From Haladaptatus salinisoli (lineage in GTDB: Archaea > Halobacteriota > Halobacteria > Halobacteriales > Haladaptataceae), in assembly GCF_020614375.1 (NCBI RefSeq), contig NZ_CP085327.1, positions 806,001-870,000 on the forward strand: a stretch of 64,000 nucleotides of DNA, in the 5' to 3' direction. This document shows positions 1-64,000 of the stretch, piece after piece (position 1 is the stretch's first letter; every line of letters begins with the position of its first letter). A program made the position numbers and the translations under genes. The notes under the pieces are model-generated. The model worked only from the letters and a program-made list of their open reading frames with translations, had not been told where the DNA came from and searched no databases.

Positions 1-761
1 CGTTCGATTCCGTGGCGGGAGAGGAGGTCGGCGGTGGCCCGTTTCGTCCACCGAACCCTCGTATCGAAGTCGAGCAGGAACTTCGTCGTCTCGACGATGT
101 ACCCCGGCTTTTCGAGGTCGCCCGCCACCTTGTGCATCAGCATCGGACTCGACCCCTCCAGGCCGTCACCGCGACGGTAGGCGTGGAAGGGCATGTACCA
201 CGGGACGGCGTCGTCGTTCAGTCGCTCGGCGGTTCGTTTCGCGTACTCGCTCGCGTCTCCTACGTCCGTCGGCCAGATCATCTGTCCGACCGACGACTGG
301 TGGTAGCCGTATATTCCGATGGAACTGTGCAAGTCGAACACCACGTCCGGGTCGTGGCGGGAGACCACGTTCCAGATAGCTCGCGCGAGCGTCGTCTCCG
401 GGTTCTCGCCGACGGGGAACTGTCGGTTCAAGTCCCCGTTCGCACCTTCGCGCCGGCTCTTTCGAATCGCCACGCGGTTCGCCTTCGGAAGGACGACGAG
501 CGTTCCGCCGTCGATCCGCCACTTCGCGACGTCGCTCGCCGCGCGATAGCCGCTCGGTTCGTCGCCGTGCATCCCGCCGACGACGAGTGCCGTCGGTCCG
601 TCACCCGCCTTTCGGACGAACACCTCCGTCGCGTACTTCGTCCCGGCGAGAATCGTGTACGACGAAGGTTTCCCCTCCGACCGTCCGCCTCCGACGACCG
701 ATGTCGCGGCGCACCCGCCGGCCAATGCACCAGACCTCGCGAGAAATGCCCGTCGTCGCAT
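1..761 (-). CDS. Succinylglutamate desuccinylase/aspartoacylase-like zinc hydrolase, exported (3' end beyond window)
   Basis: Partial gene: it starts with ATG at 761 and runs off the left edge with about 253 codons visible and no stop. The N-terminus reads MRRRAFLARSGALAGGC, a twin-arginine-like signal ending in an AGGC lipobox-like cysteine, so the product is probably a Tat-exported lipoprotein. The mature part has the M14/AstE-AspA zinc motif GGMHGDEPSG (His and Glu ligands) near residues 57-66, an NRQFP segment, the DLHSS motif with the third zinc ligand, and a later YIVETTKF that could carry the catalytic Glu. The family cleaves amide bonds of acylated amino acids or C-terminal residues. 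The substrate is not readable. Confidence 0.8.
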   Translation of the reverse strand, partial: MRRRAFLARSGALAGGCAATSVVGGGRSEGKPSSYTILAGTKYATEVFVRKAGDGPTALVVGGMHGDEPSGYRAASDVAKWRIDGGTLVVLPKANRVAIRKSRREGANGDLNRQFPVGENPETTLARAIWNVVSRHDPDVVFDLHSSIGIYGYHQSSVGQMIWPTDVGDASEYAKRTAERLNDDAVPWYMPFHAYRRGDGLEGSSPMLMHKVAGDLEKPGYIVETTKFLLDFDTRVRWTKRATADLLSRHGIE

Positions 762-804
762 ACGAGAGTGGGCGTAGCCGGACCCTATGAACTTTGTCGC
801 CGAC

Positions 805-1764
805 TCAGGCGTCGATGTATCGGTCGTTTATCTCCCACTCGCCCTCGGCGTCCCGAACCATGTACTCGCCGTAGTAGGGGACGCGGTTCGCGACCGTCTC
901 GCGGAACGTCTCGCGGATTTCGGGTTTCGTCATCTCGCCCATCGACCGCAGGTCGTCGTTGCGATTCAGACAGCCTTTGAGGTATCCTTCGTGCGTGACG
1001 CGTACGCGATGACAATTAGAACAGAAGCTCGGGTTTTCGACCGGGTCGACGATTTCGACCATCCCGCCGTTCACCCAGTACCGCCTTCGCCCGTGCATCT
1101 CCCGAACTTCGATCTCGTCGGCCTGTTCTTCGAGCCAGTCGTGGACGCGCTGGATGTCGATTGACCACTCCGGCTTGCCGGTCAGCTCCGGCATGTACTC
1201 GATGAGCTGTAACTGCAGTCCGTCGTTCTCGGCGACGTGTTCGACCATCCGAGGGACGTACCCCGCGGTCGCCTCGAAGACGACCATGTTGAGCTTCACC
1301 GGGTCGAGACCGGCGTCGAGCGCCGCTTCGACGCCTTCGAGCACTTTGTCGTACGCGCCGCTCTTCGTCACCTCGGCGAACGCTTCGGGGTCGAGGGCGT
1401 CTTGCGAGACGTTCACCCGCTCCAATCCCGCGTCGCGGAGTTGTTCGGCCCTCCCGGGGAGGAAGGTTCCGTTCGTCGTCAGAGAGACCTCCATCTCGTC
1501 GGGCGTCCGGCGGATTATCTCCTCCAGGTCCTGGCGGAGCATCGGCTCTCCTCCGGTGAACTTCACCTTCTCGACGCCGAACTCGCGGGCGACTTCCAGA
1601 AACCGAACGACGTCGTCGGCGCTCATCTCGTCGTCCTGAGCCTCCATCGGGCCGCGCGTATCCCCGAGTCCCTCGTTGTGGCAGTAGACGCAGTCGAAAT
1701 TACACCGGTCGGTGAGCGAGACGCGCACGCCCGACACCTCGCGCCCGAACGAATCTTCGAGCAT
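805..1764 (-). CDS. moaA: GTP 3',8-cyclase (molybdenum cofactor biosynthesis protein A)
   Basis: This 319-residue radical SAM enzyme catalyses the first step of molybdopterin synthesis. The N-terminal cluster motif is CNFDCVYC at about residues 22-29, giving the SAM-binding 4Fe-4S site. A second C-terminal cluster site is seen in [19 protein letters not shown], the substrate-binding Fe-S motif of MoaA. GGEPML and the TTNGT segment are also typical. I chose the ATG at 1764 ([10 protein letters not shown]) because homologues begin just before [12 protein letters not shown]; an upstream in-frame extension to 1815 has no family similarity. It is divergent from the ApbC gene, and the two share a 179-bp promoter region. 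Confidence 0.95.
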
Positions 1765-1943
1765 CACACACTTCTTTCGGACGAGTATTCTTAAACTCGT
1801 GGGAGAACGACGCACCGACGTAACTGGATACGGTTACGCCAGGTGCGCGGTGGAACCGCCGACGGCAGAACGGACTCATCCGATTTATCAGTCTTTCCTC
1901 CGGTTCACAAGTCTTATCGACGGGTCGCGTCCTAACCGTCACC

Positions 1944-2978
1944 ATGAACGAAGCCGACGTTCGAGAACTCCTCCGAGCCGTTACAGACCCCGACCTCGAC
2001 GAGGATATCGTTTCCCTCGGTCTCGTCAACGACGTAACCGTCGAGGACGAGACCGTACGGGTTTCGCTCGCCCTCGGTGCGCCGTACGCGCCCCACGAAA
2101 CCGCGATCGCGAACCGCGTCCGCGAAGTGCTCGCCGAGGAGGGACTCGAAGCGCAGCTCTCGGCCCGCGTCGACAGCGGTCTCTCGCCGGACGAGCAGGT
2201 GCTTCCCGGCGTCAAGAACGTGATCGCCGTCGCGTCCGGAAAGGGCGGCGTCGGAAAGAGCACCATCGCCGTCAATCTCGCCGCCGGACTGTCGAAACTC
2301 GGCGCTCGCGTCGGTCTGTTCGACGCCGACGTGTACGGGCCGAACGTTCCGCGGATGGTCGACGCCGACGAACGACCGCGAGCGACCGAGGACGGGAAAC
2401 TCGTCCCGCCGGAGAAGTTCGGCGTGAAACTGATGAGCATGGCGTTTCTCACTGGTCAGGACGACCCCGTCATCTGGCGCGGCCCGATGGTTCACAAGGT
2501 GCTCACCCAACTATGGGAGGACGTGGAGTGGGGACAGCTCGATTACATGGTCGTCGACCTGCCGCCCGGAACCGGCGATACGCAGCTCACGCTGCTCCAG
2601 AGCGTCCCCGTCACCGGTGCGGTTATCGTCACCACGCCGCAGCGAGTCGCGCTCGACGACGCGGAGAAAGGTCTCCAGATGTTCGGGAAACACGAGACGC
2701 CGGTTCTCGGCATCGCGGAGAACATGAGCGCGTTCAGATGCCCCGACTGCGGGAGCGAACACGACATCTTCGGACGCGGCGGCGGCGCGGCCTTCGCAGA
2801 GGAGCACGACATGCCGTTCCTCGGCGCCGTCCCGCTCGACCCGTCCGTCAGAACCGGCGGCGACGAGGGAACGCCCATCGTCCTCGACGACGAGAGCGAG
2901 ACGGGCGACTCCTTCCGCGTGATGACGGAGAACGTCGCCAACAACGTCGGGATTATCAACCGCCGCAAGCAATCCTGA
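1944..2978 (+). CDS. apbC: Mrp/NBP35-family iron-sulfur cluster carrier ATPase
   Basis: The product is 344 residues. An N-terminal MIP18/DUF59 domain (about residues 1-85, with VTDPDLDEDIVSLGLV) is joined to a P-loop ATPase. The deviant Walker A is GKGGVGKST near residue 99, followed by DADVYGPNVPRM, Walker B-like DYMVVDLPPGTGD and a C-terminal CPDCGSEHDIFG with the paired cysteines that hold the labile Fe-S cluster at the dimer interface. The family scaffolds and delivers Fe-S clusters in the cytoplasm. The ATG lies directly after CCGTCACC with no Shine-Dalgarno sequence, consistent with leaderless initiation. The next gene begins 2 bases after the stop. Confidence 0.93.
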   Translation: MNEADVRELLRAVTDPDLDEDIVSLGLVNDVTVEDETVRVSLALGAPYAPHETAIANRVREVLAEEGLEAQLSARVDSGLSPDEQVLPGVKNVIAVASGKGGVGKSTIAVNLAAGLSKLGARVGLFDADVYGPNVPRMVDADERPRATEDGKLVPPEKFGVKLMSMAFLTGQDDPVIWRGPMVHKVLTQLWEDVEWGQLDYMVVDLPPGTGDTQLTLLQSVPVTGAVIVTTPQRVALDDAEKGLQMFGKHETPVLGIAENMSAFRCPDCGSEHDIFGRGGGAAFAEEHDMPFLGAVPLDPSVRTGGDEGTPIVLDDESETGDSFRVMTENVANNVGIINRRKQS

Positions 2979-2980
2979 GT

Positions 2981-3208
2981 ATGGCGCGCGAGACGGAATC
3001 GTTCGAACCGGACGCGGAGCGCGTGGAAGTTCTCCGCGAAATCGCCGACGAGATCCGCGGCGACAGCAGCGAGAGCAAGCAGGTCGCGGCCATACTCTAC
3101 CGAGTGAGCGACCTGTTCGACCCCGACGAGGACACGTCTCCGAGGGACATCTACATCAACATGCGCGAGATTCTTCGGACGAAAGACGCCGGTGGAAAGG
3201 GAAGGTGA
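2981..3208 (+). CDS. Small conserved acidic protein downstream of apbC
   Basis: A 75-residue acidic, soluble protein (MARETESFEPDAERVEVLREI...). Its ATG is 2 bases after the apbC stop, so it is almost certainly co-transcribed and translationally coupled. It has no cysteine cluster or membrane segment. The predicted fold is mainly helical, with a central SSESKQVAAILYRVSDLFDP stretch and a basic tail ending GGKGR. I do not recognise a named domain. The position suggests an accessory or partner of the Fe-S carrier, which is inference only. Confidence 0.8.
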   Translation: MARETESFEPDAERVEVLREIADEIRGDSSESKQVAAILYRVSDLFDPDEDTSPRDIYINMREILRTKDAGGKGR

Positions 3209-3222
3209 AGATCCTTCGTCTT

Positions 3223-4170
3223 TTATCGTAGTCGTCGAACGAGCACGACAGCACCGAGGAGTGCGAGCATCGGATACACGATCGGAATTTCGCCGATTTC
3301 GTATCCTCCGCTGAGTTTCTCACCGAGGGTTCGGGAGTACGTGTCGTTTTTGTACTGGTAGTGGTTGTCCATCCACGTCGGTCGAACCGGCTCGAACGAT
3401 TCGTTCCACGTCCTCGTCCGTTCACCCGCTTTCCCGACGAAACCGACTTGGTCGAGGGCACCTTCGCGTTCCGTGAGATTACCCGAGTACAGACGAGCTT
3501 CGCCGGCGATTTTCGTACCGCGTTTATCGAGGAGTTCGACCTTGATCGTTCGCTTCCCGCCCGGACGGACGGATGCGGGGTAGAAGCTTCCTTCTGTTCC
3601 GACCGTATGGACGAACAATTTCGACGAGTACGTCTGTATCGACGGGTTCACCAGAGTTACGTAGGCGACAGCGGACTGTTCTCCGTTTATCGTTCCGCTT
3701 GCTACAGTGACGTTCTCGATGTACGGCGTTAGGACTTCTGGGGAGTTCGATGCGTTAATCTCTTTAGTAAAATTGTAGCTGGTGTTGTCCCCGAACGTGG
3801 AAACGTAAACGGAATGATTGTCCTTAAAGGCGTGAAGTCCTTGAGTGATGTTGATCTTTCGTTGGAAGGATTCTCCCGGTTGGATGTCGAATCGGTTTTC
3901 ATATAATTCTTTTCCGTCGACTGAAATAAGCGCCCCGACATTTTCTACATTTTTTGATGTAGGGTTTGAGATAGTCAATTTTATACTATTATCTATAGAT
4001 TCTGATATAATGCAGATATCTCGATACGATTGGATTATCCTAGTGCTCTCTTGATCCGTAATACGGCAACTAGGGTGCTTATGAGTGCTATTTTCAGCAT
4101 TCACGGTAGGCACGACTAGCGATGAAAAGGTGAAGAGTACCGCGATTATTAACTGTATCTTTTGATTCAC
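3223..4170 (-). CDS. Secreted protein with C-terminal membrane anchor, AT-rich island
   Basis: This 315-residue protein has a Sec-type signal peptide (MNQKIQLIIAVLFTFSSLVVPTVNA), then an extracellular beta-rich region with many NxT/S sequons (NSTH, NITQ, NTSY, NVTV, NLTE, NESF, NDTY). It ends in a hydrophobic segment and a positive cap, IVYPMLALLGAVVLVRRLR, which fits a C-terminal anchor. A segment such as NVENVGALISVDGKELYENRF resembles CARDB/BatB-like Ig-type modules seen in archaeal surface proteins. The gene sits 45 bp downstream of the PKD protein gene on the same strand and shares its lower GC, so the two probably act together at the cell surface. No catalytic motif is visible. Confidence 0.75.
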   Translation of the reverse strand: MNQKIQLIIAVLFTFSSLVVPTVNAENSTHKHPSCRITDQESTRIIQSYRDICIISESIDNSIKLTISNPTSKNVENVGALISVDGKELYENRFDIQPGESFQRKINITQGLHAFKDNHSVYVSTFGDNTSYNFTKEINASNSPEVLTPYIENVTVASGTINGEQSAVAYVTLVNPSIQTYSSKLFVHTVGTEGSFYPASVRPGGKRTIKVELLDKRGTKIAGEARLYSGNLTEREGALDQVGFVGKAGERTRTWNESFEPVRPTWMDNHYQYKNDTYSRTLGEKLSGGYEIGEIPIVYPMLALLGAVVLVRRLR

Positions 4171-4215
4171 AACGAGTTTTCTTATCTATTATATTTTAAA
4201 TTTAATGAATTTCGG

Positions 4216-7200
4216 TCAACAGCGCAGCTCGTTTTCGCAGTTGCTTCCCCCGTATTCGAGATGCTTTCTAAGCTTACTCCTAATTTCCGATGGACTCACG
4301 AGCTTTCTATACGAAGTATTGACGATTTTCGTACCGATAGTTTCGTTCACCGTTCTATCACCGGTGAAATACTGTTTTGTCACATCTACTTCGGCAGTTA
4401 CGTACGTGGTGGCGACCCAATTCTCTTTCAGATACATGTTGACGGTCGTCGTTTCCGTACCGGTACGTTTCTTGAGGCTCCATCTGACGTTTGGTCGATG
4501 GCTACCAATTCGCCAATCGCGATCGCTGATCAGCGACTGCACCACCTGATCGTCTTTCGTCACGATCTCCTTTCGCCACTCGTACTTTGCAGCGCGAACC
4601 TTTTCGCGCGTCTGCGCTTTGTACTTCTGAATAACTTCGGTGTGTTCCTCTCGATACTCGAACTGGTACTGCGTTTCGTACTCGGCATCCTCGACTTTCA
4701 CTCGCTTTTTCTCTCCGGTAGCCCAGTGATCCCAACTGAATTTCTGATACGACCAGTACGTATTGTACCTCGTAACCGTGTAGGTGTACTGCTCCGTCGT
4801 GGTGTACGTTTTCTCTATCGTCGTCGTGTAAGCGTACGTCTTCGGGAATTCGAAGCAGAAGTCGTGTCTACCGCACTTGGTGACGTATTTTGTATCCGTT
4901 CTCGTCACCTCGACTTCTCTCGTCCGAGTGACCGTTCTCGTACCGGTTTTTTCTACTTCGTATCGGTACCGATACTGCTTCAGCGTCCGATATTCCGCCG
5001 GTTCTGTCTTTACACGGCGTGTGTTTCCGGTGAACGCCCCCTCACCGGACCTCGAATCGCGCCACTCTCGTTCGGTCGTCGTCCACGTACGCTCCTTATT
5101 TTCGTGACCTGCAGACCACCAGTCTGAATGGCTTCGTAAGAAGGCAGAACGAAGTAGTTCGGTGGAGAACTTCTTGGTTTTCTTCTCGTACTTCGCATCG
5201 CGTACTTTTACGCGCTCTTCGAGTATGTATTCGAAACCGTCGCGCGTTTTTTTATCCACCGAGTATCCTTCTGCGAGATAGTGGTCGCGTTCTTTTTGTG
5301 AACCGGTGACTTTCCAATCGTAGATCGGTCTTTTTACCAGATAGTCGGTGTTCGTAATGGAGACGTTTGTCCAGAGAGTTCCCTGCAATCTATACACCTC
5401 AAGGGTGGGAATCCCTCGTTCTTCGTACGTCGACGGGTCCTTTTCGTTGAAGACTCGTATCTTCGGGTCGTCCGTAGCCTGCGCCAGTTCAGCAGCTTCG
5501 ATTTCGATGATACCCGAATACCTCCTCGGGTCTCCAACGTAATTGGTATCCCCCTTACTGGTCACCACCTGTTTTCGCCAGCTAACGACGTTACTGGATA
5601 CTCCGTCCGTTGAGACACCCAAATTGAACTGATCGTGGTACGTTTCCTTCGTAAACCGGTACTTTTCGGTAGTAACTCGAAGACGTATCGTTTCGTTCGG
5701 TTTGTACGGGCCTTCCGAGAGTACCTTAATATTCCCAATCTTCGGTGAGAAATCCTTGAGATAATTGAATTGCTTGGACGAACGGAGATTGTACCTGTCC
5801 TCTAACACCAGTTTGGCGAAGTTGACAGACCGGAATTTCCCCGTTTTGTTGTCCGGAGTAATCGGTTCAGCACCCATTTGCCAGATGTACTTGAGTTTTG
5901 AACCGTCTGGATCAAACGAGTCGCTTGCATCCACAACAATCCCCCAATTTGACGCTCTATATCCACTTGTACCGTCGTTTGTCACTTCGACTCTCAATTC
6001 TGGATGGCTAGGAGTTACGTTAAGTATTGATTCATCAGTGATATTAATTCGCTCAAAGTTGTCCTGTTCAATTCTTATCTCCCGCACTTGGCTATATTCT
6101 CCAGGTACTTCCGCCACCCAATTAGAGGAAATCGTTAATAACCCACCGTTTGTTGACCAAGCTGGTGACTCTAATAAACGAACTCTATGTTGACTGTTTA
6201 TTTCCCGTCTATTAATATATAGATCACTCGGATCAACTCCGTTCAAATCGATTTTCATCACGTGATGAGCAGTGTATCTCTCCGGATCGATACGTTCGTG
6301 ATACGAATCCACCGGTCCATTGACGAACCTCGATTCGATGATCTTCGGTTTCTTCGCGGGCGTAATCTCACGCGTTAGTGTACTTCTCTGACCGCGTGTA
6401 TCGACTGCTATCACCGTCAGCGTATACGCCTTCCCGGGTTCGAAATCACGGCGGTTAAACGACGATTCCTGCCGTCGTTGTATATCCCCAGAAATAGTCG
6501 GGTCTATCGCTGCGGTGCCGATTACCGTCCCATCGAGTCGCACGGTTATCGATTGTAGATTTTCGTATCGATCTATCGCAGTAGCGCGTCCGGAGATAGT
6601 ATCGAAGGTGTCAAGCGACGATAACTCGACCATCGGCTTCGGGTCTGCGGCGACCGTCGTCGAACCATCAGCGAACCGAGCAACGTCGCGCGACCCGTCA
6701 GCGTAGGCGACGACTGCGTAGAGGGAGTGATCACCCGGTTGCCAGTCGGTCGTCAGCCCACTACCGCCACCGAGGTGCCGCCCATCACCGATCCATCTCA
6801 CCTCTTTAATCTCACTAGAGTCAGCCCGAGACTGGAGGTCGTACGTACCGCGAAGCGGTGACGTGCCGGTGATGAGACTGTCGCCAGCTATGGTCGGCGC
6901 GTATCGATCGGCGAGGGTGCCTCGTAACGGCGGACTCGGTGACGACCGTACCGATACATCCAACGTATCGGAGGCCGTTTGTCCATCCGAATCGTACACC
7001 GTGACGGTGAGCGAACGTTTCCCGGCGCTCGGAAACGTTCGCTCGAACGTATCTACGGAGTCAGCTCCCGATATCGAACGTGTCGCGACTTTCTTTCCGT
7101 CCAGTGACCAAACGACACGGTCGAGCGACGCCGCCCCTGCATCGATGGTCGCAGAGTAGATCACTTGCTCCCCGACACGAGGCCTCCGTGGGCCGGAAAC

Positions 7201-7596
7201 GCTTACGGTCGGTTTTTCCCCCGGTGTAACGGTTACGTAGAGGGTATCACGAGCAGTAGCGCCGAACTCGTCGGTTACGGTTAGAGAGACGGTGTACGTC
7301 CCGACCGTAGGAGGGCGAAATTGGGTCCGGGGACAGGTCGTACAGTCCGGCGTGAGAGGCCGCCCATCCGGCCCCGTTATCGACCACTCGTACCGGTCGA
7401 CGTTTCCATCCGGGTCATGTGAACCGGTTGCATCGAGGAGAACCGTCGCCCCCCGGGTGACGTTCTGGTCGAGTCCGGCATCCGCGAGGGGTGGTTCGTT
7501 CGCCGCAGTTATCGCCGGGATCAACGAAGTAGTTAGCAGTAGGAGTACGAGAGCGCTCGAGGTGATTCGACTCATTCGTTCGGCGGATCTTGTCAC
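4216..7596 (-). CDS. Large secreted PKD-domain protein with Tyr/Thr/Lys-rich repeat C-terminus
   Basis: The product is 1126 residues. A signal peptide (about 1-32, ending AITAAN) is followed by a PKD domain (about 32-126, with PLADAGLDQNVTRGATVLLDATGSHDPDG and the WxxxGxxG-like core), then a second PKD/Ig-like domain (about 129-218) and further Ig-like modules to about 620. From about residue 790 the sequence changes to strand-forming Tyr/Thr/Lys/Arg-rich text in which RVKVRDAKYE, RVKTEPAEY, RVKVEDAEYE and KVRAAKYE recur. That part is unusually basic for a haloarchaeal protein. No C-terminal membrane anchor is obvious. PKD proteins are commonly adhesins, S-layer-associated proteins or parts of secreted enzymes; no enzyme domain is recognisable. 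Start could be 7596 or the Met 7 codons later. Confidence 0.85.
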   Translation of the reverse strand: MTRSAERMSRITSSALVLLLLTTSLIPAITAANEPPLADAGLDQNVTRGATVLLDATGSHDPDGNVDRYEWSITGPDGRPLTPDCTTCPRTQFRPPTVGTYTVSLTVTDEFGATARDTLYVTVTPGEKPTVSVSGPRRPRVGEQVIYSATIDAGAASLDRVVWSLDGKKVATRSISGADSVDTFERTFPSAGKRSLTVTVYDSDGQTASDTLDVSVRSSPSPPLRGTLADRYAPTIAGDSLITGTSPLRGTYDLQSRADSSEIKEVRWIGDGRHLGGGSGLTTDWQPGDHSLYAVVAYADGSRDVARFADGSTTVAADPKPMVELSSLDTFDTISGRATAIDRYENLQSITVRLDGTVIGTAAIDPTISGDIQRRQESSFNRRDFEPGKAYTLTVIAVDTRGQRSTLTREITPAKKPKIIESRFVNGPVDSYHERIDPERYTAHHVMKIDLNGVDPSDLYINRREINSQHRVRLLESPAWSTNGGLLTISSNWVAEVPGEYSQVREIRIEQDNFERINITDESILNVTPSHPELRVEVTNDGTSGYRASNWGIVVDASDSFDPDGSKLKYIWQMGAEPITPDNKTGKFRSVNFAKLVLEDRYNLRSSKQFNYLKDFSPKIGNIKVLSEGPYKPNETIRLRVTTEKYRFTKETYHDQFNLGVSTDGVSSNVVSWRKQVVTSKGDTNYVGDPRRYSGIIEIEAAELAQATDDPKIRVFNEKDPSTYEERGIPTLEVYRLQGTLWTNVSITNTDYLVKRPIYDWKVTGSQKERDHYLAEGYSVDKKTRDGFEYILEERVKVRDAKYEKKTKKFSTELLRSAFLRSHSDWWSAGHENKERTWTTTEREWRDSRSGEGAFTGNTRRVKTEPAEYRTLKQYRYRYEVEKTGTRTVTRTREVEVTRTDTKYVTKCGRHDFCFEFPKTYAYTTTIEKTYTTTEQYTYTVTRYNTYWSYQKFSWDHWATGEKKRVKVEDAEYETQYQFEYREEHTEVIQKYKAQTREKVRAAKYEWRKEIVTKDDQVVQSLISDRDWRIGSHRPNVRWSLKKRTGTETTTVNMYLKENWVATTYVTAEVDVTKQYFTGDRTVNETIGTKIVNTSYRKLVSPSEIRSKLRKHLEYGGSNCENELRC

Positions 7597-7874
7597 CTTT
7601 TCCTTTAAAAAATTACTTTTCTAAGATATTTTATTTATTATGAATACTAACGATATACTACGAGAAAATTCGGAGAGGAGGACGTAGAATAGGAGGGCGT
7701 TCGCCAAGTTTTAAACAGGGAGTAAGAAACAATACATTTCCCTCCTCGAAATCTTAGAAACCAACCGTTAGACCGCATCTATCACGATAAACCCTTGCTA
7801 ATCTATGGCAAAGGCTTTACCACCTTGCGCTACTACCGTAATACACTAGGCCGGGGAGGCCAGGAGTTACAATT
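7597..7874. promoter_or_regulatory. Divergent AT-rich intergenic region before porA
   Basis: This 278-bp non-coding stretch separates the leftward PKD gene from porA. Its left part is very AT-rich (around 7615-7660), a likely promoter for the surface-protein pair. GTTTTAAAC at about 7708 and GATAAACC near 7788 are TATA-like. GGAG at 7863-7866, 8 bases before the porA ATG, is a plausible Shine-Dalgarno sequence, so porA is probably not leaderless. No RNA gene was recognised. Confidence 0.5.
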
Positions 7875-9764
7875 ATGACGGATGAAGAACTAATCTGGCG
7901 AGTCGCAGGGGGTTCCGGGGACGGAATCGACTCGACGAGCCAGAATTTCGCAAAAGCCCTGATGCGATCGGGGCTGAACGTATTCACGCATCGACACTAC
8001 CCGTCGCGCATTCGCGGCGGCCACACCTACGTGGAGATTCGCGCGGCCGATCACGAAGTGAAATCGCGGGGAGACAACTACAACTTCCTCCTCGCGCTCG
8101 GCGACAGCTTCGCGCGAAATCCGCAGGAAGAAGCCTACTACGGCAACGAAGAGATCAAGCCGCTGTCGGAGAACTTGGACGAACTCCGAGAAGGGGGCGT
8201 CATCATCTACGACGCCGGACTGCTCGACACGGACGACATCCCGAACTTCGAGGAGCGCGTCGAGGAGAACAACTGGCACGTCTTCGACTTGGATCTCCGC
8301 GGACTCGCCAAGGAGCACGGCCGGGAGGTCATGCGAAACACCGCAGGGGTCGGGGCGACCTGCGCCATCATCGGTCTCGACCTCGACGTCGTCGAAGATC
8401 TGATGACCGAGGCGATGCCGGAGAAGATTCTCGAACCGAACCTGGAGATCCTCCGAGAAGCTTACGAGGACGTCTCTGAGAACTACGACACGGACGTCGG
8501 CGTGACGGTCCCCGAGAGCGACCACGACGAGGAGCCGGTGCTCCTCTCCGGCAGCCACGGAATCGCGTACGGCGCTATCGACGAAGGGTGCCGATTCATC
8601 GCGGGCTATCCAATGACGCCGTGGACGGACGTGTTCACGATCATGACCCAGCACCTCCCCGACCTCGGGGGCATCTCCGAGCAGGTCGAGGACGAGATCG
8701 CCGCCGCCTGTCTCGCCGTCGGTGCGAGCCACGCGGGCGCGAAGGCGATGAGCGGGTCGTCCGGCGGCGGGTTCGCGCTCATGTCCGAACCGCTCGGCAT
8801 GGCCGAGATGACCGAGACGCCGGTCGTGCTCGTCGAATCGATGCGCGCAGGACCCTCGACGGGGATGCCGACGAAGCCCGAGCAGGGCGACTTAGAACAC
8901 GTACTCTACACGAGTCAGGGCGACTCGAACCGCGTCGTCTTCGCTCCGGGTGACGCGCGCGAGTCGTACATCCAGACCCGAAAGGCGTTCGAGATCGCCT
9001 ACGAGTACCAGATCCCGTCCATCATCCTCTACGACCAGAAACTCTCCGGCGGGCACGAGACGGTGCCCGAATCCGTGTTCGACCGCGAACCGAACCCGGA
9101 CATCGGAAGCGTCGTGACCGAGGAGGACATCGAGGCGGGCGAGCGCCTCGCGGGACGGTTCAAGCGCTACCGCTACGACGGCGAGGACGGCATCAGTCCG
9201 CGCTCCCTGCCGGGACAGAAGGGCGGCAACTTCCTCGCGTCCGGGAACGAGCACAACGAGGCCGGGCACATCAGCGAGGATCCGAACAACCGCATCACGC
9301 AGATGAACCGTCGGATGGACAAACTCGACGCCATCCGCGAGGAACTCGACGCGATGGACGAGTCGCACCAGACCGTCTACGGTCCCGACGACGCCGACTA
9401 CGCCATCCTCAACTTCGGCAGCACGAAGGGTGCCGTCGAGGAGGCGGTGGACGTGTTAAACGAGGACGGCCACTCCGTCAAGGCGATGAACGTCAGCGAC
9501 ATGATGCCCTTCCCGAAGGACGAGGTCAGCGAGTTCCTCGAAGACGTGGACGAGGCGCTGGTCGTCGAGATGAACGCCACCGCGCAGTTCCGCAGACACA
9601 TTCAGGGTCAGACGGGACGCTTCGGCGAGAAGATGTACAGCTTGCTGAAGTACGACGGTAACCCGTTCGAACCCGCCGAAATCGTCGACGGCTTCGAGTC
9701 GAGACTCGACGAAAACGTCGAGACCGATTACAACACGCACATCGAATCCGCAACGGGTGACTAA
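7875..9764 (+). CDS. porA: Pyruvate:ferredoxin oxidoreductase alpha subunit
   Basis: This 629-residue 2-oxoacid:ferredoxin oxidoreductase has the gamma-type domain at the N-terminus (GGSGDGIDSTSQNFAKALMRSG, about 11-32) fused to the alpha domain (GCRFIAGYPMTPWTDV near 239 and the SEQVEDEIAAACLAVGASHAGAKAMSGSSGGG region), the usual haloarchaeal arrangement. With PorB it converts pyruvate to acetyl-CoA and reduces a 2Fe-2S ferredoxin instead of NAD. The length and sequence agree with the Halobacterium PorA I remember rather than the shorter KorA (2-oxoglutarate) paralogue. The porA-porB-lrp order also matches Halobacterium as I recall it. Substrate assignment is therefore likely but not proven. 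Confidence 0.88.
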   Translation: MTDEELIWRVAGGSGDGIDSTSQNFAKALMRSGLNVFTHRHYPSRIRGGHTYVEIRAADHEVKSRGDNYNFLLALGDSFARNPQEEAYYGNEEIKPLSENLDELREGGVIIYDAGLLDTDDIPNFEERVEENNWHVFDLDLRGLAKEHGREVMRNTAGVGATCAIIGLDLDVVEDLMTEAMPEKILEPNLEILREAYEDVSENYDTDVGVTVPESDHDEEPVLLSGSHGIAYGAIDEGCRFIAGYPMTPWTDVFTIMTQHLPDLGGISEQVEDEIAAACLAVGASHAGAKAMSGSSGGGFALMSEPLGMAEMTETPVVLVESMRAGPSTGMPTKPEQGDLEHVLYTSQGDSNRVVFAPGDARESYIQTRKAFEIAYEYQIPSIILYDQKLSGGHETVPESVFDREPNPDIGSVVTEEDIEAGERLAGRFKRYRYDGEDGISPRSLPGQKGGNFLASGNEHNEAGHISEDPNNRITQMNRRMDKLDAIREELDAMDESHQTVYGPDDADYAILNFGSTKGAVEEAVDVLNEDGHSVKAMNVSDMMPFPKDEVSEFLEDVDEALVVEMNATAQFRRHIQGQTGRFGEKMYSLLKYDGNPFEPAEIVDGFESRLDENVETDYNTHIESATGD

Positions 9765-9765
9765 C

Positions 9766-10701
9766 ATGAGTGTATTCAACGCAATCGGAGAGGAAAGAGA
9801 GATAGACACGAACGAGTTCACGCCGAGCCTCGAACCGCAGGCGACGTGGTGTCCGGGCTGTGGCGACTTCGGCGTGCTGAAGGCGCTGAAGCAGGCGATG
9901 CCCGAAGTCGGTCGCACGCCGGACGAGACGCTGCTCGTCACGGGCATCGGCTGTTCCGGGAAGCTGTCGAGCTACTTCCAGAGCTACGGCTTCCACTCCA
10001 TCCACGGGCGCGCCCTGCCGGTCGCGCGCGCGGCCAAACTCGCCAACCCCGACCTCGAAGTCATCGCCGCGGGCGGTGACGGCGACGGGTACGGCATCGG
10101 CGGGAACCACTTCATGCACACCGCCCGCGAGAACCACGACATGACGTACATCGTCTTCGACAACGAGATCTTCGGGCTGACGAAGGGCCAGACGTCCCCG
10201 ACCAGCCCCAAGGGTCACAAGTCGAAGACCCAGCCCCACGGCAGCGCGAAGAGCCCGATTCGACCGCTCTCGCTCGCCCTCACGTCGGGCGCGAGTTACG
10301 TCGCCCGAACGGCGGCGGTCAACCCGAACCAGGCGAAACAGATCCTCGCCGAGGCGATGGAGCACGACGGGTTCGCGCACGTCGACTTCCTCACGCAGTG
10401 TCCGACGTGGAACAAGGACGCGAAGCAGTACGTCCCGTACATCGACGTCCAGGACAGCGACGACTACGACTTCGACGTGAACGACCGACGCGAGGCGGCC
10501 GAGATGATGCACGAAGCCGAGGACGCGCTCTACGAGGGCACGGTGCTCACCGGGCGCTTCTACATCGACGACGAGCGCCCGTCCTACCAGCAGGAAAAGC
10601 AGGCCACGGGCGACATGCCGGAGACGCCGCTGGCGGAGCGGTACTTCGACGACGAGTACGAGTGGGAGCGGAGCTACGACATCCTCGACCGCCACAAGTA
10701 A
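9766..10701 (+). CDS. porB: Pyruvate:ferredoxin oxidoreductase beta subunit
   Basis: The 311-residue thiamine-diphosphate-binding beta subunit has WCPGCGDFGVL near residue 29 (cluster cysteines), GIGCSGKLSSY, the TPP/Mg motif GGDGDGYGIGGNHF at about 104-117 and FGLTKGQTSPTSPKG, typical of OFOR beta chains. The ATG at 9766 follows the porA TAA by one base. A GTG at 9757 would overlap porA, but family members begin with MSVFNAIG-like sequence. It ends in an acidic tail. Co-transcribed with porA; the downstream Lrp gene has its own promoter-like sequence. Confidence 0.92.
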   Translation: MSVFNAIGEEREIDTNEFTPSLEPQATWCPGCGDFGVLKALKQAMPEVGRTPDETLLVTGIGCSGKLSSYFQSYGFHSIHGRALPVARAAKLANPDLEVIAAGGDGDGYGIGGNHFMHTARENHDMTYIVFDNEIFGLTKGQTSPTSPKGHKSKTQPHGSAKSPIRPLSLALTSGASYVARTAAVNPNQAKQILAEAMEHDGFAHVDFLTQCPTWNKDAKQYVPYIDVQDSDDYDFDVNDRREAAEMMHEAEDALYEGTVLTGRFYIDDERPSYQQEKQATGDMPETPLAERYFDDEYEWERSYDILDRHK

Positions 10702-10805
10702 TCTCGTTTCGCTTCCGTCGGCGGTTCGTACAAGCTTTTCGCGGCCGACAATGTGTTTTCCACTTCGCAAGGTATTTTTTCCTGTGCGGGAAACTACCCA
10801 CCAAC

Positions 10806-11234
10806 ATGAGCACGGAATCGACCGAAGACCGTATTCTTCGCGTTTTGGAGCACGACGCGCAGGCGTCGTACTCGGAGATCGCGGACCGCGCGGGCGTTTC
10901 GAAGCCGACCGTCCGGAAGTACATCGACAAGCTCGAAGACGAGGGCGTCATCGTCGGCTACTCGGCGGAAGTGGACCCGAAGAAACTCTCCAGCCAGAGC
11001 ATCGCGCTCGTCGGCATCGACGTCGAGAGCGAACGCTACGTGGAGGCGACGCGGGCGCTCAAGGAACTCGACGACATCGAGACGCTGTACACGTGCAGCG
11101 GCGACCACATGCTGATGGCTGAGGTTCGCGCGCCGAACGGCGACGCCGTCGGCGGCGTGATAAGCGACCACATTCTCGTCATCGACGGCGTCTCCGCGGC
11201 CCACCCGTCGTTCCTCCAAGAGCGCCTCAAGTGA
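10806..11234 (+). CDS. Lrp/AsnC-family transcriptional regulator
   Basis: A 142-residue regulator. An N-terminal AsnC-type winged helix-turn-helix (about 5-60: DRILRVLEHDAQASYSEIADRAGVSKPTVRKYIDKLEDEGVI) is followed by an RAM ligand-binding domain (about 65-140: VGIDVESERYVEATRALKEL and YTCSGDHMLMAEVRA). It lies 104 bp downstream of porB. As I recall, the orthologous position in Halobacterium salinarum holds LrpA1, a feed/fast regulator of amino-acid metabolism, so control of porAB or aminotransferases by an amino-acid effector is plausible. The T-rich GGTATTTTTT upstream at about 10769 may be its promoter element. Confidence 0.9.
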   Translation: MSTESTEDRILRVLEHDAQASYSEIADRAGVSKPTVRKYIDKLEDEGVIVGYSAEVDPKKLSSQSIALVGIDVESERYVEATRALKELDDIETLYTCSGDHMLMAEVRAPNGDAVGGVISDHILVIDGVSAAHPSFLQERLK

Positions 11235-11850
11235 TTCGCATCGACCGCACGCCTCGTCGTAACGCCTCGGCCTTCGTTCTCGATTCCAGTTCGGTCAGCG
11301 ACGACGGCGGTTCGGGGTCGTCCGGGGAGTCGGAGTTGCCCGACGCGTCGGAATCGCCGGGCCGCAATCGCAGGTGCCACCAACCGACGTCGCGCCACGC
11401 TCCGTCTTTGTAGCCCACGTTCCGGTAGACGCCCACCTCCTCGAAGCCCATCGACTCGTGGAGACCGACGCTCGCCGGATTCGGAAGCGCGATTCCCGCG
11501 TAGGCGTTGTAGAACCCCTGTCGCCGGAGGAGGGCGAACAGCGATTCGTAGAGTCCTCGCCCGACGCCCGAACGACGGTGGCCGTCGTGGACGTACACCG
11601 ACGCGTCCACCGACCACCGATAGGCGTCCCGCGTCCGGTGCGCGGACGCGTAGGCGTACCCCAGAATCTCCTCGTCGCGCTCGCAGACCAACCACGGGTA
11701 CGTCGGAAGCGTTTTCGAGATTCGCTCCGCTACCTCCTCGTCGTCCGGCGGGTCGGTTTCGAACGAGACGACCGTCTCGCGGACGATTGGCGCGTAAATC
11801 GCCGCTATTCGCGGCGCGTCGTCCGCCTCGGCGAGTCGAACGGTGACCAT
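11227..11850 (-). CDS. GNAT N-acetyltransferase, phosphinothricin/methionine-sulfoximine type
   Basis: This 207-residue protein matches the PAT/MddA branch of GNAT enzymes: RIAAIYAPIVRETVVSFETDPP at the N-terminus, the acetyl-CoA loop HRRSGVGRGLYESLF (Q/RxxGxG/A) and a C-terminal half with NPASVGLHESMGFEEVGVYRNVGYK. Such enzymes acetylate the amino group of toxic methionine analogues such as phosphinothricin or methionine sulfoximine. A roughly 30-residue Asp/Ser/Pro-rich tail extends past the domain. ATG at 11850 was chosen (MVTVRLAEADD); a longer in-frame start at 11946 lacks family support. The gene is convergent with the Lrp gene and overlaps its end by 8 bp. Confidence 0.85.
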   Translation of the reverse strand: MVTVRLAEADDAPRIAAIYAPIVRETVVSFETDPPDDEEVAERISKTLPTYPWLVCERDEEILGYAYASAHRTRDAYRWSVDASVYVHDGHRRSGVGRGLYESLFALLRRQGFYNAYAGIALPNPASVGLHESMGFEEVGVYRNVGYKDGAWRDVGWWHLRLRPGDSDASGNSDSPDDPEPPSSLTELESRTKAEALRRGVRSMRIT

Positions 11851-11938
11851 CGCTTCGACGTGCGCGTCGAACCGAGATAAATCGTCGTCCCGTCGACCGC
11901 GCACAAGAGACTTTACGGCGGCGACGAAAGTCCCGACG

Positions 11939-12415
11939 ATGACCACCTACCAGCGCGAGGTCTGGGTGGACGCACCGTTCGAGGACGTGTGGCGGTTCTA
12001 CTCGACCATCGACGGACTGGAGGCGCTCACCCCCGAATGGATGCACCTCCGCGTCGAAGGGATCCGAGGACCGGACGGCGACCCGGAACCGGACGTGCTG
12101 GAGACGGGCACGGAGGTTCGCCTGTCGCTCCGACCGTTCGGCGTCGGCCTGCGTCAGCGGTGGACGTCCGAAATCACCCGCCGCAAAGAGCGCGACGGGT
12201 CGGCCCTGTTTCGGGACGAGATGAGGGACGGACCGTTTCCGGAGTGGCGACACACCCACCAGTTCTACGACGGCGACGGGCGGACGCTGGTACGCGACCG
12301 GGTGAAGTATCGGCTCCCGGCGCTGGGGACGGCGGGGAGTCCGCTGGCGAAGGTCGGGTTCGAACCGATGTTTCGCTACCGCCACCGAAAGACGAAGGAG
12401 TTACTGGAGCGGTGA
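11939..12415 (+). CDS. SRPBCC-family (polyketide cyclase/START-like) protein
   Basis: The product has 158 residues. It begins MTTYQREVWVDAPFEDVWRFYSTIDGLEALTPEW, the hallmark of SRPBCC ligand-binding folds, and ends in a helix, GFEPMFRYRHRKTKELLER, typical of the long C-terminal alpha helix that closes the pocket. The WTSEITRRK and FRDEMRDGPFPEWRHTHQF segments resemble the TIGR01777-associated CDP subfamily. The family binds hydrophobic ligands; this ligand is unknown. The ATG at 11939 is close to the divergent acetyltransferase start (11850), leaving an 88-bp shared promoter. Confidence 0.8.
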   Translation: MTTYQREVWVDAPFEDVWRFYSTIDGLEALTPEWMHLRVEGIRGPDGDPEPDVLETGTEVRLSLRPFGVGLRQRWTSEITRRKERDGSALFRDEMRDGPFPEWRHTHQFYDGDGRTLVRDRVKYRLPALGTAGSPLAKVGFEPMFRYRHRKTKELLER

Positions 12416-12449
12416 GCTTTATGCGCGCATCGGTGGTACGCGACACCGT

Positions 12450-13007
12450 ATGCCAGATGTAGCCGTCGTCGGCGGCGGTCCCGCCGGCCTGAGCGCCGCA
12501 CTGTTCACCGCGAAAAACGACCTCGAGACGGTCGTCTTCGATACGGACGAGACGGCGATGCACGCCGCGTGGCTCTACAACTACCTCGGCATCGAGAGCA
12601 TCGCGGGCGACGAGTTCATGGAGATCGCCCGCAAGCAGGTGGACGACCACGGCGCGGAGCGAAGGCAAGGGGAGGAAGTGACCGACGTCGAGCGAGCGGA
12701 CGACGGCTTCACCGTCACCACCGACTCCGGGGAGTACGACGCCGAGTACGTCGTCTTCACCACCGGACGCTCCCGCGACTTGGCCGAGGGGCTCGGCTGC
12801 GAACTGGCCGACGACGGCACCGTCGAAATCGACACGAACAACGCGACGACGGTCGAGAACGCCTACGCCGCCGGGTGGACGGCGCGCGCCGACAAGATTC
12901 AGGCGGCCATCTCGGTCGGGGGCGGCGCGGCCGCGGGGCTGGACATCCTGAGCGCGGAGAAGGGTCGCGCGTTCCACGACTTCGATACGCCGAAAGAGGA
13001 GGAGTAG
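12450..13007 (+). CDS. Half-size thioredoxin-reductase-like flavoprotein
   Basis: A 185-residue FAD-binding protein with the dinucleotide-binding motif VVGGGPAGLSAALFTAKN at residues 5-22, an acidic ribose-binding end FDTDE, and a second FAD contact VENAYAAGWTARADKIQAAISVGGGAAAGL as in thioredoxin reductases. The NADPH domain and the redox-active CxxC of true thioredoxin reductase are absent, so the protein is about 60 percent of normal length with only the FAD domain. This fits the short haloarchaeal TrxR-like flavoproteins, possibly ferredoxin- or partner-reduced. It lies 34 bp downstream of the SRPBCC gene and is convergent with the halocyanin gene. Confidence 0.82.
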   Translation: MPDVAVVGGGPAGLSAALFTAKNDLETVVFDTDETAMHAAWLYNYLGIESIAGDEFMEIARKQVDDHGAERRQGEEVTDVERADDGFTVTTDSGEYDAEYVVFTTGRSRDLAEGLGCELADDGTVEIDTNNATTVENAYAAGWTARADKIQAAISVGGGAAAGLDILSAEKGRAFHDFDTPKEEE

Positions 13008-13616
13008 CTACTCGTACTCGCCGTACTCGCCGTAGTCGCCGCCGAACTTCATGAAGAAGTACGCCAGTCCGAGCGTGAACGCCAGCGCGCCGGAGGTGGC
13101 GACGCCGAGGGTCTTGGCGCTGGACGGAATCGCCGGGGCCGACGAACCGCCACCGCCGGTGCTGCCGACGGTTATCGTGCCGGTCATGCCGGCGGATTTG
13201 TGCGGCTGACAGAAGTACGCGTACTCGCCGGGCGTGTCGAACGTGTGCGAGTAGGTGTAGCCCGAATCGTACGTCTTGCTCGGCGCGCCCGGCGACCCCT
13301 GCCAACTCGATCCGCTCGGTTGGCTCTCGGGGACGACGTTGTGGGTGTTGGACTCCCAGACCCACTTGATCGTTCCGCCCGGCGGAATCGTCACTTCCGA
13401 CGGTTCGAACGTCAGGTTCCCGCCGGGGCCGACCTTCACCGTCTTCGTCGGACCGCCACCGCCGCCGGAACTGCTGTTGCCACCGGAGCTACCGTGTCCG
13501 CCGGAGCCACCCTCCTGCGCCGCCGCCGTACCGGCCGCACCGGCGGCCGCTGCACCCGCAGAGCCGAGGATAAACCCGCGACGAGTGACCGATCCGTCCG
13601 CTTCCCCATCTGTCAT
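13008..13616 (-). CDS. Halocyanin-like blue-copper protein, Tat-exported and membrane-anchored
   Basis: This 202-residue protein has a Tat signal (VTRRGFILGSAGAAAAGAAG), a Gly/Ser linker, and a plastocyanin-type domain (about 58-150). The copper ligands are visible: His in SNTHNVV, then Cys, His and Met in YFCQPHKSAGM. After another Gly/Ser linker a C-terminal transmembrane segment (LGVATSGALAFTLGLAYFF) and an acidic GEYGEYE tail follow, giving a membrane-tethered electron carrier facing outside. Halocyanins shuttle electrons to or from terminal oxidases or other membrane complexes. No oxidase genes are adjacent. Its stop abuts the flavoprotein stop. Confidence 0.9.
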   Translation of the reverse strand: MTDGEADGSVTRRGFILGSAGAAAAGAAGTAAAQEGGSGGHGSSGGNSSSGGGGGPTKTVKVGPGGNLTFEPSEVTIPPGGTIKWVWESNTHNVVPESQPSGSSWQGSPGAPSKTYDSGYTYSHTFDTPGEYAYFCQPHKSAGMTGTITVGSTGGGGSSAPAIPSSAKTLGVATSGALAFTLGLAYFFMKFGGDYGEYGEYE

Positions 13617-13901
13617 GAGAGAGGGTTAGGACCGACGGGTACTGAATACTTTGGTTTCACCACGACCGACCCTCCTTCATTCAGTTACCCGCTCGTCGCT
13701 CGAAACGACCCTTCCGCTCGCCGTTTCGTCGCCGGAAGTCGCGCTCGCCGGTCTCGGCACGGCCTCGCGTCGGAACTCCGGAAAAAACGCGGCGGAAAGC
13801 CCGCTTCGCCCGCTCAATTGTTCCGACGGCGGGCGTTAAACTCACAACTCGTTTCTCGTTGTTCCGGAACGTTTTTGCCGGATACGCACGCACGAAACGA
13901 T
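13617..13901. other. Intergenic region between halocyanin and MTH865-like genes
   Basis: A 285-bp divergent spacer. I see no convincing reading frame or RNA. It should contain both promoters; GTTAAACTCACAAC at about 13834-13847 and the T-rich GTTTTTGCCGGATAC at about 13871 are the only AT-rich pieces near the MTH865-like start. Confidence 0.4.
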
Positions 13902-14159
13902 ATGGCCGACAAGGAAGCAGAATTCCGACAGCAGTTCCACGACGCATTTAAAGGCGCGGACTACCCGGTCAGCAACCCGATGGACCTCGTTCCGGCGCTC
14001 CCTAACGGCCCCGGCACGCGCTTCGAGGCCGGCGATACGAGCTTCACCGCGATGGAGCTGTCGACGAAGATGAACGACTCGCAGGACTTCCCCTACGAGA
14101 ACGTGGACGCGCTCGTCGACGACCTCATCGAGGGGATGAAGCGGAAGGATATGCTGTAA
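13902..14159 (+). CDS. MTH865-like family small protein
   Basis: The 85-residue protein (MADKEAEFRQQFHDAFKGADYPVSNPMDLVPALPNGPGTRF...) matches the archaeal MTH865-like family, a small EF-hand-like helical fold found in methanogens and haloarchaea. Typical features are the KGADYPVxxxxxLxxALPxGPxTxFxAGD core and the C-terminal DLIEGMKRKDML helix. Function is unknown. Its stop is immediately adjacent to the stop of the convergent 80-residue gene. Confidence 0.85.
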   Translation: MADKEAEFRQQFHDAFKGADYPVSNPMDLVPALPNGPGTRFEAGDTSFTAMELSTKMNDSQDFPYENVDALVDDLIEGMKRKDML

Positions 14160-14402
14160 TTACTCTTCGTCGGCGTCCGACTCATCGTCGGGAAGCGCGA
14201 CGAGCAACACTTCCCACACGTCCTGTTGCTCGTTGAAGTAGCTGTTCAACACCCTATCGTTTTCGCCGATCGGAATCGGTTGCTGTGGATGGGCAATTTC
14301 GAGCCACGTCAGCGTCGGTTCCGTGATATCCATCTCGGCGATGTCCGCTATCTCCTCCGTCTCGGCCCCGTACTCCCCCATCCGCGCGTCTTGGCGTTCC
14401 AT
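14160..14402 (-). CDS. Small acidic hypothetical protein downstream of E1-alpha
   Basis: An 80-residue strongly acidic protein (MERQDARMGEYGAETEEIADIAEMDITEPTL..., ending DESDADEE). It contains a hydrophobic core TLTWLEIAHPQQPIPIGENDRVL and VWEVLLVALPDD but no metal or nucleotide motif. It lies 51 bp downstream of the E1-alpha gene on the same strand and may be in its transcript. I do not recognise the family. Confidence 0.65.
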   Translation of the reverse strand: MERQDARMGEYGAETEEIADIAEMDITEPTLTWLEIAHPQQPIPIGENDRVLNSYFNEQQDVWEVLLVALPDDESDADEE

Positions 14403-14453
14403 CGTGACACCCCGTACCGAATACCACAGCCCGGCACATAACTGTGCTGGCGA

Positions 14454-15515
14454 CTACCGCTCCACGTCGGGATTCTCGGGGACGGCGGCGCGCTGGCGGG
14501 CGTATCGGGGGTGTTCGCCGTCGTACACGTGGTCGAAGATGGCGTCGGTGTCGTACCCGTCGTGCGCTTCGGCGGCTTCGACGGCCTCGGCCACGCGGTC
14601 GGTCGCCTCCTCGCGGAGCGCCCGCTCGTCCTCGTCGGTCCACTCGTGCTCCGATTCGAGGTACTCGCGGGTCCGTTCGAGGGGGTCCTTCTCGGCCCAC
14701 GACTCGACCTCCGCTTCGTCGCGGTACTTCGTGGGGTCGTCGGTCGTGGTGTGCGCGCCCCGTCGGTAGGTGACGGCTTCGATGAGCAACGGTTCGCCGT
14801 CCTTCGCACGCGCGAGGGCGTCGCGAACCGCGCTGTAGACGGCGAACACGTCGTTTCCGTCCACGCGGATGCCCTCGAAGCCGTAGGCCTGGGCTTTCTG
14901 CGCGATGGTCTCGGAGGCGGTCTGGCGCTCGCGCGGCACCGATATCGCCCACTGGTTGTTCTGGCAGAAGAAGACGGCGGGCGCGTCGAAGACGCCCGCG
15001 AAGTTCATCGCCTCGTGGAAGTCACCCTCGCTGGTCGCCCCGTCGCCGAAACTCGCCAGCACGGCGCAGTCGTCGTCCTTGTACTTGGCACCCATGCCGA
15101 CGCCGACCGCGTGGGGAAGTTGCGTGGCGATGGGAATCGTCGGCGGGAACGTCCGGAGGCCGTCGGCGTCCTCGCGGTCGACGTAGTTCCCCGCTCCCGA
15201 GAGGTTGAGGAGGACGTCTCGCATGGCGTGCCCGCGGGTGAGATACATCGCGTGGTCGCGGTAGGTCGGGAAACAGTAGTCGTCCGGCGAGAGCGCGTAC
15301 GCCGCTCCGACCTGCGCCGCTTCCTGTCCGTGCAGGGGCGCGTACGTTCCGATGCGCCCCTGTCTGTGGAGCGAAACCGCTTTTCGGTCGAACGTTCGCG
15401 CGAGCACTTGTAATCGATACATGTTCTCGACGTCCGTCGCCGAGAGGTTCACGTCCCTTTTGACGCTCCCGTCTAGTCCGACTACGCGCGCCATATCAGG
15501 TGCTTGGGAAGCCAT
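14454..15515 (-). CDS. Thiamine-diphosphate-dependent 2-oxoacid dehydrogenase E1 alpha subunit (orphan)
   Basis: A 353-residue E1-alpha of the pyruvate/branched-chain dehydrogenase type. The thiamine diphosphate/Mg motif is GDGATSEGDFHEAMNFAGVF with NNQWAISVP after it. The active-site loop segments YRRGAHTTTDDPTKYR (phosphorylation-loop region) and TYRDHAMYLTRG are conserved. ATG at 15515 (MASQAPDMARV) was chosen; upstream in-frame codons to 15572 do not look conserved. No E1-beta, E2 or E3 gene is adjacent, which is unusual, so its partners must be encoded elsewhere or it is an evolutionary leftover. Haloarchaea carry several such operons of mostly unknown substrate. Confidence 0.88.
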   Translation of the reverse strand: MASQAPDMARVVGLDGSVKRDVNLSATDVENMYRLQVLARTFDRKAVSLHRQGRIGTYAPLHGQEAAQVGAAYALSPDDYCFPTYRDHAMYLTRGHAMRDVLLNLSGAGNYVDREDADGLRTFPPTIPIATQLPHAVGVGMGAKYKDDDCAVLASFGDGATSEGDFHEAMNFAGVFDAPAVFFCQNNQWAISVPRERQTASETIAQKAQAYGFEGIRVDGNDVFAVYSAVRDALARAKDGEPLLIEAVTYRRGAHTTTDDPTKYRDEAEVESWAEKDPLERTREYLESEHEWTDEDERALREEATDRVAEAVEAAEAHDGYDTDAIFDHVYDGEHPRYARQRAAVPENPDVER

Positions 15516-15728
15516 GTTTGAGTGAAACTCCGACCGTCTCTCGGTGAAACAACCTCGTTCATCATAAAACATCGCTACACTAATGAAATCGCCGATAGTC
15601 CCAAGACGGTTTAAATACCCGGATTACGAATCTCCGATTTCGGAGGCGAGCACGCGGAGAGAATCGACGAATCGTTGGAATGTTACGGTTCGAAACGCTT
15701 AGGCGACCCCCGCGAGATGTGGAAGCGT

Positions 15729-17039
15729 ATGTCACGATGGATCGGCCGGACGTTCACGAGCGACGCGGGATGGAATCTCCTCGAAACACTCGTCGATATC
15801 GGCGACCGGATGGCCGGGAGCGACGGCGAACGACGCGGTGCGGAGGCGACGCGCGACGCGCTCGAATCGGTCGGGGCGCGGAACGCCCGATTGGAGGAGT
15901 TCGACGTGCAGGGGTGGACGCGCGGCGACAGCGCGATTCGGGCGGGCGACTCGACGCAAGACTGCATCGCGCTCCCCCGCAGTCCCGCCGAAAGCGCGGA
16001 GGGTGAGTTCGTCGACCTCGGCTACGGTCTGCCGTCCGACTTCGAGGACAACGACGTCGAGGGGAAGGTCGTGATGGTCGCCTCGAACGTGCCGAGCCAC
16101 TACGACCGCTTCATCCACCGCCGGGAGAAGTACTACTACGCGGTCGAAGGCGGCGCGGCGGCCTTCGTCTTCCGCAACCACGTGGAAGGCTGTCTCCCGC
16201 CGACCGGGAGCGTCGGCACCGAGGACGACCCCATCGGCGACGTCCCCGCCGTCGGCGTGAGCAAGGAGGTCGGGTCGCGTCTCGCCCGGCGGTGGGAGGG
16301 CGAAACCGTGGTCGTCGAGGTCGACGCCGAAATCTACGACGCGACCAGCCGGAACGTCCACGCGGAACTCGGACCGGACACCGACGACCGGGTGCTCGTC
16401 ACCAGCCACGTGGACGCCCACGACATCGCCGAGGGGGCGATGGACAACGGCGCCGGAACGGCGATGGTCGTCGAGATGGCCCGCGCGCTCGCGGAGCGGG
16501 AGGACGAACTCGACACGCGCGTCCACTTCGTCGCCTTCGGGGCCGAGGAGGTCGGCCTCGACGGGTCGAACCACATGGCGAGCGTCACCGACCACGACAG
16601 CATCAAGGCCATCGTGAACAACGACGGCGTCGTTCGCGGGCGCACGTTGTCGTTTTACACGCACGGCTTCGAGGAGTTGGACGAGGCGGCCCACGACGTC
16701 GCGGAGACGCTCGACCACCCCGTCACGACGATTCCGAAGCAGGGGCCCCACAGCGACCACTGGCCGTTCGTCCAGTGGGGCGTTCCGGGCTACCACGTCA
16801 TGAGCGAGACGGGCGACGAGGGCCGCGGGTGGGGTCACACGTTCGCCGACACGTTGGACAAACTCGACGTCCGCGACCTCCGCGAACAGGCCGTCCTGCT
16901 CACCGACCTCGCGGTTCACCTCGCGAGCGACGAGTTCGCGGTCGCGCACAAGGACCCCGAGGAGATAGTCGCCGCGCTCGAAGCCGAAGACCAGGCGGCG
17001 GGGATGAAGGTGATCGGCGACTGGCCCTACGACGAGTAG
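15729..17039 (+). CDS. M28-family zinc aminopeptidase with inserted PA domain
   Basis: The product is 436 residues. Zinc-site motifs of M28 peptidases are present: TSHVDAHD (His, Asp), GAMDNGAGTAMV (bridging Asp), FGAEEVGLDGS (catalytic and ligand Glu), NNDGV and the late His in GPHSDHWPF. A PA-like region (about 105-190, with GYGLPSDFEDNDVEGKVVMV) is inserted before the catalytic core. There is no signal peptide, so it is probably cytoplasmic despite the PA domain. ATG at 15729 (MSRWIGRTF) is preferred; an in-frame start at 15675 is possible. It cleaves N-terminal residues from peptides. Confidence 0.85.
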   Translation: MSRWIGRTFTSDAGWNLLETLVDIGDRMAGSDGERRGAEATRDALESVGARNARLEEFDVQGWTRGDSAIRAGDSTQDCIALPRSPAESAEGEFVDLGYGLPSDFEDNDVEGKVVMVASNVPSHYDRFIHRREKYYYAVEGGAAAFVFRNHVEGCLPPTGSVGTEDDPIGDVPAVGVSKEVGSRLARRWEGETVVVEVDAEIYDATSRNVHAELGPDTDDRVLVTSHVDAHDIAEGAMDNGAGTAMVVEMARALAEREDELDTRVHFVAFGAEEVGLDGSNHMASVTDHDSIKAIVNNDGVVRGRTLSFYTHGFEELDEAAHDVAETLDHPVTTIPKQGPHSDHWPFVQWGVPGYHVMSETGDEGRGWGHTFADTLDKLDVRDLREQAVLLTDLAVHLASDEFAVAHKDPEEIVAALEAEDQAAGMKVIGDWPYDE

Positions 17040-17111
17040 CGCGGTATCCTTTTCAGGACGGGACGAGACTGTTCGGGTGATGAGAAGCGAGCGAGCACAC
17101 GGGGGAAGACG

Positions 17112-17849
17112 ATGCGGATAGGGGTCGTGACGGGGGGTGACGCGCACCTCGTCCGTCGAATCGACGAGGCGATCGGCGACGAGGTCGAGCGAGCCACGAA
17201 CGACGACCCGCGGGCGGTCCTCGACGCGAACCCGTCGGTCGTCGTCGCGCCCGGCGAAGCGGCGGTCACCGGCCTCGTCCGCGCCGGGGTGTCGGTCCCC
17301 ATCCTTCCGGTCGGCGCGGGGCCGGGGTTGGAGAGCGTCCCCGAGTCCGACGTCGAACTGGGAATCGAGGACCTTCTCGCGGAGGAGTGGACGACGAGAA
17401 ATCGACCGCTCCTCTCCGCGTCGGTCGGCGGCAACCGCGTCGCCGACGCGCTATTCGACGCGACGCTGGTGACGAGCGAACCGGCTCGAATCTCCGAGTA
17501 CAGCGTTCGCGCGGACGGCGAGTTCGTCGACCAGTTCCGGGCGGACGCGACCGTCGTCGCGACGCCCGCCGGCAGTCGGGGCTACGCGCGGAACGCCGGC
17601 GGTCCGGTCGTCCAGTTGGGAACGGAGGTCGTCTCCGTCGTCCCCGTCGCGCCGTTCGCGATCCACGTCGACGACTGGGTGCTCCGCGACCCGGTCACGC
17701 TCGCGGTCGAACGCGACGAGGACGCGGTGGTGCTGCTCGCCGACGACCGCGAGGTGTGTCCGGTGGAGCCGCACGAACCGGTGGAGATGGCGTTCGACGG
17801 AACGGTCGAACTCGCGTCCGTGGACGCGAGTCGGAGTTTCTTCGCGTAG
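17112..17849 (+). CDS. NAD-kinase-like protein with degenerate catalytic motifs
   Basis: A 245-residue protein of the NAD(+) kinase fold: the C-terminal beta-sandwich is recognisable from DATVVATPAGSRGYARNAGGPVV through VSVVPVAPFAIHVDDWVL. The nucleotide-binding GGDGT motif is replaced by APGEA (residues 46-50), the NE motif region reads LFDATLV, and GSTAY reads GSRGY. Catalysis is therefore doubtful. It could be a regulatory paralogue or bind NAD without phosphorylating it. It lies 72 bp after the peptidase gene and 56 bp before a membrane-protein gene. Confidence 0.78.
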   Translation: MRIGVVTGGDAHLVRRIDEAIGDEVERATNDDPRAVLDANPSVVVAPGEAAVTGLVRAGVSVPILPVGAGPGLESVPESDVELGIEDLLAEEWTTRNRPLLSASVGGNRVADALFDATLVTSEPARISEYSVRADGEFVDQFRADATVVATPAGSRGYARNAGGPVVQLGTEVVSVVPVAPFAIHVDDWVLRDPVTLAVERDEDAVVLLADDREVCPVEPHEPVEMAFDGTVELASVDASRSFFA

Positions 17850-17905
17850 CGGTCCGGCGAGCGAATTGGAAAGAATATAATACGCTGTCCGACTGAGTTC
17901 CGGAC

Positions 17906-18340
17906 ATGCAACTCCTATCGCTGCTCGGGCCGATCGACGTGATCGAACCGTTCGTGGAGTACGTCGTCCTCGCGCTCGTGTTGCTCAACATGGGGACGCG
18001 GTGGTTCGCGTACCGGAACTACTCGAAGCAGGCGACGGACGACGACCGCGAGACGCTCGACCGGTGGATTCCGCACGAACTGTCGAACCTCCTGCTCGTG
18101 CTCGGGTCGTTCTACTTCCTGACGACGCACCACCACGCCGGAATCGTTCTCTCGTCGCTCGTGCTCGGACTCTTCATCACCGACTTCTTCGAGGTCGAGG
18201 CCCGCGCCGTCGAGATGCGCCGCGGCGTCCCGCTCGACAAGCCGAAGGGAGCGCTCACGGCGTCCTTCGTCGTGTTCCTGTACGTGGCGTACCTCAGCCT
18301 GTTCAGCTTCATCAAACCGTTCTGGAGCGCCGTGGTCTGA
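17906..18340 (+). CDS. Conserved haloarchaeal multi-pass membrane protein
   Basis: The 144-residue protein has four hydrophobic stretches: IEPFVEYVVLALVLLNMGTRW, LSNLLLVLGSFYFLTT, AGIVLSSLVLGLFITDFF and ASFVVFLYVAYLSLFSFI. A cytoplasmic-type linker carries YSKQATDDDRETLDRW and a conserved-looking HELSN and THHHAG. I recognise it as a haloarchaeal-type uncharacterised membrane protein but cannot name the domain with confidence. No enzymatic motif. Confidence 0.75.
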   Translation: MQLLSLLGPIDVIEPFVEYVVLALVLLNMGTRWFAYRNYSKQATDDDRETLDRWIPHELSNLLLVLGSFYFLTTHHHAGIVLSSLVLGLFITDFFEVEARAVEMRRGVPLDKPKGALTASFVVFLYVAYLSLFSFIKPFWSAVV

Positions 18341-18655
18341 ACCGTTTCCGATATTCACTTCTCCCGCTATCGAAACCGGCGGTGGCCGATTCCGACGAGA
18401 CGCGACGGGTCGAAGGGTCCCGTCGGTGATCGTCACTTTCTCGCAGCGGAGCAGTTACCGGACGGCGAACGGCGGCGGCTGAATACGGCGGGTCGTCGGG
18501 TCGATGCTGGCCGAAATCGCGGAGGGGAACCCCCGAAAAGGAGCGGCTTTCTGGCCGGCGTCGTTCTCGTGCTCGCTTGCGGCGCGGTTCCCGAAGCTAT
18601 CGACGGCGGAGTCGCGCGGTGAAAGTATTTACGCTCGGAGAACAGTTCGCCGTTG
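18341..18655. other. Intergenic region, nothing recognised
   Basis: About 315 bp with no supportable reading frame, RNA or repeat. The only notable elements are GAAAGTATTTACG at about 18619-18631, a TATA-like sequence about 30 bases upstream of the propeller gene start at 18656. Confidence 0.4.
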
Positions 18656-19888
18656 ATGCCATCCAGACGGGACGTCCTCGCCGCCGCGGGCATCGCCGGT
18701 CTCGGCGTCGGGGCCGTCTCGCGGCTCCGACTCGGCCCCGTCGAGTCGTGGACTCCCCGCCCCGACACGTGGCCGCTCCGGCGGTACGACCCCGCGAACA
18801 CCGCCGCCAATCCCGACGCGACCCCGCCGACGAACCCGTCGGTCGCGTGGGCCGTCGCTCCCCTTGGAGTGAGCCGAGATAACGCCGTCGTCGTCGATCA
18901 AGAGACAGCGTACGCGGCGGGGAACGGAATTGCAGCACTCAACCGCACGGACGGAACGGTACGATGGCGGTCGGACCGCCCCGGCGGACCGCTCGCCGTC
19001 CGCGATGGAACCACGTTCATCGCACCCGGGTACGACGTATCTGCCGATGGTGCCGCGCTCCGGGCGATCGGAACCGACGGCGTCGAACGTTGGAGTCGGA
19101 AACTGGAAGCCGGAAACGTCGATTCGCTCGTCGTCGCCGACGATACCCTCTTCGTCGGCGGGCAAGGAATACTGCGCGCCTACGGGACGGATGGCCGCCA
19201 GCGATGGTCGACGGAGGGCGGTCCGCAGACACACGTGCTCGTCAGCGGCGGACGACTCCACGCCTCGACCGGGTCGGTGGCTCGCTACCGCCGTCGAAGT
19301 CTGCTGTCCGTCGGCATCGGTTCGCCCGGGGAGACAGCCTGGGAAACCGACTACTACGGAGTGCGGTTCGGCTATCCCACGGGATTGGCAGCGACCGACT
19401 CTCGACTTGTTGCCGGATTCTGGCATTCGATGCCGTACGGGGGTTCGGCGTTGGTCGGCGTCGACCCGCGAGGCGGCACCGTTCGCTGGAGCGCATTCCC
19501 TTTCGACGATGATGCCGAGATGCCCCTCCTCACGGGGGCGCTCGCGACCGACACCGCGAACTGTTTCTTCGGTTTCCTTCGCGGAGAGGGTGAGAACACC
19601 CGGTACGCCGTTGCCAGTCGACGGCTTTCCGACGGGGGGCGGCGATGGCACCACACGGTCGAACAACGAATCACGGACATCGCCGTGGTCGCGGAGACGG
19701 TGGTAGTGGCGACCGCGGCCCCCGACGGGGCGACGGAAGTGCCCTTCGGGACGGTCCGAGCGCTCCGCTCCCGTGACGGCAGCGAAATGTGGCGAGTCGA
19801 TTTCGACGACTACGTCCGGTCGATCGCTCCGGTCGACGGGGCGGTCTTCGCCGCGACGCTAGGCGGACAGGTTATCGCGCTCGAGTGA
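18656..19888 (+). CDS. PQQ-like beta-propeller protein, Tat-exported
   Basis: This 410-residue protein has a Tat-type leader (PSRRDVLAAAGIAGLGVG) and then repeated propeller blades with GIAALNRTDGTVRWR, LRAIGTDGVERWSRK, LRAYGTDGRQRWST, LVGVDPRGGTVRWS and VRALRSRDGSEMWRV. These are the AxDxxTGxxxW-type tryptophan-docking repeats of the PQQ/YncE/BamB group. No PQQ-dehydrogenase catalytic residues are evident, so a binding or scaffold role outside the membrane is more likely than enzymatic activity. ATG at 18656 chosen over a TTG at 18653. Confidence 0.85.
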   Translation: MPSRRDVLAAAGIAGLGVGAVSRLRLGPVESWTPRPDTWPLRRYDPANTAANPDATPPTNPSVAWAVAPLGVSRDNAVVVDQETAYAAGNGIAALNRTDGTVRWRSDRPGGPLAVRDGTTFIAPGYDVSADGAALRAIGTDGVERWSRKLEAGNVDSLVVADDTLFVGGQGILRAYGTDGRQRWSTEGGPQTHVLVSGGRLHASTGSVARYRRRSLLSVGIGSPGETAWETDYYGVRFGYPTGLAATDSRLVAGFWHSMPYGGSALVGVDPRGGTVRWSAFPFDDDAEMPLLTGALATDTANCFFGFLRGEGENTRYAVASRRLSDGGRRWHHTVEQRITDIAVVAETVVVATAAPDGATEVPFGTVRALRSRDGSEMWRVDFDDYVRSIAPVDGAVFAATLGGQVIALE

Positions 19889-19942
19889 CGGACGACGCTT
19901 GGACAACGGCGGAAGCCCGTTACCGTAGAATTCGCGACCGCG

Positions 19943-20356
19943 TCACTCGGATCCGGCGTCCCCCAGCGTCTTCACCTCCCAGTCGTCGGCCTCGCGGAGG
20001 TAGTCGGGAATCTCGTCGTCGTCCAACCGCTCGCGGACGTGAATCGTCCCGTCGTCCACCCCGCCGCGACCGAGGTCGACGAACAGTCGCCGGAGACCGC
20101 TCCGCCAGCGCGTATCCACCAGTTGCCGCCAGCAGGCCTCGAAGGCGGCCTGCTCGGTCTCCGTCGGCCCGCCGCTCTCCCGGGCGAGTTCGAGACAGCA
20201 CTCGGGGCAGTTGTAGACGGACACGGCGTCCGCGAGCGCGTGGACGTGCCCGTCGAAGGTGACGATGGGCGCTCGCCGCTCCATCGCCCCGTGCCGGTCG
20301 CACACGGCGTCCTCCGGGTCGGTACCGATGTAGATGGGTCGTCGGTTCGAAGTCAT
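19943..20356 (-). CDS. Hypothetical protein with putative Cys/His metal site
   Basis: The 137-residue acidic protein begins MTSNRRPIYIGTDPEDAVCDRHG and has CPECC at about residue 53; the Cys/His pair CDRH and the CPEC knuckle could form a zinc site. The C-terminal half is helical and charged (WRQLVDTRWRSGLRRLFVDL, RERLDDDEIPDYLREADDWEVKTL). Unrecognised family. ATG at 20356 gives a start that resembles other haloarchaeal zinc-finger proteins; the in-frame extension to 20413 looks non-coding. It converges with the propeller gene. Confidence 0.7.
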   Translation of the reverse strand: MTSNRRPIYIGTDPEDAVCDRHGAMERRAPIVTFDGHVHALADAVSVYNCPECCLELARESGGPTETEQAAFEACWRQLVDTRWRSGLRRLFVDLGRGGVDDGTIHVRERLDDDEIPDYLREADDWEVKTLGDAGSE

Positions 20357-20497
20357 GAGTGGCGCGACCCGACGGGTTCGTCGGTTATCGAACGCCGCCG
20401 AGTCGATCGCCAACGACCAACGGCCGACATGCCCATCAAGCTACCGGCGGAGACCGCGGCCCCGCCAGTTTTGTCCATCGGTACGCAAACGCCCACC

Positions 20498-21574
20498 ATG
20501 GAGGACGAACTGCTCGTCTACGGGTCGTACGGATACACGGGCGCGCTGGTCGCGCGAACCGCGGTCGACGAGGGACTGTCGCCGACGCTCGCCGGGAGGG
20601 ACGCCGAGCGAGTCGAGGAACAGGCGATGGAACTCGACTGCGACCACCGGGTGTTCAGTCTGGCGCACCCGGAGGTCGTCGAGAAGCACGTCGAGGACGC
20701 CGCCGCGGTGTTGAACTGCGCCGGGCCGTTTTCGAACACCGCCGACCCCCTGATTTCGGCGTGCCTGCGGGCCGGTACCGACTACCTCGACATCAACGGT
20801 GAGATAGACGCCCTCGAAGCCACCGCGGAACGCGACCGGGACGCGGAGCGGGCCGACGTGAGCCTGCTTCCGTCCATGGGGTTCGATACGGTCCCGACGG
20901 ACTGTCTGGCCGGACACTTAGAAGGACGGTTACCGAGCGCGACCCGCCTCATGCTGGCGATAGACGGCCTCGGGACCTTCTCGCCCGGCACCGTGAAATC
21001 CATCATCGAGGGACTCGCCAGACCGGGAGCGGTTCGCGCGGACGGCGAGATTCGGGCGGTTCCGGCGGCGTGGAAGACCCGCCGGGTCGATTTCGGACGG
21101 GGAACGAAGACCGCCGTCACCATCCCGTGGGGCGACGTTTCGACGGGGTACTACACGACCGGCATCCCGAACATCGAGGTGTACGCCACGGTGCCGGAGT
21201 ACGCCGTGGGGGTGATGAAGCGAACGCGCGCGCTCACCCCGCTGTTCGGCGCGAAACCGGTGCAACGGGCGGCGAAGCGCGCGGCCGACGCCGTGGTCTC
21301 CGGCCCGACCGCGGAGCGGCGAGCGCGGAGCGTGACCCGGATCTGGGGTCGCGTCGAGGACGACGAGGGTCGCCACGTCGCCGCCCGCATGCGAACGCCC
21401 GACACGTACGAGTTGACCGCACGGACCGCGGTCGAGGCCGCCCGACGCACGCTCGCGGGCGAGGTCGACCCCGGCTTCCAGACCCCGGCGTCGGCGTTCG
21501 GCCCGGACTTCGTCCTCGATTTCGACGGCGTCGAGCGCGAGGACGTGGCGGAAAAAACGACCGTCCGATCGTAA
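20498..21574 (+). CDS. Saccharopine-dehydrogenase-like NADP-binding protein (trans-acting enoyl reductase type)
   Basis: A 358-residue protein with a Rossmann start, LLVYGSYGYTGALVARTAVDEG, followed by LAGRD, LNCAGPFSNTADPLISACLRAGTDYLDINGE and LLPSMGFDTVPTD. These are diagnostic of the saccharopine reductase / trans-acting enoyl reductase family (YMR226-like MlrA proteins and mycobacterial Rv2449c). Haloarchaeal members have no defined substrate, though NADPH-dependent reduction of a lipid-type enoyl group is possible. The ATG at 20498 fits this motif; the long upstream open frame is antisense to the neighbouring gene. Confidence 0.85.
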   Translation: MEDELLVYGSYGYTGALVARTAVDEGLSPTLAGRDAERVEEQAMELDCDHRVFSLAHPEVVEKHVEDAAAVLNCAGPFSNTADPLISACLRAGTDYLDINGEIDALEATAERDRDAERADVSLLPSMGFDTVPTDCLAGHLEGRLPSATRLMLAIDGLGTFSPGTVKSIIEGLARPGAVRADGEIRAVPAAWKTRRVDFGRGTKTAVTIPWGDVSTGYYTTGIPNIEVYATVPEYAVGVMKRTRALTPLFGAKPVQRAAKRAADAVVSGPTAERRARSVTRIWGRVEDDEGRHVAARMRTPDTYELTARTAVEAARRTLAGEVDPGFQTPASAFGPDFVLDFDGVEREDVAEKTTVRS

Positions 21575-21722
21575 GTGCGCGCTGAGGGGGAAGCGGAGTT
21601 CGGAGCGCCGCCGAACTCCGGCGACCTCGTCGGAAAGCCCGGCGAATTCGCGGCGTAAACTTCGCGTTCGGGATGGGCGTTCGAAGCCGCACATTTAAAT
21701 ATCCCGGATGGGAGTTCACTTT

Positions 21723-22046
21723 ATGTCTAAACCTGTATGGATAAACTACGGCTTGTTCTTCCTCGGCGTGTTCATGATCGCCGGCGCGGTCGTCGCCGGG
21801 GTCGGGGCGCTCAACTACGAGTTCGCGCTCGCTTCCTCGACGGAGAATCCGCCCGCTACGACTCACCCCCCTTACGAGTACGGGAATCTGCCGGCGAGCG
21901 AACAGCGCATCGTGGACGGCGCGATAGACGGAACTCGTTACACGCTCGACGGGAGCAGTCCGATTCCGGGCGGCGCGAGGCCCAGTTTTAGCGAGCAGGA
22001 AGTGGTGGTACGGAAAGGTGACGCGTACTACGTCTTCACCTACTGA
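21723..22046 (+). CDS. Small membrane-anchored protein
   Basis: The 107-residue protein has one N-terminal transmembrane helix (INYGLFFLGVFMIAGAVVAGVGAL) and an extracytoplasmic domain of about 75 residues (EYGNLPASEQRIVDGAIDGTRYTL ... VVVRKGDAYYVFTY). This is a haloarchaeal-type anchored domain that I recognise only by style. An AT-rich box (ATTTAAATATCCC, about 21693-21705) lies about 20-30 bases upstream of the ATG, consistent with a nearly leaderless transcript. A 42-codon gene starts 3 bases after its stop. Confidence 0.75.
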   Translation: MSKPVWINYGLFFLGVFMIAGAVVAGVGALNYEFALASSTENPPATTHPPYEYGNLPASEQRIVDGAIDGTRYTLDGSSPIPGGARPSFSEQEVVVRKGDAYYVFTY

Positions 22047-22049
22047 CTG

Positions 22050-22178
22050 ATGGTCGTCTGGACGGAGCCCGCCGGATTGGCGGCGATTGCGCTGATTCTC
22101 GGTGGGTTCGTGGCGGTCGTCGAGGCGATTCGCCGACAGCAGTTCCCCAACAAACGATACCCGTGGCAGGCCGGTTGA
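22050..22178 (+). CDS. 42-residue single-pass membrane micro-protein
   Basis: ATG at 22050 follows the previous stop by 3 bases, so it is likely translationally coupled. It encodes one hydrophobic helix (AGLAAIALILGGFVAVVEAI) followed by a positive cytoplasmic tail RRQQFPNKRYPWQAG. Codon third positions are mostly G/C, as in real genes here. It probably works with the anchored protein upstream. No known family recognised. Confidence 0.6.
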   Translation: MVVWTEPAGLAAIALILGGFVAVVEAIRRQQFPNKRYPWQAG

Positions 22179-22262
22179 GGGAGTCACCGACCGCGAGCGA
22201 GGACCGTCGGCGAGTCCCCAACGACGGTTCGTATCCCGTGGATGACGAGGGCGCGAAACGAG

Positions 22263-22910
22263 TTACCGCTCCCCTTCTATGCCGATTTCTCCGTCGAACT
22301 GCGTGAAGAACTCGTCCATGAAATCCCATCGGGACTTTCCGAGCCGACGGGCCGGCGAGGTGTACAACAAATCCAGACGCTCCCTGGCCCATTCTCGTAG
22401 TAAATCGATGTCGGGAAGGTCCGATGTAGCCGCGCCGGGAACCGACGAGTCGTCGATCACCGCGTATCGTTCCCCCGCCCTACCGGATCTCTCGCCGACG
22501 ATACCGCGCGCTCCGGCGGCATCCAGCTTGTCCGCGTCGAAGAGTAATTTCGCCTCGAGAGTCTCGGGCTCGGGGGAGCCGGATCGAATACTGTGCGTTC
22601 GGATACAGTGCTCGACAGCTTCGATCGTGTCAGTCGCCACACCCTCTCTCTCCAGAAGCTCTCCGGCTTTTACCGCCGCCCACCGGTCGTGGTCGTCGAT
22701 TTTCCCGACTCGTTCTCGCGGCCGGCCGATGTCGTGTAACCACGTCGCTGCGGAAAGAACGTCCCGATCAACGGCACCCTCACACTCGTTCGCTAACCGA
22801 ATCGCCAAATCGCGGACCCGCTTGGCGTGGAAGCTATCGTGCGCCGGGAGGGCATCCTCGTAGTACGGCAACGACAACTTTCGAGCGAGCGAATCCAATT
22901 CACGAGCCAT
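22263..22910 (-). CDS. HD-domain phosphohydrolase
   Basis: A 215-residue HD-superfamily protein: HDSFHAKRVRDLAIRLA near residue 24, the metal motif WLHDIGRPRE near 57, HDRWAAVKAGELL and HCIRTHSIRSG, then LLFDADKLDAAG with the last metal Asp. This pattern fits YedJ/PF01966-type phosphohydrolases that act on nucleotides or related phosphoesters. No signal peptide. Stand-alone gene whose 3' end faces the 42-residue gene. Confidence 0.88.
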   Translation of the reverse strand: MARELDSLARKLSLPYYEDALPAHDSFHAKRVRDLAIRLANECEGAVDRDVLSAATWLHDIGRPRERVGKIDDHDRWAAVKAGELLEREGVATDTIEAVEHCIRTHSIRSGSPEPETLEAKLLFDADKLDAAGARGIVGERSGRAGERYAVIDDSSVPGAATSDLPDIDLLREWARERLDLLYTSPARRLGKSRWDFMDEFFTQFDGEIGIEGER

Positions 22911-23105
22911 CGAATGTAATCAGAGGGTGGCTCCTAGGTGTTATAGGAGCTGTGAAATTAGGAGCTGCGGAATCCCATTCCGGGAGATATTCGAACTGGC
23001 AACTATCGTATCTCCTCTAACGATAGCTGACGGATTCGTCTGTAGCGAGGTGAACCGATGCGCCGACGCGCCTCGACCTCGAAATCGCCGCGGACGAGCG
23101 GTCCC

Positions 23106-24761
23106 TCAGTTCGTCTCGTCGCGCAGTTCGGTGCGGCGAATCTTGCCCGTCACGGTCTTCGGGAGGTCGTCGCGGAACTCTATCTCCCGGGGGTACTCGT
23201 GGGCCGACAGCTCCTCTTTGACGTGCTGTTTGATGTCCTCCGCGAGTTGGGGCGTGGGGTTCGTCCCCTCGCTCGGGACGACGTAGGCTTTGACGATGGT
23301 GCCGCGTTCGTCGTGCGGCTTCGGAACGACGGCGGCCTCCGCGACGGCGGGGTGTTCGCCCAGCGAACTCTCGACCTCGAAGGGGCCGATGCGGTAGCCG
23401 GAGCTGATGATGACGTCGTCGGCGCGCCCCTCGAACCAGAAGTAGCCGTCCTCGTCGAGGTGGCCGAGGTCGCCCGAGAGGTACCAGTCGTTGACGAAAC
23501 ACTCCGCCGTCTTCTCGGGCTTGTTCCAGTACCCGGCGAAGAAACAGGGGTAGTCGCCGCGCTGGGCTATCTCGCCCGTCTCGCCCGGTTCGAGCGGTTC
23601 GCCGGTCTCCGGGTCGACGACGGCGGCCTCGATGCCGGGGAGCGGTTTGCCCATGCTCCCCGGACGAACCTCCATCGTCGGGTAGTTGTTGATTATCATG
23701 TTGCCCGTCTCGGTCTGCCCGTAGGTGTCGTGGATGGTGACGCCGAGCGTCTCTTCGCCCCACTCGACCACGCCCGCCGAGAGCGGTTCGCCGATGGACA
23801 GCGCGTGGCGGAGGTCGAGATCGGCGTCCTCCAGCACCGCTTCCTTCTCGCGGAGCATCCGGTAGGCGGTCGGGACGCTGAACAGCACCGAGACGGGGAA
23901 CTCGTCCAGCAGGTCCGCCCACGTCTCGGGGTCGAACTCGCCCTCGTAGGTGAAGAGGCTCGCACCCCAGAACCACGCGCCGAGGGTGTTGATGGGTCCG
24001 GTCAGCCAGCCGAGGTCGCCCGTCGACCAGTAGAGGTCGCCCGGTCGGAGGTCGACCGCGAACCGCTGGGTTGCCGCGACCCCCGCGACCCACCGGTGTT
24101 TGTGGAGGACGCCCTTCGCCAGTCCCGTGGTCCCGCTCGTGTAGTACAGCAGCGCGTCGTCCTCGCCGCCGGTCGCCGCGGTCTCGTACTCGCGGTCGGC
24201 GTCGGCCAGCGCGGCGCGATAGCTGACGTCCCCGCGCCTGATCCCGGTTCCGTCGTCGCTGACGACGACGACGTGTTCGACCGACGGCGCGTCGTCGAGC
24301 GCCCTCGAGATGGTGTCCCGGTTGTCGGGCGTGGTGACGACGACCTTCGCGTCGCAGTCGTCGAGTCGGTAGGAGATGCCGTCGGGGCCGAACCGTTCGT
24401 TGACGCCGCCCCACACGCCGCCCGCCTTGAGCGTCCCGACGAGAGCGACGTAGTGCTCGGGGATCCGCGGCATGTAGGAGAACACCCGGTCGCCCGATTC
24501 GATCAGGTCGTCGAGGACGTTGGCGAACCGATTCGACCGCTCGGCGAGTTCCCAGAAGGTGAGCGTCTCGCGTTCCCCGTCCTTGCCCGCGTAGTAGAGC
24601 GCGACCTTCTCGCGGTTTTCCGCGTGTCGGTCGCAGACCTCGTGGGCGATGTTCAACCGCTCGGGCGCGTTCCAGTCGGCCTCGGCGTAGATGTCGTCCC
24701 AGTCGAACGTCTCCCGCTCGTCGTCGTAATCGTGTAGATTGTGAGCAGACATCACGCTCAT
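23106..24761 (-). CDS. Acyl-CoA synthetase (AMP-forming), medium-chain/acetyl type
   Basis: A 551-residue ANL-superfamily ligase that activates a carboxylic acid with ATP and CoA. The phosphate loop is LLYYTSGTTGLAKGVLHKH, A5 is YGQTETG, A7 YLSGDLGHLDEDGYFWF, A8 GRADDVIISSGYRIGPFEVE and A10 LPKTVTGKIRRTELR with the acylation Lys. The overall pattern fits MACS/AcsA-like enzymes with short to medium chain acids. The start could be 24761 or the Met 3 codons later. Monocistronic. Confidence 0.9.
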   Translation of the reverse strand: MSVMSAHNLHDYDDERETFDWDDIYAEADWNAPERLNIAHEVCDRHAENREKVALYYAGKDGERETLTFWELAERSNRFANVLDDLIESGDRVFSYMPRIPEHYVALVGTLKAGGVWGGVNERFGPDGISYRLDDCDAKVVVTTPDNRDTISRALDDAPSVEHVVVVSDDGTGIRRGDVSYRAALADADREYETAATGGEDDALLYYTSGTTGLAKGVLHKHRWVAGVAATQRFAVDLRPGDLYWSTGDLGWLTGPINTLGAWFWGASLFTYEGEFDPETWADLLDEFPVSVLFSVPTAYRMLREKEAVLEDADLDLRHALSIGEPLSAGVVEWGEETLGVTIHDTYGQTETGNMIINNYPTMEVRPGSMGKPLPGIEAAVVDPETGEPLEPGETGEIAQRGDYPCFFAGYWNKPEKTAECFVNDWYLSGDLGHLDEDGYFWFEGRADDVIISSGYRIGPFEVESSLGEHPAVAEAAVVPKPHDERGTIVKAYVVPSEGTNPTPQLAEDIKQHVKEELSAHEYPREIEFRDDLPKTVTGKIRRTELRDETN

Positions 24762-25013
24762 AGTCGGAGGCGGCGCGTATAATCGTTGTCCAACGGTTCA
24801 CCTCCGAACACCTATCGAGCGAGGGAGGGAATGGGGAACGACGTCGGGCGGAAGTATCGTTCGTCCGCCCGGTCGTCGTCGGTACGGCGCCAGCGTTCAA
24901 CACGAATGATTCGGGAAGAAACGCTCTGACGGCTCAATTTAGCCTCGAGCTACCATATGGAATCGAATAACGACATATCTATCACCAGTGTATGGTTTGT
25001 GGGGTGGGAACGT

Positions 25014-26180
25014 ATGCCAATGGACGCGGTCGTCTATCAAGGACCGCACGACGTAGCGGTGGAATCGGTCGACGAACCGGAAATCGAACATCCCGACGAC
25101 GTCATCATCGACATCTCGACGACGGCCATCTGCGGGTCGGACCTGCACATGTACGAGGGGCGGACGGACGCGGAACCGGGAATCGTCTTCGGTCACGAGA
25201 ACATGGGCATCGTGGACGAAGTCGGCGAGGGCGTGACGACGCTCGAGGAGGGCGACCGCATCGTCCTCCCGTTCAACGTCGCGTGCGGGTTCTGTCGGAA
25301 CTGCGAGAACGGCTACACGGGGTTCTGCCTGAACGTGAATCCCGGTTTCGCCGGCGGCGCGTACGGCTACGTCGCGATGGGTCCGTACAAGGGCGGCCAG
25401 GCGGAGCGCCTCCGCGTCCCGTTCGCGGACTTCAACGCCCTCCACCTGCCGGAAGGGGACGAACACGAGGACTCGTTCATCCTGCTCGCGGACATCTTCC
25501 CGACGGGCTGGCACGGGACGGAACTCGCCGACCTCCGGCCCGGCGAATCGATCGCCGTCTTCGGCGCCGGTCCGGTCGGGCTGATGGCCGCTTACAGCGC
25601 GAAGATAAGGGGTGCGGCGGAGATATACGTGGTCGATAGGGTGCCGAGCAGACTGGAACTCGCCGAGGAGTACTGCGACGCGAAACCGATCAACTTCGAG
25701 GAGGCCGACCCGGTCGAGCAGATAAGGGACGCTCACGGCGGCGGCGTCGACAAGGGCGTCGACGCCGTCGGCTACCAGGCCATCGACCCCGACACCGACA
25801 CCGGCGACGACGCATACGATCCGGCACGGGAGAACCCGGCGGTGGTGCTCAACCAACTCATCCAGGTCGTACGCGCGACCGGTCAGCTAGGAGTGCCCGG
25901 TCTGTACGTCCCCTCCGACCCCGGTGCGCCGGACGAGATGGCCGCACAGGGCCGACTCGGCATCGACTTCGGGACGCTCTTCGAGAAGGGACTCAAGCTC
26001 GGCACCGGCCAGTGCAACGTAAAAGAGTACAACCGTCAGCTTCGCGACCTGATAATCGAGGGACGAGCGGACCCGAGTTTCGTCGTCTCGCACCGCGTCG
26101 AAATCGAGCAAGCGCCGGAGATGTACGAACGATTCGACAACCGCGAAGAGGGCGTCACGAAGGTGCTGCTCGAACCCTGA
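25014..26180 (+). CDS. Zinc-dependent alcohol/formaldehyde dehydrogenase
   Basis: This 388-residue MDR-family enzyme has CGSDLHMYEG (catalytic Cys), GHENMG (catalytic His/Glu), the structural zinc loop CGFCRNCENGYTGFC and the NAD-binding GAGPVGLMA. The NPGFAGGAYGY insert and the DTDTGDDAYDPAREN region resemble glutathione-independent formaldehyde dehydrogenase (FdhA). Aldehyde detoxification is the likely role. I prefer ATG 25014 (MPMDAVVYQG) over an AT-rich in-frame extension to 24957. Confidence 0.88.
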   Translation: MPMDAVVYQGPHDVAVESVDEPEIEHPDDVIIDISTTAICGSDLHMYEGRTDAEPGIVFGHENMGIVDEVGEGVTTLEEGDRIVLPFNVACGFCRNCENGYTGFCLNVNPGFAGGAYGYVAMGPYKGGQAERLRVPFADFNALHLPEGDEHEDSFILLADIFPTGWHGTELADLRPGESIAVFGAGPVGLMAAYSAKIRGAAEIYVVDRVPSRLELAEEYCDAKPINFEEADPVEQIRDAHGGGVDKGVDAVGYQAIDPDTDTGDDAYDPARENPAVVLNQLIQVVRATGQLGVPGLYVPSDPGAPDEMAAQGRLGIDFGTLFEKGLKLGTGQCNVKEYNRQLRDLIIEGRADPSFVVSHRVEIEQAPEMYERFDNREEGVTKVLLEP

Positions 26181-26250
26181 GAACGCCCGTATTTCGTCAC
26201 AGGTTGACGCCGACGTAACGCTGATTGCGTTCACGTGCGTCCTCCTTCGC

Positions 26251-27474
26251 ATGGTGGATGCTCGCACGGTCGAGCTGGAGGGGCACATCATCGACTCCGG
26301 CATGATGCAGCGGTGCTTCGGAGTCGTGATGGACCTCGACGGCGAATTCGAGGTCGAGGAGTTCCGAGTCGGCAAACACAAAGACGAGGAGTCCTACGCC
26401 CGGATGACGGTCACCGCGGACGACGAGGAGACGCTGCGCTCCATCCTTCACGAACTCCACCAGAACGGGGCGCACCTCGCGAACCCGCCGGACGCGACCC
26501 TGAAACCGGCCCCCGAGGACCGGGTGGTTCCGGACGGCTTCTACTCCACGACGAACCACCCGACGCAGGTGCGCTACGAGGGGGAGTGGCTCCCGGTCGA
26601 GAACATCGAGATGGACTGCGCGGTGGTCGTCGACCCCGACGAGCGGACGGCGAGGACGAAGGTGCTCAACGCGGTCGAGGAGGGCGACCTCGTCGTCGCG
26701 GACGAGGCCGGGGTGCGCGTCGACCCGCCGGAGCGCCCGCGGGGGTCGGGCGGGCCGTTCGGGTTCATGCAGGGCGGCGTGTCGAGCGAGCGCCCGTCGG
26801 AGTCGCTCATCCGGGAAATCGCCGAGACCGTCGTCGAGACGAAAGAGGACGGCGGCAAGGTGCTCGCGGTCGTCGGCCCGGCGCTCGTCCACTCCGGCGC
26901 GGGCGACGACCTCGCGCGCCTCGTCCGCGAGGGATACGTCGACATGCTCAGCGCGGGCAACGGCTTCGCCGTCCACGACATCGAACACGGGCGGTACGGC
27001 ACGTCGCTCGGGATGGACATCGAGACGCTGGAACACCCGCGCAAAGGCCACAAACACCACATCTACACCATCAGCGAGGTCATCAGAGAAGGGGGTATCG
27101 AGGAGGCCGTCGAAGCCGGCCGCATCGACGGGGGCGTGATGTACGAGTGCGTGACGAACGACGTGCCCTTCGTGCTCGCGGGGTCGATACGCGACGACGG
27201 ACCGCTGCCGGACACCATCACCGACGCGGTCGAGGCGCAGAACGCCATCCGCGAGCAGGCCCACGAGGCCGACCTCGTGTTGATGCTCTCGACGCTCCTC
27301 CACTCGGTCGCGGTGGGCAACTGCCTCCCGTCGACCACGCGCGTCGTCTGCGTCGATATCAACCCCGCGACGGTCACGCAGTTGCTCGACCGCGGGAGCG
27401 CGCAGGCAATCGGGATGGTGACCGACGTGGGGACGTTCGTCCCCGCGCTCGCCGAGCAGGTGCTGTCCGAGTAG
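26251..27474 (+). CDS. TIGR00300-type protein (archaeal LOR/SDH-like, ornithine cyclodeaminase-like)
   Basis: A 407-residue protein with the N-terminal LOR/SDH-like domain (TVELEGHIIDSGMMQRCFGVVMDLDG and a ferredoxin-like fold to about 100) and a C-terminal Rossmann-type domain with VVGPALVHSGAGDDL and STLLHSVAVGNCLP. This matches archaeal TIGR00300, related to the C-terminal domain of cyanobacterial AgrE/ArgZ, for which ornithine cyclodeaminase activity has been reported. It would convert ornithine to proline and ammonia. Exact activity here is inference. Confidence 0.82.
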   Translation: MVDARTVELEGHIIDSGMMQRCFGVVMDLDGEFEVEEFRVGKHKDEESYARMTVTADDEETLRSILHELHQNGAHLANPPDATLKPAPEDRVVPDGFYSTTNHPTQVRYEGEWLPVENIEMDCAVVVDPDERTARTKVLNAVEEGDLVVADEAGVRVDPPERPRGSGGPFGFMQGGVSSERPSESLIREIAETVVETKEDGGKVLAVVGPALVHSGAGDDLARLVREGYVDMLSAGNGFAVHDIEHGRYGTSLGMDIETLEHPRKGHKHHIYTISEVIREGGIEEAVEAGRIDGGVMYECVTNDVPFVLAGSIRDDGPLPDTITDAVEAQNAIREQAHEADLVLMLSTLLHSVAVGNCLPSTTRVVCVDINPATVTQLLDRGSAQAIGMVTDVGTFVPALAEQVLSE

Positions 27475-27546
27475 TCGGCGACCCGGACGACTCCGGCAAG
27501 AGATTCATGCTCGCCGGAGTCCTCCCTTTAGGGAGGGGGTACGACC

Positions 27547-27804
27547 ATGAAAACGTGGGGGAGCAGAACCACGAGAGGAGACGAACGACGACGGCAGTTA
27601 GAGCAACTGCATCGGTTACAGCGTCAGATCGACAAACAGCGCCGCAAAATCGCCGAGTTGGAGCGGGTGAAGAACGCGGTTCGAACCGTCCCGGCTGGTT
27701 CGATGACGTACGAAGGAACCTGCGCCGACTGCGGGGTCGGCGTCATCGTCCGAACGGACGATACGCTTCGCTGCACCGTGTGCGGATTCCGCAGTTACCT
27801 CTGA
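27547..27804 (+). CDS. Small coiled-coil zinc-ribbon protein
   Basis: The 85-residue basic protein has a charged helix with heptad-like spacing (LEQLHRLQRQIDKQRRKIAELERV) followed by a zinc ribbon CADCG ... LRCTVCGF (four cysteines). It resembles haloarchaeal small zinc-finger regulators of the type often found as nucleic-acid-binding or adapter proteins. Basic N-terminus supports nucleic-acid contact. A 72-bp gap separates it from the upstream gene. Confidence 0.75.
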   Translation: MKTWGSRTTRGDERRRQLEQLHRLQRQIDKQRRKIAELERVKNAVRTVPAGSMTYEGTCADCGVGVIVRTDDTLRCTVCGFRSYL

Positions 27805-27931
27805 GACCGCCGGTACGCGACGGGCGGACGGTTCGCGGAGCGCGGGGCGCTTTCGGGCCCTCGCACGCGCGTCGAACGCGCCGCATCGAGCGGCGTCGAG
27901 GGTTTATGGACGTGACCGACCTACGGGAGCC

Positions 27932-28513
27932 ATGGACGCCGCCGACCTCGAATCGAGCGAACTCTACTCCGAGGAACTCGACGTCGACCTCCGGTCGGGC
28001 GACGACGACGCGGTGTTCGAGTGGTTCCTCGCGAGCGTCCTCTTCGGAGGACGCATATCGGAGGACATCGCCAAGCGAACGTACCGCTCGTTCGAGCGAC
28101 ACGACCTCCTCACCCCGGAGGACATCGAGGAGGCCGGTTTCGACTTCCTGGTCGACCCGGTGATGCGGGAGGGCGGGTACGTTCGATACGACAACCGGCG
28201 CTCGGAACAGGTGCTCCGCAACTGTCGCACGCTGATGGACGAGTACGACGGGAGCCTAAACGAACTGCACGACGCCGCCGAGGACGAGGCCGACCTCGAA
28301 GACCGACTCGACGCGTTCTACGGCGTCGGTCCGGTGACGGTGAACATCTTCCTCCGAGAACTCCGCTCCGTCTGGGAGAAGAGCGACCCCGAACCGCTCG
28401 ACGCGGTACGGGAGGCCGCGGAACGCCACGACGTCGACCTCGAGCGCTACGACCGGAAGAGCGAGAGGTTCGCCCGAGTCGAAGCCGGTCTCGTCCGCCT
28501 TCGACACGGGTGA
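27932..28513 (+). CDS. HhH-GPD-like DNA-repair-fold protein lacking the catalytic Lys
   Basis: A 193-residue helical protein. The helix-hairpin-helix YGVGPVTVNIFLREL aligns with the endonuclease III/AlkA LPGVGxKTA motif, but the Lys of bifunctional glycosylases is missing and there is no 4Fe-4S loop. An N-terminal helical region LFGGRISEDIAKRTYRSF matches the HhH-GPD N-terminal subdomain. It may be a monofunctional or inactive glycosylase-like protein. ATG at 27932 follows a GGTTTATGG box about 30 bases upstream. Confidence 0.7.
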   Translation: MDAADLESSELYSEELDVDLRSGDDDAVFEWFLASVLFGGRISEDIAKRTYRSFERHDLLTPEDIEEAGFDFLVDPVMREGGYVRYDNRRSEQVLRNCRTLMDEYDGSLNELHDAAEDEADLEDRLDAFYGVGPVTVNIFLRELRSVWEKSDPEPLDAVREAAERHDVDLERYDRKSERFARVEAGLVRLRHG

Positions 28514-28583
28514 CCGAGCGACTTCGAGACGGAAACCGCCCGTAGCTCACGCCTAAGTGAGTGGACGACGTCCCTCCGGTGCC

Positions 28584-29450
28584 ATGCCGCAATCCACTCC
28601 GACCAGCGTCCTCGTCGTCGGCGCGACGGGGACTCAGGGCGGTGCCGTCGTCGATAACCTGCTCGATTCCGACGCGGAGTTCGACGTGCACGGACTGACG
28701 CGGCACCCCGAGAGCGACGCCGCCCGGCGGTTGGCCGACCGCGGCGTCGCGGTCGAAGAAGGCAACTTGGAGGAGAAAGACACGCTCAAACCCATCGTGG
28801 AGGACGTGGAGGCGGTCTTCGGCGTGACCAATTTCTACGAAGCGGGATACGACGGCGAGGTGAGGGAGGGAACGAACCTCGCGGAGGTCGCCGCCGACGT
28901 CGGCGTCGAACACTTCGTGTTCAGTTCGGTCGGCGGGGCCGAGCGAGACACCGGCATCCCGCACTTCGACTCCAAGTACGAGGTCGAAGAGCGGATTCGG
29001 GAACTCGACCTCCCCGCGACCGTCGTCCGCCCCGTCTTCTTCATGCAGAACTTCGAGGGACAGCGCGACGCCATCGAGGACGGCACGCTGGCGCTGGCGC
29101 TCGACGAGGGCGTCTCCCTCCAGATGGTGGACGTGGATAACGTCGGCGCGTTCGCCGCGCGGGCGTTCGAGAACCCCGAGCGATACCGGGGCGAAGCGTT
29201 CGAACTCGCCAGCGACGAGCGCACGTTGGAGAGCGCCGCGGACGCCTTCTCGGAGGCGCTCGGCCGCGAGGTCGAGGCCCGACACCTCTCCATCGAGGAC
29301 GTCCGCCAGCGGATGGGCGACGAGTCCGCCACGATGTTCGAGTGGTTCAACGAACACGGGTACCAAGCCGACATCGACGCCCTCGGGGCGGAACACGACG
29401 TCGACCTCACGCGACTCGAGACGTACCTGCGCGAGCACGATTGGGGATGA
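28584..29450 (+). CDS. NmrA/HSCARG-family NAD(P)-binding protein
   Basis: The product has 288 residues, with the atypical SDR dinucleotide motif VVGATGTQGGAVVDNLLDS, followed by VFGVTNFYEAGYDGEVREG, FVFSSVGGAERDTGIPHFDSKYEVEERIR and RPVFFMQNF. This is the NmrA-like redox-sensor group (HSCARG), which binds NADP(H) and generally lacks the SDR catalytic Tyr-Lys pair in the standard place. A regulator or quinone-reductase-like role is possible. Confidence 0.88.
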   Translation: MPQSTPTSVLVVGATGTQGGAVVDNLLDSDAEFDVHGLTRHPESDAARRLADRGVAVEEGNLEEKDTLKPIVEDVEAVFGVTNFYEAGYDGEVREGTNLAEVAADVGVEHFVFSSVGGAERDTGIPHFDSKYEVEERIRELDLPATVVRPVFFMQNFEGQRDAIEDGTLALALDEGVSLQMVDVDNVGAFAARAFENPERYRGEAFELASDERTLESAADAFSEALGREVEARHLSIEDVRQRMGDESATMFEWFNEHGYQADIDALGAEHDVDLTRLETYLREHDWG

Positions 29451-29510
29451 GCGGCGGGACGGGGAGCGCCGAGCGAGAGACGCGGTCCCGCCGATTCGTC
29501 GCGGTCGGCG

Positions 29511-29951
29511 TCAGTCGGTCGGGACGGGCAGTTCCCGGAGGATTCGCTCGACCGCTCGCTCCGGCGTCGTTCGCGCCGCGTCTATCGTCACGTCCGCGTC
29601 CGGTTCCTCGAACTCGCGCCAGATGATGTGGACCGCCCGTTCCTCGATAGGGTCGTCGCGCGCTCGATTCCGTTCCAGACACGTCTCCAAGTCCGCTTCG
29701 AGGAGCACCACGACCGCGTCGTCGAGCGCGCGGAACCGTCGTAACCACTCGCGCTTGTAGAACGTCCCGTCGAGGAGCCAATCGTCGTCGGAGTTCTCGA
29801 CCCGCTCGTACATCCGGTCGTACGTGTTCCGGCTAAACTGGTCCGAGTGGAGTATCCGAAACGAGCACCCGCGCTCGGCGAGTCGCTCGCGGAGTTTCGT
29901 CGCCACCGTCGTCTTCCCGACGCCCGCCGGGCCGCAAACGATCAGGATCAC
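29511..29951 (-). CDS. P-loop kinase-like ATPase (AAA_33 type)
   Basis: A 146-residue nucleotide-binding protein with Walker A GPAGVGKTTVA at residues 7-17, LHSDQFSRNTYDRM, LLDGTFYKREW (Walker B-like) and an arginine-rich lid CLERNRARDD. These features suggest a small kinase of the adenylylsulfate kinase/zeta-toxin-like AAA_33 group; the phosphoryl acceptor is unknown. It starts with GTG at 29951. Confidence 0.82.
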   Translation of the reverse strand: MILIVCGPAGVGKTTVATKLRERLAERGCSFRILHSDQFSRNTYDRMYERVENSDDDWLLDGTFYKREWLRRFRALDDAVVVLLEADLETCLERNRARDDPIEERAVHIIWREFEEPDADVTIDAARTTPERAVERILRELPVPTD

Positions 29952-30054
29952 CGGTCGTCTCCCCCGTTGGTGCCGGACCGCCCTACGAGTGACGGGCGGG
30001 GTTCGACCCGCCGGCCCCCCGCGTTCGCCGGCGGCGGAAAGCGTCGCGGGTCAG

Positions 30055-30798
30055 TCACCGAACGCTGTGCATCAGTCGGAGCAGTTCCGCTCGATAGGCG
30101 TCGCCGTCCCGGCCGAAGACGTCCCGTAACATCGCGTCGGCCGGCCGCGCGGCCGAGGTTAGAATCAACGACCCGCGGGGGCGCGAAACGTCGAAGTAGA
30201 GTATCGTCTTCACGCGTCCGTCCGGACGAACGTGCGGGAGTTCGGAGACGGACGGAAGCGAGTGCGCCACGTCGTACCCGATGTCGTAGTACGCCTCGTA
30301 CTCGGCGGTCACCCGTCGCGGCGAGGTCTCGCGCTCCGCCGGGGAACGCTCCCGAAGCGCAGAGAAGCCGCGTCTCCGGGCCGTCCGCTCGAAGCGTCGC
30401 TTCGCCAGCCCCGCCACCAGCGACGGTTGCGCGAAGACCGACAGCGGTGAGTCGAACGTGACGCGGGTCGGCGCGAACGCGCCGACGATTCCGTCGAAGT
30501 TCCGGCGCAGTCGCTCGTCGAGCGCGTCCGTCAGTCGCGAATCCTTGTAGATGACCGTCGTCGAGTACGCGTCGCCGAACGTCCACCCCCGCGCTCGAAT
30601 CGGGATGCGGTCGGTCAGCGTCGCTTCGACCTCCCACTCCTGAATCGCCGGGGACGTGACGGCCGGTGCGCGATACCGGCCCTGTTGCGCGCCGGCGACA
30701 CCCGCGCCCGCCCCTATGGCCGCGATTCCACCCGCCCGTCGAAGGAACTCTCTTCTATCCACGGTGATGGAATCGTCGTCCGTTTCGATAGCCTTCAC
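30055..30798 (-). CDS. Tat-exported hypothetical protein
   Basis: This 247-residue protein has a twin-arginine leader (VDRREFLRRAGGIAAIGAGAGVAGAQQG) preceded by an acidic stretch. The mature part, rich in Arg and beta-prone segments (TSPAIQEWEVEATLTDRIPIRARGWTFGD ... YDIGYDVAHSLPSVSELP), has no recognised domain. I chose GTG at 30798 because no ATG lies closer to the signal and the longer ATG at 30984 would read into the neighbouring pseudogene. A GTG near 30759 just before DRREF is also possible. Confidence 0.65.
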   Translation of the reverse strand: MKAIETDDDSITVDRREFLRRAGGIAAIGAGAGVAGAQQGRYRAPAVTSPAIQEWEVEATLTDRIPIRARGWTFGDAYSTTVIYKDSRLTDALDERLRRNFDGIVGAFAPTRVTFDSPLSVFAQPSLVAGLAKRRFERTARRRGFSALRERSPAERETSPRRVTAEYEAYYDIGYDVAHSLPSVSELPHVRPDGRVKTILYFDVSRPRGSLILTSAARPADAMLRDVFGRDGDAYRAELLRLMHSVR

Positions 30799-30861
30799 GG
30801 CCCGACGACTCGCCGGCGACTCCGTCCGCGGGGGAACCGTTTTGTCGCGAGCGGGGGAGCT

Positions 30862-31200
30862 ACGACCGCGCCCGAAGTCAAACTCGCCCGCGCCCCCATC
30901 GAATCCGGACGGGAATCCCGACTCCGCGACTGGTTCGACGAACTGCGCGAACGGGAGTCGGAAGTCGTCGAAACGTTGCGACACGAAGGCGTCTACACCG
31001 AGACGGCGTTCGTCCGCTCGTCCGGGGAAACGACCGTACCTCTACGTGGAAGCCGAGAATCTCCGAAAGGCCGACCGAGCCGGCGACGAGGAGGAGTACG
31101 AGATAGGCGAGGAGCACCACGCGGTTCTCCGAGACGTTCGCGCCGGCGGCTGGGGAGAACTGGAGTCCCTCGCCCACTTCGTGAACCCGTCGCTGCGGCG
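30862..31200 (+). pseudogene. Broken DUF6176-like gene (start codon lost, +1 frameshift)
   Basis: A DUF6176-type sequence is visible in two frames. From 30862 the first frame reads (T)TAPEVKLARAPIESG ... LRDWFDELRERESEVVETLRHEGVYTETAFVRSSGETT, and the second continues YLYVEAENLRKADRAGDEEEYEIGEEHHAVLRDV ... LAHFVNP. Removing the single G at about 31036 joins them cleanly. The expected ATG is ACG at 30862, with no alternative ATG/GTG/TTG nearby in frame. DUF6176 is a small dimeric alpha/beta-barrel-like family. The 3' end near 31200 is uncertain and may hold a second shift. Confidence 0.75.
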
Positions 31201-31302
31201 AGCGTCATCGCCAAAACCGCGTCGCGGTGCCCGCAACCGGAGTTCGCGGCTAACGAAACGCGCCTGTCGTATCGCAACGCGAACCGTATTCGACGGTGAG
31301 CG

Positions 31303-32199
31303 TTACGTCTCCGCCTCTCCGGTGGCCGTCACGACCAACACCGGAACGTCGACCGAGTGAATGACGTGGTTCGTGACGCTCCCGAGGAGCTGTCCGCCGA
31401 GGTTCGCCTCGCCGCGGGAGGCCATGACGACGAGGTCGACGTCGTTGTCGGCGACGTACTCGCGGATACCGGCGTACGGGGTGTCGCGCACGACCGCGGT
31501 CCGAACGTCGACGCTCGCGTCCGCGTCTCGAACGTCGTCCGCGATTCGTTCCACCGCCTCGGCGCCCTCCGACTCCAATCGCTCGATGAACCCCTCCGAG
31601 ACGCCGCCAGCGCTGAACAGTCCGCCCTCCGTCCGCACGTCGACGACGTTGAGGACGTGGAGGGTCGCGTCGTAGCGTCCCGCGACGTCCGCGCCGTACG
31701 GCGTCGCGCGTTCGGCGTTCGAACTCCCGTCCGTCGGAACGAGCACCCCCTCGTAGGTCGTCCCGGTGTCGTCCGCGACGTCGCCGCTCGGAACGGTCAA
31801 CACGGGGACGTCGGTCGTGCGGAGCACGCGGTCGGCGATGCTCCCGAGGAGGTGGTCGCCGAGTCCCCGTCGCCCCTGTCGACCCATGACGAGGAGGTTC
31901 GCGCCGATTTCGGCCGCGAACGCGGCGATGACCTCGTGCGTCCTGCCCTCCCGCAGGTGCGTATCCACGGGAACGCCGACGGCGGCGGCCGTCGCTTCGG
32001 CGTCTTCGAGGAACTCGGTCGCGCGCTCCCTTCGGGAGGCTCGTTCCTCCTGCGATTCGAGCGACCGAAATCGCCCGTGGTCTATCACGTGAAGCACGTC
32101 CGCCGCCGCGTCGTACGATTCCGCGAGTTCGAGTCCGTACTTCGCGGCGCGGCGCGCCCCTTCGCTTCCGTCGACGGGAATGAGGATTCGGTCGAACAT
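31303..32199 (-). CDS. Tandem universal stress protein (two UspA domains)
   Basis: A 298-residue protein made of two Usp domains (about 1-142 and 148-294). Each has the Asp start (ILIPVDGSEGA; VLVPTDGSSNA) and a C-terminal nucleotide loop, MGRQGRRGLGDHLLGSIADRVLR in the first (a full G-2x-G-9x-GS ATP site) and MASRGEANLGGQLLGSVTNHVI in the second. Both sites could bind ATP. Usp proteins are stress-induced; targets are unknown. Confidence 0.93.
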   Translation of the reverse strand: MFDRILIPVDGSEGARRAAKYGLELAESYDAAADVLHVIDHGRFRSLESQEERASRRERATEFLEDAEATAAAVGVPVDTHLREGRTHEVIAAFAAEIGANLLVMGRQGRRGLGDHLLGSIADRVLRTTDVPVLTVPSGDVADDTGTTYEGVLVPTDGSSNAERATPYGADVAGRYDATLHVLNVVDVRTEGGLFSAGGVSEGFIERLESEGAEAVERIADDVRDADASVDVRTAVVRDTPYAGIREYVADNDVDLVVMASRGEANLGGQLLGSVTNHVIHSVDVPVLVVTATGEAET

Positions 32200-32525
32200 G
32201 GTGGTTACGTCGTCCCGAAGGTACGACGGATTCGAACATAAGTGGTGACCGGCGACCCGGAGCGCTCGACGCCCTCTCGGCGCCGGTCAACGCCCAAATC
32301 GGCGGCGGAAACGGCGGCGCTCCGGACGCCGGTCGCGTCGCCGGTGGGCGTTCCCGCTCGTTCCGGACTCCCGGCGCGGGCGACGCACGCCGACCGGGTC
32401 GCTCGTCGGAACGGACGCCCCGCAGTCCCGTTCCGCTCCCCGAACCGCGCCGGGAACGCGGGTAAAAACGGGCGGATATCCACGGCAAAAAAGGCACGTC
32501 CATCACGAAAGATAACGTACATCGT
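32200..32525. other. Divergent intergenic region between usp and lipase genes
   Basis: A 326-bp spacer in which no gene is supportable. It must contain promoters in both directions; GAAAGATAACGTACATC at about 32508-32524 is the AT-rich element just before the lipase ATG. Confidence 0.4.
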
Positions 32526-33266
32526 ATGTCGCGATTCGAAACCACGTCGACGCGGCGGTCGTTCCTCCGAAAATCGGCGCTCGGGGGGTCGGCGCTCGGC
32601 GTCGCGGCCGTCGGGGCGGCGTCGGCGACCGAGACGCCGCCCGGTTCCGAACCGGTGTTGCTCGTCCACGGGTACGGGGACACAGGCGAGACGCCGTGGT
32701 GGGACGTCGTCAGGGGCTATCTGGTCGACGTCGGCTACTCGCCCGACGACGTCTACGTCCTCAGTCTGGGCGACGTTCCCGGGACGACCACCGATTCGCC
32801 CGCCGAGTACGCGGACGCGGTGGGCGAGCGCCTGAAGGCCATCAGCGAAGCGCACGGAAGTCGCGTGGATATCGTCGCCCACTCGATGGGCGGACTCGAC
32901 TCGCGGTGGTGCGTCGAGAAACAGGGCGGTGCGCGGTACGTCGACGACCTCGTCACGCTCGGCACGCCGCACCAGGGAACCTACGCGGCATACCTCGGTC
33001 TCCTGACGGAGGGCGGCAGGGATATGCTTCCCGGGAGTACGTTCGTAGAACGATTGAACGACGGGACGCTCGCCGAGGGGGTGAACTACACCGCGCTCTG
33101 GAGCAGCGCCGACGAACTCATCGTTCCGAGCGAGTACGCGAGGCTCCCGTCCCCCGAGTTCTCGTCGGTCGACGCGGCGCGAAACATGAACACCGGCTAT
33201 CAGGAGCACATCCAACTCGTGTACGACCGGGCGGTGTTCGACCGGTACTACCGCCTGCTCGACTGA
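32526..33266 (+). CDS. Tat-exported triacylglycerol lipase-like alpha/beta hydrolase
   Basis: A 246-residue secreted enzyme. The Tat leader is STRRSFLRKSALGGSALGVAA, followed by the oxyanion-loop motif LLVHGYGDTG and nucleophile elbow VAHSMGG (Ser of GxSxG), then VTLGTPHQGT. The catalytic Asp is likely in SSADELIVPSEYARL and the His in TGYQEHIQL. It belongs to the lipase class 2/EstA-like group. Length and the missing lid insert suit a small halophilic esterase. Confidence 0.9.
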   Translation: MSRFETTSTRRSFLRKSALGGSALGVAAVGAASATETPPGSEPVLLVHGYGDTGETPWWDVVRGYLVDVGYSPDDVYVLSLGDVPGTTTDSPAEYADAVGERLKAISEAHGSRVDIVAHSMGGLDSRWCVEKQGGARYVDDLVTLGTPHQGTYAAYLGLLTEGGRDMLPGSTFVERLNDGTLAEGVNYTALWSSADELIVPSEYARLPSPEFSSVDAARNMNTGYQEHIQLVYDRAVFDRYYRLLD

Positions 33267-33319
33267 GCGGAGCGAACGGACCGCCCCACGATTAACTGGG
33301 TGGCGGTGTAACGACTCGT

Positions 33320-34192
33320 ATGGAACGAACGGTTCTGGTCACCGGCTGTTCGACCGGCATCGGTCGCGCGACGGCGCTGGCGTTCCGCGACGCCGGTTGG
33401 GAGGCGTACGCCACCGCGCGCGATGCGAGCGACGTCGCCGACCTCGACGACCGCGGGTGTCGCATCGTCGAACTCGACGTCACCGACGACGCGTCGGTCG
33501 GGGCCGCCGTGGAGCGCGCGTACGAGGAGCGGGGTCGCCTCGACTGCCTCGTGAACAACGCGGGGTACGGTCAGTTCGGCCCGGTCGAGGACGTGCCGAT
33601 GGAGAAGGTCGTCGAACAGTTCGACGTCAACACGTTCGGACCGCTTCGATTCGTGCACGCCGCGCTGCCCCGGATGCGAGAGCGCGGCGACGGGACGATA
33701 ATCAACGTCACGGCCGGCGTCGGGGGGCTCACCCTCCCGGGAATCGGAGTCTACACCGGCTCGAAGTTCGCGCTCGAATCGGTCACCGACGCGCTCCGCC
33801 AGGAGACGGCCCGGTCGGGCGTCGACGTGGTTATCGTCGAACCGGGTATCGTGGCGACGGACTTCTACGACCGCGCGCTCGACGAAATCGAGTCGATAGA
33901 CCACGCGCCGGCCTACGCCGATTTGTACCGCGCGCTGGAGTCCATCGGCGTGGTCCAGCGCGGTGGACCGGGCGTCAACCGACCCGAGCGGGTGGCCGAG
34001 ACCATCGTGAAGGCGGCGACCGCCGACCGACCGCGTCCGACGTACCGGGTCGGTCCGGTCGCGACCCTCGGAACCTACGCCGGCGGCGCGGTGCGGGGAC
34101 GGATTCGCGACGCGGCGTCGCGGTTCGGTATCGGGGTCGTGTCGAACGAGTGGGTGCAGCGCCTCCTCCGGAAGCGAGGCGGGTCGCGGTGA
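33320..34192 (+). CDS. Short-chain dehydrogenase/reductase
   Basis: A 290-residue classical SDR with VTGCSTGIGRATAL (cofactor), LVNNAGYGQFGPVEDV, the catalytic triad region GVGGLTLPGIGVYTGSKFALES (Tyr-x-x-x-Lys) and VEPGIVATDF. The acidic residue expected for NAD preference after the second strand is not obvious, so cofactor choice is unclear. Substrate unknown. An approximately 30-residue C-terminal basic extension (AASRFGIGVVSNEWVQRLLRKR) may contact membrane or a partner. Confidence 0.88.
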   Translation: MERTVLVTGCSTGIGRATALAFRDAGWEAYATARDASDVADLDDRGCRIVELDVTDDASVGAAVERAYEERGRLDCLVNNAGYGQFGPVEDVPMEKVVEQFDVNTFGPLRFVHAALPRMRERGDGTIINVTAGVGGLTLPGIGVYTGSKFALESVTDALRQETARSGVDVVIVEPGIVATDFYDRALDEIESIDHAPAYADLYRALESIGVVQRGGPGVNRPERVAETIVKAATADRPRPTYRVGPVATLGTYAGGAVRGRIRDAASRFGIGVVSNEWVQRLLRKRGGSR

Positions 34193-34229
34193 GGCCGGGG
34201 CCGCGGTCGCCCGGTCGTACGTCGTCCCG

Positions 34230-35075
34230 TCAGTCTGTCACGACGGTCACGGTCCCGTTCGCCGTCCCCAGTCCCCAGGACGCGCTCACGCCGAGGCCGC
34301 CCGCATCGCCCCCGACGTAATCGACGGTGACGGGTTCCGTGACCGTCTCGCCGGCGGCGACGTCGACGGCGAACTTCCAGAATCCGTCGTAGATACGGTC
34401 GTGGGTGACGGCGCCGACGAGCGTTCCCTCGCTCGAACCGGCGTTCTCCGCGATGACCGCGACGTCGAATTCGCCGTCGCTCCGAACCGTCTCCGGAAAC
34501 GAGACGTCGACGTTCCAGGCGGGAGGGTGTTCGATTCGCTTCCGGAGGGAGTCGGGGAGCGCGTAGCGGTACGCGGTGTCCGCGCCCGCGAACACGACGG
34601 CGACGTCCGCGCTCGACCCGGCCGGAACCGGAAGTCCAACTTGCGCGTCGGGGCGGTTCGGCGCGCGGACGAAGAACTCGTCGCCGGCGGGGTTCGTCTC
34701 GCAGCCGACTTCGACGCCGACGGGGAGTCGGCGGACGTCCTCGCCGTACTTCAAGACGCCGACGTCCAGCACGACGACGAGTTCCTCGCACCGGCCGACG
34801 ATATCCCACGCGAGGGAGACTTGGTGGTGGAACGAGGATTGCAATGAGAGCGAACCGAGTTCGACGTCGTCTCGCTCCCCGGAGACGACGTCGCCCGCGC
34901 CGACGGGTTCGGCGTCGGCGGAATCGTTCGACGATTCCGCCGAGGATTCGGGGACGGTTCGGTTCGCGGCGGTCCGAGAATCGGTCGCGTTCGCGGGTGA
35001 CCCGGTCGAGGCGCATCCCGCGAGGGCGAGGGCGGCGGTCGAACCGAGCGAAGCGAGGAGTGCGCGACGGTTCAC
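34230..35075 (-). CDS. Tat lipoprotein, hypothetical
   Basis: The 281-residue product starts at GTG 35075: VNRRALLASLGSTAALALAGC, a Tat-type leader ending in a lipobox cysteine. After an Asn/Ser/Thr/Ala linker the mature domain is beta-rich with segments such as LAWDIVGRCEELVVVLDVG and VDVSFPETVRSDGEFDVAVIAENAGSSEG, the latter resembling a CARDB-type Ig module. A role as a cell-surface lipoprotein is likely. No catalytic motif. Confidence 0.78.
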   Translation of the reverse strand: MNRRALLASLGSTAALALAGCASTGSPANATDSRTAANRTVPESSAESSNDSADAEPVGAGDVVSGERDDVELGSLSLQSSFHHQVSLAWDIVGRCEELVVVLDVGVLKYGEDVRRLPVGVEVGCETNPAGDEFFVRAPNRPDAQVGLPVPAGSSADVAVVFAGADTAYRYALPDSLRKRIEHPPAWNVDVSFPETVRSDGEFDVAVIAENAGSSEGTLVGAVTHDRIYDGFWKFAVDVAAGETVTEPVTVDYVGGDAGGLGVSASWGLGTANGTVTVVTD

Positions 35076-35217
35076 GATTTGACATGTTCGACCAACCGGT
35101 AAATGCTTTCTGTGAACCGACCGCCGCGGAATCGCGAGAGTGGTAGATACCCGACGTGTCGGCGATCGCACCCGGCGGCAGCGGTATCACGTTGCCCGGC
35201 GATACCTCTATCGAGAG

Positions 35218-36414
35218 ATGCCCGACGCATGGCTTCGGCCCCCGAAACTGCGCACCGCCGGTTCGGTTGACGACGACCGGCACGCCACCTGGTTAGAGCT
35301 GTTCTTCGATCTCGTCTTCGTCGCCGCAATCGCCGAACTCGCCCACGGGCTGCGCGACCAGCTCACTTGGATGGGAGTGCTCGAGTTCGTCGCGCTGTTC
35401 GTCCCAGTGTGGTGGGCGTGGGTGGGGTCGACGTTCTACGCCACGCGGTTCGATACGGACGACGCGGAGTACCGGCTCCTGACGGCGGTCGAGATGTTCG
35501 GCGTCATCGCGCTCGCGGTCAACGTCCACGGCGGTCTCGCCGAAACGTCGCGAGGGTTCGCGCTCGCGTACGTTCTCGTCCGGAGCGTGCTCATCTTCAA
35601 GTACGTTCGCGCACAGCGTCACATCCCGGAAGCTCGCGCGCTCACCGTTCGGATACGCACCGGGTACACCATCGCGGCGGGCGTCTGGCTCGTTTCGGCG
35701 TTCGTTCCGCCGCCGTACCGATTCCTGTTGTGGGGGCTGGGAATCGCGATCGATTTCGGGACGCCGATCACCGCCGGGAGGCTGCACGTCGAGATACCCG
35801 TGGACCCGACGCACATTCCCGAGCGGTTCGGCCTGTTCACCATCATCGTCCTCGGCGAGACCATCGTGAGCGTCGTGACCGGCATCTCGACGCAGGAGTG
35901 GACCGTCACGTCGGGGCTGATCGCGGTCTTCAGCACGGCGATCGCGTTCAGCCTCTGGTGGATATACTTCGATAACCACGACGAGGCGGCCATTCGAGCG
36001 GCCCGCGAAGGGAAGCGGATTCGGGCGTACTGGGAGTGGATCTACGTCCACCTCCCCTTGGTGATCGGCATCGCGGCGGCGGGCGTCGGCGTGTTCCGCG
36101 TGTTCACCGGCGACCTCGCGGCTCCGCTTCCGATGGCCGAGCGCTGGCTCCTCGCCGGGTCGCTCGCGGTCTGCCTCTCCTCGCTCGGGTTCCTCCACCG
36201 GACGACCGTCTCGTGCGCCGGTCGACGGCCGACCGGCGGCGTGCAGTCGCTCTATCGGTTCGGAACGGCGGGCGTCGTCCTCGCCATCGGTGTCGCGGGC
36301 GGTCGAATTCCCCCGCTCGGGTTCGTCGCGCTGTTGGCGTTCGTCTGCGTCGCGCAAATCGGGCTCGACCTCAGAGTCCGCGAACCGCCGACGGCCGCGG
36401 CCGTTTCGGACTGA
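35218..36414 (+). CDS. Low temperature requirement protein A (LtrA) family membrane protein
   Basis: This 398-residue protein has about 10 hydrophobic segments. The LtrA signature ATWLELFFDLVFVAAIAELAHGL occurs near residue 25, followed by WWAWVGSTFYATRFDTDD, IPERFGLFTIIVLGETIVSVVTG (conserved ERFGLFxIIxLGE) and SLWWIYFDNHDE. The family is widespread in bacteria and archaea with unknown biochemical role. ATG at 35218 (MPDAWLRPPKLR) chosen; an in-frame codon at 35140 is possible. Confidence 0.9.
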   Translation: MPDAWLRPPKLRTAGSVDDDRHATWLELFFDLVFVAAIAELAHGLRDQLTWMGVLEFVALFVPVWWAWVGSTFYATRFDTDDAEYRLLTAVEMFGVIALAVNVHGGLAETSRGFALAYVLVRSVLIFKYVRAQRHIPEARALTVRIRTGYTIAAGVWLVSAFVPPPYRFLLWGLGIAIDFGTPITAGRLHVEIPVDPTHIPERFGLFTIIVLGETIVSVVTGISTQEWTVTSGLIAVFSTAIAFSLWWIYFDNHDEAAIRAAREGKRIRAYWEWIYVHLPLVIGIAAAGVGVFRVFTGDLAAPLPMAERWLLAGSLAVCLSSLGFLHRTTVSCAGRRPTGGVQSLYRFGTAGVVLAIGVAGGRIPPLGFVALLAFVCVAQIGLDLRVREPPTAAAVSD

Positions 36415-36547
36415 TCCGGAGGTTCGACGTCCTTCGAACCGTCACGCCGGCGGGAGTCCCGCGCCAAACAGGAGGGGAAACTTCGACGGACACCGGTTCG
36501 AGGGGCCGAAACGGTCTTTATCGGACTCGGCGATTGAAGTGCTTACG

Positions 36548-37198
36548 ATGAGTGAGACGAACGAAGACGAAGCGACCGGAAAACTCGTGGTCGGAACGTT
36601 CCTGACGCTCGACGGCGTGATGCAGGCACCGGGCGGCCCCGAGGAGGATCGCGACGGCGGCTTCGAACACGGTGGGTGGTCGGTCGACTACTGGGACGAG
36701 CGGATGGGCGAGGTCATGGACGATCAGTTCGCCGAGGGCGACGCGCTGCTGCTCGGCAGGAAGACGTACGAAATCTTCGCCGCGCACTGGCCCAACGTCG
36801 ACGACGACCCCACGGCGGCGAAACTGAACAGCATGCCCAAGTACGTCGCCTCCGGGACCCTCGACGCGGTGGAGTGGAACAATTCGACGCTCCTCTCGGG
36901 CGACGTCGCGGAGGCCGTCGAGGATCTCAAGCGGGAGCGCGGGGACGTGATCACGGTGCAGGGGAGCGGCGATCTGATCCAGACGCTGCTGGCGCACGAC
37001 CTCGTCGACGAGTTCTGGCTCTGGGTCTTCCCCCTCGTTCTGGGGGACGGGAAGCGGTTGTTCGAGGACGGCACGATTCCGGCGGCCCTCGAACTGACGA
37101 GCGCCGAGACGTCGAGCACGGGGGTTCAAATGCTCCGATACGAGCGAGCGGGGGAGGTCGAGTACGGCTCGTTCGCGTTGGACGACGCGGCGGAGTAG
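36548..37198 (+). CDS. Dihydrofolate reductase-like/RibD C-terminal domain protein
   Basis: The product has 216 residues of the DHFR-like fold used in RibD C-termini: VVGTFLTLDGVMQAPGGPEED at the start, DALLLGRKTYEIFAAHWP, TVQGSGDLIQTLLAHDLVDEFWLWVFPLVLGDGKRLFE. This subgroup (YyaP/YwjB-type) is annotated as dihydrofolate reductase family protein but is unlikely to be the housekeeping DHFR. ATG at 36548 without a Shine-Dalgarno sequence. Confidence 0.9.
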   Translation: MSETNEDEATGKLVVGTFLTLDGVMQAPGGPEEDRDGGFEHGGWSVDYWDERMGEVMDDQFAEGDALLLGRKTYEIFAAHWPNVDDDPTAAKLNSMPKYVASGTLDAVEWNNSTLLSGDVAEAVEDLKRERGDVITVQGSGDLIQTLLAHDLVDEFWLWVFPLVLGDGKRLFEDGTIPAALELTSAETSSTGVQMLRYERAGEVEYGSFALDDAAE

Positions 37199-37362
37199 CG
37201 GCGCGAACGCGCCGGTGCTCTTCCGGAATCGACATCGTCGCGTACGACCACCTCGTCGAAGGGGAGTACCGCTTTCGAGGACGAACTCCCGCCGCTACCT
37301 CCGGTGTTCGATAGGGAGTCCGATCCCGGGGTCGGGTCGGCCGTCGATTCGACCCGGTTCCC

Positions 37363-40300
37363 TCACCGACGGTCGTCGGTCGCGTCGCCGGCCGTCTCGA
37401 CGCCTCGAATCTCGAACCGGGCACCGCCGCTCGCCGAGTCGGTCACGGTTATCTCCCACTCGTGCGCCTCGACTATCTCCCGGACGATGGCGAGTCCGAG
37501 TCCCGTTCCGTGGCTCGGGGAGTAGCCGTACTCGAACACTTCGCTCCGTTTCTCGGGGGGAATGCCGCTTCCGTCGTCCTCCACGTAGAGACCGTCGACG
37601 GGTCCGTCGGGCGACGTTCCGGTCGCCCCGTCTCCGTCGTCCGTCAGGAGTCCGACGCGGACCTCGACGTCGTCCCGTCCGTGTTCGACGGCGTTCCGAA
37701 ACAGATTCTCGAACGCCGTCTGGAGTCGGTTCTCGTCGGCCAGAATCGTCCGACTCGTCTCGTCGACGCGGAGGGTCGCTTCCGCCGTGTCCACGTACCG
37801 CCACGCGTTTTCGGCGACGTTCGAGAGGGACACCGGATTCGACTCCGTGACGGTCTGTCCCTCCCGCGCCATCGTCAACAGGTTCCGGATGATGGTCTCC
37901 ATCCTGTCGAGCGCCCGCTGCACCTCGTCGAAATCGTCCGAGTCGCCCTCGTCTCGCGCCATCGTCAGATAGCCCTGCGCGATTCCCAGCGGATTTCGAA
38001 GGTCGTGGGAGACGACGCTCGCGAACCGGTCCAGTTTTCGCTCGCGCTCCTTGCGCTCGGTGATGTCCCGAACGACGCCGACGCGCTCGCCGGACGGCAG
38101 GAGCGCGAACGTCGCCTCGGCTCGAATCGCCTCGCCGTCGTTGGGGAGGATGTCCATCTCGACCTTGCCGGTGTCCCGCTCCCCTCTCCGAAGGCCGCGT
38201 TCGAGTCGATTGATCCGTTCTCGTATCTCGCCCCCGACGACGAGCGAAACGTGCGACCCCACGAGTTCCTCCGGCGAGTAGCCCGTCATCCTCGCGTACG
38301 TCTCGTTGACCATCGTGTAATAGCCGTCCTCGTCCACGGTGTACACGCCGTCGTTTACGGTTTCGATGATGGTCTCGTACTGTTCGAGTTCGCGTTCTCG
38401 CTCCACCCGTTCGGAGATGTCCTGCGCGAAGCTCAACCCGGCGAATATCTCACCGTCGGCGTCCCGCACGGGCGCCGTCCAGATTTCGAAGGTACGACCG
38501 ATGAACTCGACTTCGATCGAGTTCGTCTCGCCGTCGAGCGCGTTCCGGAAGAGGGGTTCTAGCGCGTCGGACGTTTCGGCGGGGAACACCTCCGCGACGG
38601 TGTGCCCCTCGAGATCACCGGCGGTTCTTTCGAGGTCGTCGAAGATGGCCCCTTCCACGAGGGAGAACCGGAGGTCGTCGTCGTAGAGGCCGACCGCACC
38701 GTCCGGAAAGTGCTCGGCGAGCACGCGGTACCGTTGTTCCGACTTTTCGAGCGCCCGCCGCTGTTCGACCCGTTCGGTGACGTCCTGGGACATCCCCATC
38801 CCCGCGAACACCTCGCCGTCCGCGTCACGAACCGGTATCGCTTGCACTCGAAGGATGCGGTCGCCGTAGTCGACCTCGAAACTGCTCTCCTCGCCGTCGA
38901 GCGCGGCGCGGTAGTGGCACTCGAACGTCGCGCGGACCTCCGACGGGTGCGCGTCGCCGACTCTGCTCCCGACCATCTCCTCGCCCTCGATGCCGAGTTG
39001 ATTCGAGAGCGTCCCTTCGACGAGCGTGTACCGGAGGTCGTGGTCGAACAGCACCACGGAGCCGTTGGGGAAGTGTTCGGCGAGCGTGCGGTAGCGTCGT
39101 TCGGATTCCGCGAGGGCCCGTTCGTATTTGACGCGTTCGCTGACGTCGCGGAAGTAGACCGACAGTCCCGTCTCGGAGGGGTACGCGTTGAACTCGACCC
39201 AGGTGTCGAGCGCCTGGTAGTATATTTCGAAACTGGTCGACTCCTGCGTCTCCATCGCTTCGTGGAAGTTCTCCCAGAGCGCGGTGTCGGCGGTGTCGGG
39301 GAACACGTCCCAGATACTCTTCCCCAGCACCTCCGCCTCGGACAACTGCATGAGTTCCTCGGCCTGATCGTTGACGTGCGTGAATCGCCACTCCTCGTCC
39401 AGCGCGTAGAACGCGTCCGACACTCGCCCGAGAATCTCGCTCAGCTCGGTTTCGAGCTGCTGCTCGCGCTCTTTCAGGTACGTGACGTCCTCGCTGGCGG
39501 TGACGACTCGCTCGAGATTCCCGTCCGAGTCGTAAACAGGGGCGGCGTTCACGGAGAACCACCTGCGCTCGCCGTTCGGCTTCTCGACGGCGATCTCCTC
39601 GTCGAACACCGGCTCCCCGCTCGCCAGAGCGCGAGCGGTCGGCGAGTTTTCGGGAGTGACGGGTTCGCCGTCGCCGTCGTAGAAGTCCCACCCGTCCGGG
39701 TCCTCCGGTCCCTCCTTGATCTCCTCCTCGGAGAGTCCGAAGAATCGCTGCGCGCGCTGATTCGCGTGCAGTATCGTCCCGTCCTCCGCCCGCACCGACA
39801 GCGAGACAGGTGCCGTGTTCAGTATCTCTTTGATCAGGTCGCGTTCCTGTTGCAGCTGCTGCTCGTACTCCCGTCGCTCGGTCATATCGCGGGTGACTTT
39901 GGTGAATCCCGTGAGCGTCCCGTCGTCGTCGCGGACGGCGGTTATCGTGACGTTGGCCCAGAATCGCGAACCGTCCTCGCAGAGTCGCCACCCCTCGTCT
40001 TCGGTTTGACCGTGTTCGCGCGCCTGTTCGAGATTTCGTTGGGGGATGCCGCGCTCGGTATCCTCCTCGGTGTAGAACTTCGAGAAGTGCTTCCCGACGA
40101 TTTCTTCGGCGTCGTAGCCCTTTATCTGCCTCGCGCCCTCGTTCCACGTGACGACGTATCCGTCCGGGTCGAGGAGGAAGATGGCGTACTCCTCGACGGT
40201 TCCGACTAGCGAGCGGAACTGAGCGTGGTTGGACGACTCTGGGTCGCTCGATACCCACCATACGCGAGTCCCACCGCCGACCGTCTTGGTCTTCACGTCG

Positions 40301-40455
40301 CCTCGCTCGACGAGTTCGTCGAGCGTCTTGGAGGCGACGAGCGGAGGGCAGTTTAGTTCCGTCGCGAGTTCGCTCGCCGTAATCGGTTCGTCCGGTGCCC
40401 CGAGGTTCTCGAGGGACGCGAACGCTTCCGCGAGCGTAATCCGCTTGGAACTCAT
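37363..40455 (-). CDS. Multi-PAS sensor histidine kinase with N-terminal winged-helix domain
   Basis: A 1030-residue cytoplasmic kinase. Residues about 1-70 form a winged helix (TASELATELNCPPLVASKTLDELVERG ... RVWWV). Six PAS domains follow at roughly 77-196, 200-328, 335-445, 447-568, 570-690 and 697-812. The HisKA domain has the phospho-acceptor His near 817 (VVSHDLRNPLG), and HATPase_c has N box NLFRNAVEH, GSGIPPEKR and GTGLGLAIV. No transmembrane segment or adjacent response regulator is present. The fused winged helix resembles haloarchaeal transcription-linked sensors. PAS 4 and 5 are similar to each other, suggesting duplication (YRTLAEHFPNGSVVLFDHDLRY versus YRVLAEHFPDGAVGLYDDDLRF). 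Confidence 0.93.
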   Translation of the reverse strand: MSSKRITLAEAFASLENLGAPDEPITASELATELNCPPLVASKTLDELVERGDVKTKTVGGGTRVWWVSSDPESSNHAQFRSLVGTVEEYAIFLLDPDGYVVTWNEGARQIKGYDAEEIVGKHFSKFYTEEDTERGIPQRNLEQAREHGQTEDEGWRLCEDGSRFWANVTITAVRDDDGTLTGFTKVTRDMTERREYEQQLQQERDLIKEILNTAPVSLSVRAEDGTILHANQRAQRFFGLSEEEIKEGPEDPDGWDFYDGDGEPVTPENSPTARALASGEPVFDEEIAVEKPNGERRWFSVNAAPVYDSDGNLERVVTASEDVTYLKEREQQLETELSEILGRVSDAFYALDEEWRFTHVNDQAEELMQLSEAEVLGKSIWDVFPDTADTALWENFHEAMETQESTSFEIYYQALDTWVEFNAYPSETGLSVYFRDVSERVKYERALAESERRYRTLAEHFPNGSVVLFDHDLRYTLVEGTLSNQLGIEGEEMVGSRVGDAHPSEVRATFECHYRAALDGEESSFEVDYGDRILRVQAIPVRDADGEVFAGMGMSQDVTERVEQRRALEKSEQRYRVLAEHFPDGAVGLYDDDLRFSLVEGAIFDDLERTAGDLEGHTVAEVFPAETSDALEPLFRNALDGETNSIEVEFIGRTFEIWTAPVRDADGEIFAGLSFAQDISERVERERELEQYETIIETVNDGVYTVDEDGYYTMVNETYARMTGYSPEELVGSHVSLVVGGEIRERINRLERGLRRGERDTGKVEMDILPNDGEAIRAEATFALLPSGERVGVVRDITERKERERKLDRFASVVSHDLRNPLGIAQGYLTMARDEGDSDDFDEVQRALDRMETIIRNLLTMAREGQTVTESNPVSLSNVAENAWRYVDTAEATLRVDETSRTILADENRLQTAFENLFRNAVEHGRDDVEVRVGLLTDDGDGATGTSPDGPVDGLYVEDDGSGIPPEKRSEVFEYGYSPSHGTGLGLAIVREIVEAHEWEITVTDSASGGARFEIRGVETAGDATDDRR

Positions 40456-40629
40456 TAGGCTTTCTTCTCGGATGGATTATCATAGGTCTTTCTCCTTTTT
40501 CTCGTCGTCCTTGGATAGCCGCGAGCGCCGCGTTCCCGAACCGGTCGGCGAACCGTCATTGGGAGACAATCACAATCAATTAAAGGCCCTTATTCCCCAC
40601 CCAAGCGTAGATACGCATTAATGAATATT

Positions 40630-40650
40630 AACATTATAAATCATAATGTT
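40630..40650. promoter_or_regulatory. Inverted repeat in aceA-operon promoter region
   Basis: AACATTAT and ATAATGTT arms of 8 bp separated by 5 bp form a perfect 21-bp dyad. TTTATATCC (40649-40657) just downstream is a good TATA box and would place transcription start around 40680. The dyad overlaps the place where a repressor or activator of the glyoxylate operon could bind. The surrounding stretch 40610-40660 is strikingly AT-rich in an otherwise GC-rich region. Confidence 0.55.
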
Positions 40651-40690
40651 TATATCCCGAACGCTGGTCAAGCCCGATGTGGTGAAATAA

Positions 40691-40771
40691 ATGCCAGTAT
40701 CCGTAGACCACCCCCGACGCCGCGGTAGAATAGCCCCTCAGCTACCACAACAGACGACCCGACTGATATGA
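40691..40771 (+). CDS. Putative 26-residue leader peptide of the glyoxylate operon
   Basis: ATG at 40691 lies about 35-40 bases after the TATA box and encodes MPVSVDHPRRRGRIAPQLP followed by QQTTRLI and TGA. Its stop overlaps the start of the next gene (ATGA at 40768-40771), the first of three such overlaps in the operon. The peptide is basic and proline-rich, unlike the acidic proteins around it. It could be a real leader used for translational coupling or attenuation, or only a chance frame in a 5' leader. Confidence 0.4.
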   Translation: MPVSVDHPRRRGRIAPQLPQQTTRLI

Positions 40772-40956
40772 CAAAGCCGACTCGATACGACCGCACCGAA
40801 GTCGAAGGACCGACCGTTCCGAACGTCTCGCGAACGGGCGGACGACCGCGCTCGACCGAGGAGGTCGACGCGCTCAAGCGAGAGCTCGTGACGATCCAGA
40901 CTCGACTCGAACGAATCGAAGCCACGCTACAGACTACGACCGCTGACGACCGATGA
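40768..40956 (+). CDS. 62-residue coiled-coil protein at head of aceA operon
   Basis: A small protein, [20 protein letters not shown] followed by a helical coiled-coil stretch [27 protein letters not shown]. Its stop overlaps the isocitrate lyase start by ATGA, so translation is coupled. Family unknown. The short coiled coil suggests a structural partner or regulator of the next protein. Confidence 0.65.
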
Positions 40957-41981
40957 TTCCGGACAAAAACGTTACCACGACGAACCTCGAGAACCGCGCC
41001 GCACAAGAGTTCCGCGACATGCTGAACAGCCAGGATTACGTGTTCGCGCCCGGGCTCTACCACGCGCTCGACGCCCGACTCGCCGAGATGGCCGACCTCG
41101 ACGCCGCGTACATGAGCGGCTACTCGACGGTGCTGGGACAGTTCGGCTTCCCGGACTTGGAGATGGTGACGATGACCGAGATGGTCGAGAACGCGAAGCG
41201 CATCGTCGAGGCGACCAACCTTCCGGTTATCGCCGACTGCGACACCGGCTACGGCGGCGTCCACAACGTCCGCCGCGCCGTCCGCGAGTACGAGAAGGCG
41301 GGAGTCGCCGCCATCCACATCGAAGACCAGACGACGCCGAAGCGGTGCGGCCACATCGCGGGCAAGCAAATCATCCCGCGCGAGAAAGCTCGCTCCCGGT
41401 TCGAGGCCGCGGTGGACGCGAAGCAGTCGGACGACACGGTCATCATCGCCCGAACCGACGCGTACGGATCGGCGAACGGCGACTGGGAGGAGCACCTCGA
41501 ACGCGGTCGCATCTACGCGGACGCGGGCGTCGACATCGTCTGGCCCGAGATGCCCGACCCGAGCCGGGAGGACGCGGTCGAGTACGCCGAAACCATCCAC
41601 GAGACCCACCCCGACCTCAAGCTGGCGTTCAACTACTCGTCGTCGTTCGCGTGGTCGGAGGAAGAGGACCCGCTCACGTTCCAGGAGTTGGGCGACCTCG
41701 GCTACAAGTACATCTTCATCACCCTGTTCGCGCTCCACTCGGGCGCGCACAGCGTCTACGAGGACTTCAAGAAGCTGTCGGAGTCGGACGAGCAGGCGCA
41801 GTTCGACCTCGAAGGGCGGTATCTCGACCACCCGACCGAGTCGCACCACGAACTCTCGTTCGTGAGTCGGTATCAGGACATCGAGACCCAGTTCGACCCG
41901 GAGGCCCGCGAGCGCATCGAGGGCTCCGAAGGCTACAGCGAAGACCAGACCGACCCCATCAAGTCCGAGACCGATGACTGA
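40953..41981 (+). CDS. aceA: Isocitrate lyase
   Basis: A 342-residue ICL/PEP-mutase-superfamily enzyme that splits isocitrate into glyoxylate and succinate. The signature KRCGH is at [13 protein letters not shown], with [28 protein letters not shown] before it and the usual CDTGYGG metal-site Asp. Length and motifs fit the haloarchaeal AceA. Overlaps the upstream small gene (ATGA) and the downstream lyase by 8 bp, so all are one operon. Expected to be induced on acetate or fatty acids. Confidence 0.93.
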
Positions 41982-42894
41982 GACGGAGGGCGTCAAACTG
42001 CGGCGGAGTCAGCTGGCGACGCCCGGAAGCGACCCCGAGATGATATCGAAAGCGCCGTCCTCGGGCGCCGACGAGGCGTTCCTCGACCTCGAAGACTCGG
42101 TGGCACCGAACGAGAAGGTTGACGCCCGCGAGAACGTCATCGAGGGCCTCGTCGAGGGGGACTGGAGCGAGACGCTCCCCTGTTTCCGGATGAACGGGGT
42201 CGAGACGGAGTGGTGGTACGACGACGTCATCGAAGTCGTCGGTCGGGCCGGCGAGTACGTCGACACCATCATGGTGCCGATGGTGCACGGTCCGAGCACC
42301 GTCCACACCGTCGAGAACCTGCTCGCCCAGGTCGAGGTCAACAACGACCTCCCGGTCGGCGAAATCGGCTTGCAGACCCAGATAGAGAGCGCCGAGGGGA
42401 TGAACAACGTCGTCGAGATAGCCAAGGCGAGCGACCGCATCGAGTCGCTGGTGTTCGGTCCGGGGGACTACACGGCCAGCGTCGGTGCGGCGGGTCTCAC
42501 CATCGGAAGCGGCGACGGCTACCCCGGTCACTACTGGCATTACCAACTCGCTCGCATCGCGCACGCCGCGAAGGCGGAAGGCTTGCAGGTGATGGACGGT
42601 CCGTTCGCGGAGATAGAGGACACCGAGGGCTTCCGCGACTCCTGCCGCCACGCCAGCATGGTCGGCTGTGACGGCAAGTGGGCGATCCACCCCAGCCAGA
42701 TCGAACCGGCGAACGAGGTGTTCGCCCCGAGCGAGACGGAGGCTGAGAAGGCGCGGCGCATCGTCGAAGAGTACGAGCGAGCGACCGCGGAGGGTCGCGG
42801 TGCGGTGTCCGTCGACGGCGAGATGGTGGACGAAGCCACGAACAAGATGGCGCAGAACATCGTCGCGCGGGCCGAACAGGCGAACCTGTACTGA
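41974..42894 (+). CDS. CitE/Mcl-like lyase (malyl-CoA or methylmalyl-CoA lyase type; apparent malate synthase function)
   Basis: A 306-residue HpcH/HpaI-citE superfamily TIM-barrel enzyme. It opens [36 protein letters not shown], then [33 protein letters not shown] (metal Glu), [11 protein letters not shown] (metal Asp) and [20 protein letters not shown]. Close in pattern to malyl-CoA/beta-methylmalyl-CoA lyases. With aceA it probably joins glyoxylate and acetyl-CoA to yield malyl-CoA and then malate. The usual haloarchaeal malate synthase AceB (about 430 residues, as I recall it) is not present here. Confidence 0.85.
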
Positions 42895-42922
42895 CCCCGA
42901 CGAGTCACCCTTCGTCGCGTTC

Positions 42923-42928
42923 TTTTTT
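42923..42928 (+). terminator. Oligo-T terminator of glyoxylate operon
   Basis: A run of six T, about 29 bases after the lyase stop and after a GC-rich stretch, is a typical archaeal U-tract terminator. No strong hairpin is needed in haloarchaea. Confidence 0.4.
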
Positions 42929-43068
42929 CACCGCCTTCCGTTTCGTCGCTCGTCTCCGGTGGCGTCGTCCCCCGACCTGTACGGTATTATTAAAATAAAA
43001 CGTATTTGGTAGTAACCGGATTGTTTCATAGTAAAAAATCTGATTCAACATCGTTGCCCACTTATATC

Positions 43069-43119
43069 CCCGGTTTTAGCCGCGATAATCCTTAATATAT
43101 TAAATAGTGATAAACCGGG
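43069..43119. promoter_or_regulatory. Promoter with inverted repeat before the DUF6230-like gene
   Basis: CCCGGTTT (43069-43076) and AAACCGGG (43112-43119) form an inverted repeat with 8-bp arms enclosing the AT-rich palindrome TTAATATATTAA (43092-43103). The latter is centred about 23 bases before the ATG at 43121, where a TATA box of a leaderless transcript would lie. The second arm touches the start codon. This looks like a promoter with an operator; the factor may be the HTH_10 protein encoded downstream. Confidence 0.5.
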
Positions 43120-43120
43120 T

Positions 43121-43717
43121 ATGGCAATCGATACCAGGAAGTTCGCGATAACGATGGTCGCAGCGCTCGTGCTCCAGACAGGCGTCGTCGGCGCAATCAT
43201 GACCGGCGGTGCCGCCGTCGCGGTTCCGACGGCGGGCGTCGGCGGCTTCACGGTGACGTTCGACAAGTTAGAGGGGCAAGGATTCACACAGTACGCGTCC
43301 ATCGAGAACTCGAGCGAGTGTCCGGCCTACCCGTCGGCGGTCGCGAAGATAGATAAGGGAACCATACACAACATGAAACTCTACAAGGACATCAAGATTC
43401 CCGAGGAGATGCCCGGCGGCGGGAACACGGTGAGAGTTCTCATCGCGGCGAACAAACCGGTGAAGTTCACCGGGCTGACACAGAAGTTCACCTATCTGGA
43501 AGGGAACCTCCAGATGAAGAACCAGCAGATAACCTCCGACCCGGCGAGCATGAAGAGCGCCATCTCGCTCTCGGCTCCTTCCATCGTCATCAAGGACGGG
43601 AAGATTCACGCCCAGAGCCAGTTCCTGCGGAGCATCACGCTGAAGGGAACGCACGTGCAGACCAAGGTGAACCCCGAGAGCGACACCAAGTTCCCGGCGA
43701 ATCAATGTGCGGCCTGA
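43121..43717 (+). CDS. DUF6230-like secreted protein
   Basis: A 198-residue protein with an N-terminal signal or anchor (KFAITMVAALVLQTGVVGAIMTGGAAVA) and a beta-rich mature domain. The FTVTFDKLEGQGFTQYASI segment matches the actinobacterial DUF6230 pattern (SADSLEGTGFVQY), followed by KIDKGTIHNMKLYKDIKIP and GLTQKFTYLEGNLQMKNQQI. As in Actinobacteria, the neighbour (43758) is DUF6114-like. Two cysteines flank the domain (SSECPAYP and the terminal CAA). Function unknown; association with extracellular or membrane lipid-related clusters in Streptomyces is uncertain. Confidence 0.75.
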   Translation: MAIDTRKFAITMVAALVLQTGVVGAIMTGGAAVAVPTAGVGGFTVTFDKLEGQGFTQYASIENSSECPAYPSAVAKIDKGTIHNMKLYKDIKIPEEMPGGGNTVRVLIAANKPVKFTGLTQKFTYLEGNLQMKNQQITSDPASMKSAISLSAPSIVIKDGKIHAQSQFLRSITLKGTHVQTKVNPESDTKFPANQCAA

Positions 43718-43757
43718 TGAACGATAGCTGAGAAAACCAACCGAGAGGAATCCAACG

Positions 43758-44186
43758 ATGTCCACAACGTACGGGTCACAGCTCGGGTCGTACCGCTCGC
43801 GGTTCGCGTCGTGGCGACACGACCGTCCCTTCTGGGGAGGCGTGTTCGTCCTCCTCGGCGGACTCATCATCGGCATCATCCCCGCCGAACTGGCGCTCAC
43901 CTTCGCGCTCGTCCCGAGCATGTTCATGTTCGCCGGACTGGTGTTCGCCATCTTCGTCATCCTCTGCGGGATCTTCGCGCTGCTGCGCCCGGACTTCGCG
44001 GAGTTCTTCGGGGCCGCCGCCATCCTGCTTTCCATCGCCTCCATCGTCGGGGCGCTCGGCGGTTTCGGAATCGGGATGATGTTCGGCGTGCTCGGCGGCG
44101 CGATGTGCGTCGCGTGGGAAGACCCCCGGGAAACGGAATCCCGAGAGACCGACTCGACTTCCGACGAGCAGGCGACGGTGACGTGA
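43758..44186 (+). CDS. DUF6114-like membrane protein
   Basis: A 142-residue four-helix membrane protein. It has RPFWGGVFVLLGGLIIGIIPAEL at the start, a middle helix pair and EFFGAAAILLSIASIVGALGGFGIGMMFGVLGGAMCVAWEDP at the end. That layout, RPFWGG ... GGFxxGMxxGxxGGxxxxAW, is the signature I know from actinobacterial DUF6114 proteins. A GAGAGG sequence about 10 bases before the ATG is a plausible Shine-Dalgarno. It is preceded by the DUF6230-like gene with a 40-bp gap, so they form an operon. Confidence 0.8.
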   Translation: MSTTYGSQLGSYRSRFASWRHDRPFWGGVFVLLGGLIIGIIPAELALTFALVPSMFMFAGLVFAIFVILCGIFALLRPDFAEFFGAAAILLSIASIVGALGGFGIGMMFGVLGGAMCVAWEDPRETESRETDSTSDEQATVT

Positions 44187-44376
44187 GGCTCGGCGCTCGC
44201 CGACTCGACCCGCTTTTCGTTCGAAGCACGACTCGCAAGCGCCGCCGACCCGCGAACCGTCCCGCTTCCGAACGGCAGTATCGATAAGAGAGGTTTCAGC
44301 GGTCTCAGGGCGTCTCCCGCCCGAGATTAGGAGACGTATAATAATGTACGTCTCCAAAGTTGTAGGAACACTGACG

Positions 44377-45030
44377 ATGAGATATCTCACCCTCAGGCTG
44401 ATGCTGGACGGCGACGGAATCCATCCAGTCGGCGATCTCATCGCGGGACACCCCGCCATCCAGCGGGAGGAACTCATCCACGTCAACGCCCTCTACAGCG
44501 GGGACGGTGTGCTCTTCTACCGACTTCGAGGCGACGTTGACGCGCTCGCCGAGGAACTGGACGCCCACGACTCGGTGCTCGCGTACGACATCCTCGACAG
44601 ACAGAAATCGCAGTTCCACATCTACATCTACGTCGAGTCCGGCGAACCGGCCGGGACGCTCATGCACATCGTCGAGAAGTACGCCCTGATAATCGACACG
44701 CCGCTCACGTACACCGACTCCGGCGACATCTTGGTGACGGTCGTCGGCAAGGAGGAGATGATCCAGCGGGCGTTCCGAGCGTTGCCACAGTGGATAGACA
44801 TCGAAGTCGAACAGACCGGCGATTACGCGCCCGACTCCGGCTACCTGCTCTCGCAGTTGACCGACCGACAGCACGAAGTTCTCGAAACGGCGGTCAAACT
44901 CGGCTACTATCAGATTCCGCGGCAGGTCACGCACGCGGACATCGCGGAACGACTCGAGTGCGCCCCCAGCACCGTCGACGAACACCTCCGAAAGTGCGAG
45001 CAACACCTCTTTTCGACGCTCATCGGATAG
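44377..45030 (+). CDS. HTH_10 (bacterio-opsin-activator-like) transcriptional regulator
   Basis: A 217-residue protein. The N-terminal alpha/beta region (MRYLTLRLMLDGDGIHPV ... RLRGDVDALAEEL) is followed by a C-terminal HTH_10 domain: LTDRQHEVLETAVKLGYYQIPRQVTHADIAERLECAPSTVDEHLRKCEQHL. Start at 44377 because the paralogue at 53437 begins MRYVKFVLI at the same position. No PAS/GAF sensor is attached. Located between the DUF6114-like and repeat-glycoprotein genes, it probably controls them. Confidence 0.88.
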   Translation: MRYLTLRLMLDGDGIHPVGDLIAGHPAIQREELIHVNALYSGDGVLFYRLRGDVDALAEELDAHDSVLAYDILDRQKSQFHIYIYVESGEPAGTLMHIVEKYALIIDTPLTYTDSGDILVTVVGKEEMIQRAFRALPQWIDIEVEQTGDYAPDSGYLLSQLTDRQHEVLETAVKLGYYQIPRQVTHADIAERLECAPSTVDEHLRKCEQHLFSTLIG

Positions 45031-45152
45031 TTTATCCGCGGCGCGACGTGCGACAACGCTCGTCGGCATATAAATGACCGGAAATGCACAAGGGAATTAA
45101 TTTACTGCTGAAGGTGCATGCTAGCAGTAGTCATAATTGACAGTGAAAATTC

Positions 45153-46610
45153 ATGGGGCACTCGATCACCATCGCCGTGGTACTTTGTGTCGCGTTCGCC
45201 TCGGTCGTTCCCGCGTCGGCGACGTTTGGCTCCGACGGGGTTCCGTCGGCCGCGGACCAAACCCTCACGGGCGAGCTACGGTGTTACCAGGACGTGACGT
45301 ACCGAAACGTCCGGTTTCCCGCCCACGGGCAGAGCGCGCGCGATCTGCAAGTCGAAGGGGCCGTCTCGGGATACCTCGATTCCAACGGGAGTTCGGGCGA
45401 CGCACCGATAACGATTCGAATCGCTCGGTTCCACGCGGAGAAGGTGTGTCTGGAGGCGAACAGTTCTGACGGCACGCCGGGAGTCCACCTCACGTTCAAG
45501 CGGGCGGAGTTGGAGAACGCGACCGTTCGCGGACCGAACCTCCTGTTCGAGCGGGCGACGGCGGACTCGATCAGCTTCGACGTTCCAGAGGACGTCGGTC
45601 GCCGACTCCTCTCCCGGTTCATCGGGAACGGAAGTCAGAACGGAACCGACGGACTCCCCGGTACGGGCGGCAACGCGACCGACCCGACCGAACGAGTTCC
45701 GGGCGACGTCGATAACGGGACCGGGACGCCGATTCCGAACTCGACCGACGACATCGAGAACCGAACGAGCGTTCCCGGGGATGGCGTCGAGAACACCACC
45801 GACGGCGTCACGGACGGCGTCGATAATACGACCGACGACGTGCGGGACGGCGTCAACGATGGCGTCAACGACACCACGGACGAGGTCGAAAACACCACCG
45901 GCGGCGTTACGGACGGGGTGGAAGACGGCATCAACGACACGACTGACGGGGCGAAAGACGGCGTCGAGAACACCACCGGCGGCGTCACGGACGGGGTGAA
46001 GGACACCACGGACGGCGTCCAAGACGGCGTCGAGAACACCACCGACGGCGTCGACGACACGACCGACGGAGTCAAAGACGGCGTTCAGAACACGACCGAC
46101 GGGGCGAAAGAGGGCGTCGAGAACACCACCGACGGCGTCACGGACGGGGTCAAGAGAACGGCGAGCGGGCTACGTGACGGTGTCCAAAACACTTCCGATG
46201 GCGTCCAGGACGGCGTTCAGAACACCACGGACGGTGTCGCCGACGGCGTCCAGAACACGACCGACGGAGTGAAAAACGGCGTCGGGAACACCACCGACGG
46301 CGTTACGCAGACGGCCGGCAGCGTGAAAGACGGCGTGAAGGATACGGCGGGGAGCGTCACGGACGGCCTCGGCGACGCGACCGCCACCGAGACGACGACT
46401 CCCGACACCACGACCTCCTCGGACGAGACCACCGGCGCGACGACCGCCGGGACGACGACCGACGACGACGGCATAGACCTACTCGATACGACGACGTCCA
46501 ACGCGACGGAGACGACGGGAACGAACACCACGACCGGAGAGACGGACGGGACGACCACGACCGACGACGGACTGCTGTCGACGGGCTTCGTCGGCGTCAG
46601 GGGCGCGTGA
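45153..46610 (+). CDS. Secreted glycoprotein with 11-residue (hendecad) repeats
   Basis: A 485-residue secreted protein. A signal peptide (about 1-24) is followed by a beta-rich N-terminal domain (about 35-150, two cysteines), then from about 210 to 405 around twelve 11-residue repeats of consensus DGVxNTTDGVx. Val at positions 3 and 10 gives a 7/4 hydrophobic pattern typical of hendecad helices. About 13 NxT/S sequons lie in the repeats, so this region would be heavily N-glycosylated. A Thr/Ser/Glu-rich tail (TETTTPDTTTSSDETTG) follows. No C-terminal anchor is present. The function is not known; cell-surface or matrix component is inferred. Confidence 0.85.
   Translation: MGHSITIAVVLCVAFASVVPASATFGSDGVPSAADQTLTGELRCYQDVTYRNVRFPAHGQSARDLQVEGAVSGYLDSNGSSGDAPITIRIARFHAEKVCLEANSSDGTPGVHLTFKRAELENATVRGPNLLFERATADSISFDVPEDVGRRLLSRFIGNGSQNGTDGLPGTGGNATDPTERVPGDVDNGTGTPIPNSTDDIENRTSVPGDGVENTTDGVTDGVDNTTDDVRDGVNDGVNDTTDEVENTTGGVTDGVEDGINDTTDGAKDGVENTTGGVTDGVKDTTDGVQDGVENTTDGVDDTTDGVKDGVQNTTDGAKEGVENTTDGVTDGVKRTASGLRDGVQNTSDGVQDGVQNTTDGVADGVQNTTDGVKNGVGNTTDGVTQTAGSVKDGVKDTAGSVTDGLGDATATETTTPDTTTSSDETTGATTAGTTTDDDGIDLLDTTTSNATETTGTNTTTGETDGTTTTDDGLLSTGFVGVRGA
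45781..46370 (+). repeat. In-gene tandem repeats with 33-bp basic period
   Basis: The DNA behind the hendecads repeats GACGGCGTC(g/c)AGAACACC-type units at 33-bp multiples within the reading frame. Some units are partly duplicated (22- or 66-bp offsets), as expected for expansion by slippage or unequal crossing-over. Codon-level differences between copies show that expansion is not recent for all units. Confidence 0.7.
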
Positions 46611-46665
46611 CGTGAGCGAAGTGGCGGCGCCCGGTTAGATTTTTCCGAGAACGTTCGGCTCTCGT

Positions 46666-47652
46666 CTAGCCGTTCTGCGGTTTGAAGATGTCGGCGATAC
46701 GTCCGACGAACGAGTTCCCCGCCTCGGCTCCCTCCGCGACCTCGTACTCGCGTCGGAGGGAGCCGTTTCGCAGACTCAGGACGGCCATCCCGTCACCGGA
46801 GACGAGCTCTCCGACGTTCTCCCCGACCACCGTCCCGGAAGTGGTGACCAGCGTCGCGCGCGCGTCAGCGTCGGACGCGATCGACCGGAGCGCCGCCACG
46901 TCGCTCTCGTCCGGTCGTTCGTGCACGGCGGCGATCACGCGGTCGTTCAACAGTTCGTCTCGCGCGTAGACGTGGACGGGAACCTCGTCGCCCGCTCGGT
47001 CCGTCACCGTGGTGTCTATCTCCGTCTTCAACTTCCTGTCCTCGAATATCTCGGCCATCGACTGGCGCGCGGTCAACTGCTCTTCGACCCACTCGGCCCC
47101 CCGGTCGCTCAGGTAGTATCGGTAGAGAATCCGCTCGACGGTCTGCAACGGCGGGAAGACGAGGCGACAGTCGCGGCAGCGGAGTCGGTGCTCCGGGGTC
47201 TCGAATATCGCCTCGCAGTCCTCGCAGACGTGCGCGGCGTCGGACTCGAGGTGCTGAAGCGATTCCAGCGACGTCTCGCACTCGGGACAGGCGACGCCGT
47301 CCTCCTCGACGAACTGCTCCCGGATTCCCTCGTACCCGCAGTCCGGATGCCGGTACCGGTCCGTCCGAATCGTCTGCGGGGACTCGCAGGTGGGACACGC
47401 CGTCGTGTACTGCATCCCCTTCGTCTCGCACCGCGGGCAGATGTACTGCTTCTCCTGAAACTCGCGGTAGAGGAGGTCCCGTTCGGCGAGCGTCTCCAGC
47501 ACGTCGAAGGTTTCACCGTCGCGTTCGTCGAGTCGCTCGTCCGCGTCGGGGTACGTGACCTCTCCCGTCTCCGTATCGAGCGTCGGCCGAATCTCGTCGA
47601 GTGAATCGTCCCAGAGGGCGGTCAACAACCGAACCGTGCCCGGCGAAGCCAT
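46666..47652 (-). CDS. Multi-zinc-ribbon protein, TackOD1-like
   Basis: A 328-residue protein with an N-terminal winged-helix-like region (about 1-65: MASPGTVRLLTALWDD ... VLETLAERDLLYREF), then several CxxC knuckles (ICPRCETKG, ACPTCESPQ, HPDCGYEG, ACPECETS, VCEDCEA, RCRDCRLVFP), about six zinc-ribbon halves in about 110 residues. The C-terminal part carries VHVYARDELLNDRVIAAVHERP. The pattern recalls the TackOD1 (thaumarchaeal output) zinc-domain family. Possibly a nucleic-acid or ubiquitin-like-ligand-linked regulator. It converges with the hendecad gene. Confidence 0.68.
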   Translation of the reverse strand: MASPGTVRLLTALWDDSLDEIRPTLDTETGEVTYPDADERLDERDGETFDVLETLAERDLLYREFQEKQYICPRCETKGMQYTTACPTCESPQTIRTDRYRHPDCGYEGIREQFVEEDGVACPECETSLESLQHLESDAAHVCEDCEAIFETPEHRLRCRDCRLVFPPLQTVERILYRYYLSDRGAEWVEEQLTARQSMAEIFEDRKLKTEIDTTVTDRAGDEVPVHVYARDELLNDRVIAAVHERPDESDVAALRSIASDADARATLVTTSGTVVGENVGELVSGDGMAVLSLRNGSLRREYEVAEGAEAGNSFVGRIADIFKPQNG

Positions 47653-47875
47653 GCTGTCAACTAACAAGGTTCGACTATTTAACCATCACTCAAATCATAA
47701 TCATTAATTTATAAATGATGTTTGAGGTTCGGACGAGGACTCCTCGAAGCGTTCCGGTAGAGCGTGAAACGAACCGCGGTCATCCCCGCTCGTGCCTGCG
47801 ACGGTCGAGCGGGGCCGGACGGTCGCGGTTTCGGCGGTCGGAAGCCCCGCGTCTCGGCGTTCGTGACCCGACGGG

Positions 47876-48403
47876 TCACTTCTCCATCATCTGGCCGTAG
47901 ACGACGCCCAAAACCCCGCCGTACAGCACCCAGACGAGGAGGCCGACGTCGACGTTCGGAACCGGTACCGGGACGTTCGCGACGTACCGTAACCAGACCG
48001 GCAACAGCAGCGCGTGGAAGACGACCGCGAGCGCGAGTCCGTACGCGAGTCCGAGATTGGCCGCGGTCAGCGTCAGCGCCGACCGTCGGAGGAGCGGCAC
48101 CAGGAGCTTTCGGAGGTGCTCCTGTTGGCTCGACATGGTGATAACCCGGGTGACGAACGAGTTGACCGTTCGGGAGAGAAACTCGACGAACGCGAGGGCG
48201 AACCCGGCGCTCGCGACGAGCAACACTATCCACCCGGTCGAGTAGCTAGCGCCCACGAGGCGTCCGAACTCCGTCACCCCGACGTTGCTGTTCGTCACTT
48301 GGAGCAAAATTCCGACGAGAATCGCCCCGGCGAGCGCCGCCAACGTCGCCGCGTGCGCTTCTTCCCTGGAGATGGCGGTTCGCGTCTGCAGTCGTACGGA
48401 CAT
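47876..48403 (-). CDS. Four-helix membrane protein, unknown
   Basis: A 175-residue protein with four to five hydrophobic segments: AATLAALAGAILVGILLQVT, STGWIVLLVASAGFALAFVEFL, LTAANLGLAYGLALAVVFHALLL and VGLLVWVLYGGVLGVVYGQMM. It has a basic loop SSQQEHLRKLLVPLLRR. No family recognised. It is downstream of no obvious operon partner. Confidence 0.72.
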   Translation of the reverse strand: MSVRLQTRTAISREEAHAATLAALAGAILVGILLQVTNSNVGVTEFGRLVGASYSTGWIVLLVASAGFALAFVEFLSRTVNSFVTRVITMSSQQEHLRKLLVPLLRRSALTLTAANLGLAYGLALAVVFHALLLPVWLRYVANVPVPVPNVDVGLLVWVLYGGVLGVVYGQMMEK

Positions 48404-48586
48404 GATTGTTACGTGTTCACAGTTCTCGATGAAGCTACCGCACCGTTTGCACGGCTGTTTTTATCCCCGGTCCGGCGCGCCCGGGGAACTCGGCGAACCC
48501 GCCTCCGACTCGCTCCCGTCGTTCGCGCCCGTTCCGTTCGACCCTCGGCGTCGCTTGCGTCGCCGCGGCAAAGCGGGCGTCGGGTC

Positions 48587-50287
48587 CTACTCCGCGGCGG
48601 CTTCGTCGCCGTGTCGCTCCCTGAGTCGCTTCTTGTCGGTCTTCCCGATGGCCGTCAGCGGTATCTCCTCGACGAACTCGACCGATTCCGGTCGCGCGTG
48701 TCGCGGTATCTCGTCCGCGAGGAACTCCCGGATGTCGTCGGCCGTGAGGTCGCCGTCGTAGGCGGGGTCGGGTTCGACGTACACCTTGACGAGCTCGCTC
48801 CCCGGTCGGTCGGGGTCGGGGACGCCGACGGTCGCCGGTCGTCGCACGCCCTCGTGGCCGAACAGTATCTCGTCCACCTCCTCGGAGTACACCTTCAGTC
48901 CGGAGACGTTAATCATGTCCTTGACGCGGTCGACGACGTAGAATCGACCCTGCTCGTCGACCTTGACCACGTCCCCGGTGGACACGAACCCGTCGTCGTC
49001 GAACGGCGAGGTTTCGGCGTCGAGGTAGCCGAGCATTCGCTGGGGGCCGTTCAGGTACATCTCCCCTTCCAGTCCGTCCTCGATGGCGCGCTCCATCGGA
49101 ATCTCCTCGCCGGAGTCGATATCGACCAGTTTGACCTCGGTGTCGGGCACCGGAACGCCGATGGTCGGCCGGTCGAGACCGCCCGCGTCGTCGGGGTCGC
49201 CGCCGAGCATCATCTCGTACACGCCGCGGATGTCGAAGTGCGTGACGGGGGACATCTCCGAGAGCCCGTACCCCTGCGAGACGCCGGTGCTGCTGCGCTC
49301 GAACGACTCCTTCGTCTCGCTCGCCAGCGGTGCCGACCCGGAGATGCCGACGACGCTCGTGTCGAGTTCCTCGTCGACGATGTCCATGAACTGCGTCGGC
49401 ACGCCGAACAGCAACACCGGTTCGCGCTCGTCGATGAGGTCGACCATCGCTTTCGTGTCCCGGGGGTCGGGAGCGAGCAACACCGTGACCGGCAGATCGA
49501 GCAGGGAGTGGGCGACCGAGTAGCCGTAGGCGTGATAGATGGGAAGCGCGAGGAGCGCGGATTCGCTCCCGCGGAGCATCGTCGCCAGTTGCGACATGCT
49601 CGCCACCCCCTGTTTGGCGTTGGCGAGGACGTTGCGGTGCGAGAGCAGACACCCCTTCGGTCGCCCGGTCGTCCCGCCCGTGAACAGGATGGTGTGGACG
49701 TCCGACTCCACGTCGAACTCCACGTCCGGCGGGTTCGGTGGGGTGTCCTCGATGACGTCCACGAGCCACTCGGCGTTCGGAGCCTCGTCGTGTGCCGGGG
49801 GGTCGGCCGAGTAGTCGTCTATCTCCGTGAGCAGGAGGTGCTCGATGTCGAGTTCGTCGTACAGGTCGTAGAGGAGTTCGCTGTGCTCCGCGTTTCCGAC
49901 GAGCACCTGCGGGTCCCCCCGTTCGAGTCGGTACTTCAGGTCCGATTCGGCGTCGAGGAAGTCGTTCGGGATGTGGACGCCGCCCGCCCTCGTGATGGCG
50001 TGCTCCGTGACGATGAACTGGACGGACGTCGGCAGCACCGTCGCCACGCGGGTCCCCTTCTCGACGCCGCGCTCCCGAAGCGCGGTCGCGAGGCGTTCGA
50101 CGTGGTCGTGCAGTTCGGGGTACGGGACGGTGCGCCCCCGCTGGACGACCCCGGCGTCCGGATAGTCGGTCGCGGCCGCTTCGACGATTTCGTGCACCGG
50201 CGTCTCCGGATACGGGCGGAGCGACTCCGGAATGCCGAACTCGCGGTACTCCCGGAACCACGGTTTCCCCATCTCCGACTGTGTCAT
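48587..50287 (-). CDS. Acyl-CoA synthetase (long-chain-fatty-acid--CoA ligase type)
   Basis: A 566-residue AMP-forming ligase: phosphate loop ILFTGGTTGRPKGCLLSHRN, A5 YGLSEMSPV, A7 STGDVVKVDEQGRFYVVDR, A8 DRVKDMINVSGLKVYSEEVDE and A10 PLTAIGKTDKKRLRE. It activates fatty acids for beta-oxidation or lipid remodelling, and lies near an acyl-CoA dehydrogenase, SCP2 proteins and an SDR, which suits a lipid-catabolic block. The promoter region faces the DsbA-FNT gene. Confidence 0.9.
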   Translation of the reverse strand: MTQSEMGKPWFREYREFGIPESLRPYPETPVHEIVEAAATDYPDAGVVQRGRTVPYPELHDHVERLATALRERGVEKGTRVATVLPTSVQFIVTEHAITRAGGVHIPNDFLDAESDLKYRLERGDPQVLVGNAEHSELLYDLYDELDIEHLLLTEIDDYSADPPAHDEAPNAEWLVDVIEDTPPNPPDVEFDVESDVHTILFTGGTTGRPKGCLLSHRNVLANAKQGVASMSQLATMLRGSESALLALPIYHAYGYSVAHSLLDLPVTVLLAPDPRDTKAMVDLIDEREPVLLFGVPTQFMDIVDEELDTSVVGISGSAPLASETKESFERSSTGVSQGYGLSEMSPVTHFDIRGVYEMMLGGDPDDAGGLDRPTIGVPVPDTEVKLVDIDSGEEIPMERAIEDGLEGEMYLNGPQRMLGYLDAETSPFDDDGFVSTGDVVKVDEQGRFYVVDRVKDMINVSGLKVYSEEVDEILFGHEGVRRPATVGVPDPDRPGSELVKVYVEPDPAYDGDLTADDIREFLADEIPRHARPESVEFVEEIPLTAIGKTDKKRLRERHGDEAAAE

Positions 50288-50505
50288 ACGTTGGATTCTC
50301 TCAAGCTTCGCCTAAGTCGATACGCCCCGCATGGAAAGCCATTGAAGGCGACGCTCGTCGCTCGGCCTCGTTCGGTCGCGCACGCCGCTCTCGGCGCTTC
50401 CGTCGAACGGGCGGAATAACTAACCCCGTTCGCGGGGTACGGGTTGCACGCCGCGGGCGTCGCGGGGCGGCTCCGCGGTGCGATTACGACTCGGGGGAGT
50501 CAACC

Positions 50506-50544
50506 ATGAGTGAACAGGGGGAGAACCGGGGGGTCGAACGGTGA
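50506..50544 (+). other. 12-codon upstream ORF before DsbA-FNT gene
   Basis: ATG at 50506 reads MSEQGENRGVER followed by TGA, overlapping the GTG start of the fusion gene (50541) in another frame. Either a coupling leader or an annotation artefact of a wrong start. The reading frame is too short to be judged by codon bias. Confidence 0.3.
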
Positions 50545-52061
50545 GTAAATCCGAACTGTCGGTTCTCACCGAGCCGGTGAGCGAGCGCGACCACGTCAGG
50601 GGGCCGGTCGACGCCGCCGTGACGCTCGTCCAGTACGGGGACTTCGAGTGCCCCTCCTGCGGCGACATGTACCCCGTCCTGAAGCGGATTCGAGACCGCC
50701 TCGGCAATCAGCTTCGATTCGTCTTCCGCCACTTCCCGCTGGGACAGAGCCACCCTCACGCGCAGCAGGCCGCCGAGGCCGCCGAGGCCGCCGCGGCGCA
50801 GGGCGCGTTCTGGCGGATGCACGACCTGCTCTACGAGAACCAACGCGCGCTCGACCGCGACGACCTCGTGGGCTACGCCGCGGAGTTGGGACTCGACACG
50901 GACCGGTTCGAGCGCGAGTTGGCGGAGGGCGTCCACGAAGAGCGGATTCAGGAGGACCTGTCGAGCGGAATGCGGAGCGGCGTCAACGGAACTCCCACGT
51001 TCTTCATCAACGGCGAGCGCTACGACGGCCTGCTGGAGTTCGAACCGCTGCTGTTGGCGCTGGCGGACGCGGGCGGCATCGCCGAGATGCAGGTGTCGGT
51101 TCGCCGCGATAACCTCGAACTCCGCGACACCATCGACCGCTCGGAGCGGGGCGCTCCGGCGGCGGGGCAGGCGCTCCGCGACCTGTTCTCGGCCGACGAG
51201 ATATTCCAGCGCATCACCGCGACCGCCGACGAGGAGGTGAATCAGAGCGCCCGACTCCTGTTCTTCAACGGCCTCGCCGCGGGGTTGGTCATCACGCTGT
51301 CCTTTTTCGCGCGAGCGGTCATCGCCGCGGCCGTCCCGCGAGGCCCCACGGACCTCCTCGCCAGTTTGGCGTACCCCATCGGGTTCGTCTTCATCGTCCT
51401 CGGTCGCTCGCAGCTCTACACCGAGAACACGCTGACCCCCGTCACGCTCGTCCTGACTCGAATCGTCAGCGTTCCCATCCTCCTTCGCGTCTGGGGAATC
51501 GTGCTGTTCGCGAACGTCCTCGGGGCGGCCGTCGGCGCGTACCTGCTGGCGACGACCGGCGTCTTCGACCCCGGCGTCGGCGCGGTCGCAGACGAGTTCG
51601 GCGAGCACGCGCTCTCGGTGGAGTGGTCGGCGCTCTTCTGGAAGGGCGTGTTCGCGGGGTGGCTGGTCGCGGGAATGGTCTGGCTCACGCACGCCGCGCG
51701 GGACACCATCACGCGATTCTTCCTCGTCTACGTCATCATGTTCCTCGTCCCCGCCGGGGGACTCTTCCACTGCATCATCGGCGCGTGCGAGGTGTTCTAC
51801 CTCGTCTTCCGCGGAAGCGCGGAGCTGACGGGCGCGTTCTTCCAGTTCTTCGTCCCCGTGCTGCTCGGGAACACCGTCGGCGGCGTCGTGCTGGTGGCGC
51901 TGTTGGTGTACGGGATGACGCGCGAGCGACGGTTCCCGAACCGGAACTACCGTCAGCTCGAACTCTCGTGGTCCGAGTGGCTGTTCGGTCGCCACACCGG
52001 TCAGCCGCGAACCGTCTCGCCGAGGGACGCGCCCGCCGACTCCGAGGAGTCGACGCCGTGA
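50541..52061 (+). CDS. Fusion of DsbA-like thioredoxin domain and formate/nitrite transporter
   Basis: A 506-residue protein. Residues about 1-175 are DsbA-like: YGDFECPSCGDMY (CPSC, residues 37-40), FRHFPLGQSHPHAQQAAEAA and the cis-Pro loop GTPTFFING. Residues about 200-480 form a six-helix formate/nitrite-channel (FNT/FocA) domain, with FNGLAAGLVITLSFFARA, LFANVLGAAVGAYLL, LFWKGVFAGWLVAGMVWL and GLFHCIIGACEVFYLVF. The latter contains the channel His matching FocA HSIANM. Because no signal precedes DsbA, the thioredoxin part is probably cytoplasmic. GTG start chosen to match the beginning of the DsbA domain. Anion or sulfur-species transport is inferred. Confidence 0.85.
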   Translation: MSKSELSVLTEPVSERDHVRGPVDAAVTLVQYGDFECPSCGDMYPVLKRIRDRLGNQLRFVFRHFPLGQSHPHAQQAAEAAEAAAAQGAFWRMHDLLYENQRALDRDDLVGYAAELGLDTDRFERELAEGVHEERIQEDLSSGMRSGVNGTPTFFINGERYDGLLEFEPLLLALADAGGIAEMQVSVRRDNLELRDTIDRSERGAPAAGQALRDLFSADEIFQRITATADEEVNQSARLLFFNGLAAGLVITLSFFARAVIAAAVPRGPTDLLASLAYPIGFVFIVLGRSQLYTENTLTPVTLVLTRIVSVPILLRVWGIVLFANVLGAAVGAYLLATTGVFDPGVGAVADEFGEHALSVEWSALFWKGVFAGWLVAGMVWLTHAARDTITRFFLVYVIMFLVPAGGLFHCIIGACEVFYLVFRGSAELTGAFFQFFVPVLLGNTVGGVVLVALLVYGMTRERRFPNRNYRQLELSWSEWLFGRHTGQPRTVSPRDAPADSEESTP

Positions 52062-52078
52062 GTACGGAGACGCCGCCC

Positions 52079-52417
52079 CTACGGACGCAGATACGCGTAG
52101 CCTTCGTTTTCCAATCGCGTGACTTCGACGGCACCTTCCGGGACGGTTTCGACGCCCTCGACGAGGTCCGACTCCTCCAAGTCCATCGTGTCGAGCGTGT
52201 TGCTACACGCCTTGAACGCGACGCCCTCGTCCAACAGCGACCGCACACGCTCCTCGCCGTCTCCCCCGGCGGTGACCGACTCGATGCCCTTCGACTGGGC
52301 GACGACCGCCACGTCGTCGATGGCACCGCTCTCGTCGTTTAGGAGGTTCTCGACGATGGCGAGCGCGGTCTGCCGTTCGTCCTCGTCGCCCGAGATGAGG
52401 TGGACTACGGATTGCAT
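52079..52417 (-). CDS. DsrE-like family protein
   Basis: A 112-residue protein of the DsrE/YchN fold: VVHLISGDEDERQTALAIVENLLND, then VAVVAQSKGIESV and GVAFKACSNTLDTMDL (the last holds a Cys where DsrE-like sulfur carriers have one). The family binds sulfane sulfur or acts in redox balance. It is convergent with the DsbA-FNT gene (17 bp between stops). ATG at 52417. Confidence 0.82.
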   Translation of the reverse strand: MQSVVHLISGDEDERQTALAIVENLLNDESGAIDDVAVVAQSKGIESVTAGGDGEERVRSLLDEGVAFKACSNTLDTMDLEESDLVEGVETVPEGAVEVTRLENEGYAYLRP

Positions 52418-52593
52418 AGCTGGAGGACGGTCGCTCGAAACGCACTAAAAACTGCTGGCTGCGCCCGCGAAACCGCCGTCGCCGACCGATTCGGAACGCG
52501 GTCGAGAGGTGCCGACGGGACCCCGTTCGATATAAAGCGCCGCGCATCCGGCGAACAAGCGACTTCCGCCCGCTTTCCGACGGTACGAACGAG

Positions 52594-53370
52594 ATGGATT
52601 TCGGACTCGATGGCCGAACCGCGCTGGTCACGGGCGGCGGCGGACGAATCGGAAGCGTCGACTGCGAAACGCTCGCGGCGGAAGGGGCGGAGGTCGTCGT
52701 CCTCGACGTGGACGCGGACGCGGCGCAGTCGGTCGTCGACGACATCGAAGACGACGGCGGCGCGGCGGTCGCGGTCGAGTGCGACCTCACGGACAGGGCG
52801 GAAGTGTCGGCGACCGTCGAGGGGATACGCGACGAATTCGGCGGAATCGACGTGCTCGTCAACAACGCGGGCATGGTCGACGCGCAGGCGAAACTCGAAG
52901 ATTACGACGACGACATCTGGGACCGCGACATGGAGATCAACCTCACCGGGACGTACAACGTGACGAAGGAGGTGTTCCCGGCGATGTGCGAGCGCGAGTG
53001 GGGTCGCATCGTCACCATGAGTTCGATGGCCGGCTGGCAGGGCGGGTACGGGCAGTCGTCGTACGCCGCGACGAAGGCGGCCCTCATCGGGTTCGGAAAG
53101 ACGCTCGCGCTCGAAGGGGCCCAGCACGGCGTGACCTCTAACGTCATCGCGCCGAGCATCGTCGTCGGCGCGCTCGCGGACCTCCCGCTGGAGCAGTTGA
53201 AGGAGGTCAACGAGTACTTCGGTCGCATCGCGGAGGCGACGCCGATGCGCCAACTCGGCCGGGAGGAGGACGTGGCCAACCTCGTCGCCTACCTCGCCAG
53301 CGAGCAGGCGAGCTACGTCACCGGACAGGTGGTCGGCGTCACCGGCGGCGTCGACCTCTTCTCGTTCTGA
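52594..53370 (+). CDS. SDR-family 3-hydroxyacyl/3-oxoacyl reductase-like enzyme
   Basis: A 258-residue classical SDR: VTGGGGRIGSVDCETLAAEG, acidic NAD-preferring end LDVD, VLVNNAGMVD, catalytic SSMAGWQGGYGQSSYAATKAAL (Ser, Tyr-x-x-x-Lys) and NVIAPSIVVGALADLPLEQL. FabG-like. It precedes the HTH_10 regulator, SCP2 and acyl-CoA dehydrogenase genes on the same strand, so oxidation of a 3-hydroxyacyl-CoA is likely, though an NAD-linked alcohol oxidation is also possible. Confidence 0.88.
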   Translation: MDFGLDGRTALVTGGGGRIGSVDCETLAAEGAEVVVLDVDADAAQSVVDDIEDDGGAAVAVECDLTDRAEVSATVEGIRDEFGGIDVLVNNAGMVDAQAKLEDYDDDIWDRDMEINLTGTYNVTKEVFPAMCEREWGRIVTMSSMAGWQGGYGQSSYAATKAALIGFGKTLALEGAQHGVTSNVIAPSIVVGALADLPLEQLKEVNEYFGRIAEATPMRQLGREEDVANLVAYLASEQASYVTGQVVGVTGGVDLFSF

Positions 53371-53408
53371 AGCCGCGACGAAACTGTCTGGATATAACCG
53401 AAAAAACA

Positions 53409-53420
53409 TTTAAGATTATT
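53409..53420 (+). promoter_or_regulatory. TATA-box region of second HTH_10 gene
   Basis: TTTAAGATTATT about 25 bases before the ATG at 53437, within an AT-rich stretch, fits a haloarchaeal TATA box for an essentially leaderless transcript. Confidence 0.5.
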
Positions 53421-53436
53421 CTTCTCATCTATTGAT

Positions 53437-54090
53437 ATGCGGTACGTCAAGTTCGTCCTCATCCCCGACGACGGTGGGCTCCACCCGGTCGACAAAGCGT
53501 TCGCGTCGGAGCCGTCGCTCACGCGGCAGTTCATCCACGAGATATCGCTGCTCAACGACGGGACGGCGATCACCATCTATCAGCTGTCCGGCGACGCCGA
53601 CGTGGTCGAGGACATCCTCGCCGAACACGACGAGGTGGTGATGTCGCACGTCTCGCAGCCGCGTGACAGCGTCCACGTCTACGTCCAGTTCGAACCGAAC
53701 GAGGTCATCGAGACGCTGCTGGAGATTCCGCGCGAGTACGAACTCATCGTCGACACGCCGCTGGAGTTCACCGACCGCGGCGGCCTCCGACTCACGGTCG
53801 TCGGCGAGGAGGAGATGGTTCGACGGGCCATCCCCGAACTTCCCGCGTCGCTCCGCCCGAAGTTGGAGCAGACCGGGGACTACAAACCGCAGAACGAGCG
53901 GCTCTTTTCCGTGCTCACCGAGCGCCAACAGGAGATACTGAAGACGGCGGTGGAACTGGGCTACTACTCGGTTCCGCGTCGCGTGACCCACGAGGACCTT
54001 GCCAGCGAACTCGACTGCTCCCCGAGCAACGTGGGCGAACTCCTCCGCAAGGTCGAATCGACCATCCTCACCGAGGTAACGCCCCGCTGA
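53437..54090 (+). CDS. HTH_10 (bacterio-opsin-activator-like) transcriptional regulator, paralogue of 44377 gene
   Basis: A 217-residue regulator of exactly the same length and layout as the one at 44377: MRYVKFVLIPDDGGLHPVDKA N-terminal alpha/beta region, QFEPNEVIETLLEI, and HTH_10 domain LTERQQEILKTAVELGYYSVPRRVTHEDLASELDCSPSNVGELLRKVESTIL. No sensor domain. Sits between an SDR gene and SCP2/acyl-CoA dehydrogenase genes, probably regulating them. Confidence 0.9.
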   Translation: MRYVKFVLIPDDGGLHPVDKAFASEPSLTRQFIHEISLLNDGTAITIYQLSGDADVVEDILAEHDEVVMSHVSQPRDSVHVYVQFEPNEVIETLLEIPREYELIVDTPLEFTDRGGLRLTVVGEEEMVRRAIPELPASLRPKLEQTGDYKPQNERLFSVLTERQQEILKTAVELGYYSVPRRVTHEDLASELDCSPSNVGELLRKVESTILTEVTPR

Positions 54091-54233
54091 CCGGGGTCGC
54101 GTCGGGGGCTGACGGGTATAAAAACCCCCGTGTATGCGACGAAGTAAACCCTTCGGCGTTTCGTCCGAACCATCGGGTGAAGACGGCCCGGAGCACCCGA
54201 GACGGAGTTTCGGGTCGCACAGTGGTGACACCC

Positions 54234-54797
54234 ATGACCGACGATCTGATACAACGCATCGAAGCCGCGACGGAAAAGTCAGACGAAGAACTCGAACGCG
54301 AACTGCCGGAACTGCTCGACCAACTGGACGGGCGGGAGCGGGAACTCGTCCGGGAACACCCGGTGACGTTCGGTCGCGTCGTCGACCGGATGAAGACGCT
54401 CGACACCGCGGAGTTCGTCTCGGAGAATCCGGAGACGGCGGACCAGTTCCAGGAGCTCCTCTGGGCCGGCGTCGAGGTGCTCGTCGAGGAACAGCCGGAG
54501 GTGCAAGAACAGATAAACGACGACATCACCGTGAACTTCTCGGCGACCGACTGCCAGATGGACGGCCACCTCGAGGTGGACAAGGGCGCGCAGACGATGC
54601 GCGGCGGGGCCGGAACGCTGGACGACCCGATGCTCGAAATCACCGGCCCGGCCGACACGCTCGTCGGACTGGTCACGGGCAACGTCGACCCGATACAGGG
54701 GTTCATGCAACAGAAGTACGAGATGGACGGACCGGTCAACAAGGGAACGCGCCTCGCGCCGGTCATCAACTCCGTCTCCGATAACATCCCGAGCTAA
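54234..54797 (+). CDS. SCP2 sterol-carrier-like lipid-binding protein
   Basis: A 187-residue acidic protein: N-terminal helices to about 95, then the SCP2-type sheet with VNFSATDCQMDGHLEVDKGAQTMRGGAG and the C-terminal LEITGPADTLVGLVTGNVDPIQGFMQQKYEMDGP, matching the G-N/K-x-x-x-x-x-GKL-type region of SCP2 domains. Binds hydrophobic acyl ligands. Its TAA overlaps the ATG of the acyl-CoA dehydrogenase, so the two are coupled. Confidence 0.83.
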   Translation: MTDDLIQRIEAATEKSDEELERELPELLDQLDGRERELVREHPVTFGRVVDRMKTLDTAEFVSENPETADQFQELLWAGVEVLVEEQPEVQEQINDDITVNFSATDCQMDGHLEVDKGAQTMRGGAGTLDDPMLEITGPADTLVGLVTGNVDPIQGFMQQKYEMDGPVNKGTRLAPVINSVSDNIPS

Positions 54798-55999
54798 TGC
54801 AGTTGACAGACGAGCAGCGGGCGTTCCGCGAGGAACTGCGCGAGTACTTGGACGAGAACGTCGAACCGGTCGTCGACGAGCAGGACAAGGAGCCGTTCAC
54901 GAGGGCGGAACTGCTGGAGTACGTCGACGACCTGCGCGAACTCGGCGTCGGGTTCGACCCCGAGACCGCGGAGTCGTACTTCGGCGACCTGCGGCGCTAC
55001 ACCATCTGCTCCGAGGAGATGAGCCGCGTCTGGCCGAGCCTCAACGTCGCGCTGAACATGTCGTTTCCGTCGCTGTTCGCCCAGTTCGCGAGCGAGACCA
55101 CGCGGGACGCGATGCGTCCGAAGCTGAACGCGGGCGAGTGCATCGGCTGTCTCGCGGTGACCGAACCGGGGGGCGGAAGCGACACCGCCCGCCCGCGGAC
55201 GACGGCGCGAAAGGAGGGCGACGAGTTCGTCATAAACGGGGAGAAGACGTGGGTCGGAAACGCGCAGATCGCCGACGTGGCGCTCGTCGTCGCCCACGAC
55301 GAGAGCACCGATTCGCAGGACATGTTCCTCGTCGACCAGGAGACCGCGCCGTTCGAGACGGAGGGAATTAGCAAGCTGGGCTGGAAGGCGGTGCCGAACG
55401 GTCACATCTACCTGGACGACGTGCGCGTCCCGGTGGACAACCGCCTCTCCATGATGTTCGAGAACGCCATCATGGAGGGCAAGGACATCTCGGACATCGT
55501 TCCGTTCCCCGAGAGCGTCACGCAGTTGTTCCTCGACCAGAAGCCGCTCAACGCGACGTTCTCGTTCATGCGAACCGGCATGGCGTTCATGGCGGTGGGC
55601 ATCATGCAGGCGGCGTTCGACGAGTCGCTGGCCTACGCGAAAGAACGCGAGACGTTCGGCGAGCCCATCGGGCAACACCAGCTGATTCAGGAGAAGCTCT
55701 ACGACATCAAGTGCGCCCTCGAAACGTCGCGGTGTCTCGCCCACCGCGTCGTCGAGCTGCTCGAAGAGGGTAGTCCGGACGCGCGCATGATGTCGTCGCT
55801 CGCCAAGGGGTACGCCTGCGAGAAGTCGGTCGACGCGACCTCCGACGCCATCCAGATTCACGGCGGGGAGGGGCTGAAGACCGAGAATCGCCTCGAACGC
55901 TACTACCGCGACGCGCGGACGATGCCCATTCCCGACGGGACGACCGAGATTCAGAAACTCATCGTCGGAAAGGAGCTGACGGGGATGGCCGCCTACTGA
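54797..55999 (+). CDS. Acyl-CoA dehydrogenase with Asp at usual Glu position
   Basis: A 400-residue flavoprotein of the ACAD family: MQLTDEQRAFREELREYLDENV, CLAVTEPGGGSDTARPRTTARK (FAD/substrate loop) and C-terminal QIHGGEGLKTENRLERYYRDARTMPIPDGTTEIQKLIVGKELTG. In most ACADs the catalytic Glu is in YEGT; here the same place reads PDGT, so the base may be Asp or elsewhere. Oxidises an acyl-CoA at C2-C3 or is a related reductase. ATG overlaps the SCP2 stop by 1 base. Confidence 0.87.
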   Translation: MQLTDEQRAFREELREYLDENVEPVVDEQDKEPFTRAELLEYVDDLRELGVGFDPETAESYFGDLRRYTICSEEMSRVWPSLNVALNMSFPSLFAQFASETTRDAMRPKLNAGECIGCLAVTEPGGGSDTARPRTTARKEGDEFVINGEKTWVGNAQIADVALVVAHDESTDSQDMFLVDQETAPFETEGISKLGWKAVPNGHIYLDDVRVPVDNRLSMMFENAIMEGKDISDIVPFPESVTQLFLDQKPLNATFSFMRTGMAFMAVGIMQAAFDESLAYAKERETFGEPIGQHQLIQEKLYDIKCALETSRCLAHRVVELLEEGSPDARMMSSLAKGYACEKSVDATSDAIQIHGGEGLKTENRLERYYRDARTMPIPDGTTEIQKLIVGKELTGMAAY

Positions 56000-56104
56000 C
56001 GGGGGTTCGGTGGGGTCGAGGACCCGATTTCGGGTTCTCGACCGACGGTCGTCGGCCATCTTTTTGGTGTTTGGTAACGTATGTCATAATTGGTGTTCTC
56101 ATCG

Positions 56105-57538
56105 ATGACCCTAGCCAGGACTACCATCACCACCCGAGACGGAGCGACGACCACGCTGATCGAGGAAGCGCTCGAGGCGTTCCGCCAGCGACTGCGCGGT
56201 CCGCTCCTCGCCCCGGAGGACGCGGGTTTCCGTGAAGCGACGCGGCTCTGGAACGGCATGATCGAGAGGACGCCGGCGCTCGTCGTCCAGCCGACGGGGA
56301 CGGCGGACGTCGTGGCCGCGGTGAACTTCGCCCGCGACCACGGCCTGCTGCTCTCGGTGAAGGGCGGCGGTCACAACATCGCGGGCACGGCGCTCGCCGA
56401 CGGCGGCCTGACCATCGATATGTCGCGACTCCGCGGGGTCATCGTCGACCCCGAGGAGCGGACCGCGATAGCCCAGGGCGGCTGTCTCCTCGGCGATCTC
56501 GACCGGGAGACGCAACTCCACGGACTCGCCACGCCGGCCGGGTTCGTCTCCGAAACCGGCCTGGCCGGCCTGACGCTCGGCGGCGGGTTCGGCTACCTGA
56601 CCCGGCGGTTCGGGTACACGGTCGACAACCTGCTCGAAGTCGAGATCGTCACCGCGGACGGGGAGGTCCGCCGTGCCAACCGCGAGGAGAACGAGGACCT
56701 CTTCTGGGCGGTTCGCGGCGGCGGCGGCAACTTCGGCGTCGTCACGTCGTTCACCTTCCGACTGCACGAGGTCGGCCCGACCGTCTACGGCGGACTCGTC
56801 GCCTGGCCCTTCGAGCGAGCCGACGAGGTCATCGAGACCTACCGGGGACTCACCGCCGACGCGCCCAGGGAACTCACCGCGTTCCTGGTCATGCGTCGGG
56901 CCCCGCCGGCACCCTTCGTCCCCGAGGAGTGGCACGGCAGGCGGATCTGTGCCATGGCCGTCTGCTACAGCGGCGACCTGGCCGATACCGACGACGTGAC
57001 CGCCCCCATCCGAGCGCTCGGGGACCCCGTCTTCGACCTGTTGGGGGAAAAACCCTTCACGCAGCTGCAGTCCTTCCTCGACGCCACCCAGCCCAAGGGC
57101 AAGCACTACTACTGGAAGACCGAGTTCACGGCCGAGTCGAGCGACGACTTCCTGTCGACAATGCGCGACCTGGCCGCGGAGAACCCCGTCCGGAGCGGCC
57201 AGATGATCGTCGCGCACATCGGCGGGGCGCTCAACGAGCACGACCGGGACGACGGGGCCGTCGGTAATCGCGACGCCCGGTTCGCGTACGGCGCGGCCGG
57301 CATGTGGGAGCCGGACGACCCGGACGGCGAACGGTACCGCGAGTGGGTCCGCGACGCGTGGGAGCGGTTCCGGCGCTTCTCGACCGGGGGCAACTACATC
57401 AACTTCCAGACCGCCGACGAGGGCGAGGAGCGAATCGAAGCGACCTACGGCGACAACTACGACCGTCTCGTCGAGATCAAAAGGAAGTACGATCCGGAGA
57501 ACGTGTTCCGCGTGAACCGGAACATCCGGCCGGAGTGA
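56105..57538 (+). CDS. FAD-linked oxidase (berberine-bridge type)
   Basis: A 477-residue oxidoreductase: FAD-binding FADxx domain with VQPTGTADVVAAVNFARDHGLLLSVKGGGHNIAGTALADGG (the His in GGGHN is the probable covalent FAD ligand), TLGGGFGYLTRRFGYTVDNLLEVEIVTADG, and C-terminal BBE module ending GGNYINFQTADEGEERIEATYG ... VKRKYDPENVFRVNRNI. The Cys that would make a second covalent link is not visible, so the flavin is likely monocovalent. ATG 56105 chosen over 56090. Oxidises an alcohol or sugar. Confidence 0.9.
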   Translation: MTLARTTITTRDGATTTLIEEALEAFRQRLRGPLLAPEDAGFREATRLWNGMIERTPALVVQPTGTADVVAAVNFARDHGLLLSVKGGGHNIAGTALADGGLTIDMSRLRGVIVDPEERTAIAQGGCLLGDLDRETQLHGLATPAGFVSETGLAGLTLGGGFGYLTRRFGYTVDNLLEVEIVTADGEVRRANREENEDLFWAVRGGGGNFGVVTSFTFRLHEVGPTVYGGLVAWPFERADEVIETYRGLTADAPRELTAFLVMRRAPPAPFVPEEWHGRRICAMAVCYSGDLADTDDVTAPIRALGDPVFDLLGEKPFTQLQSFLDATQPKGKHYYWKTEFTAESSDDFLSTMRDLAAENPVRSGQMIVAHIGGALNEHDRDDGAVGNRDARFAYGAAGMWEPDDPDGERYREWVRDAWERFRRFSTGGNYINFQTADEGEERIEATYGDNYDRLVEIKRKYDPENVFRVNRNIRPE

Positions 57539-57814
57539 GCCGAGTCCGCGACACGGAGCGTCTCCTTCGCAACCGCATCGACCGGTTAAAACGCCCCGGA
57601 CGGGGCCCTTGCCGAGCTTTTAGCGGCCCCGAACTCCGAGCGTAACGACCGCGACACGTGGACGATACGCGCGAAGACGCGGAGGAGACGATGCTCGCGC
57701 CGGCGGAGCTCCGATGCGGTGACCTCCCCCGCGCGACGCTCACGGGCGCCGACGCCGACGACTGTCGGACGCTCGCGGACTCCGCACGGTTTCGGAACGG
57801 ACGACGGACGTTCG
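57539..57814. other. Intergenic region with one doubtful reading frame
   Basis: About 276 bp. From 57658 a GTG-initiated frame (VDDTREDAEETMLAPAELRC...) has haloarchaea-like codon bias for about 50 codons, then runs antisense into the next gene. It could be a gene remnant or a small acidic protein. No other feature is seen. Confidence 0.35.
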
Positions 57815-58348
57815 CTACTCGATTATGTACTTCTCGCGCGCGAACTGCGCGTCTATCGACGCGGCGAGCGACGTGAGTCGCTGCGCGGAGTCCGAGTACT
57901 GCAGTATCTTCTGCATGTCGCCGTCGAGTTCGAACTTCCCGCTCATCAGCCCCTGGATGATGTCGGTGTCGCCGCGAAGGAGCGCCTCCCAGTCCTCGTT
58001 GTGGGCGGTGAGGTGGAAGCCGTTGTCCACGGCCTCGGGCCCGGTTATCAGGTCGGACCCCGTACACCGACCGTCCTCCAGCCCGAGGTACGCGTACCCC
58101 GTGTAGCCGTTTTCCGTCTCGGTCATGTACTCGTCCAGTTCGTCCTGTAGGTACTCCGGCATCGCCGCGACATCGAGTTCGTCGACCGGCATGTCGGTCA
58201 TCTCGAACACGATGTCGCCGTCGAACCCGACGCCCCACCCTTCGCTCATCTCGTTGTACTCGTCGTCGTCGTTGATGGTCTCCTCGTACCGGGAGAACCA
58301 CGCTTGACTGGGGAAGTACAACGGCTCTGGATAGTCATTATCTACCAT
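57815..58348 (-). CDS. SCP2-like lipid-binding protein
   Basis: A 177-residue acidic protein starting MVDNDYPEPLYFPSQAWFSRYEETINDDDEY, with a core GWGVGFDGDIVFEMTDMPVDEL ... YAYLGLEDGRCTGSDLITGPEAV and a sterol-carrier-like C-terminus LLRGDTDIIQGLMSGKFELDGDMQKILQYSDSAQRL, the last segment giving the SCP2 signature (GKFxLxGD). ATG at 58348; longer in-frame starts cross the promoter of the neighbouring operon. Confidence 0.78.
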   Translation of the reverse strand: MVDNDYPEPLYFPSQAWFSRYEETINDDDEYNEMSEGWGVGFDGDIVFEMTDMPVDELDVAAMPEYLQDELDEYMTETENGYTGYAYLGLEDGRCTGSDLITGPEAVDNGFHLTAHNEDWEALLRGDTDIIQGLMSGKFELDGDMQKILQYSDSAQRLTSLAASIDAQFAREKYIIE

Positions 58349-58707
58349 GCGAATTCGTCCGAATAGTCGCGCAGCGAGGAGAATCAAGATTCTCCGTCGC
58401 ATCGACGGGGCTTTATTAGGCCGAGCGACGGCGGTTCGGAGACCGTTTCGGTCGACGCTGCGTCGTTCGTGCGAACGGATTCGAATACGAACTCGATGGT
58501 CGAGGGCAGAAAAAATCAGATACGAGCACATCCCGATCGCTGAAAAACGGAGTGATATCCCTCCGATACCGAGCATACACCGTCGTTCCGGTGGAAAACT
58601 GGAACTGTTCTTCCAGCGACCTCCCGACGACGCGGTGATTGTTTCTGTTCGAATCTGATGTTTTTGTAGAACATTTATAACGTACGTTCTATATGGTTGT
58701 AGATGTC
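58349..58707. promoter_or_regulatory. Divergent regulatory region of ABC operon
   Basis: About 359 bp between the SCP2-like gene (left) and the transporter operon (right). The operon side has TATA box TTTATAA (58674-58680) and the 10-bp palindrome AACGTACGTT (58679-58688), nested in a larger AGAAC-n13-GTTCT dyad (58668-58690). These overlap the promoter, as expected of an operator for the GlpR-type repressor encoded at the end of the operon. No gene is visible in the middle. Confidence 0.55.
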
Positions 58708-59997
58708 ATGGTAGATAAATACAACCACTCGCGACGTACGTTCATTCGCTCGGTGGGTGCAATCGGCGTCGGCGGAATAGCCGCCCTCGCCGGCTGTTCC
58801 TCCTCGAAGAACGGCGACGGTTCGGGCGGGAAGACCGCCGACAAGATCGTCTTCTACAACGCGGGAAGCCTGAAAGACGACCCCGGGACGAAAAAGAACA
58901 TCGACCGATTTCAGAAGAAGACGGGGATCAAAGTCGACGTCAACGAGGTTCCGTGGAGCAACCTGAAGACGACGCTCATCACGCAGTGGCGCAACGAGGG
59001 AACCAAGGTAGACGCCTTCAACGGACCGACGTGGTGGCTCGCCGACTTCGTCGCCGCGAACTGGGTCGAACCGCTCGGCCTCTCGGACTCGCACATGAAG
59101 AAGTATCCGAAGAACCTCCGCAAGTTGGTCACGTTCGACGGGAAGGTGTACATGGCCCCGTAGCTCGGCAAATGGGGCAACTTCCTCTACGATAAGCAGT
59201 ACTTCGAGAAACAGGGCATCTCGAAACCGCCGGACACGTGGGATGACGTGCTCAAACTGGGCGATACGGTCGGGAACGACAAGTCCGCGTTCGCGTTCAC
59301 GTGGGCGAACAAGGACGTGTTCATGTTCAAGCAGTTCCTCTGGCAGGCGGGCGGTCAACTGTTCAACGAGAAGAACGAGCCCGTCTTCGCCGAGACGGGG
59401 GCGAAGGTGTTCAACGACTTCCTGACGCCGTTGCGGAAGAAGGGTCTCATCCCCGATGGCATGTCGAGTATGAACGAGGGGAACATCGGCGACTCCTTCA
59501 TCGGCGGGAAGTTCGCCACCGTCGAGGGCTGGACGCCGCTCGGGTCGCGCGCGCTCAACGAGGGGTGGAAGAAGAGTCGGCTCGGCATCGCCAAACCGCC
59601 GAAAGGACCGTCGTCGCGGGCGACGTTCCAGGACTCGAACGCCATCGGCGTCTCGGCCTTCTCCAAGCGAAAGAAGGCGGCGAAGAAGTTCGCCGAGTTC
59701 ATGAGCACCCCCGAATCGGCGAAGACGGACATGATCGTCGAGGGCAATCCCGCCGTCATCCCGGAGGTGTACCAGGATTCGGAGGTGAAAAAGAAGTTCC
59801 CGAAGGAGCTGCGCGAGAACATGAAGTTCAACCTCGAGAACGCGAAGAGCGAGGTGTACCGCCTGCAGCCGCAGGTCGACGACGCCCTCTCCTCGGAGAT
59901 CACCCCCGCGTTCCTCGGCAAGAAAGACCCGAAGTCGGCTCTCTCGACGGCTCAGAAGAACATCAAAGAGCTGTACAAGAACAGCGGTATCCTGTAG
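58708..59997 (+). pseudogene. ABC sugar-type solute-binding lipoprotein gene interrupted by in-frame TAG
   Basis: One continuous frame of 429 codons encodes a family-1 solute-binding protein: Tat leader SRRTFIRSVGAIGVGGIAALAGC with lipobox, then IVFYNAGSLKDDPGTKKNIDRF, FNGPTWWLADFVAANW and WTPLGSRALNEG. At codon 152 (59161-59163) a TAG interrupts VYMAP*LGKWGNFLYDKQYF, after which the protein continues normally to 59997. Changing that single codon restores a complete ORF (CAG for Gln or TAC for Tyr are one base away). Start at 58708 fits the TATA box. Truncated protein or internal restart at 59248 would not be functional. Confidence 0.85.
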
Positions 59998-60022
59998 TTC
60001 GGGTACCGATCATCGTTTCAAT

Positions 60023-60943
60023 ATGGCAGAGAACACACCTTCACTACGACGACGGCTCGATAAGCTGTTCGTCCCGCTCACCGTCGGCCCGACGGTTCTC
60101 TGGATCGCGGGCATCATCGTCTATCCGACGGCGCAACTCCTCTGGTCGAGTCTCTTCTTCACGAACCCGATCACGCAGGAGAAGTCCTTCGTCGGCCTCC
60201 GGAACTTCGAGCAACTTCTGCTCTCGGACGGCGGGGTGTTGAACCCCGCGTTCGTCGAGTTCACGAAGCACACCGCCATCTACGTCGGCTGCAGCGTCTC
60301 GATGTCGTTCCTGTTGGGGCTGGGCATCGCCACGCTACTCAACAAAGACCTGAAAGGTCGGGGGTGGATTCGAACGGCGGTCATCGTGCCGTGGATTCTC
60401 CCCTACGTGATGAGCGGGCTGATGTGGCGCTGGATGTTCCAGACGCAGTACGGTGCCATCAACGGCGTGCTCGTCCGGACGGGAATCGTCTCGAACCAGA
60501 TCGCGTTCCTCTCGGACGGAACGCTGGCGATGATGGCGCTCATCATCGCGGACGTCTGGGTGTTCACGCCGTTCATCATCATCATCCTGCTGGCGGGTCT
60601 GCAGAACGTGCCCGCGCAGCTCTACGACGCCGCCGAGGTGGACGGTGCGAGTCGGTGGTCGCGCTTCTGGAACGTCACCTACCCGTTCCTCAAACCCTCG
60701 ATTCTGGTGGCGCTCACGATCCGCATCATCTTCGACATCCGGGCGCTCGACCTCGTCTGGGTGATGACGCAGGGCGGTCCCGGAAAGTCGACCGAAGTGT
60801 GGGCGTCGTGGCTCTATCGCACCGCCATGGTGTTCGGTAACACCGGCGAGGGCGCCGCGCTGGGCGTCGTCATGCTCGCCGTCACGTTCGCCATCGTCGC
60901 GGTTCTCTACAAGGTATTCGGAGGGACGCCCTACGAAACATGA
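60023..60943 (+). CDS. ABC carbohydrate transporter permease 1
   Basis: A 306-residue six-helix permease of the MalF/UgpA type. It contains LFVPLTVGPTVLWIAGIIVYPTAQLLW, helices to LLLGLGIATLLNKDLKGRG, and the cytoplasmic EAA-like loop with AAEVDGASRWSRFWNVTYPFLKPSILVALTI, which docks the ATPase. Ends with an ATGA overlap with permease 2. Intact although the upstream solute-binding gene is broken. Confidence 0.92.
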   Translation: MAENTPSLRRRLDKLFVPLTVGPTVLWIAGIIVYPTAQLLWSSLFFTNPITQEKSFVGLRNFEQLLLSDGGVLNPAFVEFTKHTAIYVGCSVSMSFLLGLGIATLLNKDLKGRGWIRTAVIVPWILPYVMSGLMWRWMFQTQYGAINGVLVRTGIVSNQIAFLSDGTLAMMALIIADVWVFTPFIIIILLAGLQNVPAQLYDAAEVDGASRWSRFWNVTYPFLKPSILVALTIRIIFDIRALDLVWVMTQGGPGKSTEVWASWLYRTAMVFGNTGEGAALGVVMLAVTFAIVAVLYKVFGGTPYET

Positions 60944-61860
60944 GCACGAAAACGACGGCGCTGACTCGGATTCGAGAGGAGTTCGGACTGAGTACCGACG
61001 ACGAGTGGTCGAGCGTGGTTCGGGAGCGACTGGTCGCCTACGGCGTGCTCGGGCTGTACGTCTTCGTGGTGTGGTTCCCGATCTACTACATCCTCATCAC
61101 GAGCCTCAAAGCGCCGGCGGAGACGCTGTCGTTTCCCCCCACGTTCTACCCCCACGACCCGACGATCTCGAACTACGTCGAGATCTTTCGGAACCGACCG
61201 TTCGAGACGTACACGCTGAACAGCCTCATCGTCGCCTCCACGACGACGTTCATCTGCGTCACGCTGGGAACGCTGTCGGGCTACACGTTCTCCCGGTACG
61301 ATTTCCTCGGAAACAAGGCGCTCTTGCTGTCCATCGTCGGGGCGCGGATGATTCCGCCCATCGCGCTCATCGTTCCGTTCTTCGAGATCATGTCCGAACC
61401 GCCGCTCATCGGCGGCCTCACGGGTAACCTCTACAACACGAAGATAGCGCTCATCCTGACGTACACGTTCTTCAACCTCCCCTTCGCCGTGTGGATAATG
61501 AAGAACTACTTCGACGGCGTGCCGCGGTCGCTGGACGAACAGGCGAAAGTCGACGGCTGTTCGACGTGGGAGGGCTTCTTCAAGATAATCCTCCCGGTGG
61601 CGAAGCCGGGCATCGCCGCGACGGCCATCCTGGCGTTCATCTTCTCGTGGAACGAGTTCGTCTTCGCGCTGGTGCTCACGTCGTCGGAAGCCGCCCAGAC
61701 GCTTCCCATCGGCGTATCGCTGTTCGTCGCGGACGACTTCATCGATTGGGCGCACCTCGCGGCGGGCGGGATGATCGCGGCGCTCCCGGGCATCCTGTTC
61801 GGGCTGGTCTTCCAGCGGTACATCGTCAGCGGACTCACGCAAGGGGCGGTGAAAGAATGA
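60940..61860 (+). CDS. ABC carbohydrate transporter permease 2
   Basis: A 306-residue MalG/UgpE-type permease: VVWFPIYYILITSLKAPAETLSFPP, TLGTLSGYTFSRYDFLGNKALLLSI, EAA loop DEQAKVDGCSTWEGFFKIILPVAKPGIAATAILAFIFSWNEFVFALVL. Its stop overlaps the start of a 21-codon frame by ATGA. Function: imports the sugar or polyol bound by the solute-binding protein. Confidence 0.92.
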   Translation: MSTKTTALTRIREEFGLSTDDEWSSVVRERLVAYGVLGLYVFVVWFPIYYILITSLKAPAETLSFPPTFYPHDPTISNYVEIFRNRPFETYTLNSLIVASTTTFICVTLGTLSGYTFSRYDFLGNKALLLSIVGARMIPPIALIVPFFEIMSEPPLIGGLTGNLYNTKIALILTYTFFNLPFAVWIMKNYFDGVPRSLDEQAKVDGCSTWEGFFKIILPVAKPGIAATAILAFIFSWNEFVFALVLTSSEAAQTLPIGVSLFVADDFIDWAHLAAGGMIAALPGILFGLVFQRYIVSGLTQGAVKE

Positions 61861-61922
61861 CGCACACCGACTACATCATGCACTGCGGACACACCAACGA
61901 CGGACGTGGTATCGATGGCTGA
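61857..61922 (+). CDS. 21-residue micro-gene between permease 2 and the ATPase
   Basis: The reading frame MTHTDYIMHCGHTNDGRGIDG starts with an ATGA overlap with the permease stop and ends 8 bases inside the ATPase gene (ATG 61915). It would couple translation of the ATPase to the permease. The small His/Cys content could be accidental. It is not conserved as far as I can judge, so the peptide may be only a coupling device. Confidence 0.4.
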   Translation: MTHTDYIMHCGHTNDGRGIDG

Positions 61923-63039
61923 AGTAACGCTCGACGCGCTGGTCAAGCGGTTCGGCGACGTGGTCGCGGTCGACGGCATCTCGCTCGACATCCCCGACGA
62001 GTCGTTCACGGTGCTCGTCGGCCCGTCCGGCTGCGGGAAGACGACGACCCTTCGGCTCGTCGCCGGCCTCGAACGCGCGACCGACGGCGAGATCAAGATC
62101 GGCGACGAGGTGGTGAACGACCGCCGAGCGTACGAACGGGACATCGCGATGGTGTTCCAAAACTACGCGCTGTACCCGCATAAGACGGTCGAGGAGAACA
62201 TGCGCTTCGGCCTCGAACAACACGGGGTCGAGGAGTCGATCATCGAAGAGCGGGTCGCCGAGACGGCGGCGCTCCTCCAGATATCCGACCTGCTAGACCG
62301 GCGTCCCGCGGAGCTGTCCGGGGGACAACAACAGCGCGTGGCGCTCGGCCGCGCCATCGTCCGGGAACCCGACGTGTTCCTGATGGACGAACCGCTGTCG
62401 AACCTCGACGCGAAGCTCCGGGTGCAGATGCGCGCCGAACTCAACAAGCTCCACGAGAAGCTGTCGACGACGACGGTGTACGTCACCCACGACCAGATCG
62501 AAGCGATGACGCTCGCCGACCAGATCGCCGTCATGGACGCCGGGGAGATCCAACAGGTCGGCGATCCGACGTTCGTCTACGCGAACCCGCGGAACCTGTT
62601 CGTCGCCGACTTCCTCGGCAGTCCGTCGATGAACTTCGTCGAAGGGACGTTGATGCGCCGCGACGGGTCGCTCGTCGTCGACGCGGGCCCGTTCGAACAC
62701 GAGGTCCCCGACTCGTACCGCGACGCGCTCGACGGAAAGCTCGGCGACCGAATCATCGTCGGCATCCGGCCGGAGAACGTCACCCTCCGCCCCGACGGAC
62801 TCCCGGCGCTCGTCGAAGTCGTCGAACCGCAGGGCGAAAAGACCGTCCTCGAACTCGACCTCGGCGACGACGTCAGCATCAAAGCCTCCGTCGAACCCGA
62901 CGTTCCGGTCGAACGCACCGACCGCGTCAACGTCGAATTCGACCGGCGGTCGCTCCACTACTTCGACGCCGACACCGGCGAATCGCTGACGTACACGCCG
63001 GCTGAACGCTCGGAAGCCTCGGAGGCGACGCTTCGATGA
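61915..63039 (+). CDS. ABC transporter ATP-binding protein (UgpC/MalK type)
   Basis: A 374-residue ATPase: Walker A GPSGCGKTT, Q-loop VFQNYALYPHKTVEENMRFGL, signature LSGGQQQRVALGRAIVREPDVFLMDEPLSNLD, H-loop VTHDQ, and a C-terminal OB/TOBE region (GIRPENVTLRP) as in MalK/UgpC importers of sugars or glycerol phosphates. ATG at 61915; the next gene overlaps by ATGA. Confidence 0.94.
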   Translation: MAEVTLDALVKRFGDVVAVDGISLDIPDESFTVLVGPSGCGKTTTLRLVAGLERATDGEIKIGDEVVNDRRAYERDIAMVFQNYALYPHKTVEENMRFGLEQHGVEESIIEERVAETAALLQISDLLDRRPAELSGGQQQRVALGRAIVREPDVFLMDEPLSNLDAKLRVQMRAELNKLHEKLSTTTVYVTHDQIEAMTLADQIAVMDAGEIQQVGDPTFVYANPRNLFVADFLGSPSMNFVEGTLMRRDGSLVVDAGPFEHEVPDSYRDALDGKLGDRIIVGIRPENVTLRPDGLPALVEVVEPQGEKTVLELDLGDDVSIKASVEPDVPVERTDRVNVEFDRRSLHYFDADTGESLTYTPAERSEASEATLR

Positions 63040-63212
63040 CGCGGACGCCGACCCGACCGACGGTCGACGGAGAACTCCTGTTGGTCGTCGTCTGCTGTCT
63101 CATGGCGCTCCTCGCGGCGTACAACTACCGAATCGAGGCCTACGGCGGAACCGTGGCCGCGGCCGCGGGGGCCGGAATCGCGCTGGCGTTTCTCGTCCTC
63201 CTCTCGGACTGA
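63036..63212 (+). CDS. 58-residue two-helix membrane protein at end of ABC operon
   Basis: ATGA overlap with the ATPase stop. Encodes two hydrophobic stretches, LLLVVVCCLMALLAAYNYRIE and AAAAGAGIALAFLVLLSD, with a short Thr/Pro/Arg N-terminus. Could be a small accessory of the transporter. Unrecognised. Confidence 0.6.
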   Translation: MTRTPTRPTVDGELLLVVVCCLMALLAAYNYRIEAYGGTVAAAAGAGIALAFLVLLSD

Positions 63213-63317
63213 GACGACCGCCCTAACGACCCCGACGCAGACGTTATAATAACTGACAACCCGCGAAAAATGAAGGATACGCCACCGACTCGCCACCGAG
63301 TCGGATCGAATGAACAC

Positions 63318-64000
63318 ATGTTGCCCGACGAACGCAAGCGGAAGATCGTCGACCTGGTTACCGAAGAGAATGGTTGTACCGTCACCGACCTCGCCGGCCG
63401 ACTCGACGTCTCGGAGGCGACCATCCGACGCGACCTCGAGGACGACGACCGCCTCGAGCGTTCGCACGGCGGCGCGCTCCCCGCTAGAACCGTCGGCGAA
63501 GAACGAACCTACGGACAGAAACAGGTTCAGAACCGAGACGCCAAGCGCGCGATCGGCGAACGAGCCGCCGCCGAGATACAGGACAATCAGGTGATCTTTT
63601 TCGACTCCGGAACGACGACCATCGAAGTCGCCAAGAACGTCCCCCCGACCGCGTCCGTCACCGCGGCGACGAACTCGCCGCTCGTGTCGATGCAGCTCGC
63701 TGAGGCGGGCGTCGAAGTGAAGGTCACCGGGGGAACGCTCCGCCGCTCGACGTGGTCGCTCGTCGGGCCGACCGGCGAACAGTTCCTCGAACGAACGAAC
63801 TTCGACCTCCTCTTTCTCGGGACGAACGGTATCCACCCGAACGCCGGGTTGACGACGCCGAACGAGGACGAGGCGCGGGTGAAATCGCTGATGTGCGAGA
63901 GGGCGAGCTGGGTGGTGCTCGTCGCCGACGGGAGCAAACTCGGTCGGCGGAGCTTCTTCCGATTCGCGGAGTTCGACGACGTGGACGCCTACGTTACCGA
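63318..64000 (+). CDS. glpR: GlpR/DeoR-family transcriptional regulator (3' end beyond window)
   Basis: Partial gene, 227 codons visible from ATG 63318. N-terminal DeoR helix-turn-helix (MLPDERKRKIVDLVTEENGCTVTDLAGRLDVSEATIRRDL), then the sugar-phosphate-binding domain with IFFDSGTTTIEVAKNVPP, KVTGGTLRRSTWSLVGPTGEQF, FLGTNGIHPNAGLTTPNEDEARVKSLM and VLVADGSKLGRRSFFRFAEF. This is close to the haloarchaeal GlpR repressor of sugar metabolism. Location suggests it represses the upstream ABC operon via the AACGTACGTT dyad. Sugar-phosphate effector is inferred. Confidence 0.85.
   Translation, partial: MLPDERKRKIVDLVTEENGCTVTDLAGRLDVSEATIRRDLEDDDRLERSHGGALPARTVGEERTYGQKQVQNRDAKRAIGERAAAEIQDNQVIFFDSGTTTIEVAKNVPPTASVTAATNSPLVSMQLAEAGVEVKVTGGTLRRSTWSLVGPTGEQFLERTNFDLLFLGTNGIHPNAGLTTPNEDEARVKSLMCERASWVVLVADGSKLGRRSFFRFAEFDDVDAYVT

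Follow-up and report, generated by a model that had tools for sequence, protein, structure and literature searches.

The protein families DUF6230 (PF19741) and DUF6114 (PF19609) are widespread in antibiotic-producing actinobacteria, where they are without an agreed function; in Streptomyces their members carry the annotations 'cholesterol esterase' and membrane protein. In our literature search DUF6230 was mentioned only in passing and DUF6114 was not mentioned. A further described system that bears on the present locus is tetrabrachion, the hendecad coiled-coil stalk type of archaeal surface layers. Here we analyze a locus of Haladaptatus salinisoli, situated in a stretch of 64,000 nucleotides (the window), in which a DUF6230-DUF6114 pair is followed by a transcription regulator and a secreted repeat protein (Table 1).

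Table 1. Features of the locus, in coordinates of the window
Feature	Position	Strand	Basis and remarks
DUF6230 promoter region	43063..43107	+	ACTTATATCCCCGGTTTTAG motif ~58 nt upstream of the ATG; between it and the start, an AT-rich TATA-like element
DUF6230 protein, 198 aa	43121..43717	+	Pfam PF19741, E 1.7e-12, above cut-off
DUF6114 protein, 142 aa	43758..44186	+	Pfam PF19609, E 1.4e-27; alignment A3; TM prediction
HVO_0513_N + HTH_10 regulator, 228 aa	44344..45030	+	PF24278, E 9e-39; PF04967, E 3.2e-17; candidate regulator of the module
Repeat-protein promoter motif	45068..45115	+	CATATAAATGACCGGAAATGCACAAGGGAATTAAT, ~84 nt upstream of the ATG
Secreted hendecad repeat protein, 485 aa	45153..46610	+	signal peptide, repA domain, 11-residue repeats with N-x-T/S sequons
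repA N-terminal domain (residues ~23-165)	45219..45644	+	no Pfam match; A7 profile
TM4, four-TM protein	47876..48403	-	family absent from Pfam; likely fifth component

The DUF6230-DUF6114 pair in Archaea and Actinobacteria

All four open reading frames between 43121 and 46610 are present, with a coding-like codon composition. The sequence-only reading had recognized DUF6230-like and DUF6114-like proteins side by side, and profile searches confirmed both as family members, with scores of 48.3 bits (curated cut-off 27.5) and 96.9 bits (cut-off 27.9, covering positions 1-106 of 106) respectively. The two genes, each the single member of its family in the host genome, lie on the same strand with DUF6230 upstream and a gap of 40 bp. 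The DUF6230 protein starts with a positively charged stretch and a single hydrophobic segment, which is either a signal anchor or a signal peptide, and continues into a beta-rich ectodomain with two cysteines (C67 and C196), both of which are invariant within the subset associated with the repA domain described below. DUF6114 has four predicted TM helices and the alignment motif WRxxRPFWGG...GG..GM..G..GG...AW. Profile searches of the PDB returned only chance antibody matches for DUF6230 and only weak tetraspan matches for DUF6114 (CD20, FceRI beta and sarcospan; E 0.1-3). AlphaFold gave a low-confidence model of the window DUF6230 (pLDDT 42), and a PDB fold search with a model of the Actinocorallia DUF6230 ectodomain (pLDDT 53) found no match.

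The proposal that the two genes are neighbors just as in Actinobacteria was borne out: at all 30 actinobacterial loci checked, DUF6230 is the next gene upstream of DUF6114 and shares its strand, and it directly precedes DUF6114 at 25 of the best 30 haloarchaeal loci, the remaining five being fusion paralogs. Of 45 haloarchaeal DUF6114 genes, 36 have DUF6230 immediately upstream, with a median gap of 6 bp, and the locus is conserved in related haloarchaea. The partnership that had been deduced from adjacency in both domains of life is supported, and one genome in which DUF6114 is joined to the N-terminal domain of a repeat protein speaks for a physical one. At three other loci DUF6114 and a DUF6230-like domain are joined in one protein. 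Haloarchaeal DUF6230 domains are also fused to PKD domains, carry an inserted PA14 domain or head giant GEVED/CARDB proteins, and these fusions are consistent with an extracellular location. The setting of the pair varies: in families f3 and f8 it lies inside the ribosomal str operon; genus g32 has many pairs, several of its loci being without a separate rod gene; and actinobacterial loci consist of the bare pair with no rod protein. The plasmid collection yielded few relatives, none with annotation, and the viral contigs searched yielded none.

The repeat protein, the regulator and the TM4 protein

The product of the gene at 45153-46610 starts with a signal peptide, followed by a folded domain (repA, roughly 150 residues) and a repetitive tail with 18 sequons. 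Residue autocorrelation in the tail peaks at 11, 22 and 33, and its hydrophobic power peaks at 98.5 degrees (98.2 in an 11/3 helix) with a strength of 27.8, the 95% limit for shuffled sequence being 6.8; it therefore shows both the 11-residue periodicity and the hydrophobic stripe of a hendecad stalk. Most members of the repeat family share a tail periodicity of 98-100 degrees, with the sequons placed opposite the hydrophobic stripe; two members, with tails that are short or without periodicity, are exceptions. Matches of the tail to phage tail tape-measure proteins were rejected as repeat or coil composition; matches to the anti-phage defense protein ZorA (Zorya) were likewise rejected, being weak, confined to the tail and unaccompanied by a MotA/ExbB-type membrane domain.

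The repeat glycoprotein of the sequence-only reading recurs with the pair. The repA domain was found in 11 of 394 haloarchaeal genomes, and all 11 matches adjoin DUF6230 (Fisher p ~1e-14). Elsewhere it is replaced by a second N-terminal domain type, repB, which is present once and only once in 12 genomes, in every case adjoining the pair, and was found in none of 9 other genomes searched. In one genome DUF6114, repB and the repeats form a single protein. Profile comparison of repA with repB (probability 32.8%) is suggestive only and does not establish homology, and the same reservation applies to repB and the C-terminal beta domain of long actinobacterial DUF6114 proteins (44%), a domain at best weakly related to repA or repB (hhalign probability <=44%). 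Homology of repA or repB to DUF6230 was rejected at the profile level (<2%).

Between the pair and the repeat protein lies a regulator whose HVO_0513_N (132.6 bits) and HTH_10 (62.5 bits) domains both exceed their cut-offs, in line with the HTH_10 regulator anticipated for this gene. That a regulator recurs was also supported: of 42 haloarchaeal loci, 20 have an HVO_0513-type HTH gene no more than four genes away, but the str-operon loci of f3 and f8 have none. In the tree the subfamily of the window protein adjoins repA-type loci of other families, and a different one accompanies the repB loci of f4. The DUF6230 and repeat-protein genes of the window have a promoter motif in common, the class of which lies upstream of 13 of 71 DUF6230 or repeat genes and of 3 of 535 other genes (Fisher test, with a pattern chosen post hoc).

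Downstream of these genes lies TM4, likely a fifth component judging from its neighbors and fusions: it adjoins the pair in f3, f4 and f8, three tandem copies are fused in front of DUF6114 at three loci of genus g32, and strong matches (E<1e-30) occur only in DUF6114-positive genomes. TM4, the shared promoter motif and the Streptomyces 'cholesterol esterase' link were absent from the sequence-only reading.

Possible roles of the locus

The same gene set recurs, sometimes fused, in many haloarchaea, which indicates a real, uncharacterized cell-surface system. The explanation that we favor, at about even confidence, is a conserved cell-surface module in which a membrane platform carries a glycosylated coiled-coil rod. 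Membrane-tethered DUF6230, with its ectodomain outside, and the four-TM DUF6114 would form the platform, with or without TM4. The secreted repeat protein would dock on it through repA or repB, and its 11-residue repeats would build an amphipathic or coiled-coil helical rod projecting from the cell, presumably N-glycosylated on the outward face. The regulator may control the DUF6230 and rod genes through their common motif, and the assembly could serve as an envelope or adhesive coat. It had been proposed that the pair exports, anchors or assembles a surface polymer or glycoprotein; the fusions suggest an anchor. Export or assembly of a polymer is not supported, and searches of these proteins revealed no domain of a transporter, glycosyltransferase or polymerase. 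More tentatively, and at somewhat less than even confidence, we suggest an undescribed class of appendage or coat with a core common to Archaea and Actinobacteria: a DUF6230/DUF6114(/TM4) base displaying interchangeable secreted modules, namely glycosylated hendecad rods with either repA or repB, arms of PKD or PA14 domains, and GEVED/CARDB giants of 3,300 residues.

A role in lipid handling appears less likely, although several observations speak for it. Here DUF6230 would be a surface lipid-ester hydrolase or lipid binder that partners with DUF6114 in the membrane, and the hendecad protein would bind lipid in the manner of an apolipoprotein, the three together delivering fatty acids or other hydrophobic compounds to the cell. 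Streptomyces-type loci have the order PfkA-x-AckA-Pyk-x-DUF6114-DUF6230-thioredoxin/TPR-TetR, and with pyk2 as SCO5423 the DUF6230 gene should be SCO5420, an identity that comes from gene order and not from sequence. In S. coelicolor SCO5420 bears the annotation cholesterol esterase, and it is up almost 37-fold on Tween (PMC7494193). Both in the window and in f4, the surroundings of the pair include genes for an acyl-CoA ligase, an SDR, an SCP2-like protein and an acyl-CoA dehydrogenase, and an acyl-CoA dehydrogenase gene lies near the f11 giants; however, in f3 and f8 the pair is without lipid genes. Moreover, no histidine is conserved among 82 DUF6230 sequences (the highest share in any column is 31% for Actinobacteria and 38% for haloarchaea), and hence there is no Ser-His-Asp triad and the family does not conform to a classical serine hydrolase (Ser-His-Asp/Glu). 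The apolipophorin matches of the repeat tail are sub-threshold and are shared with tape measures and ZorA, and the PKD, PA14 and GEVED fusions favor a structural role. Since the archaeal members look structural and are without a conserved catalytic histidine, they challenge or refine the Streptomyces label.

Less probable still is that the pair is a small autonomous envelope complex in both domains, mechanical or permeability-related and tetraspan-like, to which individual lineages have added the repeat protein and the regulator without direct contact. The bare actinobacterial pairs, the rodless pairs of g32 and the lineage-dependent regulators would fit it; contact is hard to avoid, however, as an explanation of why repA and repB co-occur exclusively with the pair and of the DUF6114-repB fusion. 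Haloarchaea in general have many HTH_10 regulators and sequon-rich secreted proteins, but that both are chance neighbors of the pair in this genus is very improbable: a similar arrangement recurs in three families, the host genome has only 8 HVO_0513-type genes, all 11 repA matches are at the locus, and sequon-rich proteins number 24 among 339 genes within three of the pair against 1 among 323 farther off. For the repeat protein the chance reading is already refuted.

Comparison with known systems

Returning to the surface module, its fusions and partner proteins in Archaea give the pair a link to the cell surface, and specific experiments become feasible in genetically tractable haloarchaea. 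Among regulators, the window protein is itself an ordinary HVO_0513/HTH_10 (Bat-like) haloarchaeal protein, and the novelty is its position beside a surface module. The repeat tail resembles apolipoprotein (PF01442) and apolipophorin III (PF07464) in its 11-residue amphipathic periodicity, but scores below their cut-offs (28.6 vs 90 and 35.0 vs 36.3 bits) and differs in being acidic, Thr/Asn/Gly-rich and sequon-bearing. Tetrabrachion-type stalks resemble the repeat protein as secreted archaeal glycoproteins of 11-residue helical periodicity, its own glycosylation being predicted; the repeat protein differs in that it shows no C-terminal anchor and has a repA domain and DUF6230/DUF6114 partners. 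With the actinobacterial pair the locus shares both families, gene order, strand, short gaps, and the architecture of an N-terminal TM segment plus ectodomain beside a four-TM protein. Nevertheless, the actinobacterial DUF6114 sequences form a clade with strong support (100/99) that excludes the haloarchaeal ones, and a separate sequon-bearing hendecad protein, an HTH_10 regulator and TM4 were recognized only at haloarchaeal loci.

Organization and distribution of the gene pair

As the sequence-only reading had rightly observed, DUF6230 and DUF6114 genes are followed here by a transcription regulator and a secreted repeat protein, and all four plus-strand genes match. The window's genome encodes a single DUF6230, a single DUF6114 and eight HVO_0513_N proteins, two of the latter within the window. 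It is a Haladaptatus-like haloarchaeon, its DUF6114 showing 92% identity to that of the nearest named genome, Haladaptatus halobius. Largely the same genes as those at 48587-55999 directly flank the pair in several genomes of haloarchaeal family f4 (loci L066, L068, L074, L099), and in several f4 genomes a methyltransferase resembling mycolic acid cyclopropane synthetases adjoins it (e.g. L093:7859-8797).

Features of the window in and around the DUF6230-DUF6114 neighborhood
Feature	Position	Strand	Pfam result
DUF6230 gene	43121-43717	+	score above curated cut-off
DUF6114 gene	43758-44186	+	score above curated cut-off
HVO_0513_N + HTH_10 regulator gene	44344-45030	+	scores above curated cut-offs
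Secreted repeat protein gene	45153-46610	+	
TM4, four-TM protein gene	47876-48403	-	no match
Acyl-CoA ligase, SDR, HVO_0513-type regulator, SCP2-like protein, acyl-CoA dehydrogenase	48587-55999		
Formate/nitrite transporter domain with thioredoxin/DsbA-like domain fused in front	50541-52061		

DUF6114 is present in 48 of 394 haloarchaeal genomes (46 above cut-off; 16 of 86 genera) and in 40 of 198 genomes from the class of Actinokineospora; across 197 genomes sampled phylum-wide the cut-off was passed solely by members of the window's order. The Pfam model finds DUF6230 in 26 of the 394, and custom profiles recover more copies adjoining DUF6114 than this model does. DUF6230 lies upstream of DUF6114 on the same strand in all 30 actinobacterial loci fetched, and upstream in 25 of the 30 best haloarchaeal DUF6114 loci; the remaining five represent one ~680-residue paralogue from g32, a genus whose genomes carry several additional DUF6114 copies. 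Among 80 DUF6114 sequences placed in an unrooted, short tree, those from Actinobacteria constitute one side of a branch with 100/99 support, which would fit a single old exchange between domains of life. At L079:1780-9126 a single DUF6114 gene comes after a tandem row of six DUF6230 genes. Many actinobacterial DUF6114 proteins (L113-L142) are long, with a Pro/Thr/acidic linker, an extra TM segment and a conserved beta-rich C-terminal domain; a Pfam scan of one example matched nothing besides DUF6114.

Repeat protein, further components and regulation

The secreted repeat protein also belongs to the system. Its N-terminal domain, repA, has no Pfam match, and a repA profile matches 11 of 394 haloarchaeal genomes, always adjoining DUF6230. 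A second such domain, repB, replaces it in other loci of families f3, f4 and f8, and is found as a single copy beside the pair in each of 12 of 21 genomes searched, being absent from the other nine. Furthermore, L062 encodes a single chain of 839 residues combining DUF6114, further hydrophobic segments, repB and repeats. The repeat tails show 11-residue autocorrelation with a hydrophobic peak at 98-100 degrees, far over shuffled controls in most members, and N-glycosylation sequons placed ~110-220 degrees off the hydrophobic stripe in most members (near 190-200 degrees in Haladaptatus). This periodicity, with sequons away from the stripe, fits a glycosylated hendecad rod, whose helix formation and glycosylation are predictions that Gly/Thr richness urges us to treat with caution. 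Sequon-rich proteins are encoded by 24 of 339 genes within three genes of the pair, as against one of 323 beyond.

TM4 is a likely fifth component: its family adjoins the pair in f3, f4 and f8, and in g32 three tandem copies are fused ahead of DUF6114. Strong matches (E<1e-30) occur in 32 genomes, all DUF6114-positive as read from tables, and outside g32 the match lies within ~16 kb of the pair in most genomes, while in genomes G157 and G355 and in genus g26 it is distant from it. DUF6230 also occurs in extracellular architectures: together with PKD domains (L061), split by an insertion carrying two PA14 matches (L067:7188-8852), or N-terminal to GEVED and CARDB in proteins of ~3,340 residues (L077:20-10048, L078:583-10608). 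These giants come from small-genome haloarchaea (family f11), with an acyl-CoA dehydrogenase gene two genes off. In 12 genomes, drawn from three families, a small TM protein lacking a Pfam match (L074:8234-8704 and relatives) is encoded at a distance of one or two genes from the pair.

Loci of the repA type in f3 and f4 likewise have a regulator of the 44344 subfamily beside them; f4 repB loci instead carry that of the window's second regulator (53437). In the window and at L080, L070, L101 and L075, the motif TWTA-N(2-5)-CCGG-NN-[AT]T lies upstream of both the DUF6230 and repeat genes. When every locus is counted, 13 of 71 DUF6230/repeat genes are preceded by it versus 3 of 535 others, for which p=1e-10 is too strong because the pattern was picked after part of these sequences had been seen.

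Surface platform or lipid handling

We propose, with roughly an even chance of being right, that DUF6230 and DUF6114 form a membrane base carrying the glycosylated rod, a model not exclusive of lipid handling. A role of the pair in lipid handling itself ranks second and appears rather unlikely. In 2007 Xiang et al. reportedly described small cholesterol esterases of actinomycetes as a novel family. Streptomyces-type loci have the order PfkA-x-AckA-Pyk-x-DUF6114-DUF6230-thioredoxin/TPR-TetR, and with pyk2 being SCO5423 this gene order points to SCO5420 as the DUF6230 gene. In S. coelicolor, growth on Tween upregulates SCO5420, which has been labelled a cholesterol esterase, by almost 37-fold (PMC7494193), and genes for acyl-CoA ligase, SDR, SCP2-like protein and acyl-CoA dehydrogenase near the pair in the window and f4 point the same way. 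Arguing against an esterase, however, DUF6230 is devoid of any conserved histidine. Families f3 and f8, moreover, have the pair at the str operon, with ribosomal S12/S7 genes on one side and DUF5781/EF-2 genes on the other (L061, L062, L065, L071-L073, L088, L096) and without lipid enzymes; we therefore place the surface platform first. The sequence-only reading had envisaged a surface system in which the pair exports, anchors or assembles a surface polymer or glycoprotein: the idea of a system is supported, whereas the export or assembly function is a putative one.

The literature searched (preprints being outside its scope and subscription papers few) mentions DUF6230 once, in passing, and DUF6114 nowhere. 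We rate DUF6230-DUF6114 as an already known, yet uncharacterized, gene pair, of which the haloarchaeal variant is what is new here.

Follow-up and report, generated by a model that had tools for sequence, protein, structure and literature searches.

We analysed a 64,000-nucleotide stretch of the Haladaptatus salinisoli genome, hereafter the window. It contains a gene for a 485-residue repeat protein (45153..46610, + strand), which is a single complete ORF and occurs in one copy in its own genome. The gene is the third component of a module whose other members encode a DUF6230 protein (43121..43717, +; PF19741, 48.3 bits, cut-off 27.5), with one TM-like segment at the N-terminus and a probably extracellular domain, and a small DUF6114 membrane protein with three TM-like segments (43758..44186, +; PF19609, 96.9 bits, cut-off 27.9). 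Between the latter and the repeat protein gene lies a gene for an HVO_0513_N / HTH_10 transcriptional regulator (44344..45030, +; PF24278 and PF04967). A paralogue of this regulator, 42 percent identical, occurs ∼8 kb downstream (L010:16438-17091, about 53437-54090 of the window). The downstream boundary gene encodes a TackOD1 zinc-ribbon protein (46666..47667, − strand; PF18551). It is present in 9/9 Haladaptatus genomes and is therefore probably outside the module. The genome has a second TackOD1 paralogue, 64 percent identical, on a separate contig (G000:C7:5626-6624, L109).

The repeat protein begins with a predicted Sec-type signal peptide (residues 1-23; 45153..45221, +), whose cleavage site was placed by eye between VVPASA and T. 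Residues 5-23 are the only TM-like segment of the protein, and its relatives likewise have only the N-terminal one. The signal peptide is followed by a β domain of ∼115 residues (residues 42-157; 45276..45623, +). In the AlphaFold2 model calculated with 12 homologues, this domain had a pLDDT of mostly 63-88; its two cysteines, Cys44 and Cys99, are invariant across these homologues. The domain matched no Pfam family and no PDB sequence, and Foldseek, run with the full predicted structure on PDB and viral libraries, gave no match at E ≤ 0.001. A linker with scattered sequons (residues 158-209; 45624..45779, +) leads into the repeat array (residues 210-406; 45780..46370, +), and the protein ends in a Thr-rich acidic tail with a TDDGLL motif close to its end (residues 407-485; 46371..46607, +). 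An acidic motif of the DDG-x-L-L type ends or nearly ends the repeat proteins of Haladaptatus and of relatives in families f4 and f6. The maximum hydropathy over the last 60 residues is 0.17. No C-terminal membrane anchor or other known anchor was found that would account for retention of the protein at the surface, which counts against a surface role.

A candidate archaeal BRE/TATA element, GGGAATTAATTTACTG (45092..45107, +), is located ∼45 bases upstream of the ATG, and three other Haladaptatus orthologues have a similar AT-rich block at the same position. A scan for bacterial-type promoters and terminators yielded nothing useful. The third-position GC content of the gene is 0.84, a bias that is ordinary for a coding frame. 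Antisense ORFs across the repeat were rejected as the mirror image of its codon pattern.

An earlier note on this DNA described about twelve 11-residue repeats at 45781-46370, with a sequon in nearly every unit. The 11-residue repetition is real. Self-identity of the array at lag 11 was 0.53, as compared to 0.02-0.10 at most non-harmonic lags, Tandem Repeats Finder detected 33-base arrays spanning the repeat, and the spacing recurs in diverged relatives. Self-identity was also raised at lags 4, 7, 15, 18 and 22. After a leading DGV, the array divides with zero remainder into 18 seven-residue blocks (xNTTDGV) and 17 four-residue blocks (xDGV), and the hydrophobic residues are thus spaced by 4 or 7. 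The number of units is accordingly higher than was noted, at ∼17-18 hendecad equivalents, and the sequons are sparser: N-x-S/T occurs in 13 of the 18 heptads. The protein has 24 such sites in total, the remainder lying outside the array.

On a hendecad wheel, Val occupies positions a and h, Thr occupies d and e, g and k are mostly Gly, and the sequon Asn falls at b or c, 115-147° from the Val stripe. The hydrophobic spacings of the window protein are exclusively heptad- or hendecad-compatible. In agreement with the hendecad pattern proposed from the 7 and 4 spacing, a hydrophobic-moment analysis gave a helical periodicity of 98-100°. A stricter rule, in which each unit carries one Asn exclusively at b or c, did not reach significance across the full set of proteins (p 0.06) and was set aside.

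To assess chance, we used composition-preserving shuffles, which overstate significance because the repeat units were duplicated: the repeat-bearing stretch contained 16 sequons versus 4.7 ± 1.8 (maximum 11, n = 2000), its hydrophobic moment at 98° was 1.36 versus 0.41 ± 0.06, and up to 33 consecutive V/I/L spacings fell within {4,7,11} versus at most 6 in 2000 shuffles. Across related repeat proteins, Asn was in a sequon in 178/201 cases while Asp was in an x-[S/T] context in 252/580 (Fisher p 2e-31, an overstated significance as the test counts repeat units as independent). The recurrence of the spacing in relatives with diverged units is a stronger argument than the shuffles.

Orthologues are present in four of nine Haladaptatus genomes, the window genome included, and have total lengths of 472-580 residues. 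The β domains of the three others are 85, 47 and 43 percent identical to that of the window protein. The repeats of the window protein and of its H. halobius orthologue differ by 63 synonymous and 54 nonsynonymous codon changes. Val persists at 28 of 30 aligned positions, 14 of them via a synonymous change, and Thr at 31 of 37; retention of both is largely by synonymous change, and positions with E, Q or A vary freely. Eleven aligned units have a sequon in both proteins, the Asn being shifted between b and c in five. Beyond the genus, a profile search with the N-terminal domain identified further homologues in haloarchaeal families f4 and f8. The hydrophobic moment peaks at 98-100° in 11 repeat proteins (z 8-17) and, in addition to these, at 98° in a diverged Natronococcus protein, and the 4/7 spacing and this moment are kept despite unit sequences as different as DGVxNTT, VNDTTDTVGDT and VNETVNNTGES.

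These observations bear on an alternative in which the region is a glycosylated acidic linker, mucin-like and intrinsically disordered, and the 4/7 Val spacing arises as a side effect of duplicated blocks, devoid of helical meaning. The persistence of the spacing and moment over several families with different units argues against this alternative, as does the retention of Val while codons change. Moreover, non-repeat linkers have no such moment: two relatives that share the N-terminal domain of the window protein have a non-periodic linker with no clear helical moment. The same two relatives also provide support for the alternative, in that plain acidic NxT linkers occur at the equivalent place. 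Their Asn residues are in sequons in 8/8 and 6/6 cases, which indicates that what unites the whole family is an acidic region rich in sequons. On this comparison of sequences, the helical phase is an added property of many members and is not essential to the family. As periodic and non-periodic members share the β domain, comparing them can separate the predicted dense N-glycosylation from amphipathic helix periodicity, a natural test of how the two work together within a single repeat.

Some matches were set aside. The third proteins of the f6 type did not match the N-terminal domain and are therefore assigned to the group by their gene neighbourhood and repeat rather than by a homologous domain. 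A match in G133 was an unrelated-looking V/G-rich frame with no sequon array. Separately, a haloarchaeal 597-residue frame (L088, G322; match at ∼1501-1737) encodes a different protein, in which NTTDTVE-type repeats lie between an N-terminal hydrophobic segment and a second one, which is followed by what appear to be two winged-helix DNA-binding domains. It may be a regulator that is anchored in the membrane and exposes an ectodomain open to glycosylation.

Structure predictions for the array, made for monomers, were contradictory. AlphaFold2 with 12 homologues returned a disordered repeat, with a pLDDT of about 35 and no helix. By contrast, single-sequence prediction of the repeat alone, an approach that is unreliable for periodic sequences, yielded one 196-residue helix at pLDDT 87.5, the mean pLDDT of the five models ranging from 27.5 to 87.5. 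The composition, dominated by Gly, Asp, Thr, Asn and Val, confers poor helix propensity: the mean is 0.66 kcal/mol per residue, as compared to 0.31 for an LEA 11-mer. Only two residues per 11 are strongly hydrophobic, and the hydrophobic fraction is 0.18-0.27. The suggestion that one face of a helical rod is sugar-covered thus stands in part. The sequon Asn is offset from the Val stripe, and in a helix its glycans would project from the polar face, but the predictions disagree on the helix itself.

Could the array nonetheless form a stable coiled coil of the hendecad type, with several helices wound into a right-handed rod as in the tetrabrachion stalk? There is archaeal precedent for such a rod (PMC5744192), and the 11-residue periodicity, the full a/d/e/h layout (V/T/T/V), the uniformly compatible spacings and the single-sequence helix are all consistent with it. 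However, hydrophobic residues do not fill all core positions, d and e being Thr in nearly all units. Given this core, the predominance of Gly at g and k, the low hydrophobic fraction and the disorder of the alignment-based model, we consider a stable coiled coil improbable. The discordance of the models and the low helix propensity led us to propose conditional folding instead. The same disordered model and poor propensity favour the mucin-like linker, as do a net charge of −47 across 261 residues and the resemblance of the Thr-rich tail to the Thr clusters of haloarchaeal S-layer proteins, which are thought to be O-glycosylated spacers (PMC5744192). Weighed against the conservation described above, a purely disordered linker is a serious contender, albeit not the reading we favour.

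Profile searches with the repeat gave weak, mostly sub-threshold matches, mainly to amphipathic-helix or coiled-coil families. For the window protein, the Pfam matches included ApoLp-III (35 bits against a cut-off of 36.3) and Apolipoprotein (28.6 against 90), and the matches listed included no LEA model. Matches to ApoLp-III, YtxH, Ag473 lipoprotein, ZorA and GvpQ in Pfam and NCBIfam were confined to the repeat and below cut-off for the window protein, and were taken as pattern resemblance only. Similarly, a PDB sequence match to FtbJ covered only the repeat and was not taken as homology. The weak ApoLp-III, apolipoprotein and YtxH matches, together with the 11-residue amphipathic pattern and a T-x-[DE]-G-V similarity, could point to a protectant of LEA, apolipoprotein or synuclein type that would fold at a membrane or lipid surface when cells face drying or salt shock. 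Such a role is very improbable. The repeat protein is predicted to be extracellular, is strongly acidic, sequon-rich and poor in Lys, and its gene is linked to a membrane module rather than to stress genes. The sole match above a curated cut-off, of ApoLp-III to a protein in G358, lies in low-complexity sequence.

Within Haladaptatus, the DUF6230, DUF6114 and repeat protein genes are either all present or all absent in a given genome, and are found in the same 4/9 genomes. In one Haladaptatus genome that lacks the four module genes (G008), the flanking ICL, HpcH and TackOD1 genes are adjacent; either loss or gain of the cassette may account for the pattern of presence and absence. In each of the four Haladaptatus genomes with the module, the HTH_10 regulator gene lies beside it, as it does at many other haloarchaeal loci. 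An HMM of the N-terminal domain had matches in 10/394 genomes of the order, all within the 30 that have DUF6230 (chance about 1e-12, phylogeny ignored), and each match was at most ∼2 kb from DUF6230. No homology between the N-terminal domain and DUF6230 was detected (hhalign probability 4%), and none is claimed. At 20 other DUF6230 loci, 13 had an adjacent acidic, sequon-rich protein predicted to be secreted, and at least seven of these 13 proteins contained a repeat of the type seen in the window protein. On a plasmid of Natronococcus sp. AD-5, the DUF6230, DUF6114 and repeat protein genes are consecutive. The window protein has the features of this third component: it adjoins DUF6230 and DUF6114 and combines a signal peptide, a two-cysteine β domain and a sequon-rich acidic C-terminal region. 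The third component belongs to no family in Pfam or NCBIfam, and the only literature mention of DUF6230 found was as a promoter source in Streptomyces. Because the same small gene cluster occurs in several other archaeal families, the repeat protein looks like part of an undescribed cell-surface module. DUF6230 and DUF6114, families of unknown function, thereby gain a predicted secreted partner and a testable context in the haloarchaeal envelope. Among variant loci, two (L035 and L041, in G062 and G051) have DUF6230 matches inside open frames of ∼3,344-3,348 residues, the second match being below the curated cut-off. Another (L054:7341-13948) has tandem DUF6230-like and DUF6114-like genes, some encoding long proteins (longest 671 residues).

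Judging by its signal peptide, we infer that the repeat protein is secreted. The genome encodes an AglB-type oligosaccharyltransferase (940 bits, cut-off 450) which, with the signal peptide and sequons, makes the protein a predicted N-glycoprotein, probably modified by AglB at the N-x-T sites of the repeat. We put roughly even confidence in the proposal that it is a secreted, length-variable stalk of a haloarchaeal envelope module, with an N-glycosylated, conditionally helical repeat. In this proposal, the module consists of DUF6230, DUF6114 and the repeat protein, often with the HTH_10 regulator. The repeat protein would be exported by Sec, and its cysteine-containing β domain would most likely dock on the membrane partners DUF6230 and DUF6114. 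Val at a and h, flanked by Thr at d and e, would form a single, narrow stripe of hydrophobic residues that keeps helical phase from end to end of the array, the other face bearing the glycans and acidic residues. In solution the monomer would probably lack order; on self-association, or on a surface in high salt, it would become an extended amphipathic helix that acts as a glycan-coated spacer. A bolder version, which we hold only tentatively and think unlikely as a whole, is that of a new archaeal surface fibre: a secreted, glycan-armoured amphipathic helix of 4- and 7-residue blocks, retained by a membrane module of DUF6230 and DUF6114 that is dedicated to it and is gained and lost across haloarchaea as a cassette.

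The earlier note knew of no such protein described from archaea, yet each half has an archaeal precedent: an 11-residue helical stalk in tetrabrachion (PMC5744192) and sequons along a coiled-coil stalk in SlaB (PMC10903991). Tetrabrachion of Staphylothermus marinus resides at the archaeal cell surface, as is proposed for the window protein, and like it has repeats of 11 residues whose spacing follows a helical phase; in tetrabrachion they serve as a stalk, an undecad right-handed coiled coil. Unlike the repeat protein, tetrabrachion is a tetrameric coiled coil in a crystal structure (PMC5744192). The repeat of the window protein differs in having two Val per 11 residues and in being Thr/Gly-rich, very acidic and sequon-studded; no sequence relation between the two was detected. 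SlaB of Sulfolobus S-layers resembles the repeat protein in that N-terminal β structure precedes a stalk along which N-glycosylation sites are predicted; of the 14 such sites in SlaB, six lie along its predicted coiled-coil helix (PMC10903991). SlaB has three β-sandwich domains, a trimeric coiled coil and a C-terminal TM anchor (PMC10903991), whereas the repeat protein has one β domain, tandem 4/7 blocks and no TM anchor. The LEA 11-mers and the KTKEGV repeats of α-synuclein are likewise 11-residue amphipathic repeats; they lack structure in isolation and form a helix when bound to a partner or membrane (PMC11043620, PMC12703102), the behaviour proposed for the window protein. Those proteins are intracellular, Lys/Glu-rich and devoid of a sequon array, whereas the window protein is predicted to be secreted and is acidic and Thr/Gly-rich. 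Haloarchaeal S-layer proteins share with it a Thr-rich, probably glycosylated spacer close to the C-terminus (PMC5744192); the window protein lacks their S-layer domains and membrane anchor and has N-x-T sites, not Thr clusters alone. Finally, the window gene sits in a module built on the DUF6230-DUF6114 gene pair (PF19741, PF19609), to which it adds a family-less, repeat-bearing third component.
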